A stretch of DNA of 41,664 nucleotides from Anaerolineaceae bacterium (GTDB taxonomy: Bacteria > Chloroflexota > Anaerolineae > Anaerolineales > Anaerolineaceae). Below are positions 1 to 41,664 of the stretch, one piece after another. Location: NCBI GenBank assembly GCA_011620555.1, contig WOYY01000079.1:1-41664 (forward strand). The letters are read 5' to 3'. Position numbers and translations under genes: made by a program. The notes under the pieces were generated by a model. It made no database searches. It saw only the letters and a list, made by a program, of their open reading frames with translations, and was not told where the DNA came from. Numbering within the stretch: the first letter of the stretch is position 1; each line of letters begins with the position of its first letter.

Positions 1-65
1 AGTTCGCCATCCGTGAGGGTGGTCTGACCGTGGGCGCTGGCGTGATCTCCAAGATTATTGCATAG
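1..65 (+). CDS. tuf: Elongation factor Tu, C-terminal end (partial)
   Basis: The first 65 bases encode the last 20 codons of an open frame ending in TAG at 63-65. The residues FAIREGGLTVGAGVISKII are the conserved C-terminal strand of EF-Tu domain III. EF-Tu delivers aminoacyl-tRNA to the ribosome. The rest of the gene lies upstream of the window. rpsJ follows after 16 bases, the classical tuf-rpsJ junction of the str and S10 operons, so the two are probably cotranscribed. Confidence 0.93.
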   Translation, partial: FAIREGGLTVGAGVISKIIA

Positions 66-81
66 AATTTAGGAAGAAAAC

Positions 82-390
82 ATGGCTAAACAAAAGATTC
101 GAATTCGTCTGAAGGCTTATGATCACCGAGTGATCGACCAATCCGCCAAGCGGATTGTGGAAACGGCTGAACGCAGCGGCGCTCAGGTTGTTGGCCCGGT
201 TCCTTTACCGACCAAGATCGAACGCTTCACCGTGACCCGTTCACCGTTCATTGATAAGGATTCGCAGGAGCATTTCGAGATCCGCACCCACAATCGTCTG
301 ATTGATGTGATGGACCCCGACTCAAAAACCATTGATATGCTCATGCGCCTGAACCTGCCTGCTGGCGTTGATATCGAAATCAAGATTTAG
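82..390 (+). CDS. rpsJ: 30S ribosomal protein S10
   Basis: The 102-residue product has the usual S10 length and the typical opening [17 protein letters not shown], and it contains the conserved loop segment [20 protein letters not shown]10 sits in the head of the 30S subunit and, as NusE, also takes part in transcription antitermination. The start ATG follows an aggaagaaa ribosome site at 70-78. It lies 16 bases after tuf. Unusually, it is followed by a 284-base gap with its own promoter rather than directly by rplC, so S10 belongs to the tuf transcript here. Confidence 0.98.
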
Positions 391-406
391 CATATTCTTT
401 CGGTTG

Positions 407-452
407 CTGGCAGATGGCGGCTTGATCCTTCGGGAGAACCTCCATCTGCCAG
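407..452 (+). other. Long hairpin after rpsJ with UUCG-capped inner loop
   Basis: A perfect 11-base stem is formed by 407-417 (ctggcagatgg) and 442-452 (ccatctgccag). The loop contains a small inner hairpin, tcc-ttcg-gga at 426-435, with the very stable UUCG tetraloop. No T-run follows, so this is not a canonical intrinsic terminator. It may protect the 3' end of the tuf-rpsJ message or reduce read-through into the rplC promoter region. Confidence 0.6.
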
Positions 453-472
453 GAATCTCTCAAAATTGAGTC

Positions 473-501
473 TTGGCAAATTTGCCATGAGATGGTAGAA
501 T
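473..501 (+). promoter_or_regulatory. Promoter of the rplC-led ribosomal operon
   Basis: TTGGCA at 473-478 and TAGAAT at 496-501 each match five of six bases of the housekeeping sigma consensus, with the ideal 17-base spacer. Transcription would start near 508, giving a leader of about 167 bases before rplC. A perfect 14-bp palindrome overlaps the -35 element. Confidence 0.65.
474..487. promoter_or_regulatory. 14-bp perfect palindrome over the -35 box
   Basis: The sequence tggcaaatttgcca reads the same on both strands. It overlaps five of the six bases of the proposed -35 element upstream of rplC. Its position and symmetry suit a dimeric DNA-binding protein, but the regulator is unknown. Confidence 0.4.
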
Positions 502-507
502 CATCAA

Positions 508-674
508 GTTTCGGCTTAAGTGCCGGACTTTTAAGGTGGCATAAGAGCTTTTCTGTGCGTAGGCCCAAAGAGGGGCCGCGGCAGGGGGGCTGACTGTGCT
601 ACGATCGGAGATGATGCAGCCGTGCCCAGGCTGACAGTCTTGTCGAAATCGCATGTTACAGGAGAATAATCATT
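508..674 (+). promoter_or_regulatory. Structured leader of the rplC operon
   Basis: About 167 bases lie between the predicted transcription start and the rplC start codon. A 5-bp hairpin is formed by ggccc at 562-566 and gggcc at 573-577, and a longer-range pairing by gactgt at 592-597 with acagtc at 634-639. No convincing short coding frame is seen. S10-operon leaders in other bacteria often bind ribosomal protein L4 as a feedback signal. Whether this leader does so is inference. Confidence 0.35.
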
Positions 675-1340
675 ATGTTAAAAGGGCTTATTGGACGAAA
701 AGTTGGTATGACCCAGATTTTCGATGATGATGGGATTGCCTTCCCTGTTACCCTCATTGAAGCTGGGCCTTGCTATGTCACCCAGGTGAAGACGGTTGAG
801 AAAGATGGTTACTCAGCGGTCCAGCTCGGGTTCAACGAGGTTAAACCCAAGCGGCTGACGGGGGGTCAGATGGGGCACCTCGGTCGCAACGATTTGCCAC
901 CATTAAAAGTTTTACGTGAATTCAGAACAAGTAAACCGGACGTTGCCGAAGGCGACACGCTCAAAGCGGATGTCTTCGAAGCAGGCGAACGGGTCGATGT
1001 CGTCGGGACCAGCAAGGGCCGCGGTTTTGCCGGTGTGGTGAAGCGCTACCATTTCAATGGTGGCCCCAAGACCCATGGTCAGTCTGACCGTCTGCGCAGG
1101 CCTGGTTCTCTGGCAGCAGGCACGACCCCCGGTCGGGTCTTCAAAGGAAAACGCGGCCCCGGGCGGATGGGGAACGATCGGGTGACCTCTGCGAATGTGC
1201 GTGTTGTTTTGGTTGACCCGGAACGCAATCTGCTTGCAGTTGATGGCTCCGTGCCCGGCCCGAAGGGCGGGATGGTCATCATCAAAGCTGCCAGGAAACA
1301 AAAGACGCCCGGTTGGGCGATAGCCAGTAATGGGAGTTGA
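675..1340 (+). CDS. rplC: 50S ribosomal protein L3
   Basis: The 221-residue product starts with [19 protein letters not shown], the L3 signature, and has the central glycine-rich loop (about residues 120-165, including [20 protein letters not shown] and GRMG) that reaches the peptidyl-transferase centre. The start ATG follows GGAG at 662-665. It is the first gene of the ribosomal run that continues to map and is placed 6 bases before rplD. Confidence 0.98.
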
Positions 1341-1346
1341 GTAATC

Positions 1347-1976
1347 ATGGAAGTTGATGTCTTCAACATGAAGGGTAAGAAAGTCAGCAAGGCGGAATTG
1401 CCTGCGGCGATTTTCGAAGCCCCCGTAAAAGTTGATCTAATGCATCAGGCTTATGTCAGGCAGATGGCCAACAGCCGCCTGGGCACCCACTCGACCAAGG
1501 GTCGCAGTGAGGTTTCCGGCGGCGGCCGCAAGCCCTGGCGCCAAAAAGGGACGGGTCGCGCCCGGCAAGGCTCCATTCGTGCCGCGCAATGGGTTGGTGG
1601 TGGCAAGATCTTCACCCCCAAGCCGCGTTCTTATGACAAGGCGATGCCTAAAAAGATGCGCAGGGCGGCCTTACGGTCTGCCTTATCGGTAAAAGCCTCT
1701 GAAGGTGCAATTGTCCTGGTGGACGAATTTAAACTGGATGAAGCAAAGACTCAGAAAATGGCTGAATCACTGCAGGCCCTGGCTGGGGAAGGCAACGTCT
1801 TAGTGCTGATCCCTGCAAACGGTCCGGAATATGCTGATGTGAAACGGGCTTGCGCCAACCTCAGCGATGCAAAGACCCTGAACGCCAGCTACCTCAATAT
1901 TCGTGACCTCCTCGGTTACAAGAATGTTGTGATGCCTGTTGCTGCGTTGGATGTCATTGCGAGTTATCTCGGATAG
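1347..1976 (+). CDS. rplD: 50S ribosomal protein L4
   Basis: The 209-residue product has the L4 layout: an N-terminal strand, the conserved extended loop around residues 45-85 with [19 protein letters not shown], and a C-terminal globular part. It binds 23S rRNA and lines the exit tunnel. In several bacteria L4 also represses its own operon, which makes the leader before rplC relevant. The gene is close-packed between rplC (6-base gap) and rplW (14-base gap). Confidence 0.98.
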
Positions 1977-1990
1977 GTAGGAATGCAATC

Positions 1991-2296
1991 ATGAAGAAAA
2001 CTGTATTTGACATCGTCCGCCGCCCGATCATCACTGAAAAATCGAATTATATGTCTTCGATGCTGAACCAGTATGTTTTTGAGGTGGATGCCAGAGCCTC
2101 GAAGACCGAGGTCAAAGATGCGATCGAGACGATTTTTGATGTGAAAGTGGAAAATGTTAACGTTATGAACGTGCCCGCCAAGCAATCCCGAAGCCTGCAG
2201 AACCGCCGGATGCGGACCCGCTCCAGCTCGTACAAGAAGGCGATCGTGACCCTGGTTGAAGGCGAGCGCATCCCGATTTTTGAAGGGGTGGAGTAA
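1991..2296 (+). CDS. rplW: 50S ribosomal protein L23
   Basis: The 101-residue product opens with [14 protein letters not shown], matching the L23 motif. L23 sits at the tunnel exit and is the docking site for trigger factor and the signal recognition particle. Its stop TAA at 2294-2296 shares one base with the rplB start (TAATG), indicating translational coupling. Confidence 0.97.
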
Positions 2297-3141
2297 TGGC
2301 CGTTAAAGTTTACAAACCAAAGACACCTGGTACTCGCCATAAAACGAGTTATACGTTTGAAGAGATCACGAAGACAACGCCTGAAAAGTCGTTGGTCATT
2401 CCGCTGAAGAGGAACGCTGGCCGCAATGTGTACGGTCGGGTGACTGTTCGCCATCGCGGCGGCGGCCACAAGCGGTATATCAGGATTGTGGATTTCAAAC
2501 GCGATAAAGTTGATGTTCCCGCCACCGTTGCGGCGATTGAATATGACCCGAACCGGACAGCCCGCCTGGCCCTGCTGCACTATGCAGACGGCGTGAAGGC
2601 CTACATCGTTGCTCCCGTTGGTCTGATGGTTGGCGATACGGTGCTTTCCAGCGCGGAAGCTGAAATCCGACCTGGCAACAGCCTTCCGATGGCGAACATT
2701 CCTGTCGGCACCACCATCCACAATGTGGAATTGCACCCCGGCAACGGTGGTCAGATGGTCCGCTCCGCCGGAACTTCGGCACAGCTGCTGGCTAAAGAAG
2801 GTAAGTATGCCCAAGTGCGCCTCCCTTCGGGTGAGGTTCGGTTGGTCCTGCAGGAGTGCCGGGCATCCGTTGGTCAGGTAGGCAATGTGGAACACGCCAA
2901 CATCAAATTGGGCAAGGCTGGCCGCAAACGTCACATGGGTTGGCGCCCTGCGGTCCGTGGTTCTGCTATGACCCCCCGCGACCATCCGCATGGTGGCGGT
3001 GAAGGCCGGTCGCCGATTGGTATGCCTGGTCCGAAAAGCCCCTGGGGTAAACCCACCCTGGGCAAGAAGACTCGCCATAACAAGCGCACTGATAAATATA
3101 TCGTTCGCCATCGCTCACAAGCGAAGCGGCGTCGTAAGTAA
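2296..3141 (+). CDS. rplB: 50S ribosomal protein L2
   Basis: The 281-residue product has the L2 signatures [17 protein letters not shown] near residue 50 and, near residue 230, [14 protein letters not shown]. The histidine of the latter segment is important for peptidyl-transferase assembly in other bacteria. The start codon overlaps the rplW stop by one base. A 33-base gap separates it from rpsS. Confidence 0.98.
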
Positions 3142-3174
3142 TCGGAAATTTGGAGCGAGAAAGAGGACGAAATC

Positions 3175-3444
3175 ATGTCGCGATCGCTGAAAAAGGGTCC
3201 CTATATTGACCCGAAATTGTTGAAAAAGATTGAAACCATGAACGACAAGGGTGAGAAGAAAGTGATCCGCACCTGGAGTCGGGCGAGTGTGATCTTCCCG
3301 CAGATGGTTGGGCACACCATTGCTGTTCATGATGGGCGTCGTCATGTGCCGATCTACATTACCGAAAATATGGTAGGTCATCGGCTGGGCGAGTTTGCCC
3401 CCACTCGGTACTTCCGGGGCCATGTTATTTCTGGTCGGGATTAA
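3175..3444 (+). CDS. rpsS: 30S ribosomal protein S19
   Basis: The 89-residue product starts with [17 protein letters not shown] and contains [23 protein letters not shown] in family order, with the C-terminal GEFAPTR segment. S19 sits in the 30S head and pairs with S13 at the subunit interface. The order rplB-rpsS-rplV-rpsC is the conserved S10-operon order. Confidence 0.98.
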
Positions 3445-3471
3445 TCGGATCGGAATAGAAAGGTTATTACA

Positions 3472-3813
3472 ATGGCTACTGATATTCGAGCGAAATTGAG
3501 CAATCTGGACACGTCTGCCCAAAAGGCACGTCTTGTGGTTGATCTGGTTCGCGGCAAGCCCGCTCTGGAGGCATTGACAATTTTACAGTTCACGCCGAAC
3601 AAGGCTGCTTTGCCTGTCAAGAAATTGATCAACTCGGCGATTGCCAATGCAGAAGAGAATTTTGGTGTTGCCCGTGAAGACCTGTATGTGCATCAGATCT
3701 TCGCTGATGAGGCCCCGACCCGCAAATGGCGCAGCTTTGGCGCCCGCGGCCGGTTCAAACCGCTGTTGCGGCGAAAGTCGCACGTTACTGTGATCTTGCG
3801 AGAGATCGAGTAA
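3472..3813 (+). CDS. rplV: 50S ribosomal protein L22
   Basis: The 113-residue product has the L22 features SAQKARLVVDLVRGKP near residue 18 and a C-terminal hairpin, FADEAPTRKWRSFGARGR, which is the beta-loop that lines the exit tunnel and is the usual site of macrolide-resistance changes. The length is normal. A ribosome site (gaaagg at 3457-3462) precedes the ATG, and the gene is 27 bases after rpsS. Confidence 0.97.
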   Translation: MATDIRAKLSNLDTSAQKARLVVDLVRGKPALEALTILQFTPNKAALPVKKLINSAIANAEENFGVAREDLYVHQIFADEAPTRKWRSFGARGRFKPLLRRKSHVTVILREIE

Positions 3814-3857
3814 ACAGGCCTCTGTAGAAAGATTATTGAAAGGAACCAGGAGCAAAT

Positions 3858-4535
3858 ATGGGTCGTAAAGTACATCCAGTCGGATTTCGACTTAAAATCA
3901 ACAAACCTTGGTTAAGCCGCTGGTACGCCGAGGGCATGGATTATCAAAATCAATTGCATGAGGACCTTGCTGTCCGTGATATGATCCGCAAATCCAATGA
4001 CCGGGCTGGCATTTCCCAGATTGAAATGGAACGCTTCCCCGGCAAGATCAAAGTTTATGTGCATACTGCCAAACCTGGCATTTTGATTGGCCGGAGTGGT
4101 GAGAATGTGAAAAAACTGCGCAGCGATCTTGAAGCTTTGACGGGCGAAAAGATTGATCTCGAAGTTAAAGAGATCAAATCCCCCGACTTGGATGCTTATC
4201 TGGTCGCGGAGAATATCGCCAGTCAGTTGACCCGGCGGATCAGCTATCGCCGTGCGATGCAGCGTGCCATTCAACAGGGCATGCGCCAGGGCGCTGAAGG
4301 CGTCAAGGTGATGGTGTCCGGTCGTTTGGGCGGTGCTGAAATGTCCCGCAGCGTTTGGCTGCGTGAGGGGCGGGTGCCCTTGCAGACCTTGCGGGCAGAT
4401 ATTGATTATGCCCAGACTGAAGCCCTGACCACTTATGGTCAGATCGGCGTCAAGGTTTGGATTTATAAAGGCGAGATCTTGCCCCAGGTGGAAGAGGAAT
4501 CCACAGCCACCGAAGGCGTTTACGTCAGCGAGTAA
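3858..4535 (+). CDS. rpsC: 30S ribosomal protein S3
   Basis: The 225-residue product opens with [19 protein letters not shown]. It has an N-terminal KH domain with the [11 protein letters not shown] loop near residue 78, and a C-terminal S3 domain with [16 protein letters not shown]3 lies at the mRNA entry channel. The tail is acidic, with EEESTATEG near the end. A ribosome site aaaggaacc precedes the ATG. Confidence 0.98.
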
Positions 4536-4579
4536 CAAGGACGCCGGCAAGGCGACCGGCTGTTAGCGAGGTAGTCATT

Positions 4580-5002
4580 ATGTTAATGCCAAAACGAGTT
4601 AAGTATCGCAAGCAAATGCGGGGACGCATGCGGGGCAAAGCCTATCGCGGCTCCGATGTTTCCTTTGGTGAATTTGGCTTGCAATCCTTGGAACCGGGTT
4701 GGGTCAGCGCTCGACAGATCGAGGCCGCCCGGCGTGCCATCGTGCACGAAATGAAACGGCGCGGTAAGGTTTGGATCCGGATTTTCCCGGACAAGCCCTA
4801 CACCAAGCGCGCTGCTGAAACCCGGATGGGTAAAGGTAAAGGCCCGGTGGAGTATTGGGTCGCTGTGGTCAAACCCGGCCGGATGATGTTTGAAGTGGGC
4901 GGGACCGATCCTGATACAGCAAAGCGGGCGCTCCTTCGCGCAAAATATAAGTTGCCCGTGAAAACCAAGATCGTTTCACGTGATGTGCCAGGAGAGGCCT
5001 AA
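4580..5002 (+). CDS. rplP: 50S ribosomal protein L16
   Basis: The 140-residue product starts with [19 protein letters not shown] and contains [18 protein letters not shown] near residue 85, the L16 signature near the peptidyl-transferase centre. The first start (MLMPKR) gives two extra residues compared with MPKR; either ATG is possible. It is followed two bases later by rpmC. Confidence 0.97.
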
Positions 5003-5004
5003 CA

Positions 5005-5211
5005 ATGAAAGCATCAGATATTCGGAAAATGAGTGTCGCTGAAATTGAAACCGCGATCACTGAGACCCGTCACGCGTTGTTGAACCTGCGGTTCCAAACC
5101 ATTACCGGCCAGTTGACCGATTCCAGCCAGATCCGCAAAGTTCGTCGGGAAATAGCCCGGTTGGAAACCATTTTGAAAGAAAAGCAATTGGCTGAGGAGA
5201 GTGAAGCATGA
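5005..5211 (+). CDS. rpmC: 50S ribosomal protein L29
   Basis: The 68-residue, two-helix protein has the L29 hallmarks LLNLRFQTITGQL and IRKVRREIARLETIL. L29 sits beside L23 at the tunnel exit. Its stop overlaps the rpsQ start in an ATGA arrangement at 5208-5211, a sign of coupled translation. Confidence 0.97.
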   Translation: MKASDIRKMSVAEIETAITETRHALLNLRFQTITGQLTDSSQIRKVRREIARLETILKEKQLAEESEA

Positions 5212-5489
5212 ATGATCGACGTCGGTTGGTAGGGACTGTCATCAGCAATAAGATGCAGAAAACCGCTGTGGTTGAGGTTGTGCGCGTTTATCGGCACCCC
5301 CTTTACCGCAAGGTGGTCCGCAGCGGAAAGACTTATAAAGCGCATGATGAGCTGGGTGTGAGCCCAGGCGATAAAGTTAGAATCGTTGAAAGCAAACCGA
5401 TTTCACGCACGAAACATTGGGTCGTTGAAGAGATCCTGCGTGTGGAAGAGCGGTCTGAAGATGACTTAGTGGAAGAATTGGGAGTCTGA
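5208..5489 (+). CDS. rpsQ: 30S ribosomal protein S17
   Basis: The 93-residue OB-fold protein has the S17 motifs LVGTVISNKMQKTAVVEV and the conserved GDKVRIVESKPISRTKHW near residue 55. S17 binds 16S rRNA early in 30S assembly. The tail after residue 77 is acidic. It overlaps rpmC by four bases and lies three bases before rplN. Confidence 0.98.
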   Translation: MNDRRRLVGTVISNKMQKTAVVEVVRVYRHPLYRKVVRSGKTYKAHDELGVSPGDKVRIVESKPISRTKHWVVEEILRVEERSEDDLVEELGV

Positions 5490-5492
5490 GTC

Positions 5493-5864
5493 ATGATCCA
5501 ACAAGAAACACGATTGAAAGTTGCCGATAACACCGGCGCTCGCGAAATCCTGGTGATCCATATCTCCGGTGGTTCCCGACAGCGCTATGGCTATGTCGGA
5601 GACATCGTTGTGGGCACGGTCAAATCCGCGACCCCCCAGGCGACAGTCAAGAAGAGCGAGATCGTCAAGGCCGTCATCGTCCGGGCCGCCAAGGAATGGC
5701 GCCGCGCTGATGGCTCCCTGATCCGCTTTGATGATAATGCCGCTGTGATTTTGGATAATGATGGCGTCAACCCCCGTGGTTCACGTATCTTTGGCCCTGT
5801 TGCCCGTGAGCTTCGTGAGAAAGGCTTCATGAAGATCGTTTCGCTGGCACCGGAAGTGCTTTAG
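5493..5864 (+). CDS. rplN: 50S ribosomal protein L14
   Basis: The 123-residue product begins [18 protein letters not shown] and ends with [25 protein letters not shown], both textbook L14 segments. L14 lies at the subunit interface, contacting 16S rRNA helix 14, and is the binding site of silencing factor RsfS. Length and neighbours are normal. Confidence 0.98.
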
Positions 5865-5886
5865 TCGGTGAGATAGGAGTAAAGAT

Positions 5887-6213
5887 ATGAAAACCAGAAT
5901 TAAAAAAGGCGACAAGGTCATGGTGGTCAGCGGCAACGACAAGGGTAAGGTTGGTGAAGTTATCCGAGTGCTGCCGTCAGAAAACCGGGTGGTGGTGCAG
6001 GGCGTCAACGTGCGCATCAAGCACCAGGCCCAGACTCAGTCCCGCGGCAAGACCATCCCGGCTGGCAAGATTGAGTTCGAAGCGCCGATCAATATTTCCA
6101 ACGTGATGCTGGTGGACCCCAAGAACAATAAACCCACCCGCATCTCCGTGACCCGTAAAGATGGCAAGCCGGTGCGCGTCGCAAAGCGCAGCGGCACGGC
6201 GATCGATAAATAA
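5887..6213 (+). CDS. rplX: 50S ribosomal protein L24
   Basis: The 108-residue product has an N-terminal KOW motif ([20 protein letters not shown], residues 6-25) followed by [12 protein letters not shown], as in L24. L24 starts assembly of the large subunit near the tunnel exit. The ribosome site ggagt precedes the ATG. Confidence 0.98.
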
Positions 6214-6232
6214 GGCGCTATTGGGAGTAAGT

Positions 6233-6775
6233 ATGAATAGACTACGAGAGCTTTACAATACAGAGATCGCACCTGCCCTTTTCGAGGAATTATCCCTCGA
6301 AAATGTGATGCAGATCCCGAAGATCCAGAAGGTTGTGGTCAATATTGGTGTCGGCGACGCATTGGATAATCCCAAAGCATTGGACGAGGCGGTTCAGGAC
6401 CTGACCATCATCACAGGCCAGAGGCCGGTCGTCACCAAAGCGAAGAAATCCATTGCGAACTTCAAATTACGTGAAGGGCGCGCAATTGGCACCAAGGTCA
6501 CTCTGCGCGGTGATAAGATGTGGGCGTTTCTTGATCGTCTGATCAATGTGGCCCTGCCCCGTGTCCGTGACTTCCGCGGTATCTCGGCCGATTCTTTTGA
6601 CGGCCGGGGAAACTACACGCTGGGTCTGGATGAACAACTGATCTTCCCTGAGATCAACTACGACCAGGTCGATGCGATCCGAGGTATGGAGATCACGATT
6701 GTGACCACAGCAGAGAATGACGATCAGGCACATGCGCTGCTGAGTAAATTCGATATGCCGTTCAGGAAAGGATAG
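6233..6775 (+). CDS. rplE: 50S ribosomal protein L5
   Basis: The frame is open from 6161, but the start is set at the ATG at 6233 because it follows gggagt at 6223-6228, lies after the rplX stop and gives the standard L5 opening [19 protein letters not shown]. The 180-residue product contains [11 protein letters not shown] and [18 protein letters not shown], which are family signatures. L5 binds 5S rRNA and the P-site tRNA. It ends one base before rpsN. Confidence 0.97.
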
Positions 6776-6776
6776 T

Positions 6777-6959
6777 ATGGCTAGTAAATGTATGGAGTAT
6801 CGCGAAAAACGGCGGAAATATCCCACTCAGGTCGTTAACCGCTGCCGTCGCTGTGGGCGCCCACGTGGTTATATCCGCAAGTTTGGTTTGTGCCGTATTT
6901 GTTTTCGGGAATTAGCACTGCAAGGGAAAATTCCTGGTGTTACCAAGTCGTCGTGGTAG
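6777..6959 (+). CDS. rpsN: 30S ribosomal protein S14, zinc-binding form
   Basis: This is the short 60-residue S14 with four cysteines at positions 23, 26, 39 and 42 (CRRCGRPRG and CRICF). That is the zinc-ribbon type, also called type Z, in contrast to the longer zinc-free form. It helps build the 30S head. It starts one base after the rplE stop. No zinc-free replacement copy is in the window. Confidence 0.97.
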
Positions 6960-6978
6960 ATCGGCGGAGGTATTTTCG

Positions 6979-7392
6979 ATGAGTGTATCAGATCCAATTA
7001 GCGATATGCTGACCCGTATCCGCAACGTTGCTATCAGCAATGGTACAGTTGCAAGCATGCCCAGCTCCAAGATCAAGGCTGAAATCGCCCGGATTTTGAC
7101 CGAAGAGGGCTACCTGGATAGCTATGAAGTTGTTGAAGGCAGTCAGCCTTATCAGAAGATTTTACGCATTCGGTTGAAATATATCGGTGAACGACGCGAC
7201 CGCCGCCCGTTGATTACGGGTTTGGAGCGGGTGAGCCGTCCCGGCCGCCGAGTGTATTCCAAGAAGACGGACATCCCCTGGGTGCTTTCGGGTATTGGTG
7301 TGGCGATTCTGTCCACCCCTAAGGGTGTTATGACTGGCCAGCGCGCTCGCAAGATGGGCGTGGGCGGCGAGATATTATGTAAGGTTTGGTAG
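6979..7392 (+). CDS. rpsH: 30S ribosomal protein S8
   Basis: The frame is open further upstream (6937), but the ATG at 6979 follows ggcggagg at 6963-6970 and gives the usual opening SVSDPISDMLTRIRN. The 137-residue product ends with ARKMGVGGEILCKVW, close to the family C-terminus. S8 binds helix 21 of 16S rRNA and represses the spc operon in E. coli. Its role as a repressor here is unknown. Confidence 0.97.
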   Translation: MSVSDPISDMLTRIRNVAISNGTVASMPSSKIKAEIARILTEEGYLDSYEVVEGSQPYQKILRIRLKYIGERRDRRPLITGLERVSRPGRRVYSKKTDIPWVLSGIGVAILSTPKGVMTGQRARKMGVGGEILCKVW

Positions 7393-7419
7393 CGCCTGGC
7401 GCTATAGGAGGTACGAGAC

Positions 7420-7965
7420 GTGTCTCGAGTAGGACGTTTACCGATAGATGTGCCAGCGGGTGTTGAAGTCAAGATTGATGGCTCCTACGTCCATGTTAAA
7501 GGCCCCAAAGGTGAATTGGAATGGACCTTTTCACCCGATATCACCATTAAACAGGAAGATGGCGTGATCTTCATTGATCGCTCATCGGACGAGCCTCTTC
7601 AACGTGCGCTGCACGGCACAACCCGGGCTTTGATCAACAACATGGTGACGGGCGTTAGCACGGGCTTTGAGCGGATCCTTGAGATCGAAGGCGTGGGTTA
7701 CCGCGCTGAGTTGGACGGCAAAAATCTCATTGTCAATGTAGGTTTTTCGCATCCGGTGGTTGTTGAACCCCCCGAGGGGATTAGCTTTGATGTGGATATG
7801 AAAGTTCGCCAGATCAAGATAGCCGGATATGACAAACAGGTGGTTGGGCAGGTCGCTGCGGACATTCGCAAACTGCGCCCACCTGAGCCCTATAAAGGCA
7901 AGGGTATTCGCTATCAGGGCGAATATGTGCGTCGTAAACCGGGTAAGGCCGGCAAGACAGTATAA
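7420..7965 (+). CDS. rplF: 50S ribosomal protein L6
   Basis: Translation starts at GTG 7420, just after a strong taggaggta ribosome site at 7405-7413. The 181-residue product opens SRVGRLPIDVPAGVEV and ends with RPPEPYKGKGIRYQGEYVRRKPGKAGKT, a classic L6 tail. L6 lies near the sarcin-ricin loop and helps the elongation factors dock. Confidence 0.98.
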   Translation: MSRVGRLPIDVPAGVEVKIDGSYVHVKGPKGELEWTFSPDITIKQEDGVIFIDRSSDEPLQRALHGTTRALINNMVTGVSTGFERILEIEGVGYRAELDGKNLIVNVGFSHPVVVEPPEGISFDVDMKVRQIKIAGYDKQVVGQVAADIRKLRPPEPYKGKGIRYQGEYVRRKPGKAGKTV

Positions 7966-7983
7966 GTGTGAAGGTGAAATAAT

Positions 7984-8349
7984 ATGGCAAAAAAATCACG
8001 CAATCAGGCACGTTTACGCCGACACCTGCGGGTGAGAAAAAAGATTTTTGGTACACCCGAACGGCCGCGCATGAACGTTTTTCGAAGTTCGACTCAGATT
8101 TATGTTCAGATCATTGATGATTTCCAGGGACATACCTTGGCCTCTGCTTCAAGTATTGATGCTGAATTGGCTGGCTCCATGAAGGGACTGACCAATTTGG
8201 AACAGGCGGAAAAAGTTGGCAAGGCAATTGCTGAGCGCGCCAAGAAGGCTGGAATCGACAGCGTGGTCTTTGATCGTGGTGGATACAAGTACATCGGTCG
8301 GGTGAAAGCCCTGGCCGAGGCGGCCCGCGAGGGCGGGTTGGATTTCTAG
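7984..8349 (+). CDS. rplR: 50S ribosomal protein L18
   Basis: The 121-residue product has the basic N-terminus [20 protein letters not shown] and the core [15 protein letters not shown], with the C-terminal [27 protein letters not shown]18 binds 5S rRNA together with L5. Its position between rplF and rpsE is the normal spc order. Confidence 0.98.
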
Positions 8350-8362
8350 GAAAGAGGCGATT

Positions 8363-8884
8363 ATGACAGACTACCAAGGCGAGAACCAATATGATGAGCG
8401 CGTGATCGACATTGCGCGTGTGGCAAAAGTTGTAAAAGGTGGTCGCCGCTTTTCATTTCGGGTGACCATGGTGATTGGCGACAATAATGGGCGTGTCGGT
8501 CTGGGCATTGGTAAAGCGAATGCCGTTCCGGATGCGATCCGCAAAGCCAGTGAACGTGCCCGTAAGGACATGCACAAAGTCAACCTCAACGGAACCACGA
8601 TCTCACATGAGGTCATTGGCAGGCAGAGCGGCGCCAAGGTGTTGCTCCGCCCGGCGGCTGCCGGTACCGGCGTTATTGCTGGCGGCGGCGTCCGCGCCGT
8701 GTTGGAAGCCGTCGGCGTCCATGACATTCTCACCAAATCTCTGGGCAGCAACAACATCCTGAATGTTGTTCGGGCGACCTTTGATGCGCTGGACCAGCTG
8801 AAATCCGTCAAGGAACAGGCTGCCTATCGTGGAAAGCCCCTTGACCAGGTGAAACCCTATTGGGAGCGCGAATCCAATGGCTAA
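8363..8884 (+). CDS. rpsE: 30S ribosomal protein S5
   Basis: The 173-residue product has a double-stranded RNA-binding N-domain with [19 protein letters not shown] and the central [17 protein letters not shown]. The C-domain has [21 protein letters not shown]5 affects decoding accuracy. Its last eight bases overlap the rpmD start, which suggests coupled translation. Confidence 0.98.
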
Positions 8885-9071
8885 GAAAAAACAAGCACAA
8901 TTATCAATTACATTAGTTCGCAGCCCAATTGGCTATCCCAAACGGCAGAAAGCCACTTTGAAAGCCCTGGGCCTTAAGAAAATCAATCAGACAGTGATCC
9001 GGGTTGATAACGAAGCCGTGCGCGGCATGGTGAACGCCGTTATCCATCTGGTGAACGTGGATCAAGCGTAA
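8877..9071 (+). CDS. rpmD: 50S ribosomal protein L30
   Basis: The 64-residue product contains [23 protein letters not shown] and VNAVIHLV, the bacterial L30 pattern. The start ATG at 8877 lies inside the 3' end of rpsE (8-base overlap), and rplO begins 9 bases after the stop. The order rpsE-rpmD-rplO is standard. Confidence 0.97.
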
Positions 9072-9080
9072 GGTGTCATT

Positions 9081-9536
9081 ATGGAATTACATGATCTAAA
9101 GCCAAACAAAGGCGCCCACAAGGACCGCAAGCGGGTTGGCCGTGGTCCCGGGGCCGGCCAGGGTAAAACAGCCGGCCGGGGTACGAAAGGCCAAAAATCC
9201 CGGTCAAGCGGCGGCGTGCCTCTCTACCACCAGGGTGGTAACCTTCCGTACTTCCGGAAGCTACCCTTCATGCGTGGTGAAGGTTTCACGGTCCACAATC
9301 GTGTGGAATATGAAGAAGTCAATCTGGAAGATTTGGCGGATTTCGCCGTAGACACTGAGGTGACCCCCGAATTGATGGTTGAAAATGGCCTGGTGAAGAA
9401 ACTGGGACTCCCTGTGAAGATCCTCGGGCGGGGCGATGTTTCCATTGCTTTGAAGGTGAAAGCAAACAAGATTTCCAAGAGCGCGCAGGAAAAGATCGAA
9501 CGCGCTGGCGGAAGTGTTGAGCTTATCCAGGATTAA
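9081..9536 (+). CDS. rplO: 50S ribosomal protein L15
   Basis: The 151-residue product has the glycine-rich N-terminal extension typical of L15 (KRVGRGPGAGQGKTAGRGTKGQKSRS at about 17-43), which threads into 23S rRNA, followed by a globular C-terminal half with LPVKILGRGDVS. It lies directly upstream of secY, as in most bacteria. Confidence 0.98.
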   Translation: MELHDLKPNKGAHKDRKRVGRGPGAGQGKTAGRGTKGQKSRSSGGVPLYHQGGNLPYFRKLPFMRGEGFTVHNRVEYEEVNLEDLADFAVDTEVTPELMVENGLVKKLGLPVKILGRGDVSIALKVKANKISKSAQEKIERAGGSVELIQD

Positions 9537-9571
9537 TGCCTGTCCTTGAGTAGAAAAAAGGAGCTTGACTT

Positions 9572-10906
9572 ATGAAACGGTCCGCATGGCGCTACCTTTG
9601 GAAATCGCAGGACATCCGCCGGAAATTGTTGATCACTTTTGCATTGCTGGTGATCTATCGTCTGGCGTCCAATGTCCCCGTTCCCGGGATCGACGAAAAC
9701 CTGGTGGCACAACTGACCACAAGAAGTGGCGCGGCCGGTGGGTTGATCAACCTGCTGGATATGCTTTCCGGTGGCGCGGTATCAAACTTCTCGATCCTTG
9801 CTATGGGCGTTTACCCCTACATCACAGCCCAGATTATCCTTCAGCTCCTTGTGCCGATCATCCCTGCGCTGGAACGCAAGATGCAGGACGATCCCCGGGA
9901 GGGGCGGGCCTGGATGGAGCGCTGGACAATCATCCTGACTGTGCCTATGGCGGCGCTTTCTGCAATTGGTCAGATCAACATTTTCAATGCGATGCTCGGG
10001 CAATCGGTGACCCAATACTTCGGATTTACAGGCGGCGCCCTGATCCCGACCCTGGCAACCGTCCTCTCCATGATGGCGGGCACCATGTTTGGCGTCTGGC
10101 TGGGTGAGCTGATCTCTGAATATGGGGTCCGGGGCCAAGGCCTCTCATTGATCATTTTCGCAGGTATTGTGGCAAAGATTCCTGCCAATCTGTTCTCTTT
10201 ATTGAGTGACAGCACGTATTGGTGGCTGGTCTTCATTGTTGTGGCGCTGCTGGTGGTGACCATCTTTGCGGTGGTTTATGTGCAGCAGGGTCGCCGCTAT
10301 GTACCGGTGATGTTCCCCGGTCGGCGGGTGGGCAGCCGCATGTCCATGCCTGTCAAGAGCAGTGTACCCTTGATGGTGAACATGGCCGGCATGATCCCGA
10401 TCATCTTTGCTCAATCCATTTTGACCTTCCCGACCATTCTGGCGAGCTTCTTCAACAACGCCAAGGCTGAGTGGCTGAGGAATTTTGCGGCCTGGATCAA
10501 TACCACCCTCAGTGGGGAAGGGGTGATTTACCCGATCATCTTCTTCCTGATGGTTGTGCTGTTCACCTTCTTCTATACCGATGTTTTGTTCACGCAACAG
10601 AACTATGGCGAGAACCTAAAGAAACAGGGCGCGCAGATTCCGGGTGTGGCCCGGGGCGTCGCCACTCAGCGGTATTTGAGCAAGGTCCAGCGCCGGATCA
10701 CCCTCCCAGGCGCTCTGTTCCTGGGTGTGGTGGCCGCTCTGCCTTATGTTTTGGGTCTTTTCCTGCCGGAAGGTCTTTCTTCAACGAGCATCTTCCTGGT
10801 GTCTTCCTCCGGTTTGCTGATCGTGACGGGCGTTGTTCGTGACACCTTCCAGATCATCGAGACCGATTTGAAGATGCATGGTTATGATGACCATCTGATC
10901 AGCTGA
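9572..10906 (+). CDS. secY: Protein translocase subunit SecY
   Basis: The 444-residue membrane protein has ten hydrophobic segments and begins with the SecY pattern LLITFALLVIYRLASNVPVPGID. The plug and first gate region follow with NLLDMLSGGAVSNFSILAMGVYPYITAQI, and the cytoplasmic loop before helix 9 has RYLSKVQRRITLPGALFLG. SecY is the channel of the Sec translocon. Its ATG follows aaaaaggag at 9554-9562. It lies between rplO and adk. Confidence 0.98.
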   Translation: MKRSAWRYLWKSQDIRRKLLITFALLVIYRLASNVPVPGIDENLVAQLTTRSGAAGGLINLLDMLSGGAVSNFSILAMGVYPYITAQIILQLLVPIIPALERKMQDDPREGRAWMERWTIILTVPMAALSAIGQINIFNAMLGQSVTQYFGFTGGALIPTLATVLSMMAGTMFGVWLGELISEYGVRGQGLSLIIFAGIVAKIPANLFSLLSDSTYWWLVFIVVALLVVTIFAVVYVQQGRRYVPVMFPGRRVGSRMSMPVKSSVPLMVNMAGMIPIIFAQSILTFPTILASFFNNAKAEWLRNFAAWINTTLSGEGVIYPIIFFLMVVLFTFFYTDVLFTQQNYGENLKKQGAQIPGVARGVATQRYLSKVQRRITLPGALFLGVVAALPYVLGLFLPEGLSSTSIFLVSSSGLLIVTGVVRDTFQIIETDLKMHGYDDHLIS

Positions 10907-10925
10907 ACGGGATAAAGGTGATAGT

Positions 10926-11579
10926 ATGGCGCCAATGTACATTGTGATGCTGGGCCCTCCGGGCGCCGGCAAGGGCACCCAGGCGAAAAAACTTGCCGAG
11001 GCGCTGAACCTCGTGCATGTTTCAACCGGGGATCTCTTCCGAGAGAACCTGAAAAACGAGACTCCCCTGGGCCAACTGGCGCAGCAGTATATGAACAAGG
11101 GCGAACTTGTCCCTGATGACGTCACGGTGGCCATGGTTGAAGAACGGTTTGCCCGACCGGATTGTGAAAAAGGCGCTGTTCTGGATGGTTTTCCTCGGAC
11201 GCCGGCCCAGGCTGAGGCTTTGGAGAGCCTGCTGGCGAAGTTCGACAGCGACGTTAAGGTGGTCCCTTTTATCAAGGTGCCCGATGACATCCTGGTGGAA
11301 CGGCTCAGCGGACGTTGGATGAGCAACTCAGGCCGGGTTTATCATGAGAAGTACAATCCACCGCTGGTAAAGTGGATTGATGACATTGATGGCTCGCAGC
11401 TTTACCAGCGCGACGATGATCGCCCGGACACTGTCCGCCATCGCATAGAAGTTTACAACGAGCAAACTGCACCTTTAATTAATTATTACCGAGACAAAGG
11501 ACTGTTGGCGGAGATTGACGGCACCCAGCCCATTGAAGATGTATTCCAAGCGATTATGGAATCAGTGAAAGAAGGCTAA
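10926..11579 (+). CDS. adk: Adenylate kinase
   Basis: The 217-residue product has the P-loop GPPGAGKGTQAKKLAE near residue 9, the AMP-binding STGDLFREN, and DGFPRTPAQAEAL. The long LID domain is present with SGRVYHEKYNPP, but it has no cysteines, so it is the zinc-free type. It balances ATP, ADP and AMP. The secY-adk-map order is common; map starts two bases later. Confidence 0.98.
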   Translation: MAPMYIVMLGPPGAGKGTQAKKLAEALNLVHVSTGDLFRENLKNETPLGQLAQQYMNKGELVPDDVTVAMVEERFARPDCEKGAVLDGFPRTPAQAEALESLLAKFDSDVKVVPFIKVPDDILVERLSGRWMSNSGRVYHEKYNPPLVKWIDDIDGSQLYQRDDDRPDTVRHRIEVYNEQTAPLINYYRDKGLLAEIDGTQPIEDVFQAIMESVKEG

Positions 11580-11581
11580 GT

Positions 11582-12355
11582 GTGATTTCCTGGGAACGTT
11601 CAATTAACATCAAGACCCCCTACGAAGTTGGCATTATGCGGGAGGCGGGTCGGATCACTGCAGAAGCGCTGGCTGCTACGATTGCGTTGGTGAAGCCTGG
11701 CGTGACCACCGGTGAGTTGAATGCAGCGTTTGAAGCTGTCCAGAAGAAGTATGACGTGATCTCACCTTTCAAGAATTACCCCGGCCCGTATCCATACCCG
11801 GCCAGCATTTGCACCAGCGTCAATGACGAATTGGTGCATGGCATCCCGGGTGATCGGGTGTTGAAGGAAGGCGATATTGTCAGCATTGACTGCGGCACGA
11901 TCTATGAAGGTTTTGTAGGCGATATGGCCCGGACGATTGCCGTCGGCCAGGTGAACAAGTCCACCCGGCGGCTGATGGAAGTCACCGACAAAGCCTTGGA
12001 GATTGGAATTTCCACGATGGTGCCCGGGAATACGATCGGCGATATTGGCTACGCCGTTCAGACTTATGTTGAGGAGCAGGGCTTTTACATCACCCGGACC
12101 TACACCGGCCACGGGGTTGGCCGCAAGATGCACGAAGGACCACAGGTGCCGAATTATGGCCGGCCCGGCCGCGGGATGAAGCTGCGGGAAGGGATGACCA
12201 TTGCTCTGGAGCCGATGGTGCTGGCGGGAACGCCGGAGACCATCGTGAGGGACGACCAGTGGACGGTGGTCTCTGCGGATGGATCTCTGACGGCCCACTA
12301 CGAAAACACGATAGCGATCACTGCTGATGGACCTCAAATCCTGACGGCGTTGTAG
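11582..12355 (+). CDS. map: Methionine aminopeptidase, type I
   Basis: The 257-residue product begins at GTG 11582, two bases after adk. It carries the five metal ligands of the pita-bread fold: Asp in DCGTIYEGF, Asp in GDMART, His in TGHGVGRKMHEGP, Glu in ALEPMV and Glu in YENTIAIT. It removes initiator methionine from nascent proteins. In many bacteria infA follows it, but here rpmJ follows after 87 bases. Confidence 0.97.
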   Translation: MISWERSINIKTPYEVGIMREAGRITAEALAATIALVKPGVTTGELNAAFEAVQKKYDVISPFKNYPGPYPYPASICTSVNDELVHGIPGDRVLKEGDIVSIDCGTIYEGFVGDMARTIAVGQVNKSTRRLMEVTDKALEIGISTMVPGNTIGDIGYAVQTYVEEQGFYITRTYTGHGVGRKMHEGPQVPNYGRPGRGMKLREGMTIALEPMVLAGTPETIVRDDQWTVVSADGSLTAHYENTIAITADGPQILTAL

Positions 12356-12367
12356 AGAAAAATATAC

Positions 12368-12396
12368 TGGACGAAAAATAGCTCAGCAAGTATAAT
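12368..12396 (+). promoter_or_regulatory. Promoter upstream of rpmJ and the alpha operon
   Basis: A perfect TATAAT lies at 12391-12396 with TGGACG at 12368-12373 (four of six consensus bases) and a 17-base spacer. The -10 is flanked by inverted repeats cagcaa at 12384-12389 and ttgctg at 12404-12409, a possible operator. It would serve rpmJ, rpsM, rpsK, rpsD, rpoA and rplQ. Confidence 0.55.
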
Positions 12397-12442
12397 CATT
12401 ACTTTGCTGAAATTCGTAGCAAAATGATTAAGGAGTTTGAAA

Positions 12443-12556
12443 GTGAAAGTATCGGCATCCATCAAGAAACGCTGCGCGAAATGCAAAATTGTGAAACGAC
12501 AGGGTCGTTTGTATGTGATTTGTGAAAACCCGAAGCATAAACAACGACAAGGATAA
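12443..12556 (+). CDS. rpmJ: 50S ribosomal protein L36, zinc-binding form
   Basis: A 37-residue frame starts at GTG 12443 and ends at TAA 12554-12556. The GTG is chosen because aaggag lies just upstream at 12430-12435 and the product opens [20 protein letters not shown], the L36 start. Cys11, Cys14, Cys27 and His32 form the zinc site. It lies 11 bases before rpsM. The gene is easy to miss because it is so short. Confidence 0.96.
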
Positions 12557-12567
12557 GGATTTATACT

Positions 12568-12957
12568 ATGGCACGTATTGAAGGCGTCGACCTCCCTCGC
12601 GACAAGCGCGTTGAGATTGGTCTAAGGTATATTTACGGCATTGGCCCAACCCGGGCAAACGAAATTATTGAAGCCACCGGTGTGGACCCGGATATCCGCG
12701 TTAAGGACCTGGCAGATGCTGATGTCTCCAAGATGCGCGAATATATCTCCGGCAACTACATGGTTGAAGGTGATTTGCGCCGCCAGACGCAGATGAACAT
12801 CAAGCGTTTGATTGAGATCGGCACCTATCGCGGCCTGCGGCATCGCCGGGGCCTGCCGGTCCATGGGCAGCGCACGAAAACCAACGCCCGGACCCGTAAA
12901 GGTCCCAAGAAGACGGTTGCCGGTCGCGGCCGCCGCCGGGGTGTTGGCAAGAAATAA
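12568..12957 (+). CDS. rpsM: 30S ribosomal protein S13
   Basis: The 129-residue product starts [25 protein letters not shown]. It has the helix-two-turn-helix region and the basic C-terminal tail [16 protein letters not shown] that reaches the P-site tRNA. A 108-base gap with no obvious gene separates it from rpsK. Confidence 0.98.
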
Positions 12958-13065
12958 TCGGAAAAAGTCATCCTTCCGAGGATTACCGTCTGGGGTTCTC
13001 CTTCCTTTCTGCCCCGCGGCAAGATGGACCTTCGGTTGGGTGAGGATATGAGTTAGTGAGGTACA

Positions 13066-13470
13066 ATGGCAACTAAAGCACAACGATCGCGGCGAGGTAC
13101 CAGCTCGCGCAAAGTCAAGCGCCAGATGTCGTCAGCTCAGGTGCATGTTTTCGCTTCATTCAACAACACCATTATCACCGTTACCGATCAACAGGGTAAC
13201 ACGGTTTGTTGGGGAAGCGCCGGGTCGGCCGGTTTCAAAGGCTCCCGAAAAAGCACCCCCTTTGCTGCCCGTTTGGCTGCTGAACAAGTGATGAAGACTG
13301 CACAAACCTTCGGGATCCAGGAAGTTGATATTATCGTCAAAGGCCCTGGCCCAGGTCGTGAGTCTGCCATCCGTGCCGTGCAAGGCATGGGCATCACCGT
13401 CAAGTCCATTTCGGATATCACCCCGGTTCCGCATAATGGCTGCCGGCCACCCAAACGCCGCCGCGTCTAA
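13066..13470 (+). CDS. rpsK: 30S ribosomal protein S11
   Basis: The 134-residue product has the S11 core [20 protein letters not shown], then [14 protein letters not shown], and the C-terminal [19 protein letters not shown]11 forms part of the mRNA exit region of the 30S platform. The start follows gtgaggtac. The order rpsM-rpsK-rpsD-rpoA is the conserved alpha-operon order. Confidence 0.98.
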
Positions 13471-13492
13471 AGTAGAATAAGAGAGGAATTCA

Positions 13493-14128
13493 ATGGCAAG
13501 ATATACTGGTCCGGCGTGCAAACTCTGCCGCCGTGAAGGTGAGAAATTATTTTTGAAGGGTGAGCGATGCTTCACCCCTAAATGCGCGATGGAAAAACGT
13601 GCTTATCCCCCAGGTGAACATGGACGTTACAGTGGGCGGAGCGGCCGTCAGTCCGACTATTCATTGCAGTTACGTGCCAAGCAAAAAGCAAAGCGGATTT
13701 ATGGTGTTTATGAACGTCAGTTCCGCCGGTATTTTGGTGATGCCCAAATGCAAACGGGCCTGACGGGTTTGAACCTGTTGCAGATCCTTGAATCCCGCCT
13801 GGACAACGTTGTCTACCGGATGGGTTTTGCGGATAGCCGCAGCCAGGCTCGCCAGTTGGTGAATCATGGTCATTTCCTGTTGAATGGCCGCCGTAACGAT
13901 GTTGCTTCCACCGTTCTGAAGGCTGGCGATACCATCACTGTGCGGAGCCAATCCAAACAGAACGAATATTTCAAGACCCTCAAGCAAAATGAGGCAACAC
14001 GGACGCCCCCCGCTTGGATCGAACAAGATGTCAACAACCTGTATGGACGGGTTATCCGTTTACCCGAACGTGCCGAGATTGATGGTAATCTGAACGAACA
14101 GCTGATCGTTGAGTATTACTCACGATAA
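13493..14128 (+). CDS. rpsD: 30S ribosomal protein S4, cysteine-containing form
   Basis: The 211-residue product begins [19 protein letters not shown] with four cysteines at 9, 12, 26 and 31, the zinc-binding form. An S4 RNA-binding domain lies near residues 100-165, with [18 protein letters not shown] and [16 protein letters not shown]4 is a primary 16S rRNA binder and the alpha-operon repressor in E. coli. A 6-bp hairpin (14143-14160) follows before rpoA. Confidence 0.97.
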
Positions 14129-14175
14129 GCCTGCTCAATGGTAGTGCAAAAGGATGCACTGGTAAGGGGTATGAC

Positions 14176-15147
14176 GTGACTGGAACTATAAGTATGGTAA
14201 AACCGAAAGTCGAACGGGTTGCAGAAGCTCGGAATTATGGTAAGTTTGCAATCAGCCCGCTGGAACGCGGCTTTGGCACGACCGTTGGGAACGCCTTACG
14301 CCGGGTCCTGCTTTCTTCGCTGGAAGGCGCTGCAATCACATCCATTCATATTACGGATGTGCTGCACGAGTTCAGTGATATCGAGGGCGTGCGGGAAGAT
14401 GTGATCCAGGTGATCTTGCAGCTGAAGCAGCTGCGCATGATCCTCTTTGATGTGGATGTCGCGCACCTTCATCTGGAAGTCAGTGGTGAGGGAACGGTCA
14501 CTGCGGCCGACATTATTTGTCCGCCGGAAGTGGAAATTGTGAACCCTGACCTCTACCTGTTTACCGTGGACAGCAAAAACGCCAGCCTTGAAATTGATAT
14601 GACCGTGGAACGCGGCCGGGGGTATTCTCCGGCCAACGAACGCAGTGATCGGCTTCCGATCGGCGAATTGCCGGTCGATGCCATTTTCACGCCTGTCAAA
14701 AAGGTCAACTGGACTGTTGGATTAGCCCGCGTGGGTCAGAGCACCGATTATGATCGCTTGATCCTCGAAATCTGGACCGATGGGACGGTCTCGCCCGAAC
14801 AGGCGATGAGCGACTCCGCCAAGATCCTGATCGAGCATCTGCGTTTCATTGCCGGGATCAGCGAAGAGATGCTCTCTGTTCCGATCGAACAGGTTGAACC
14901 CACTGGCACAATTAACAGCGAAGCAGCTGAAATGCCGATTGAAAATCTTGACCTGACCGTCCGGGTCTTCAATTCACTCAAGCGGACTGGCATCACCACC
15001 GTTGGCGATGTGATTGATCTGCTTGATAAGGGCGAAGAGGCCATCCTTTCCATCCGCAACTTTGGCGACAAGAGTCTGACCGAGTTGAAGGAAAAGATGG
15101 CTGAAAAGGGCTTCCTGGACGAGGAAGAAGAAACGACGGAGAGTTAA
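14176..15147 (+). CDS. rpoA: RNA polymerase alpha subunit
   Basis: The 323-residue product has the alpha N-terminal dimerisation domain (PLERGFGTTVGNALRRVLLSSLEG near residue 34) and the C-terminal helix-hairpin domain with NLDLTVRVFNSLKRTGITTVGD and SIRNFGDKSLTEL. GTG 14176 is taken as the start because aagggg at 14164-14169 is well placed; the ATG at 14194 would be 24 bases from it. The ATG at 14171 is followed at once by a stop codon. Confidence 0.96.
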   Translation: MTGTISMVKPKVERVAEARNYGKFAISPLERGFGTTVGNALRRVLLSSLEGAAITSIHITDVLHEFSDIEGVREDVIQVILQLKQLRMILFDVDVAHLHLEVSGEGTVTAADIICPPEVEIVNPDLYLFTVDSKNASLEIDMTVERGRGYSPANERSDRLPIGELPVDAIFTPVKKVNWTVGLARVGQSTDYDRLILEIWTDGTVSPEQAMSDSAKILIEHLRFIAGISEEMLSVPIEQVEPTGTINSEAAEMPIENLDLTVRVFNSLKRTGITTVGDVIDLLDKGEEAILSIRNFGDKSLTELKEKMAEKGFLDEEEETTES

Positions 15148-15151
15148 TAAA

Positions 15152-15535
15152 ATGCGACATAAAGTAAAAGGTTACCGGCTGAACCGTGATTCCGGCCATC
15201 GGACTGCGATGCGCCGCACGATGATCCGGCAGCTTCTTGAAAATGAACGGATCAAAACCACACTGCCGAAAGCGAAATCCATTCAGGCAGATGCCGAGAA
15301 ATTGATCACCCTGGCTCGCAATAACCAGGATGTGGATGAGATCAAGGTTATGAATGCCCGCCGTTTGGCAGTTGCCAAGCTGGGCACGGGAAGCCGCCCG
15401 GTTGTTCAGAAATTATTCACTGATATTGCCCCGCGTTATGCCAACCGCAACGGCGGCTACACTCGGATCCTGAAACTGGGCCCCCGCCACAGCGATGGGG
15501 CTGAGATGGCATTGATCGAACTGGTCGAAGAGTAG
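15152..15535 (+). CDS. rplQ: 50S ribosomal protein L17
   Basis: The 127-residue product begins RHKVKGYRLNRDSGHRTAMRR and contains NERIKTTLPKAKSIQADAEKLI and the C-terminal RHSDGAEMALIELVE, all standard for L17. It is four bases after rpoA, completing the alpha operon, and truA follows 17 bases later. Confidence 0.98.
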   Translation: MRHKVKGYRLNRDSGHRTAMRRTMIRQLLENERIKTTLPKAKSIQADAEKLITLARNNQDVDEIKVMNARRLAVAKLGTGSRPVVQKLFTDIAPRYANRNGGYTRILKLGPRHSDGAEMALIELVEE

Positions 15536-15552
15536 TCCCCCGGACTTACCGG

Positions 15553-16293
15553 ATGGACCCTGTACTTTACAAAAGTATTCTTTCATACAATGGCACCGAA
15601 TTCGCTGGTTTTCAACGCCAGGCCAACGCTCGGACGGTTCAAGCGGAATTTGAACAGGCCCTGCGTCAGCTAGGCTGGCAGGGGCAAAGCATCCACGCCG
15701 CAGGCCGGACGGATGCGGGCGTGCATGCCCGTGGGCAGGTGGTCAGTTTCAGGCTGGCGTGGGATCATTCTGAGAATGACCTGGTCAAGGCGCTGAACTA
15801 TTACTTACCGCAGGATATGGCGGTTTCATCCGTGGAAGTTGCTGATGCGGATTTCCACCCCCGTTACTCCGCCATCTGGCGCCGCTACCGTTACCATGTC
15901 ATTTGCCAGCCGGTCCGTGACCCGCTCAGAGAGATGTTTGCCTGGCGGGTTTGGCAGGGAATGGACCTGGAGCGGATGAATTTGGCCGCTCAGGACCTGA
16001 TCGGCTCGCATGATTTCAAAGCCTTTGGCGCTCCAACGAGCGACTCGGGTGTGACCGTGCGGGAAGTCTTTGCCGCCGAATGGCAGCAGGAGGGTGATGA
16101 ATATCGTTTTGATATCACCGCCAATGCTTTCCTCTATCACATGGTCCGGCGGACCACCCTGATGCTGGTGGAAATTGGCCAGGGCAAGTTCCCGGTGACG
16201 ACGATCGCCGAAGGGATCAGAACTGGACAATTGCCTTTGAATGGGCTGGCCCCGGCACAAGGCCTTGTATTGGAAGAAGTGAGTTACAACTGA
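15553..16293 (+). CDS. truA: tRNA pseudouridine(38-40) synthase TruA
   Basis: The 246-residue product contains SYNGTEFAGFQRQ near the start and AGRTDAGVHARGQVV with the catalytic aspartate at about residue 54, plus the RRYRYHV segment and the C-terminal FLYHMVRR motif of TruA. It makes pseudouridine in the anticodon stem-loop of many tRNAs. The ribosome site before ATG 15553 is weak, so translation may be coupled to rplQ. It is placed between rplQ and rplM, a frequent arrangement. Confidence 0.95.
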   Translation: MDPVLYKSILSYNGTEFAGFQRQANARTVQAEFEQALRQLGWQGQSIHAAGRTDAGVHARGQVVSFRLAWDHSENDLVKALNYYLPQDMAVSSVEVADADFHPRYSAIWRRYRYHVICQPVRDPLREMFAWRVWQGMDLERMNLAAQDLIGSHDFKAFGAPTSDSGVTVREVFAAEWQQEGDEYRFDITANAFLYHMVRRTTLMLVEIGQGKFPVTTIAEGIRTGQLPLNGLAPAQGLVLEEVSYN

Positions 16294-16360
16294 AGCAATG
16301 ACGGATTTCATCGAAGGCGGATGCCGGCGAGTGGATCTTTGAATGATGGAGAGTTAGACT

Positions 16361-16786
16361 GTGAATAAAACATTCGTACCAAAAGGGCAAGTTGAGCGAG
16401 ATTGGCTGCTGGTTGACGCCGAAGGGCAGAACCTGGGCCGCCTGGCGACCAAGATCGCCCAATTATTGCTTGGAAAAAATAAACCGAATTACACCCCCGG
16501 CGCAATGACGGGTGCCAATGTGGTTGTGATCAATGCTGAAAAGGTCGCCGTCTTCCCGACCCGCCTGGAAAGCAAGAAGTATTACCATCACTCGGGTTAC
16601 CCGGGTGGGATCAAAGAGATCACCCTGCGTGACCAATTGGCCCGATTCCCCGAGCGTGTGATTGAAAAAGCCGTTTGGGGCATGATCCCAAAGAACAAAC
16701 TTGGCCGCCGGATCTATAAGAACCTGCACGTTTATGCCGGAAGTGAACATCCACATCAGGCACAACAGCCAGCGTTAGTTGAGTAA
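16361..16786 (+). CDS. rplM: 50S ribosomal protein L13
   Basis: The 141-residue product starts at GTG 16361 after ggagag at 16348-16353. It contains [21 protein letters not shown] and, at the C-terminal half, [13 protein letters not shown] and [16 protein letters not shown], all family signatures. L13 is an early assembly protein of the 50S subunit. It pairs with rpsI downstream, as in nearly all bacteria. Confidence 0.98.
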
Positions 16787-16803
16787 GAGGAGTACCTGTA
16801 TTT

Positions 16804-17199
16804 ATGGATAACCGATATTATGAAGGTGTTGGTCGTCGTAAAGAAAGCTCTGCCCGTGTGCGTTTGATGGCAGGCACCGGTGATTTTACCGTGAACGGTA
16901 AGACCCTGGAAGCTTTCTTCACCCGTGAGGGTGACATTCCTGCCATTCTCAAGGCGTTTGACGTTACCGACCAGAACCAGAAGAACTACACTGTGACCGT
17001 GACCGTTGCAGGCGGCGGTGTGACTGGCCAGCGTGATGCCGTGAAACTCGGCCTCGCTCGGGCACTGGTCAAAATGGACGAGGAACTCCGTCCTGCTCTG
17101 CGCCATGGCGGCTTCCTGACCCGCGACCCTCGAGTCAAGGAACGGAAAAAACCAGGCCTCAAACGGGCCCGCAAGGCACCTACCTACACCAAACGCTAG
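16804..17199 (+). CDS. rpsI: 30S ribosomal protein S9
   Basis: The 131-residue product has YYEGVGRRKESSARVRL at the start, VAGGGVTGQRDAVKLGLARAL in the middle and the basic tail ending KRARKAPTYTKR, which touches the P-site tRNA anticodon. It is the last ribosomal gene of the cluster. An intrinsic terminator follows at 17320-17344. Confidence 0.98.
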   Translation: MDNRYYEGVGRRKESSARVRLMAGTGDFTVNGKTLEAFFTREGDIPAILKAFDVTDQNQKNYTVTVTVAGGGVTGQRDAVKLGLARALVKMDEELRPALRHGGFLTRDPRVKERKKPGLKRARKAPTYTKR

Positions 17200-17319
17200 A
17201 GCTGGATCACGCTTTCAGAAACCCCAATAGGTTTTGGCCTTTCCAGGCCGGCCCTGTTGGGCGGCTTGAACAGATCTTAGGTGTGTTCTTGTTCACAGGC
17301 TAATAGTATGAGAAGATAA

Positions 17320-17344
17320 TAGAGACGTTATTGCAACGTCTCTA
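17320..17344 (+). terminator. Intrinsic terminator after rpsI
   Basis: A 10-bp stem, tagagacgtt (17320-17329) and aacgtctcta (17335-17344), with loop attgc, is followed by the T-rich tail tttgttaattt. It would end the ribosomal transcript. The same nine-base stem recurs in the terminator at 23605-23631. The 120 bases between rpsI and this hairpin hold a small GC hairpin (ggcct-ttcc-aggcc) but no gene. Confidence 0.75.
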
Positions 17345-17373
17345 TTTGTTAATTTGTAAAAACAGGATCGACT

Positions 17374-18860
<1,487 letters not shown>

Positions 18861-18864
<4 letters not shown>

Positions 18865-20456
18865 CCCAAGCTGAAAACGCAACACCCTCTGCCAACCGGC
18901 AGATCGCCCGGGCTGCCGGGACGGTGATGGTGGCTTTCATCATCAGCAACCTGGTCGGGGTGGTCCGGGGCATCGTGATCACCAATGCTTTTGGCACTTC
19001 CGTTGAGATGGACTCTTTTAACGCGGCGAACCGGATCGCTGAGCTGCTTTTTAACCTGGTGGCAGGCGGCGCCCTGGGTTCCGCCTTCATTCCAACTTTC
19101 ACCGGATTCCTGACCCGGGAAGACCGGGCCGGCGCCTGGAAGCTGGCTTCGGGCGTGATCAACCTGGTGCTCCTGGCTCTGATCCTGATCAGCGTTTTGG
19201 CCTGGCTCTTTGCGCCTCAGATCGTGCGCTATGGCCTGTTCCTGCTGGCGCCGGAGGCGAACCTGGGACAGGAAGCGCTGACGATCTCCCTCCTGCGGAC
19301 GATGCTGCCCTCGGTGTTCATTTTTGGCATCAGCGGTCTGGTGATGGGAATCCTGAATGCCCATCAGGTGTTTTTGATTCCGGCGGTCGCGCCGGCCATG
19401 TATTCTCTGGGGATGATCCTGGGGACCTGGTTTTTGCCGCACAGCTGGGGCATCCAAAGGCTGGCAATTGGCGTGGTCGGCGGGGCGTTGATGCACCTGG
19501 TGGTGCAGCTGCCACGCTTGTTTCGGCTGGAAGGCCGGGCTTATCACTTCTTCCTGGGTCTGCGGGATAAGGTTGTCCTGGAAGTTTTTAAGTTGATGGG
19601 GCCGCGGCTGCTTGGCGTGGCCGTGGTGCAGCTCAATTTCATTATCAATACCATCATCGCTTTGGGGCAGCCAGGCGGCAGCGTCAGCGCGATTTCTCTG
19701 GCTTTCAGTCTGATGCTGATGCCGGAAATGGCGGTGGCTCAATCGGCGGCGATCGCGTCACTGCCGACTTTCTCGGCCCAGGTGGCGCGGGGCGAGCTGG
19801 CGGAGATGCGCGCTTCTTTGGCTTCCACGCTGCGGGCCGTTCTATTGCTGGCGATCCCCTCCTCGGTGGGCCTGATCCTGCTGCGCTACCCTCTGATCCG
19901 GGTGCTTTATGAGCGGGGGGAGTTCACTGCCCATTCGACGGAGCTGGTGACCTGGGCGCTGCTCTGGTATGCGGCCGGCCTGGTGGGGCACGCGCTGGTG
20001 GAGATTCTCAGCCGGGCATTTTATGCGATGCATGATACCCGCACGCCTGTCACGGTGGGCGTGGCGGCGATGGGCTTGAATATTGGCCTGAGCCTGTCAT
20101 TTTCCAGTTTGTTCGCCCGAATCGGCTGGATGCCGCATGGCGGGTTGGCGCTGGCGAATTCACTGGCGACCGCGTTGGAAAGCATTGCGCTGATCCTGCT
20201 GATGCGCAAACGCTTGAATGGCCTGGGCGGGGGCTATATCTGGAAGGGCGTTGCCACCTCCATCCTGGGGACCGCTTTGATGGCGGCTGCCGTGATGGGC
20301 TGGGAAACCCTGTTGGCCGGCCGCTCCCCTGTGGTCATCCTGTTTGGCGGGCTGGGCGTGGGCGTTGGCGTCTATGGCGGGCTGATGTGGGCCTTGAAGG
20401 TGCCTGAAGTGATGGGGGTGGTGCGGGCATTGGTGGGGAGGATAAGGCGACGATAG
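18861..20456 (+). CDS. murJ: Lipid II flippase MurJ (MviN family)
   Basis: The 531-residue polytopic membrane protein has about 14 hydrophobic segments. The MurJ/MviN family pattern is visible in the first helices (RAAGTVMVAFIISNLVGVVRG, ITNAFGTSVEMDSFNAANRI) and in the seventh helix region (HALVEILSRAFYAMHDTRTPV). It flips lipid II across the membrane for peptidoglycan synthesis, which fits a bacterium with a murein wall. It overlaps the MazG gene by four bases. A polysaccharide flippase of the same superfamily is the main alternative. Confidence 0.9.
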
Positions 20457-20479
20457 GGGGGGCAGTTTTCAGAATTGAC

Positions 20480-20508
20480 TTGACAAGAGGGCTTTATAAA
20501 TGTATTTT
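20480..20508 (+). promoter_or_regulatory. Promoter of the AbiEi relic
   Basis: A perfect TTGACA at 20480-20485 and TATTTT at 20503-20508 are separated by 17 bases. Transcription would start near 20515, downstream of the ATG at 20500. This is why the ATG at 20548 is preferred as the start of the antitoxin relic. Confidence 0.5.
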
Positions 20509-20547
20509 TTTCTAAAAGTTAATATATTTATTTACTTTAAGAAATAT

Positions 20548-21183
20548 ATGAAATATTTGGATTTCAAAAAGAAGTTAATTGAATTACCAGCATTTAATTT
20601 AAACGATATCCGAAAGGTCGATCCTGGTTTTCACAAGCCTCAATTGACCTATTGGCTGGATAAGGGCTGGGTTAAACCCATTGTCGGAGGTTACTATACC
20701 TTTGATGATGTCCAGATTGATCCCATATTGTTATATTTTATTGCGAACAAGATGGTTCAACCTTCCTACGTAAGTTTGGAATCATCCCTGGCATACTATC
20801 AGATCATTCCTGAGAGAGTTTATGGCGTCACCAGCGTGACTTCAAAGAAGACCTCCCGCTTTGAGAGTGATTGGGGACTTTTTAGTTATCGAAGCTTAAA
20901 GCCAAGCTTGATGTTTGGATATGAGGTCCTCCGTTCGAGCCAGGGAGAGATTTTTCTGATGGCAAGCATGGAAAAGACGATTTTGGATTACCTTTATTTA
21001 AGCAATACTGGGTACAAGCCGATTTATAACTTAAGGATGAAGCGACCCTCTCACGGCCAGATCTGCCAGGAGACGATGCTGATCAGGAGGCCCAGGATGA
21101 TGCCGCCCAGGGCTTCGACGGGGGAATGCCCCAGCACCTCTTTCAATTCGCCATACTCTCTGACGGGCTTGGCTTTGCCCTGA
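20548..21183 (+). pseudogene. AbiEi-type antitoxin relic, C-terminally truncated
   Basis: The frame opens KYLDFKKKLIELPAFNL and has a winged-helix-like N-domain followed by QPSYVSLESSLAYYQIIPE, VTSVTSKKTSRFES, SYRSLKPSLMFGYE and ASMEKTILDYLYL. This is the pattern of AbiEi, the antitoxin and repressor of type IV AbiE toxin-antitoxin systems. Similarity stops near 21045; the remaining frame runs antisense into the DUF212 gene and has no family features. No AbiEii toxin is adjacent. The stretch is clearly more AT-rich than its neighbours, which suggests transfer followed by deletion. Another start at 20500 is possible. Confidence 0.75.
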
Positions 21184-21512
21184 AAAAACTCATTGATGAT
21201 CCGGTTGATCTGTTGGGCGTGGAAACCGGCCTGTCGCCGAATATTGGTGGCATCATAGATCACCACGGCCGCCACAGCGAAGGCCAGGCCGAAGGCGGGC
21301 GTGTCAAAGCCCATGTAATGGCCCACCCCGGTTGCGGCCGCTGTGACCATGGCGGAGTGCGAACTGGGCATACCGCCGGCGCTGAGGATCAGCGACCAAT
21401 CCCATTCATTACTCCGCAGGTATTCAATGGGCATCTTGAGGATCTGGGCCAGCAGAGAGGCCATCAGGCAAGCGATCAGGACAGGGTTTTGCAAGACGTC
21501 TATCAGGGGCAT
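21051..21512 (-). CDS. Divergent PAP2-family membrane protein (DUF212, YuiD-like)
   Basis: The 153-residue membrane protein has the DUF212 landmarks GGMPSSHSAMVTAAATGVG near residue 46, DATNIRRQAG near residue 88 and LGHSPVEALGG near residue 126. The family is a divergent relative of PAP2 phosphatases and its reaction is not established. It is the last gene of the xseA-xseB-DUF212 operon, four bases after xseB. Its end is intact although the AbiEi relic abuts it. Confidence 0.9.
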   Translation of the reverse strand: MPLIDVLQNPVLIACLMASLLAQILKMPIEYLRSNEWDWSLILSAGGMPSSHSAMVTAAATGVGHYMGFDTPAFGLAFAVAAVVIYDATNIRRQAGFHAQQINRIINEFFQGKAKPVREYGELKEVLGHSPVEALGGIILGLLISIVSWQIWP

Positions 21513-21516
21513 GGCG

Positions 21517-21753
21517 TTATCCTTCTGCGCTATCCGAGGAGTCTGAAATTTGGGAGAGCTGCTGAACCTTTAACTCGGCCGATTCGAGCAGTTCCGCGCA
21601 ACGCTGGGCGAGCAGCTGCCCGCGTTCATAGACTTCCAATGCGGTTTCGAGCGGGAGTTCTTCCCCTTCGAGCATGGCGATATTCTCCTGCAGAGCGGCA
21701 AAAGCGGTTTCAAAATCCATAGCCTGGATTTCTTTCTTCAATTCATCAGTCAT
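21517..21753 (-). CDS. xseB: Exodeoxyribonuclease VII small subunit
   Basis: The 78-residue product has the XseB pattern: DFETAFAALQENIAMLEGEELPLETALEVYERGQLLAQRC. The subunit binds XseA to form exonuclease VII, which degrades single-stranded DNA. Its ATG shares one base with the xseA stop (TGATG at 21751-21755), showing coupled translation. The C-terminal tail is Ser/Asp rich. Confidence 0.96.
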   Translation of the reverse strand: MTDELKKEIQAMDFETAFAALQENIAMLEGEELPLETALEVYERGQLLAQRCAELLESAELKVQQLSQISDSSDSAEG

Positions 21754-22988
21754 CAGGAACCTCCTGGATCAATCTTGGAAATTCGGGCAGTCAGGGAACC
21801 CTCACTTACCCGGATACGGATGGCTTCATCAATTTCAAGCTGGTTGGCTTGTTTCACGATCCGGCCCGTGTCCTCCTGGGTGACGATTGCATAGCCCCGG
21901 TTCAGGACGGCAATCGGGCTGAGGCTGTGCAGGGATTGGGTCAGATGGGCCAGGGTCAGTTGCGCGCGGTCCAGCCGGGACTGGATGGATTTCTCCAATC
22001 GGAATTGGACTTCATCCAGACGCTGGCGGTAATTATCCACCCGGTGGGCGGGGGATAATTGTTTCAGAGTATTCTTTTGCTGGGCGACCTCCCAGCGCAG
22101 GTCAGCCAGGATTTCCCGCACCAGAACGGTATGCCGGGCGCTGAGTTCAGCGATCACGCCGAGGAGTTCCGCGCGGTCCGGCGTGGCCAGCTCTGCGGCG
22201 GCGGTGGGGGTTGGCGCGCGGCGGTCTGCGGCGAAATCGGTCAGGGTGAAATCGGTTTCATGGCCGACTCCGGAGATGACCGGCACTTCAGAAGCGGCAA
22301 CGGCTCTGACCACCGCTTCGTCATTGAAGGCCCAGAGGTCCTCAATCGATCCTCCGCCGCGACCCACCAGGATCACGTCTGGTCGGATTTCGGCGTTCAG
22401 ACGTTTCAGGGCCGCGACGATCCCCGGCGGCGCATCGATTCCCTGGACGGGCGTGGGCGCAAGGACCACCTCGGCAACGGGATAACGCCGCCGGAGGGTG
22501 TTGAGCATGTCCTGCAGGGCGGCCCCGGTGGGCGAGGTAACGATCCCGATGACCTTGGGCAGCCAGGGCGGGGTCCGTTTGCGGTCTTCTTCGAATAAGC
22601 CCTCGGCCTCCAGCTTGGCCTTGAGGCGCAGGAATTCCTGATAGAGCGCGCCTTCCCCGGCGGGGGTCAGGGCGTCCACATAGAGCTGGACCTGACCGCT
22701 GACCTCGTAGATGCCCATGCTGCCATGGGCCTGCACCGCCAGGCCTTCGCGGGGTGCGAAGCTCATCCGTTGGGCGGCGTTCCGCCACATGACGCAGCGG
22801 ATGGCTGCCTCTCCATCTTTAAGGGTGAAGTAAAGGTGCCCCGAGGCCGGCTGGGAAAAATTGGAGATCTCGCCCTCAACCCAGACTTCCTGCAGGATCG
22901 GGTCGCTTTCCAAGAGCTGACGCAAATAGGTCGTCAGCTGGCTGACTTTGAGGACGTTTCTGGGCTGAAAGAGAGAAAATTGTTCCAT
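21753..22988 (-). CDS. xseA: Exodeoxyribonuclease VII large subunit
   Basis: The 411-residue product has an N-terminal OB-fold (VSQLTTYLRQLLESDPILQEVWVEGEISNF, about residues 15-45) and the catalytic core with GIVTSPTGAALQDMLNTLRRR, DVILVGRGGGSIEDLWAFND and SGVGHETDFTLTDFAADRRAPTPTAAAE. The long helical region and a short C-terminal domain follow. It degrades single-stranded DNA with XseB. The upstream promoter is an extended -10 at 23017-23025. Confidence 0.97.
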   Translation of the reverse strand: MEQFSLFQPRNVLKVSQLTTYLRQLLESDPILQEVWVEGEISNFSQPASGHLYFTLKDGEAAIRCVMWRNAAQRMSFAPREGLAVQAHGSMGIYEVSGQVQLYVDALTPAGEGALYQEFLRLKAKLEAEGLFEEDRKRTPPWLPKVIGIVTSPTGAALQDMLNTLRRRYPVAEVVLAPTPVQGIDAPPGIVAALKRLNAEIRPDVILVGRGGGSIEDLWAFNDEAVVRAVAASEVPVISGVGHETDFTLTDFAADRRAPTPTAAAELATPDRAELLGVIAELSARHTVLVREILADLRWEVAQQKNTLKQLSPAHRVDNYRQRLDEVQFRLEKSIQSRLDRAQLTLAHLTQSLHSLSPIAVLNRGYAIVTQEDTGRIVKQANQLEIDEAIRIRVSEGSLTARISKIDPGGS

Positions 22989-23016
22989 AAGTTATATTTC
23001 CGAGCGCGAATAATTA

Positions 23017-23025
23017 AGTATAACA
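23017..23025 (-). promoter_or_regulatory. Extended -10 promoter of xseA
   Basis: On the minus strand the sequence TGTTATACT matches the extended -10 form (TGnTATAAT). No good -35 is seen. Transcription would start about 22 bases before xseA. It lies back to back with the HIT gene promoter. Confidence 0.4.
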
Positions 23026-23049
23026 ATAAAATACCCTAGATTGATTATC

Positions 23050-23058
23050 TGATACAAT
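23050..23058 (+). promoter_or_regulatory. Extended -10 promoter of the HIT gene
   Basis: TGATACAAT at 23050-23058 fits an extended -10 with one mismatch. The expected transcription start near 23065 leaves a 26-base leader holding the ribosome site aagga at 23077-23081 before GTG 23091. No convincing -35 is present. Confidence 0.4.
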
Positions 23059-23090
23059 TATTAAATCTCAAAATTAAGGATGATTCAATA

Positions 23091-23582
23091 GTGGATCGAA
23101 TTTGGACACCCTGGCGTATGAAATATATCCAAGAACATCACGATTATCACGCTTGCGTCTTTTGCCAGGCGGCCGCAGAGGCTGATGGCTGGGAGAACCT
23201 CATCTTTCACCGTGGGGAGCATGTGTTCATGATCCTCAACCGTTACCCTTACACCAGCGGGCATGTGATGTGTGTGCCCTTTGCCCATGTGGACCGGCTG
23301 CATGCCCTGACGGCGGCCGCCCGGGTGGAGCTGATGGAGATGACGAACAAAGCGGTTGATGTCCTCCAGATTGTGTATGAACCGGAAGGCTTCAATGTGG
23401 GGCTGAACCTGGGTGAGATGGCCGGAGCAGGCGTGGCCGACCACCTCCACATGCACATTGTGCCGCGCTGGGGCGGCGATACGAACTTTATGTCCACGGT
23501 TGGTGAGACCCGGGTGCTGCCCGAGTCGCTTGCGGAGACTTATGACCGGGTGAAAGCCGCCTGGGACCAATTTCAGCCATAG
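23091..23582 (+). CDS. HIT-family nucleotide hydrolase or phosphorylase
   Basis: The 163-residue product starts at GTG 23091. The histidine triad HLHMHIVPRW is at residues 118-127, with His118, His120 and His122. Two cysteines in CVFC near residue 22 and ILNRYPYTSGHVMCVPFAHV are typical of the Ap4A-phosphorylase-like branch of HIT proteins. It probably splits dinucleoside polyphosphates or AMP conjugates. It is monocistronic, transcribed away from xseA, and followed by a strong terminator. Confidence 0.9.
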   Translation: MDRIWTPWRMKYIQEHHDYHACVFCQAAAEADGWENLIFHRGEHVFMILNRYPYTSGHVMCVPFAHVDRLHALTAAARVELMEMTNKAVDVLQIVYEPEGFNVGLNLGEMAGAGVADHLHMHIVPRWGGDTNFMSTVGETRVLPESLAETYDRVKAAWDQFQP

Positions 23583-23601
23583 TCAAGGTCTTGATTAAAC
23601 C

Positions 23602-23634
23602 AAAAGAGACGTTGGTTCTAAGAACGTCTCTTTT
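23602..23634. terminator. Bidirectional terminator after the HIT gene
   Basis: The stem aaaagagacgtt (23602-23613) pairs with aacgtctctttt (23623-23634), followed by further Ts. A-rich and T-rich flanks on the two sides suit termination from both directions, and it lies between convergent genes. Its core agagacgtt is identical to the stem after rpsI. Confidence 0.8.
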
Positions 23635-23651
23635 TTGATTCACATTTGGGA

Positions 23652-24155
23652 TTATGCCTGATCTTTGTTTCTAAGCAGCGCCCGGATCAGGGCGACAGCG
23701 CCAAGGGCGATCAGCAAGATGGGCCAAAACATGGTTATCGCCGGTTGCAGGCCGAATTGGGCGCCGAAGGCGAAAAACAGGATGGTACTGATCAGGATCA
23801 GGGTCAGGCCGCCTGAGAAGTTCTGTTTGAATTTCTTATTGATCAGACCGCTGAGCCAGATCCCGACCCCGACGAAACCGGGGATCAGCGCCCAGACATA
23901 AGCCCAGGATTCCCAATTTTGGGTGACTTCCTGATAGTAGAAGATACCGCCCAAACCGGAGAGGATGGCGCCTGGAACGGCCAAGCCCCCCCTGCCCGCG
24001 ATCAGCGCCCAGAGCAGGAAGATAATTCCCAGGCCGATCAGGATGAAGGGCCAGCGCCAGAAACTGAAGATGTCGGGGTAGATCTCACTTGCCAGGAAGA
24101 GCAGACCGATCAGGATCAGGAGGACCCCGCCAAAGATGCCGGATTTTCTTTTCAT
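23652..24155 (-). CDS. Small membrane protein (LiaI/LiaF transmembrane-like)
   Basis: The 167-residue protein begins KRKSGIFGGVLLILIGLLFL and has five to six hydrophobic segments with little else. It resembles the LiaI/LiaF-like transmembrane domain (DUF5668 type) that often accompanies DUF2807 proteins and envelope-stress modules. The frame is open upstream to 24269, but ATG 24155 follows aaggagc at about 24167-24161 and gives a proper start. It lies downstream of the broken DUF2807 gene, so the two probably formed one transcript. Function unknown. Confidence 0.75.
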   Translation of the reverse strand: MKRKSGIFGGVLLILIGLLFLASEIYPDIFSFWRWPFILIGLGIIFLLWALIAGRGGLAVPGAILSGLGGIFYYQEVTQNWESWAYVWALIPGFVGVGIWLSGLINKKFKQNFSGGLTLILISTILFFAFGAQFGLQPAITMFWPILLIALGAVALIRALLRNKDQA

Positions 24156-24231
24156 ATTGTGCTCCTTTTTATTCCAAATGCCCTGCCTGCGGGATGAGGG
24201 GGCAGGCTGGGGGATTAATGAGGATCGAAAA

Positions 24232-24687
24232 TTATTTATTGCCGAGAGCGTTGATATTCGCCGCGCCATTGATATTTTGGATGATAGCAGGTTCTCCGAA
24301 ATAATTCAACGTGCCGCCGCCATTGAAAGTGATCGCATTCAGGTCGGTGACGGTCAGGGTCTAGAGGATTGTCTCGGTCGGGAGGAGGGTCTTCTGCCAG
24401 ATGTTGTCCTGATAATACAGTTTCGGCGTGTCGCCATCAACGGTGGATTGCAGGCTCGAGATGAGGTTATCTTCCGCTCCCACGGTCAGCGAGGTTGATT
24501 CACCCTGGGTGATGACCATTTTTACGGCTCCGTCTAGGTGGACAGCCGTTAAGTCGCTGATTTCACGGCTTTCGGTTGCCAGCGTGCCGGAGCCTTTGAC
24601 GACCTTGATCACAGGGAGCGAGCAGGCCATCACTATGAGGCTGAGAACCAGCAAAACTGAGATAAGAAGGATTTTCCTGGATTTCAT
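24232..24687 (-). pseudogene. DUF2807 lipoprotein with in-frame amber stop and internal deletion
   Basis: The product starts with a lipoprotein signal (ISVLLVLSLIVMACS; Cys about residue 22) and then GSGTLATESREISDL and VKMVITQGESTSLTVGAEDNL, the start of a DUF2807 domain. The frame is stopped by TAG at 24361-24363. In the same frame it continues TLTVTDLNAITFNGGGT, then NYFGEPAIIQ, ending in GNK and TAA at 24232-24234. The first part after the stop matches the family middle, and the next matches its extreme C-terminus, so most of the repeats between are missing. I call it a decaying gene; amber read-through is less likely. Confidence 0.75.
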
Positions 24688-24791
24688 GGATGACGTCTTT
24701 CAAATTAGCTTTCGTTTTTTTGGATCCATTAACTCTACGGGAAAAGCTTCGATAAGTTGCAGATCTGGGGGAGGCTGGCAATTAAATTAAG

Positions 24792-24813
24792 AAGGCACCT
24801 TGCGAGGTGCCTT
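24792..24813 (-). terminator. Terminator of the acyl-transfer operon
   Basis: A 9-bp stem is formed by 24792-24800 (aaggcacct) and 24805-24813 (aggtgcctt) with loop tgcg. Read on the minus strand it is followed by the T-rich cttaatttaatt. It lies 26 bases downstream of the ligase stop at 24839. Confidence 0.7.
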
Positions 24814-24838
24814 GACTGCTTTGAGCCTGACTTTCGGG

Positions 24839-26518
24839 TCAGACGATGGTCAGACCGGTTTCTTTCAGGAATTTATCCCGGTTTGCCAGGCGGGCCGTCT
24901 TGCCGGAGCTGGTCTTGATGATCCAGCCATCCTCCACCAGGTGCACATGGCGCAAGGCCACGGCTGAATCCTGGGTGACGACCTGGCGAATCTCATTGGC
25001 GATCCGCTGTTTCTCGTCGGGGTCATCGGTATCCACCTCGGCCACCAGCATGACCTGTTCGGTGCCCATCTTTGGCGAGAAGATGCCGAAGGCCACGGCC
25101 CGGCCGGGATGCACGCCGGGGACGGTGTAGGCGATCCGTTCAATGTCTTGCGGGTAGATGTTCTTCCCGCCGACGATGATCAGGTCTTTCTTGCGGCCGC
25201 TGATGTAGACTTCGCCATCCAGCATATAGCCAAAGTCCCCGGTCAGATACCAGCCGTCAAGGAAGGCTTTTTTGGTGGCTTCCGGGCGGTGATAGTATTC
25301 CGTGAGCATGCAGTCTGACAAGAGGGCGATTTCGCCGATCTGCCGGTCTGGCAGGGAATTGCCTTCCGGGTCCACAATTTTGACCTGGGTGTTGGGGATC
25401 GGCTTGCCCGCGGAGACCATGTCGATCGAGGGCTGGCCTTCCACAGCGGGGCGGGCGATCCGGTCGATCTGGAGGGAGTCCCGGTCCACGGAGTCGATCC
25501 GCACGGGGGTGTCCACGCCGCCCTGGGTGACGGCAAAGGTGTTTTCGGCCATGGCATAGCTGGTGCCCAGGGCGCTTTCCCTGAAGCCATAGGGCTTGAA
25601 AGCCTCCAGGAAGAGCTGCTGGCTGTCATGCCGCATCGGTTCGGAACAATTGGTCACCAGCCGCCAGGAGGAAAGGTCAAGGCCTTCCATGTGGCGGGGG
25701 CGGATCTTGGTGGCGCAGAAGTTATAGGCAAAGTTCGGCAGCCAGACGAGGGTGCCCTTGTATTGGCTGACGGCCTGCATCAGGCGCTGGGGCGCACGGA
25801 CCCAGTCGAAGGGGGACATCAGCACCAGCGGCAGGCCATAGAGGATCGGCATCAGGAAGCCGGCGATCAGACCCATGTCATGATAGAGCGGCAGCCAGCT
25901 GACCAGCACATCCGATTTCGGGTCGATATGCAGGACATCGGCATAGGTGCGGACCTGGTTGAGGACGGCCTGGTGGGAGAGGGCAACGCCCTTCTGCAGG
26001 CCGGTGGTGCCGGAGGAATGCTGCAGCAGGGCGATATCTTCCGGCTGGCGGCGGTTGAGGTCGAAGAGCGGTTCGCCGCCTTCTCCCAGTTCCTCCGCAA
26101 TCATCACGGTGCGGACGGAGTCCTCTTCTTTGAGGGCAGCCCGGACTTCCGGCTCAAATTCTGCGTAGGTGAAAATTGCTGAAGGCTGGGTCACCTCGAT
26201 CAGCGCGGCCAGATCCCGGCGGTAGCGCTCCGGCTGGAGCTTTTCCGTCAGGTAGGGCATGATGGAGGGGATGGCGCCGTGCAGGAGTGTGCCGAAATAG
26301 GTGCGGATCAGGTCCTGCCCGTGCTGGAAGATCAGCAGCACCACCTCGCCGGGCTGGATGCCTTCCGCTTCCAGCCTGCGCTGGGCGCCCACCGCGCTGG
26401 AGAGCAGCTGGCGGACGGTGATCGGCCGGTCTTCTTCGCCGGCGTGCTGCAGGTAGATCGCAACCTCATCCGGCCGGTTTTCATAGTGGTTTTTGAGAAT
26501 GTGGTGGAACGTCTGCAT
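24839..26518 (-). CDS. Acyl-AMP ligase of the FAAL type
   Basis: The 559-residue adenylate-forming enzyme has the ATP loop LLQHSSGTTGLQKGV at about 164-178, the FAAL/FACL motif SWLPLYHDMGLI at 207-218, an ETF-like SYAMAENTF, then DGWYLTGDFGYM and SGRKKDLIIVGGKNIYPQDIE, and the C-terminal lysine in KTSSGK at about residue 540. Such enzymes activate a carboxylic acid with ATP and, in the FAAL branch, hand it to an acyl carrier protein. The carrier gene is directly upstream with a shared base (TAATG). In the Dlt analogy it takes the place of DltA; its acid substrate cannot be told from sequence. It is the last gene of the operon. Confidence 0.88.
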   Translation of the reverse strand: MQTFHHILKNHYENRPDEVAIYLQHAGEEDRPITVRQLLSSAVGAQRRLEAEGIQPGEVVLLIFQHGQDLIRTYFGTLLHGAIPSIMPYLTEKLQPERYRRDLAALIEVTQPSAIFTYAEFEPEVRAALKEEDSVRTVMIAEELGEGGEPLFDLNRRQPEDIALLQHSSGTTGLQKGVALSHQAVLNQVRTYADVLHIDPKSDVLVSWLPLYHDMGLIAGFLMPILYGLPLVLMSPFDWVRAPQRLMQAVSQYKGTLVWLPNFAYNFCATKIRPRHMEGLDLSSWRLVTNCSEPMRHDSQQLFLEAFKPYGFRESALGTSYAMAENTFAVTQGGVDTPVRIDSVDRDSLQIDRIARPAVEGQPSIDMVSAGKPIPNTQVKIVDPEGNSLPDRQIGEIALLSDCMLTEYYHRPEATKKAFLDGWYLTGDFGYMLDGEVYISGRKKDLIIVGGKNIYPQDIERIAYTVPGVHPGRAVAFGIFSPKMGTEQVMLVAEVDTDDPDEKQRIANEIRQVVTQDSAVALRHVHLVEDGWIIKTSSGKTARLANRDKFLKETGLTIV

Positions 26519-26769
26519 TAAGCGTCCTGGCGTTCGATAATCAGATCGGCCAATTGATTCAGGGTGTCAAAGGAGTCCGCGTTCAGCTCTGTGTCGTCAA
26601 TATGGACGTCAAAGTTATCTTCAACGAATAAGGCGACATCCACCAGGCTGAAGGAATCGATCAGCCCGCTGGAGATCAGCGCTTCGTCGGCCTTGATCTC
26701 ACGCTCGGGTTGCTGCAGGACTTCTTCTCGCAGGTAGGCTTCCAGTTTTTTAATGATTTCGCTTTTCAT
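26518..26769 (-). CDS. Acyl carrier protein
   Basis: The 83-residue acidic helical protein has GLIDSFSLVDVALFVED, in which Ser39 in DSF is the phosphopantetheine attachment site (most carriers have DSL). ATG 26769 is chosen because the ribosome site gaggaga lies upstream; the frame also has a TTG at 26787 that overlaps this site. The stop shares one base with the ligase start. It is the expected acceptor of the acyl group made by the ligase and, by analogy with DltC, the donor to the MBOAT protein. Confidence 0.92.
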   Translation of the reverse strand: MKSEIIKKLEAYLREEVLQQPEREIKADEALISSGLIDSFSLVDVALFVEDNFDVHIDDTELNADSFDTLNQLADLIIERQDA

Positions 26770-26845
26770 TTGATTTTGTCTCCTCAATCAGATTTTTTCA
26801 TGCCACCCAGGTTCTCTTAGGCGACAATCCTGTGTATTTTACCAC

Positions 26846-27994
26846 CTACGGCGCAAGCAACTGCTCCAGCGCGGGCTTCAGGGCTTCATAGTAGGCCTGA
26901 GAGCCGGCGGGGGTCAGATGGACCGCGGAATTGGTGAATTCGGTTTCGGGGACGCTATCCCAAAGGTCGAGATAAGCCCAATCGGACAGGCTGGCATCCT
27001 CCGCCAGCCAGGCGCGGTATTGGTCATAGGCCCAGCGGGGGTAGAAGAAGTTATAGCGGATGGCGCTGTTTTCGCCGGCGCTGACCAGGATCGGTTCGTT
27101 GACCACCAGCACGGGCACATCCCCGGCCAGGCTGGCCCCAGCCCTGAGGGCCGTGGTCAGCAGGTCTGCCTGCTGCATTTCTCCCGGCGCCCACCCGGCA
27201 AAGGCGGTGTTATCCGCTTCAAAATCGCGTTGGGCGGGAGTGTAGTCGGTGGGATAGGTCTGGTCGATCCCGGTGGCCGCCCACATCATGCCGTAGAACT
27301 GGAGTTGAAGGGCATCAAAGAGGGTGCGTCGGCGGCCGATCAGGGTGCGGTCCCAATAGGTGGTCTGGGTGAACGCCGAAAGATCGTCTTTCAGAGGCAG
27401 ATCGTATGTTTCGATCAGCGGAATCACCCGCTGGGGGTTGTTGGCGACCAGGGGCGTTTCAACCTGGATTGAGTTGGGGAAAGATTGCAGGGTCACTGGC
27501 CAGAGGATCAGGTCCGGCTCATAGGTCAGGGCTTTTTCGAGGATCATCAGGTCCTTGGCGATGGACATGGAGGGGTAGGCCAGGTTATAGGCCCGCACGG
27601 TCCGGCCGTCGCTGGCGGTCAGCCCGTCGGCGTTGATCAGGCCGCTGAGGGTGTCCTGTGGTTCGAGCAGGGTTCCCCAGGTGGCGCTGTCGCCGATCAG
27701 GATGATGCGGTATTCGTCGGCCGGCTTCGGACCGGCATGGATCTCATGGGAGGCGAACATCGCTTCCAGGTCGTAGAGGCTGAGGTTATAGGCCTCAGCG
27801 GGGTTCTCGCCGAAGGGCAGCCGCACCCGGCCGGGCCAAACTCGGTTGTAGAGCGAAAGGCTGCCCCAGGTGTTCCCGACCGGGATCAGGCCGACCGCAA
27901 AATTGAGGATCAGGAACAGCAGCAGACCTTTAACCAGCACATTGCGGATGAATTGGGCGGTGGATTTTGTTTCAGGTTGTTTTTCTTCAGTCAT
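26846..27994 (-). CDS. Membrane-anchored SGNH-fold protein with intact GDS motif
   Basis: The 382-residue protein has a cytoplasmic tail of about 20 residues, one transmembrane helix (about 21-40, GLLLFLILNFAVGLIPVG) and an extracellular domain. IILIGDSATWGTLLE places the SGNH nucleophile at Ser103; a histidine occurs near the end in NSAVHLTPAG (His359), although the residue three before it is Ser rather than Asp. This topology is like DltD, PatB or AlgJ/AlgX, partners of MBOAT proteins. In this operon it is the best candidate for the final acyl transfer to an envelope polymer. Confidence 0.75.
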   Translation of the reverse strand: MTEEKQPETKSTAQFIRNVLVKGLLLFLILNFAVGLIPVGNTWGSLSLYNRVWPGRVRLPFGENPAEAYNLSLYDLEAMFASHEIHAGPKPADEYRIILIGDSATWGTLLEPQDTLSGLINADGLTASDGRTVRAYNLAYPSMSIAKDLMILEKALTYEPDLILWPVTLQSFPNSIQVETPLVANNPQRVIPLIETYDLPLKDDLSAFTQTTYWDRTLIGRRRTLFDALQLQFYGMMWAATGIDQTYPTDYTPAQRDFEADNTAFAGWAPGEMQQADLLTTALRAGASLAGDVPVLVVNEPILVSAGENSAIRYNFFYPRWAYDQYRAWLAEDASLSDWAYLDLWDSVPETEFTNSAVHLTPAGSQAYYEALKPALEQLLAP

Positions 27995-28026
27995 GGGTTA
28001 TTTCTCTTGCGATCCAGGCGGGCAGG

Positions 28027-28962
28027 TCATTCGGCGTGGGTCAGTTGCTGCCGCAGGCTGTCGAGCAGTTCCAGGGCGGAGAGGTTGCGGGTGTCCCAGG
28101 CCTGATAGCTGAGGTAAACATTCTCGCGGTCCTTATCCAGCCCGCCATTGGGCAGGTCCTGCACGGTCGCCCAGAAGTTCCAAAGCGGGAGGTGGCGGTC
28201 ATAGGCCACCTGGGCCATCGCCAGGTTGCGGCTGTAATCGCCCTCGGAATTATCGGCTTTGGTGGAGAGCACCGGCAGGACGCCCTGCTCCAGAAGGATA
28301 TCAACGATCTGGTTAAGATAGGCGATGTAATCCTCCTGCGAGGTGGAGGGGTTCCAGTTGGTGCCCAGGCTGATCAGCACCAGGGAAGGGTTGGAGAGGC
28401 GCACTTCGCAGTCCACCGGGGTCTCTGTGGTGTCGCAGAGGTCCGGGTCGCTCCAATAGGGGTTGAGCGCGCTGGGGGCGGTCATCCCGTTCTTGACGGT
28501 GATGCTGCGGTGCACAAAGGAGCCGGCGTACCAGTCGATGGTCTCCTGCAGCGCTTCCCGGCCTTCCGGCAGGGTGTAGCGGTTTTCGTCATATTTGCTG
28601 AGGAAATAGGTCGGCGAGCTTTGGCAGTCGCCGATCACTGAGAAGACCTGGGCATCCCGGCCCAGTTCCTGCCCGAGGGCGTAGACCTCGAAGGCAGCGG
28701 GTTCAAGGTCCGGGATCACGGGCCAATCCTGCCAGGCCTCCGGTTTGAGGCGGGTATCCGGGGTGGCGGTGGGGACGGCTGTTTCGGTTGGCGTGGGCAT
28801 CAGGGTGCCTGTGGGGGTCAGCGTGGATTTAGCGGGGGCCGCGGCTGTTTGGGTGGGTTGCTCTGTGACGGGCGAGGTGGATTGCGGCGCGCAGCCAGCG
28901 ACCAGCACAGCAGCCAGCAATACCGTGGTCAGAAGCGTTTTCCGAGGGAGCTGGCCGGTCAT
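28027..28962 (-). CDS. SGNH-like lipoprotein with GDC block
   Basis: The 311-residue lipoprotein has a signal ending LVAGC (Cys24), a Thr/Pro-rich linker to about residue 70, then an SGNH-like domain. Block I reads VIGDCQS (111-113 GDC), so the usual Ser is Cys. Block III has ISLGTNW (200-202 GTN). The expected final Asp-x-x-His is ENVY (280-283). A paralogue lies at 30946-32979 and shares WQ-x-WPV-x-P, STKADN-x-EGD and PLWNFW. The start overlaps the MBOAT stop (ATGA). It may be a pseudo-enzyme, a binding partner or a cysteine-based acyl carrier. Confidence 0.7.
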   Translation of the reverse strand: MTGQLPRKTLLTTVLLAAVLVAGCAPQSTSPVTEQPTQTAAAPAKSTLTPTGTLMPTPTETAVPTATPDTRLKPEAWQDWPVIPDLEPAAFEVYALGQELGRDAQVFSVIGDCQSSPTYFLSKYDENRYTLPEGREALQETIDWYAGSFVHRSITVKNGMTAPSALNPYWSDPDLCDTTETPVDCEVRLSNPSLVLISLGTNWNPSTSQEDYIAYLNQIVDILLEQGVLPVLSTKADNSEGDYSRNLAMAQVAYDRHLPLWNFWATVQDLPNGGLDKDRENVYLSYQAWDTRNLSALELLDSLRQQLTHAE

Positions 28963-30386
28963 GCGATCCTAAACAGCTTTCCGAAAGTCTCCAGGGCCAG
29001 CGCCGGGGTGGGGAGGGCGAACCAGATCCAGCCCAGGCTGACGAAGACGAAGTTGAAGGCGACGCCGCTGAGGTGGAGGACCTTGTCCAGAGCCGGGCGC
29101 TTCGTAACCAGGGCGGCCCTCTTCGGGCTGGTATAGCTGCTCCAGCGGTTATGGATGAAAAGCCCCAGGCCGTGCCAGAGGCCCCAGATGATGAAGTTGG
29201 GCGTGATCCCGTGCCAGAGGCCTATCACCAGCATCGTGCTGACCTGGGTGATAAAAATGACCAGGGGCGCGGGCAGCTTTTTATTTTTGCGCAGCGCGCG
29301 GGTGACCGGGTTGAAGAAGTAACCCCGGACCCATTGGGTCAGGGTCATGTGCCAATTATTCCAAAATTGGGTCAGGTTGGGCTGGCGGTAGGGATGGTTG
29401 AAGTTTTCCGGCAGGGTGAAGCCCAGCAGGCGGCCCACCCCGATGGCAATGTCGCTGTAGCCGGCGAAATCGAAATAAAGCTGGAAGCTGTAGGCGGCCA
29501 GCATCAGCCAGAGCCAGCCCGCCGAGCGCACCTGGGTGACGTTGGCGGCGATGATGGCGACCAGCGCGAGCGTGTCGGCCAGGATGAACTTGCGGAAAAG
29601 GCCGGCCGCCAGGCGTGTGCCGCTGGTCCGGAGTTCCTCCGCATCCAAAGGCTGGGGGTCGTTCAAGTCCTTGCGGAACCGCTGGAGCCGATCCAACGGG
29701 CCGGCCAGGAAGGTCGGGAAGAAGATCGTGTAGATCAGCACTTCATCCAGGCCCATTTCCTTGAGGCGGCCGTTCATCCGGTCGATCAGGGTGTGGATCA
29801 GGCGGAAGGCCACATAGGAGAAGCCCAGCCAGCCCAGGTCGCTTGGCAGCGCCAGGCTTTTGTCCTGGCCCATCAGGCTGCGCAGGCCAGTGCTGGAAAG
29901 GCTTGCCAGGGCAGGGGTTTTCAGCAGGACGAAGATCACCAGGATCAGCAAAACGCCCGCCGTCAGGGCTGGGCGAGTGGGCTGGAGGAAGCGCACCAGC
30001 AGGGCCGCCAGGAGAGCGATGACCAGCAGGGCGATCAGCACGGATGAGAACTGGGGCGGCCGGGAAGCCGTCAGGACCCCCTGGAGGCTGACAAAGCGCA
30101 ACAGGGCCAATAGCAGAACGGTCCCGAGGGCCAGGGCGGCGGCGAGCTGGTTTTGCCGGGCTTTGAGCTGTTCCTTTTCAGCCGTCAGCGCCCAGCTGGC
30201 CAGCACGAGGCCGAGGGTGGCGGTGGGGAACCAGAAATCCATCTGGCGGATGGGGAGGCTGGGCTGCAGCCAAAAGATCGCAAGGACAGAGCTGACCAGC
30301 AGCGCCCAGCGCCGCAGCTTCCCCGGGAAGAGAAGCCGCAGCGCCAGGGCAGCGGCGATCAGGATCAGGATATTGAGCAATGACAT
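28959..30386 (-). CDS. MBOAT-family O-acyltransferase (DltB/AlgI-like)
   Basis: The 475-residue polytopic membrane protein has about ten hydrophobic segments. The MBOAT hallmarks are YFDFAGYSDIAIGVGRLLGF, then QFWNNWHMTLTQWVRGYF with His346, and IGLWHGITPNFIIWGLWHG with His392, the likely catalytic histidine. Proteins of this group move acyl groups across or onto envelope polymers and work with an SGNH partner. The ATG directly follows the stop of a 42-residue microprotein (TAAATG). It overlaps the next gene by four bases. Confidence 0.9.
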   Translation of the reverse strand: MSLLNILILIAAALALRLLFPGKLRRWALLVSSVLAIFWLQPSLPIRQMDFWFPTATLGLVLASWALTAEKEQLKARQNQLAAALALGTVLLLALLRFVSLQGVLTASRPPQFSSVLIALLVIALLAALLVRFLQPTRPALTAGVLLILVIFVLLKTPALASLSSTGLRSLMGQDKSLALPSDLGWLGFSYVAFRLIHTLIDRMNGRLKEMGLDEVLIYTIFFPTFLAGPLDRLQRFRKDLNDPQPLDAEELRTSGTRLAAGLFRKFILADTLALVAIIAANVTQVRSAGWLWLMLAAYSFQLYFDFAGYSDIAIGVGRLLGFTLPENFNHPYRQPNLTQFWNNWHMTLTQWVRGYFFNPVTRALRKNKKLPAPLVIFITQVSTMLVIGLWHGITPNFIIWGLWHGLGLFIHNRWSSYTSPKRAALVTKRPALDKVLHLSGVAFNFVFVSLGWIWFALPTPALALETFGKLFRIA

Positions 30387-30515
30387 TTAGAAACCCTGAT
30401 AGATCCAGAGCGGCGACCTATCTGCGCTGTAGATCACAAGAATGGCAATCAACAGGCAGAGCAGCAACGCCCAGAGGTTTTCTTTGGTGAAGAGATGGTC
30501 CTTAAGCCAGCGCAA
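30387..30515 (-). CDS. DltX-like membrane microprotein
   Basis: A 42-residue frame starts at TTG 30515 with ribosome site GGAG six bases upstream (30525-30522) and ends at TAA 30389-30387, directly before the MBOAT ATG. The N-terminal part is basic and polar (RWLKDHLFTKEN), one transmembrane helix follows (LWALLLCLLIAILVIYSA), and the C-terminus is SPLWIYQGF. DltX, the microprotein of the Dlt system, has the same layout and a C-terminal aromatic motif of the type F-x-Y-x-x-F whose Tyr is linked to acyl transfer. The match W-I-Y-Q-G-F is short, so the assignment rests on the motif, topology and position. Confidence 0.65.
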   Translation of the reverse strand: MRWLKDHLFTKENLWALLLCLLIAILVIYSADRSPLWIYQGF

Positions 30516-30529
30516 AGGTCACTCCGGCT

Positions 30530-30925
30530 TTATTCGTAACCGCAGAGGCGCCAATCGCCGCCATCTTTGACCACGATGAAGGTGCGGCCGCTGAGGGGGA
30601 ATTCCCGGGCTTCGCCGTTATAGCTGGCGGAGATGGAGCCTTCGCAGGTGACCCGGGCAGTGTCGCCCTCTTCGCTGACGGTCTGGCAGGTCGCATCCAC
30701 CAGTTCGGTGTCAACGCTCACGAAGCTGTCCAGTTCGAGGAGGGCCTGCGATTCCCAATCGGCACAGGTATAGCTGATCAGTTCTTCCTGGTTCTTATCG
30801 ACCAGGGCCTGCTGATAGAGCAGGACGGTTTGAGCAGGGGCATCCTGCCCGCCGGCGCAGGCCGAGAGGGCCAGGCCGAACAGGGCAACAAGCCCGATGA
30901 GGTAGAGCCACTTTTGATTTTTCAT
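30530..30925 (-). CDS. Small secreted lipoprotein
   Basis: The 131-residue product has a lipoprotein signal ending LALSAC (Cys23) and a small domain starting QTVLLYQQALVDKNQEELISY, with three further cysteines (in SYTC, DATC and VTCEG) and a fourth in the last residues LCGYE. The layout resembles DUF4878/NTF2-like lipoproteins, but I cannot assign it firmly. The frame is open to 30961, but ATG 30925 has ggagga upstream and places the signal peptide at the start. It follows the SGNH/propeller gene after about 20 bases and precedes the microprotein by 14. Confidence 0.7.
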   Translation of the reverse strand: MKNQKWLYLIGLVALFGLALSACAGGQDAPAQTVLLYQQALVDKNQEELISYTCADWESQALLELDSFVSVDTELVDATCQTVSEEGDTARVTCEGSISASYNGEAREFPLSGRTFIVVKDGGDWRLCGYE

Positions 30926-30945
30926 GTTTTGTCGTCCTCCATTAA

Positions 30946-32979
30946 TTAGGGTGTGATCCAATAGATTTTATCCAAAGTGATGAAATCTGTGGAAGTGATC
31001 GAGAGGGTGCTATCCAGGTTATCGAACAAACCCGAGCCCAGGTTCATCTGGCGGAAAAGCAGCTGATAGCTGCCATCATCGGCAGCCAGAGTTGAGGTCA
31101 GGAAGAGCTGATCGGCCGCGGTGTTCCAGGCCACGCGGGGGTTGAGGCCGGGGAAGGCATAATATTCAAGCTGGTTCATAACTGCCGGGTTGACCACGAA
31201 GATGCGGGCATCGCCGGATTTACCGGTGTAATCATCCCGGGTCTTGGAGAGCAGAACCACATCGCTGCTGTCCGGGGACCATTCGAGCGCGACCGCCCGG
31301 TTGCCCGGCAGGTAAAGGTAGTTCTGGTAACTCTTGTCGGTTGCGCCAATATAAAGGATCTGGGTGGTGTCCTCGGTGTTCTCGACCCAGGCCATTTCCA
31401 GCCCTGTGCCGGAAAGCGCAAGGTTGGGTTGCCCCAGGAATTCCTCCGGCCCCTTGGCCCCATTGGTCCAGACGGTGTTATCTTCGCAGGCGGCCTCCGC
31501 CGGGCAGAGGCCCTGATACCAGAAGAAGCGGGTATCTCCGGTGGGTTTGATCAGGCCGGAGATCTGCCCCGCGGCAACCTGAGTCCAGTTGTCATTGGCC
31601 GGGTCCACCAGCCAAACGGCCTGGTTCTCGCCTTCAGCGGTGAGCACCAGCAGGCGCAGGTCATCGGGCAGCCAGAAAGCGCTTGCGTTGCGGCCGGTGA
31701 CCGCCAGTTTATCCGTCACCACCGTGATGTTGCCGTTGGGGTCGCTGATGGAGAGCTTGCTGCCCTGGCTGACCAGGAGCTTGGTGCCGCTTGGGTCCAC
31801 ATCCTGCAGCTGGTAGCCCGCTTCCAGGACCTGATAGAGGGCTTGGGTCGCCAGGTCATAGGTGAAGACGCCCAGGTTCTGGCTGGCTTCACCGCTGCGC
31901 TGCTCGAGGGAGAAGACCAGACGTGGGTTCCCAGCGACGACCGCCGGGCTGGCGGGGGCGGGGCTGATGGCGACTTCGGCAAAGGCGACATCGGGCGTGG
32001 GGGTTGCCACGGGGGTCAGATCGGCGGTTGTCTCATCCCGGACGCCGCGCCAGACCGCATCCAGCGCCTGCAGGGCGGTGAAACTGCGGACCGTCCAGGC
32101 TTCATAACTGATGTGGAAGCCGTCCCGGTTGGGGTCGATGCCGTGGTTGGGCATGGATTGGACGGCCAGCCAGAAATTCCACAGGGGGATGTGGTATTCG
32201 TAGGCCAGCCGGGCGGTCGCCAGGTTGATGCGATGATCGCCTTCAACGTTATCGGCTTTGGTGGAGAGGATCGGCACCACGCCGTTATCAAGGTAGTACT
32301 CGATGATGGTGCGCATGTATTCTTCATAGCGTTCCACCGTGCGGCCGGCCCACCAGACTTCGAGGCTGATGATGACGAAGGAGGGGTTGTGCACCCGGTT
32401 TTCGCATTCGATCGGGTTCTCGCCGGGCTGGCAGACTTCCGGGTCGGCCCAGACCGGGGAGAGGACGGCGGCCGTATTGAAACCGCCGCGGACGGCCTGA
32501 CCGTCCCGGTTGAAGGAGCCGCTGAAGTTCTCGATCGTTTCCTGAAGGAAGGCATTCTGCTCGGTGATGGTGTAGCGGCTGGGTTGGTCGTAGATGCCCA
32601 TCAGCACCTGCTTGATCGCCTGGCAGTCGCCCACTTTGGAGAAGCTTTTGGGGTCATTGCCCAGCGCCAGGCCGTATTGATAGATCGCTTTTTCACGCCC
32701 GGTCAGCTCCGGGACCACCGGCCATTCCTGCCAGCGCTCGGGCGGAAGCCGATTTTCGACAATCGGGATTTCCGTCGGGGGAATGACGGTGGGTGTGGGG
32801 GATTCGATGGTTTCGGCGATTTGTTCAAGGGGCAGGGTCTCTGTTGGAGCAACAGCCTCATTTTCATTTGGATCGGTTGAGGCAGGCAGGGCTGGCCCAG
32901 GCACTTTGCAACTGGTCAGAACCAGCGTTGCCACGATCAGTAAGACGAGCACCCGATAAATTGAGCTCGTGCGCATCAT
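30946..32979 (-). CDS. SGNH-like/beta-propeller lipoprotein with GDC block
   Basis: The 677-residue lipoprotein (signal ending LVLTSC, Cys24) has a Pro/Thr/Glu-rich linker, an SGNH-like domain at about 75-310, and a C-terminal region of about 335 residues with repeated blades of the TolB/WD40 kind (VFTYDLATQALYQVLE, LEWSPDSSDVVLLS, PRVAWNTAADQLFLTS). Block I is KVGDCQA (117-119 GDC); the block III position reads SLEVWW without GxN; DGFHISYEAW keeps an Asp-x-x-His (286-289). It is a paralogue of the gene at 28027-28962. ATG 32979 follows aaagga; a second ATG is adjacent. It is the first gene of the acyl-transfer operon. Confidence 0.7.
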   Translation of the reverse strand: MMRTSSIYRVLVLLIVATLVLTSCKVPGPALPASTDPNENEAVAPTETLPLEQIAETIESPTPTVIPPTEIPIVENRLPPERWQEWPVVPELTGREKAIYQYGLALGNDPKSFSKVGDCQAIKQVLMGIYDQPSRYTITEQNAFLQETIENFSGSFNRDGQAVRGGFNTAAVLSPVWADPEVCQPGENPIECENRVHNPSFVIISLEVWWAGRTVERYEEYMRTIIEYYLDNGVVPILSTKADNVEGDHRINLATARLAYEYHIPLWNFWLAVQSMPNHGIDPNRDGFHISYEAWTVRSFTALQALDAVWRGVRDETTADLTPVATPTPDVAFAEVAISPAPASPAVVAGNPRLVFSLEQRSGEASQNLGVFTYDLATQALYQVLEAGYQLQDVDPSGTKLLVSQGSKLSISDPNGNITVVTDKLAVTGRNASAFWLPDDLRLLVLTAEGENQAVWLVDPANDNWTQVAAGQISGLIKPTGDTRFFWYQGLCPAEAACEDNTVWTNGAKGPEEFLGQPNLALSGTGLEMAWVENTEDTTQILYIGATDKSYQNYLYLPGNRAVALEWSPDSSDVVLLSKTRDDYTGKSGDARIFVVNPAVMNQLEYYAFPGLNPRVAWNTAADQLFLTSTLAADDGSYQLLFRQMNLGSGLFDNLDSTLSITSTDFITLDKIYWITP

Positions 32980-33076
32980 TTGTCCTTTCAAAACACCACT
33001 TCCCCTGGTGAAGGACCGTTATTGGTAAAGGGAAGGGTGTGGGAAATTAATTTCAGACAAAAATTGTCCGCTACGA

Positions 33077-33085
33077 ATTATAACA
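33077..33085 (-). promoter_or_regulatory. Extended -10 promoter of the acyl-transfer operon
   Basis: On the minus strand TGTTATAAT is a perfect extended -10. A weak TTTTGC lies 17 bases upstream. Transcription would start near 33070 and give a leader of about 90 bases before ATG 32979. Confidence 0.6.
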
Positions 33086-33163
33086 TGTTCTGTCGGATAG
33101 CAAAACAGGGCGGAAGAGGCTGGAAGCTGGGAAGAGTCTGCTGAATAAAGGTTGTACAATGAT

Positions 33164-33192
33164 TCAACAAATGGACGTCGTCATTGTAAAAT
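33164..33192 (+). promoter_or_regulatory. Promoter of the TspO-like gene
   Basis: TCAACA at 33164-33169 (four of six) and TAAAAT at 33187-33192 (five of six) are 17 bases apart. The start ATG of the TspO-like gene is at 33228 with aatggaga upstream. It is divergent from the acyl-transfer operon promoter. Confidence 0.4.
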
Positions 33193-33227
33193 AAAGAAAA
33201 AACAATGAGAAAAATGGAGAAATTATC

Positions 33228-33992
33228 ATGAATAAGACCTTGAATCGAATTCTGATCGTGGGGTCGCTCCTGCTGACCCTGGGTGTCAATTTTCTGGCCA
33301 ATGCCCTCCCATTGAACGGCCTGAGTACCGGCGAGATCTCGGATTCCTTCCCGATCCTGTTTGTGCCGGCTGGCTATGTCTTTTCGATCTGGGGGCTGAT
33401 CTACTTGAGTTTGTCCGCTTTTGCCATCTACAGCGTCACGAAGGCCGGCCTGGCTGATCCGCGGGTGGATGCGATTGCCGGGTGGTTCGCGCTTTCCAAC
33501 ATTTTCAACCTGGTCTGGATTTTCCTGTGGCACTATTTACAGTTCACCCTCACTTTGATCCCGATCCTGGGCCTGCTCATCAGCCTTGTGGTCATCTATT
33601 TGAAGCTGCGGGCGGGGGGTGAGGCGCAGGACTGGCAGGGGAAATATCTGGTGAACCTGCCTTTCAGCATTTACCTGGGCTGGGCGACGGTGGCCGTGGT
33701 TGCCAATATCTCGCAGGGGCTCTACGCTCTGGGCTGGCGCGGCGCGCCGCTGACCGAAGCGCTTTGGGCTGTGATCCTGCTGGCCGTGGCTACCCTGCTG
33801 GGCGTTTTGATGATCTTCCTGCGGAAAGAGGTGGCCTACCCCTTAGTGCTGGTCTGGGCTTTTGTGGGGATCTGGGTCAAGCAGGCCGCGACCCCGCTGG
33901 TGGCGACCACGGCGCTGGCGGGCGCGATTCTGTTAGGCGTGCTGGCGCTGGGGCGGTGGGCCGGGGCTGGGCTTTCTGCGAGGAAAGGGTAG
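33228..33992 (+). CDS. TspO/MBR-like membrane protein
   Basis: The 254-residue protein has about seven hydrophobic segments and the pattern FVPAGYVFSIWGLIYLSLSAFAIY, close to the TspO/tryptophan-rich sensory protein signature, with further Trp-rich helices (LSNIFNLVWIFLWHYLQFTL, YLGWATVAVVANISQ). It is longer than the usual 160-residue TspO and belongs to an enlarged group of such proteins. TspO proteins bind porphyrins and other hydrophobic ligands; the ligand here is unknown. It is divergent from the acyl-transfer operon. Confidence 0.65.
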   Translation: MNKTLNRILIVGSLLLTLGVNFLANALPLNGLSTGEISDSFPILFVPAGYVFSIWGLIYLSLSAFAIYSVTKAGLADPRVDAIAGWFALSNIFNLVWIFLWHYLQFTLTLIPILGLLISLVVIYLKLRAGGEAQDWQGKYLVNLPFSIYLGWATVAVVANISQGLYALGWRGAPLTEALWAVILLAVATLLGVLMIFLRKEVAYPLVLVWAFVGIWVKQAATPLVATTALAGAILLGVLALGRWAGAGLSARKG

Positions 33993-34354
33993 AGGAGATA
34001 GATTGCAGAATTTTGTCATGCAGGTTCGGCCTGACTGCCTCAGCATGCAGGACCTATTTATTGTAGGTTTTCTCTCAAAGGGTAGCTGTCTGCGGAGCAG
34101 ACTCATGAGATGAGATTGTTTTTTCCCCTCATCCGGCGCTGTGCGCCACCTTCCCCCGCGGGGGGAAGGCTCGGGTTCTCGGTTGGGGATAATGCTTCCG
34201 GTGCAATGACAAAAGAGGTTTGTTACGCAGGGTCGGTTTCAATAAGACTATTGTGATTTATTTTAGGCTTCCCCTCGAAGAGCCTAGCGACGAAGCCCCC
34301 AAAACGTAGCTTTGGGGAGGGGAAGGCTAAAGAAACCCTCAATTCTTATCCCTA
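33993..34354. repeat. Intergenic region rich in dispersed-repeat-like palindromes
   Basis: No gene is seen between the TspO-like gene and the YugP gene. The stretch holds hairpin gtctgc-gga-gcagac at 34088-34102; a REP-like block at 34125-34170 with ggcgc-tgt-gcgcc (34135-34147) and ccttccccc/gggggaagg (34149-34157 and 34161-34169); and a larger imperfect hairpin at 34265-34328 (aggcttcccct against aggggaaggct, inner ccccaaa/tttgggg). Blocks of the cccctcatccggc type are widespread small repeats in many bacterial genomes. Confidence 0.55.
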
Positions 34355-34389
34355 AGAAAGGCCGTTCACCATCTGTGAACGGCCTTTCT
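34355..34389. terminator. Strong hairpin terminator downstream of the YugP gene
   Basis: A 15-bp perfect stem, agaaaggccgttcac (34355-34369) and gtgaacggcctttct (34375-34389), with loop catct. It lies 21 bases downstream of the minus-strand stop at 34411. The flanking Ts are few, so it may work from both directions or serve mainly in 3'-end protection. Confidence 0.65.
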
Positions 34390-34410
34390 TTGTGAATACT
34401 ATTTGGTTTG

Positions 34411-35112
34411 CTACTGTCTGCGGCGGCCGCCGCCGATCAGGGATGCAAAGTACATCAGTTGCAACACGGAGGTGGCAATCGCGGCCACATAGGTCAGCGC
34501 TGCGGCGTTCAGCACCTGGCTGACGCCTTTCTCCTCCTCTTCGGTTGTGACCAGGCCGTTGGTTTTCAGCAGCTGGCGTGCTCGGCGGGAGGCGTTCAGT
34601 TCCACGGGCAGGGTCGCAATCGAGAAGATCGCGCCGGCGGAAAAGGCGATGATGCCCAGCCAGGCGAGGTCACTGAATTGCAGCAGCAGGCCCAGCAGAA
34701 GCAATATCCAGCCAACGGTCGTGCCGATGTTGACCACGGGCACGATGGCCGTGCGGAGCCGCATGGGCAGGTAATCTTCCTGGTCCTGTTGGGCGTGGCC
34801 CAGTTCGTGGGCTGTGATCGCCAGGGAGGCGACGCTGGCCGTTTGGGCGATATCCTGTGACAGGCTCAGGACGTTTTTGCTCGGGTCATAGTGGTCGGTG
34901 AGCTTGCCGGGTGTGCCTTTCAGCTGCATCCCGTACAGCCCCATCCGATCCGCCAGGCGCTGCGCCGCCTGCGCGCCGTTCAGGCCGCTGCGGTTGGGCA
35001 CCTGGCTCCAGCGGGAATAGCTGGCATTGACATAGAACTGCGCGATCGCGCTCAAAATGAGCGCGGGCAGCATGTACACCAGGTAGTTGAGATTGAAAAC
35101 CGGAAAGAACAT
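34411..35112 (-). CDS. Membrane zinc metalloprotease, YugP family
   Basis: The 233-residue product has an N-terminal transmembrane segment, the zinc site AHELGHAQQ (His102, Glu103, His106), a further hydrophobic hairpin (GWILLLLGLLLQF and ISFSAGA-like region) and the C-terminal NAAALTYVAAIATSVLQLM typical of the YugP group of neutral zinc metallopeptidases. The frame is open to 35202, but ATG 35112 follows aaggat and avoids overlap with the S41 gene. It is 19 bases after that gene, so both proteases are probably cotranscribed. Its substrates are unknown. Confidence 0.85.
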   Translation of the reverse strand: MFFPVFNLNYLVYMLPALILSAIAQFYVNASYSRWSQVPNRSGLNGAQAAQRLADRMGLYGMQLKGTPGKLTDHYDPSKNVLSLSQDIAQTASVASLAITAHELGHAQQDQEDYLPMRLRTAIVPVVNIGTTVGWILLLLGLLLQFSDLAWLGIIAFSAGAIFSIATLPVELNASRRARQLLKTNGLVTTEEEEKGVSQVLNAAALTYVAAIATSVLQLMYFASLIGGGRRRQ

Positions 35113-35131
35113 CGTCCAAATCCTTTTGAGT

Positions 35132-36442
35132 TTATTGAACCAGATCGAGCAGAACTTCGATGGCCTTGTCGAGCTGGGGGTCGAGACCGTTGAGGTAATC
35201 ATCTTCGGTCAGTTCGACCTCATAATCGGGGGTCAGGCCCACGTCGCTGATTTGGCGGCCATCGGGGGTCAGCCAGCGGGCGATGGTGATCCGCACGCCG
35301 CCGGCATCGTTATCCAGGGCGATCCAGTTTTGGACAGAACCTTTGCCATAGGTGACCGCGCCGACCAGGGGCGCCCGATCGAGGTCCTGGATGGCGCCCG
35401 CGGTGATCTCGGCAGCGGAGGCGGTGCCTTCATTGACCAGGACGACCAGGGGGATTTCTGTGGCGGACCCGCCGGGAATGGCCTCATAGGAGTAGGTTTC
35501 GCCGTTGCCGTATTGTTCATACATCACCACGCCATCACCGACAAATTCGGAGACGACCTCGATGGCTGTGTTGAGATAGCCGCCGCCGTTATCGCGCAGG
35601 TCCAGGATCAGGCCGACCGGGTCCTGCGAGAGCAGGTCGGCGAGGGCTGCGCGGAGCTGTTCGGTGGTGTTGTCGCCATAGGTATAGAGGGCGACATAGC
35701 CGATATTGTTATCCAGCATTTCGTAATCCACTGTGGGGACGACGATGTGTTCGCGGGTGATGGTGACCTCAAAGGTTTCGCCCTCGCGCTCGATTGTGAG
35801 GATCACATCCGTGCCGGCGGGGCCGAGGATTTGCTGGAGGACGAGATCGCCGGGTGTGCCGGTCACATCTTCACCGTTCACACCGACCACTTTGTCATTG
35901 GGCTGGAGTCCGGCCGCTTCGGCGGGGGAGCCTTTCATCGGGGTGATGATCTCGACATAGTCGCCGGAGACATCCACATAGGCGCCGATGCCTTCGTATT
36001 CACCTTCAAGCGACTCGTTGGCCTGGGTGAATTCTTCGGGGGTCATGTAGGAGGTATGCTTATCGCCCAGGGAGGCCAGCATCCCTTCGATCGCGCCCTG
36101 CATCAAGGCGGTGTCATCCAGGGGTTGGTCAACATAGTTCTCATGCAATAGGTCCCAGGTCTCCCAGAAGGGGGCGAAGAGGGCCTGCTGTTCGGCGGGG
36201 GTGCTGCCGGAAGGATCAGCGTAGGTCGTTGAGCAACCCGGGCACTCGGTGGACTCTGTGAGGGTTGAAGTTGTGCCGGAATCGGCGCAGGGGGGGCAGT
36301 CCACTGGACCATTGACATAGGATTCACCCCCGAGCAACCAGGGACCCAAATAGACCACGGCTGCGCCAGCCGTGAAGATCAGGACGAAGACGATGATCCC
36401 AATCACGATGGATAGAAAAGTACGTAAGCCTTTATTCTGCAT
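35132..36442 (-). CDS. S41 C-terminal processing peptidase (CtpA-like)
   Basis: The 436-residue protein has an N-terminal transmembrane anchor, a cysteine-containing low-complexity linker (DCPPCADSG and ECPGCST), a PDZ domain near residues 130-200 (GIGAYVDVSG, GLQPNDKVVGVNGEDV), and an S41 core with LRDNGGGYL, VNEGTASAAEITAG (Ser342) and TYGKGSVQ (Lys367). The Ser-Lys spacing of 25 is that of Tsp/CtpA. It cleaves proteins from the C-terminus outside the membrane. The start has aaggagt upstream. Confidence 0.93.
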   Translation of the reverse strand: MQNKGLRTFLSIVIGIIVFVLIFTAGAAVVYLGPWLLGGESYVNGPVDCPPCADSGTTSTLTESTECPGCSTTYADPSGSTPAEQQALFAPFWETWDLLHENYVDQPLDDTALMQGAIEGMLASLGDKHTSYMTPEEFTQANESLEGEYEGIGAYVDVSGDYVEIITPMKGSPAEAAGLQPNDKVVGVNGEDVTGTPGDLVLQQILGPAGTDVILTIEREGETFEVTITREHIVVPTVDYEMLDNNIGYVALYTYGDNTTEQLRAALADLLSQDPVGLILDLRDNGGGYLNTAIEVVSEFVGDGVVMYEQYGNGETYSYEAIPGGSATEIPLVVLVNEGTASAAEITAGAIQDLDRAPLVGAVTYGKGSVQNWIALDNDAGGVRITIARWLTPDGRQISDVGLTPDYEVELTEDDYLNGLDPQLDKAIEVLLDLVQ

Positions 36443-36602
36443 AGCGAACTCCTTAATGACCCGCTGATTCCAATAATGGTTCCGGTTTGAGGCTGGGGTG
36501 ATGAGATTAAATCCGGAGAATTCAGGTCATTTTCAATAATTTTATGAAGATTACCACAGATTTATTAACAAAGGGTATATTCCCCCGTAAAAACCCGCGG
36601 GA

Positions 36603-37863
36603 TTAAGCTGCGGATTGGGCCTGGGAGAGGGCGGAGAGCAGCAAGGCGCTCATCGCCTGGGTGCCCGTGATGAGACAGCTCTCGTCCACATCGAAATCCG
36701 GCGTGTGCAGCAGAGCATATTTTCCCCGCTTAGGGTCCGCGCCGCCCAGCCAGAACATCGCGCCGGGGACGCTGCGGGTGTAGAAAGCGAAATCTTCGCA
36801 GTTGAAGGGGAAGGCCGCCTTGATCGGCACCAAAGCAGGGCCGAGCGCTTCCTGAAGGTCCGGGAGGGCCTGATGGACCACAGCCGGGTCATTGCGCATG
36901 TCGGGCATCGCGCCGACGGGTTCCAATTTGTATTGGGCGTGGGAGACGCCGCAGAGGGTGTTCAGCGTCGCTTTGATCTTGCCCAGCGCGGCCCGGCGCA
37001 GGTGGGCATCGGCGGCCTTGACCCCCAGCCCAAACTGGCCCGGCCAGGCATCGGGGTGCGCCGCGTCGCGGCTGGCATCAAAGATAATGAAGCGCTGGAG
37101 TTCGGGCGGCCCCTGCTGCATTAGATCCAAAAAACGGGACATTTCGGGCCAGGTCTCCGGCAATTGCCAGGTGTTCAGGTTTTGGATCGCCCGGCAGCAG
37201 CGTTCGGCCACCAGGTTCAATTGGGCTTTTGAAGCGGGATGGCCTTTTTGGGGGTAGAGCGACACCAGGAAGTGCTGGAAGCCGGCCAGGAAAAGCCCGT
37301 CCGTCCAGCCCAGCTGACCCGCGGGGAAGGGGAAGACATGCAGGCCGAAGATGGCGATCGGTTTGGGATTGGCCAGCGCACCCGCCCGGATCATTCGGAG
37401 GGCGCCGGTGATCTCTTCTTCCTCGGCCTGGAAAAGGATGCGGACGTTGCCGGGGACGTCGTTGCCCAACGCGGCGATGACCCCCGCCACGCCCACACCG
37501 ATGGCGCTGTGGACGTCATGCCCGCAGGCGTGCATCACACCGGGGATTTGAGAGCGGTAGGGGACGTCGTTTTCTTCCTGGATGGGCAGGGCCGTCCAGG
37601 TCCACCCGCAGGGCAACCGTGGGCCGGCGGGGGTCTGTGACCCAGTCCGCGACCAGGCTGTGGCCGCCCAGGTTAGCGCGGACCTCCCAGCCCAGTTTTT
37701 CAAGCTGCTTCCTGAGGGTGGCGGCCGTCCAGGATTCCTGCCCGGAAAGTTCAGGGTGCTGGTGCAGGGCGCGGCGCAGAGCAACCAGAGCTTCAGCCTG
37801 GTTGAAACTGTGTTTTCTGATCGCGAGATGGGCAGGCGCGGATAACAGCATGGTGAAAGCCAT
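36603..37863 (-). pseudogene. M20 amidohydrolase with a single-base frameshift
   Basis: The N-terminal part (from ATG 37863; EALVALRRALHQHPELSGQE, then PTVALRVDLD) and the rest (ALPIQEENDVPYRS, HACGHDVHSAI, FQAEEEEITGA, FGLHVFP, HTPDFDVDE) lie in two frames. The metal ligands of the M20 family (amidohydrolase/HipO/AmhX type) are all visible. The expected GACGCCCTGCCC is GACGGCCCTGCCC, that is one extra base at about 37592-37593. It is a recent frameshift or a sequence error. The family cleaves N-acyl amino acids. The product would be about 420 residues. Confidence 0.8.
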
Positions 37864-37884
37864 CCCCTTTTCAAAGGTTATTTA

Positions 37885-37916
37885 AAGGCTGACCTACCAG
37901 CAGGCAGGTCAGCCTT
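37885..37916 (-). terminator. Terminator after the Lys/Asp microprotein
   Basis: An 11-bp stem, aaggctgacct (37885-37895) and aggtcagcctt (37906-37916), lies between the microprotein and the M20 gene. On the minus strand it is followed by taaataac, a weak T/A tail. Confidence 0.6.
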
Positions 37917-37934
37917 AGTGTTCAAGGACAGGAA

Positions 37935-38018
37935 TTATTCCTTTTTGTCCTTTTTGCCCTTCTTTTCTTTCTTATCTTTCTTATCCTTCTTGTCCTTCTT
38001 ATCCTTATCTTTTCCCAT
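37935..38018 (-). CDS. 27-residue Lys/Asp-repeat microprotein
   Basis: A tiny frame starts at ATG 38018 after the near-perfect ribosome site aaaggagg (38033-38026) and ends at TAA 37937-37935. The product is almost only lysine with aspartate and glutamate: GKDKDKKDKKDKKDKKEKK, then GKKDKKE. It has no hydrophobic residues and is probably disordered. The strong ribosome site and the terminator just after it argue that it is a real gene rather than a low-complexity tract. No function is known to me; a nucleic-acid or polyphosphate binder is a guess. Confidence 0.55.
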   Translation of the reverse strand: MGKDKDKKDKKDKKDKKEKKGKKDKKE

Positions 38019-38070
38019 TGCAATCCTCCTTTAGTGGGTTGGGGTGGGTGAAGGGTCTATCTTATTAATT

Positions 38071-38724
38071 CTACCCTTTTAAGAGATCAGGTAGATGATG
38101 AATTGTGGGAATATGGGGACTAGTTTCGTGGACGAACTGGCCAACCGAGATGGTGGCCATCCCAAGCTCTTGGGCCGTGGCCAGGTTGGCGGGCGAGTCG
38201 TCAATGAAGAGGCAGTCTTCCGGCCTTTGCCGGACGGTATCCAGCGCGATCCGGAAGGCCTCAGGCTGAGGTTTGCAGAAGGGCGTCTGGGCATAGATAT
38301 CAATGATCTGGTCGAAATGGCCGGCCACATCCAGCAGATCGAGCACTCTTTGCGCGTGTTTCCGGGCCGAATTGGTGAAGATGTACTTCGGCTGGGGTAA
38401 GTCTGCCAGGATTTTCGAGAGGATGGGGTCCTGCGCCAGATAATCGCCCAGGGAAATATTGTTCAGATAGTCGGTATAGGCATCCATATCCACCTGGAAT
38501 TCGGATTGAAGGCCGCGCAGCGTGGTCCCATAGGTGCGATAGAGGCGGCTTCGGATTTCGGGGATCTCTTCGGCTGGAAAGTGCAGTTCCTCATGCATGA
38601 ACTGATGGATGCGCAGAAGGAGCATCTCCATCAGCCGGCTGTTTTGAGGATAGAGCGTGTCATCCAGGTCAAAGAGGATGGCTTTGATGTCAGAGAGTGC
38701 GATGGTTTGGGGTTGCTGGGTCAT
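38071..38724 (-). CDS. HAD phosphatase, pyrimidine 5'-nucleotidase-like
   Basis: The 217-residue protein has the HAD motifs FDLDDTLYP (Asp19 and Asp21), IFTNS (motif II), KPQPEAFR (motif III Lys) and CLFIDDSPANL (motif IV), with a small helical cap and the STL-like YRTYGTTLRGL seen in the pyrimidine 5'-nucleotidase/SDT1 subgroup. It probably dephosphorylates nucleotides or sugar phosphates. The frame is open to 38832, but ATG 38724 is exactly seven bases downstream of a TATAAT, so the message appears leaderless. Confidence 0.87.
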   Translation of the reverse strand: MTQQPQTIALSDIKAILFDLDDTLYPQNSRLMEMLLLRIHQFMHEELHFPAEEIPEIRSRLYRTYGTTLRGLQSEFQVDMDAYTDYLNNISLGDYLAQDPILSKILADLPQPKYIFTNSARKHAQRVLDLLDVAGHFDQIIDIYAQTPFCKPQPEAFRIALDTVRQRPEDCLFIDDSPANLATAQELGMATISVGQFVHETSPHIPTIHHLPDLLKG

Positions 38725-38730
38725 AGGCCA

Positions 38731-38758
38731 ATTATAGCAGGATTGACTCCCTATCCAA
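38731..38758 (-). promoter_or_regulatory. Promoter giving a leaderless HAD message
   Basis: On the minus strand TATAAT (38736-38731) is preceded after 16 bases by TTGGAT (38758-38753, weak). The base seven downstream of the -10 is the A of the ATG at 38724, so transcription and translation would begin at the same base. Confidence 0.5.
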
Positions 38759-38769
38759 CCCCGGGGGAG

Positions 38770-38803
38770 AAAAAACCCCCAACAAAGCTGCCTTCGCTGG
38801 GGG
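38770..38803 (-). terminator. Strong intrinsic terminator upstream of the HAD gene
   Basis: On the minus strand a 12-bp stem (CCCCCA at 38803-38798 with TGGGGG at 38781-38776, extended inward by six pairs with two G-U) has loop GCAG and is followed by six Ts. It is a textbook terminator although no gene lies just before it. Confidence 0.8.
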
Positions 38804-38905
38804 CTGGGATTTGGTCCACATCCATATTGCAATACCCTTTCTCGTGTTGGGTGATTTAGATCATGATCTAGTGGAACATTTTGGGTTCCTATTGATTAAA
38901 ACGAA
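38770..38905 (-). ncRNA. Possible small structured RNA upstream of the HAD gene
   Basis: The minus strand between the prmA terminator and the terminator at 38770-38803 has a hairpin ggaac-ccaaaat-gttcc (38888-38872), a 14-bp palindrome tagatcatgatcta (38870-38857) and the strong terminator, but no convincing gene. This could be a free-standing small RNA or a remnant attenuator. No clear promoter was found, so it is tentative. Confidence 0.25.
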
Positions 38906-38929
38906 AAATTGCCCTTCAGCGGACAATTT
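38906..38929 (-). terminator. Terminator after prmA
   Basis: On the minus strand aaattgtcc (38929-38921) pairs with gggcaattt (38914-38906) with one G-U, loop gctgaa, followed by ttcgtttt. It lies 38 bases downstream of the prmA stop. Confidence 0.65.
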
Positions 38930-38966
38930 CTCCCTATTGTTAACAACAGCTTTTGGCTTATGATTT

Positions 38967-39905
38967 TTATTTCGTAAACGCCAGGCTGACCCAGTCCCCC
39001 TGCGAATGCCGTTCGATGAAGGTGAACCCGTTCCGTTCGGCTTTTTGGCGCATCTCTTCTTCCTGGTGTTCGAGGATGCCGGAGAGCAGCAGCGTGCCGC
39101 CGGGGCTGACCAGGTTGCCCAGACCATCATCGAACAGGCGCAGGATGATCGGCGCGAGGATGTTGACCAGCACCAGCGGAGCCTCTTGGTAGGAATAGCG
39201 GCCCGTCAGGACCTCTCCCACCGAACCTTTGCCGATCTCCAGCTTTTCCGCGGGGATGGCGTTCAGGCCGGCGTTCTCCTGGGTGGAGACTACGGCCGCG
39301 CCGTCCACGTCCACCGCGACCGCGTGGCTTGCGCCCAGTTTTAGGGCCGCGATTGAGAGGATGCCCGAGCCGCAGCCGATATCGAGCAGCGGTTTGCCGG
39401 GCTGGACGTGCTTCTCCAGCAGGGTCAGGATCAACTGGGTGGTGGGGTGGGTGCCGGTGCCGAAGGCCATTGCCGGGTTGATGCGGATAATGGTGCGCGG
39501 CTCATCGGGTTTGGGGTCCTGCCAGGCGGGCAGGATCAGGAGCTTCTCGCCGACGGGGATCGGCGTGTAGTGTTTCTTCCAGGCCGCCATCCAATCCTGG
39601 TCGCGAATTTCGGAGTAAACTGGCTCGGGGAGGGGCGCGATCTGCTCCATGTGCCAGAGGGCTTCGGCTAGCTTTTGGCGGGTCTGCTCGATCTGCTCAT
39701 CCACCGGCAGGTAGCCCGAAACAGCTAAATTCCCGGTGGGGATGTTTTCCTGGACGTGGGCGTCAAATTCGGTCTCGGCTTCCACAGCGACGCCGTTGGA
39801 AACGAAACGTCCCAGCAGGTCGGAGAGGGCTTCTGCCAGTTCGCCATCGGAGACGGTGAACTGCACCTTGATCCAGCGGACCGGGCCGCCGTTTTGATCA
39901 GCCAC
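38967..39905 (-). CDS. prmA: Ribosomal protein L11 methyltransferase
   Basis: The 312-residue product has the PrmA layout: an N-terminal substrate-binding domain ([40 protein letters not shown]) and a SAM-binding domain with [36 protein letters not shown] and [11 protein letters not shown]. It methylates L11. The start is taken as GTG 39905 after gaggt, overlapping the dnaJ stop by eight bases, so it is coupled to dnaJ; the frame itself is open to 40004. Confidence 0.93.
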
Positions 39906-41016
39906 CAAAGACCTCGCGCAATTTATCGAAGAAGCTCTGCTCCTGGATCTTGATATCCGGGTCCATCGTCCCGGCGAGCTTTTCAAAATGCTCGCGTTGT
40001 TCATCCGTCAGCCGGGTGGGGATCTGGACGGAAACGGTCACCAGCTGGTCGCCCTTGCCGGAGCCGCGCAGGTGGGGGATGCCCCGGTCGCGCAGCCGGA
40101 AGACTTTGCCGGGCTGGGTGCCGGGCGGGATGCGCAGGTCAGCTTCGCCTTCCAGGGTCGGGACTTTGATCTCGTCGCCCAATACCGCCTGGGTGATATT
40201 GATGTCCAGGTCCAAGAGGACATCATCGCCCTGGCGGCGGAAAAAGTCATGTTTGCGGACGTCAACCTCGAGGTAGAAGTTGCCGTTGGGGCCGCCCTGC
40301 GTACCGGGCTGGCCTTCGCCCGCCAGGCGGATCTGTACACCGCTGGACACGCCTGCCGGGATGGAAACTTGTTTGGTGATGGTCTTGCGTTCCAGGCCGC
40401 GGCCGTTGCAGGTGGGGCAGGGGGTTTCGATCACTTCCCCGCGGCCGTTGCAGCGCGGGCAGGTGACCACCTGGACCATTGAACCGAGCAGGGTCTGGTG
40501 CACTTGGCGGACCTCGCCCTGGCCGTTGCACTGCGGGCAGGTGTGGGCGGAGGTGCCGGGTTTGGCGCCGGAACCGTGACAGGTCTCACAGGTCTCGTCC
40601 CGGGTGATCTCGACTTCTTTCTCCACCCCGAAGGCCGCTTCTTCAAAGGTCAGCGTGATCCGGCCGGAGAGATCCGCGCCGCGCCGGGGGGCGTTGCGCG
40701 ATCGGCGGCTGGCGCCGCCAAAACCGCCAAAGCCGAAAATGCCCTCGAGGATGTCGGAGAGGTCGATATTGTTGAAGTCCGGCATGCCCTGCGAGCTGAC
40801 CCCGGCATGGCCGTAGCGGTCATAGGCAGCCCGCTTATCGGCGTCCGAAAGGACGGCGTAGGCTTCGTTGATCTCTTTGAATTTTTCTTCTGCATCCGGA
40901 TTGTCGCTGACATCCGGGTGATATTTGCGGGCGAGGTTCCGAAAGGCGTTTTTCAGATCGTCGTTGCTTGCTGATCGGGGGACGCCCAGGACTTCATAGT
41001 AGTCACGTTTTTCCAT
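39898..41016 (-). CDS. dnaJ: Chaperone protein DnaJ
   Basis: The 372-residue type I DnaJ has a J-domain with HPD (33-35) and [12 protein letters not shown], a Gly/Phe region ([12 protein letters not shown]), a zinc-finger domain with four CxxCxGxG repeats ([32 protein letters not shown]), and C-terminal peptide-binding domains. It delivers unfolded proteins to DnaK and stimulates its ATPase. ATG 41016 begins the J-domain; the frame is open to 41112, but the promoter at 41084-41112 rules out an earlier start. Confidence 0.97.
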
Positions 41017-41083
41017 AGTTCTTTTTTCTGATGATGTTGAATGAAATAATACCCTTGGCGCTGTGTGATCTGAAACCCGGATA

Positions 41084-41112
41084 AGTCTACTCAGGTCCGC
41101 CCGGAGCGTCAA
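41084..41112 (-). promoter_or_regulatory. Promoter of dnaJ-prmA
   Basis: On the minus strand TTGACG (41112-41107) and TAGACT (41089-41084) are 17 bases apart, matching five and four of six consensus bases. The predicted leader is about 60 bases. No CIRCE-type inverted repeat is seen here. Confidence 0.55.
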
Positions 41113-41140
41113 CCATGTGCGCGATTGGATGAGATACGGT

Positions 41141-41168
41141 CAGGTGCCCGATGAATACCGGGCACCTG
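41141..41168. terminator. Hairpin between dnaK and dnaJ
   Basis: A 10-bp perfect stem, caggtgcccg (41141-41150) and cgggcacctg (41159-41168). On the plus strand it is followed by ttttgtttctct; on the minus strand (the direction of dnaK) it is preceded by A-rich sequence but lacks a T-run. It probably separates the dnaK message from dnaJ or protects its 3' end. Confidence 0.5.
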
Positions 41169-41196
41169 TTTTGTTTCTCTCTGGGAGGTGGAATTT

Positions 41197-41664
41197 CTAG
41201 ACCTGCTTGAATTCGCCATCCACAACGTCTTGGTCGTCATCCCCTGCGCTGTCGTCCGGAGCCTTATCCTCGGTCGGTTCGGCGGAAGCCGCCTGTTGCT
41301 GCTGGTAGGCCGCTTCGCCCAGTTTCTGGAGGATTTCCGTCAGGGAGTCGGTGGCGGACTTGATCGCGTCCAGATCCTCGCCATCTTTGACGTCCCGCAC
41401 CTTGGCGGCCGCATCTTCCACCTTTTGCTTCAGATCCGCGGGGACCTTGTCGCCGAGGTCGCTGAGGGTCTTTTCGGCGGTGTAAACCATATTGTCGGCA
41501 TGGTTTTTGGCTTCGATCAGTTCCTTGCGCTGGCGGTCTTCTTCGGCATTGGCTTCGGCTTCCTGGCGCATCTTGTCCACTTCCGCTTCGCTCAGACCGG
41601 AGGAGGCGGTGATGGTGATGTTCTGGCTGCGGCCGGTGGCCTTGTCCTGGGCGGTCACTTCCAG
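41197..41664 (-). CDS. dnaK: Chaperone protein DnaK, C-terminal part (partial)
   Basis: The last 155 residues of Hsp70 are present: the end of the substrate-binding sandwich (LEVTAQDKATGRSQNITI, SGLSEAEVDKM), the helical lid, and the tail ending DQDVVDGEFKQV with an acidic low-complexity stretch before it. The gene continues beyond the window edge. DnaK folds proteins with DnaJ, whose gene follows after 180 bases including a hairpin and its own promoter. Confidence 0.96.
   Translation of the reverse strand: MEVTAQDKATGRSQNITITASSGLSEAEVDKMRQEAEANAEEDRQRKELIEAKNHADNMVYTAEKTLSDLGDKVPADLKQKVEDAAAKVRDVKDGEDLDAIKSATDSLTEILQKLGEAAYQQQQAASAEPTEDKAPDDSAGDDDQDVVDGEFKQV

Follow-up and report, generated by a model that had tools for sequence, protein, structure and literature searches.

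Gene Content and Organization of the Locus

The window, a 41,664-nucleotide stretch of contig WOYY01000079.1 from an Anaerolineaceae bacterium, carried eight genes on its minus strand (24839–32991), all co-directional and tightly packed. Their products were a FAAL-type ligase, a carrier protein, an MBOAT, a membrane-anchored SGNH protein, a one-helix microprotein, and three lipoproteins, two of them SGNH. This observed gene set was confirmed as real, and the gene calls, families, and folds bore out an earlier note on this DNA, which had described one minus-strand run with all Dlt-type functional parts. The features were as follows:

33077–33085, minus strand: extended −10 promoter-like TGTTATAAT, read from the sequence
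30946–32991, minus strand: lipoprotein, 681 aa, with an N-terminal SGNH domain (GDC; DGFH kept) and a C-terminal part of unidentified kind, by homology
30530–30925, minus strand: small lipoprotein, NTF2/SnoaL-like, 131 aa, by weak family matches
30387–30515, minus strand: one-helix microprotein, 42 aa, TTG start, ending SPLWIYQGF, proposed acyl-Tyr shuttle (Tyr39), with a single hydrophobic segment
28959–30386, minus strand: MBOAT acyltransferase, 475 aa, without a C-terminal shuttle motif of its own (PF03062, 5e-24)
28027–28962, minus strand: SGNH-fold lipoprotein, 311 aa, GDC for GDS and Tyr for the catalytic His, by AF2 model and alignment
26846–27994, minus strand: 382-aa SGNH protein with a membrane anchor, proposed as the counterpart of DltD/PatB and as terminal acyltransferase, by AF2 model and residues
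26518–26769, minus strand: 83-aa acyl carrier protein with Ser39, in LIDSF, as its phosphopantetheine site (PF00550, 9.8e-6)
24839–26518, minus strand: FAAL-type adenylate-forming ligase, 559 aa, proposed carrier loader (PF00501, 3.1e-53)
24792–24813, minus strand: terminator-like stem-loop of 9 pairs, from a stem search

The TTG start of the microprotein lay at 30513–30515, with GGAG read from the sequence 6 nt 5′ of it, and the MBOAT gene began at the very next base after the microprotein stop. The MBOAT stop shared 4 nt with the following gene, and the carrier stop and the ligase ATG had one base in common. The extended −10 promoter previously read at 33077–33085 was present in sequence but was absent from the list returned by a two-hexamer promoter scan of the window. 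The proposed terminator likewise has its stem, but it was one of nine terminator-like stems found in total, against 8.7 expected from shuffles. Consequently, both transcript ends are plausible and have not been demonstrated.

Ligase and Carrier Protein

Among NCBIfam models, the ligase came closest to the fatty acyl-AMP ligase PRK09192 (2.5e-113), whose cut-off of 600 it missed with 379 bits. Its ten best solved relatives included chains of FadD32 and 3pbk, a fatty acyl-adenylate ligase. Its best solved relative, 3kxw, aligned over residues 30–552 with no net loss. Most of the CoA-ligase matches listed broke or began near residues 338–370; one match, 3a9u, aligned in one stretch (49–543) but with 34 residues fewer. 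The ligase resembles FAALs such as FadD32 and 3pbk over most of its length, and the similarity takes in a stretch of about 30 residues mostly missing from CoA ligases. FAAL membership, defined as closest similarity to FAALs plus the FAAL-type extra segment, was met, yet the scores remained below the curated NCBIfam cut-offs. The ligase also differs from these FAALs in its partner, a stand-alone carrier by an MBOAT. The ligase end, KTSSGK, was conserved among relatives.

The DltA model TIGR01734 (cut-off 559.85) was not met by the window ligase (33.5 bits); its best score in the source genome was 84.2 bits, at a place other than the locus, and the DltA of the control locus L202 scored 570.9 bits. 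The carrier missed the DltC model TIGR01688 (24.4 bits, cut-off 52.35), and its Ser39 was present in all 40 aligned rows, the window counted in. From the families, we infer that the ligase would form an acyl-AMP and load the carrier instead of CoA. The acyl group is probably a fatty acid, which is unproven, as it is inferred from the type of ligase alone. The original proposal holds up in its main points: the machine is Dlt-like, its ligase resembles a FAAL, and the acyl group is probably not D-Ala.

MBOAT and Microprotein

The sole NCBIfam model matching the window MBOAT (E up to 0.1) was TIGR04091, LTA_dltB, whose cut-off of 375 was not met (3.3e-67, 227.4 bits); DltB of L202 scored 446.3 bits as a control. 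The solved relatives found for it were DltB structures only (1e-42), and His346 and His392 were kept in 86 of 86 aligned rows. These matches, and an identical parts list, would suit a divergent Dlt member that D-alanylates a teichoic-acid-like polymer. However, a tree placed the clade of these MBOATs apart from same-class DltB, and also from fused-motif MBOATs. The tree sampled 21 of the 86 aligned clade MBOATs. It omitted L201, L080, and L097, which were cut or had a broken frame, and L204, which did not end in a motif. The window MBOAT belongs to a lineage of its own and is not a DltB.

The window MBOAT ended in KLFRIA and did not meet the test for a fused shuttle motif of the PatA/AlgI type. 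Of ten further non-dlt MBOAT ORFs examined from the class, nine ended in FIYFQF, FVYQGF, or similar, the one in L204 being the exception. BLAST gave 29–37% identity over 224–356 aa to fused-type MBOATs and 28–33% over 244–369 aa to canonical DltB; two cut DltB pieces of 62 and 87 aa gave 39% and 32%. The slightly closer match to fused-type MBOATs is what an O-acetylation system of the PatAB/AlgIJ type would show if its shuttle helix had split off and the FAAL and carrier served another lipid pathway nearby, a reading on which the distribution of the genes bears (below).

For DltX and PatA, the literature gives FXYXXF as the acyl-shuttle pattern (PMC12148441), and WIYQGF fits this hexapeptide apart from W for F at position 1. 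Among 101 distinct microprotein sequences, codon position 2 was the most conserved (pairwise differences of 0.39, 0.19, and 0.58 at positions 1, 2, and 3), and Glu −31 was found in 99, Ala −27 in 100, and Pro −8 in 101. These codon-position differences and conserved residues indicate that the microprotein is coding. Invariance of the hexapeptide was forced by the search pattern, and the pattern-scan loci within the set were chosen by a pattern already containing Pro −8. The DltX model PF12459 (cut-off 25 bits) did not match the window microprotein and matched one of the 65 sequences formed by it and 64 WIYQGF relatives (E 0.14). Four FIYQGF microproteins of other loci, run as controls, gave 34.1, 22.4, and 22.0 bits and one non-match, results which indicate that the model is weak on distant DltX; the FIYQGF microprotein of L149 gave 14.2 bits. 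A PDB profile search with the microprotein returned no reliable relative.

Membrane SGNH Protein and Lipoproteins

The AF2 model of the membrane-anchored SGNH protein (pLDDT 91, N-terminal helix 12–36) resembled solved SGNH enzymes, with a top VIA Z of 17.0 against a chain of E. coli thioesterase I. Aligned relatives kept GDS103 in 68/68 rows, D343 in 67/68, and H359 in 68/68, and the test for the SGNH superfamily (fold, block I Ser, and catalytic Asp/His) was met. A PDB profile search found no reliable relative, and the DltD model PF04914 failed to match even with E allowed up to 10 (control in L202, 4.6e-51). The suggested structural comparison with DltD held for the fold (Foldseek to 3bma, E 7.6e-4) but not for closeness, as 3bma ranked 13th after other SGNH enzymes. 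Position 142 in block II is not Gly, and Thr168 replaces Asn in block III. These residues may mark a transferase-like site, which is only a hint because the block positions were assigned from general motif patterns. The protein is likely the DltD/PatB counterpart.

Two of the three lipoproteins had been called SGNH-like, and this proved correct for the one at 28027–28962 by its AF2 fold (pLDDT 86; VIA Z against solved SGNH enzymes reached 15.8) and for the 681-aa one by homology (for example, 42% over 286 aa to a relative in L032). The C-terminal part of the latter (30946–31974) had no Pfam match and no usable solved relative. The 131-aa lipoprotein matched Rv0361_Cterm (2.6e-6) and DUF4440 (0.002), both weakly and under cut-offs. 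Lipoprotein signals were judged by eye from the sequence. Both window SGNH lipoproteins carried Cys at block I instead of the catalytic Ser, as did 32 of the 68 aligned rows, and the block III Asn-Asp was altered in 28/32 Cys rows vs. 2/35 Ser rows. The two are probably accessories. A role for lipoproteins as the main transferase was disfavored by the Cys-for-Ser and block III changes.

Distribution and Linkage in Anaerolineae

Across 298 genomes of the class, the MBOAT was found in 70, the microprotein in 70, the SGNH protein in 69, and the ligase in 71, with all four in 60. MBOAT and microprotein occurred together in 68 genomes (p 3e-62, with no correction for shared ancestry) and ligase and MBOAT in 65 (p 4e-52; five had only the MBOAT and six only the ligase). 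The ligase–MBOAT co-occurrence persisted when the genes sat on separate contigs. This genome-by-genome co-occurrence indicates that the components of the locus belong together. The DNA pattern for the microprotein end matched 70 of the 298 genomes and its reversed control one (G008), which, with the co-occurrence, ruled out chance or artefact.

In 63 of the 70 MBOAT genomes the microprotein lay upstream of the MBOAT and on its strand (within 330 nt in 53), and in five it was on another contig; two (G201, G260) lacked the microprotein pattern. Loci were fetched for the MBOAT from 40 of the 70 genomes, and WIYQ[GN]F was present in 36. Beside the MBOAT on its strand were the ligase in 21/40 and the carrier in 22/40, some loci being cut by contig ends, and carrier and ligase directly followed the SGNH gene in many. 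SGNH lipoprotein genes were linked in 18/40 loci and same-strand NTF2-like ones in 18/40. Scattered or unlinked genes in relatives had been named as a possible refutation, a condition fulfilled only in part: gene order was often conserved, and where genes were dispersed they still co-occurred within the genome. The tie between ligase and MBOAT, on separate contigs too, and the position of carrier and ligase behind the SGNH gene also stand against a split PatAB/AlgIJ-type system with an unrelated FAAL, which we regard as improbable.

Of 400 genomes from the phylum, 34 had the SGNH gene, and all 34 were Anaerolineae (the out-of-class share of the 400 was not given). The microprotein pattern scan returned at least 120 stretches, with 80 loci listed. 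Listed loci with WIYQGF followed by a clade MBOAT had Chloroflexota-type titles, and L132 was titled 'uncultured bacterium'. Other listed matches were FIYQGF of Dlt-type loci (L080, L084, L097, L125); L149 had FIYQGF beside a clade MBOAT, and L118, L126, and L151 had WIYQGF with no MBOAT within the available DNA. Of the remainder, L129 was cut and others were chance. As far as sampled, the system is confined to the class Anaerolineae.

Comparison with Known Systems and Proposed Mechanism

The locus shares with Dlt (DltX-A-B-C-D) a ligase, a carrier, an MBOAT, a membrane-anchored SGNH protein, and a separate one-helix microprotein with a C-terminal shuttle motif. It differs in its FAAL-type ligase, its extra lipoproteins, and an MBOAT, microprotein, carrier, and SGNH protein that miss the Dlt-model cut-offs. 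The microprotein usually lies just before the MBOAT, whereas in canonical loci (L200, L202, L125) it precedes the ligase. In one relative, G089, the genome held a canonical dlt locus in addition to the new one. Because no Dlt cut-off was passed, the MBOAT clade is separate, and both loci occur in G089, the new locus, in terms of its predicted products, is Dlt-like but not Dlt. Plain Dlt was rejected on the family cut-offs and the tree. The divergent, D-alanylating Dlt member is contradicted by the FAAL-type ligase, by five Dlt models missed or under cut-off, by the MBOAT clade lying apart from same-class DltB, and by the canonical dlt in G089; we consider it very improbable.

PatAB, AlgIJ, and WssHI O-acetylation systems share the MBOAT–SGNH pair and an FXYXXF-type acyl-Tyr shuttle. 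Their motif is fused to the MBOAT, reportedly without carrier or microprotein, whereas the new locus has both. In PMC12148441 (2025), carrier and microprotein are described as a Dlt peculiarity, other MBOAT/SGNH pathways using acyl-CoA and a fused motif with neither protein. At the sequence level, the new locus is a counterexample.

We propose, with a probability of roughly 70%, a transmembrane acyl relay on the Dlt plan made of non-Dlt parts. Judging by families, the ligase would use ATP to activate a carboxylic acid, most likely fatty, and load it onto the carrier. At the cytoplasmic face, the MBOAT would then take this group off the carrier and pass it to Tyr39 of the microprotein, whose WIYQGF tail would lie on the outer face. 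The parts, the motif, and their co-occurrence were shown, and the transfer itself is inferred from the DltX/PatA precedent, whose acyl-shuttle mechanism is published (PMC12148441). The membrane SGNH protein would accept the acyl group on Ser103 and pass it to an envelope acceptor, inferred to be most likely a glycan, and the lipoproteins, as a guess, might bind or trim the product. The absence of biochemistry counts against the relay.

A polymer acceptor is unproven and remains an inference, since nothing in the flanking genes pointed to such a polymer: no polymer-synthesis family was among the 25 of 184 families listed for the flanks of 20 loci (133/155 ORFs scanned), and those listed were generic, led by PCRF (7) and SRP54 (5). 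This, and the three lipoproteins in the operon, would also fit acylation of lipoproteins, lipids, or glycolipids rather than a polymer. We find such a target unlikely, as lipoprotein genes were linked in less than half of the 40 loci and the MBOAT/SGNH pairs covered in PMC12148441 modify envelope glycans or teichoic acids. Going beyond the relay itself, we see even odds that it represents a third MBOAT/SGNH class, neither Dlt nor Pat/Alg, in which a FAAL-loaded carrier and a microprotein acyl-Tyr lead to a fatty-acylated envelope glycan, some lineages having recruited Cys-for-Ser SGNH lipoproteins to bind or edit the product.

Literature searches combining fatty acyl-AMP ligase with MBOAT, or Anaerolinea with MBOAT, found no paper, and Anaerolineae with lipoteichoic gave unrelated matches only. 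Judging by titles and abstract starts, none of the papers listed for DltX, acyl shuttles, MBOAT/SGNH, and envelope acylation describes the system. The new locus suggests that envelope material carries fatty acyl groups in a class of bacteria that is large but has seen little study, and if the third-class reading is true, these bacteria would have fatty-acylated surface polymers. The combination of carrier, microprotein, and FAAL in a lineage of its own suggests that a change of ligase can swap the donor. The three natural MBOAT arrangements in one class, and the presence of dlt and the new locus within the genome of G089, offer material for testing the choice between carrier and CoA donors and the way in which the shuttle helix is held.

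Gene Content of the Operon

Judged from sequence, the operon is a conserved, coherent Dlt-like relay of non-Dlt parts. Its eight minus-strand genes span 24839-32991 of the window, in transcription order:

30946-32991, minus strand, lipoprotein of 681 aa with an SGNH domain
30530-30925, minus strand, NTF2-like lipoprotein of 131 aa
30387-30515, minus strand, microprotein of 42 aa
28959-30386, minus strand, MBOAT
28027-28962, minus strand, SGNH-fold lipoprotein of 311 aa
26846-27994, minus strand, membrane-anchored SGNH protein
26518-26769, minus strand, carrier protein
24839-26518, minus strand, ligase

All five parts that the earlier note had placed in one run (ligase, carrier, MBOAT, SGNH membrane protein and microprotein) were located, as were its three added lipoproteins, two of them SGNH-like. 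The C-terminal half of the 681-aa lipoprotein (30946-31974) had no Pfam match and no usable solved relative. A Pfam MBOAT search identified the operon's MBOAT as the only one in the genome, which is 96% complete. The divergent plus-strand neighbour (33228-33992) showed weak TspO/MBR similarity (E 1e-4, under the cut-off).

Co-Occurrence and Linkage

Co-occurrence was investigated in 298 genomes from the window's class. With membership set at our own cut of at least 223 bits, the MBOAT clade was present in 70 genomes (98 had any MBOAT match), the ligase in 71 (E 1e-100), the membrane SGNH protein in 69 (E 1e-20), and the microprotein end pattern in 70, versus 1 for a reversed control pattern. 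Pairwise overlaps were 63–68 genomes. The 79 genomes with any of these four parts contained four in 60, three in 9, two in 3 and one in 7; the co-occurrence p values do not account for shared ancestry. The microprotein was upstream of the MBOAT on the same strand in 63 of the 70 MBOAT genomes (≤330 nt in 53); in a further 5 it was on a separate contig, and in 2 it was absent. Of 40 loci retrieved by way of their MBOAT, 36 had a WIYQ[GN]F microprotein nearby, and same-strand genes encoded the membrane SGNH protein (30), carrier (22), ligase (21), NTF2-like protein (18) and SGNH lipoprotein (18). The proposed gene set held in relatives as co-occurrence, while linkage was often lost; because the parts keep co-occurring despite this, we argue for one pathway. 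An apparent tandem duplication of the MBOAT and membrane SGNH genes was observed in one genome (G208:C7:10493-15604).

Microprotein

The microprotein alignment comprised 101 distinct DNA sequences encoding 98 distinct proteins, one short match in locus L061 having been dropped. Codon position 2 was the most conserved (differences of 0.39, 0.19 and 0.58 at positions 1, 2 and 3), and Glu −31 (99/101), Asn −30 (93/101) and Ala −27 (100/101) were kept outside the searched motif. On this pattern of conservation, the predicted microprotein is a real gene. PMC12148441 describes an acyl-shuttle motif, FXYXXF, whose Tyr bears the acyl group in DltX and PatA; the C-terminal WIYQGF fits except for Trp at position 1. 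The Pfam DltX model matched only 1 of 65 WIYQGF microproteins, at E 0.14. The FIYQGF microproteins of loci L208 and L209/L149 stand midway between the DltX-type and the WIYQGF-type ends. DltX-like FIYQGF microproteins also occurred outside classical Gram-positives, in Verrucomicrobiota and Gemmatimonadetes records (L097, L125, L129), followed by ligase and MBOAT in L097 and L125.

Putative Acyl Transfer

The alignment to 3kxw covered ligase residues 30-552, and the ten best solved relatives included 3pbk, a fatty acyl-adenylate ligase, and FadD32 chains. For most CoA ligases among the matches listed, the alignment broke or started near residues 338-370; 3a9u aligned in one stretch but with 34 residues fewer. 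From these alignments, our best guess is that the substrate would be a fatty acid and that the carrier, rather than CoA, would receive it. The suggestion of a FAAL-like ligase instead of DltA was supported. A model search found no DltA above the cut-off in the window's genome.

MBOAT residues His346 and His392 were invariant (86 rows) and align with DltB His. The membrane SGNH protein kept Ser103 and His359 in 68/68 rows and Asp343 in 67/68. Its model (pLDDT 91) shows an SGNH fold and a helix at the N-terminus; in structure comparison, general SGNH esterases ranked above DltD. By inference from Dlt and PatAB work, the acyl group would pass from carrier thioester to Tyr, Ser and an acceptor, which is unidentified.

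The SGNH lipoprotein alignment (68 rows) included the window's two (28027-28962, 30946-32991) and relatives in loci L032-L151. The block I Ser position was Cys in 32, Ser in 35 and a gap in 1, a pattern requiring 2 changes on a tree of 67 proteins. In the Cys type, block III Asn-Asp was also altered in 28/32 and His lost in 6/32. These GDC-for-GDS lipoproteins may have an altered nucleophile or be pseudoenzymes. According to the argument in PMC12148441, the acyl group moves downhill when passed from thioester to Tyr and on to Ser. Extending this ourselves, we reason that a Cys thioester following the Tyr would go against that direction; we therefore regard the Cys-type proteins as putative binders or editors instead of the main transferase.

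Comparison with Dlt

None of the window's relay parts passed a Dlt family model. The inference of a related Dlt-like machine stood. The relay is alike in plan to Dlt but differs in ligase, carrier, microprotein, MBOAT lineage and SGNH protein. Canonical dlt loci exist in the class: locus L202 (5337-9421), of genome G089, encodes DltD, a microprotein ending TPKFIYQGF (DltX-type), DltA and DltB, with the three Dlt proteins above their cut-offs (the search did not cover DltC). On the same contig lies L042, which encodes the new type of MBOAT along with its WIYQGF microprotein, a carrier and a ligase; as for the membrane SGNH protein, the nearest one in this genome sits on a different contig, at 38% identity.

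MBOAT/SGNH pathways other than Dlt are said, in PMC12148441, to be without carrier and microprotein; at the sequence level, the new relay contradicts that statement. Among the papers listed by literature searches, judged by title and abstract beginning, none describes it.

The MBOAT tree (35 rows) resolved three groups: DltB (3 rows, support 100/100), MBOATs with the shuttle motif fused at their own C-terminus (9 rows, 100/97), and the new clade (23 rows, 98/97, including two outlying members; core of 21 rows, 93/88). Since the root is unknown, no claim is made on which arrangement arose first. The two outlying members are those of L208 and L209/L149. In genome G027, two MBOATs with fused FIYFQF ends (L205, 6885-10013) precede the new system by about 2-3 kb.
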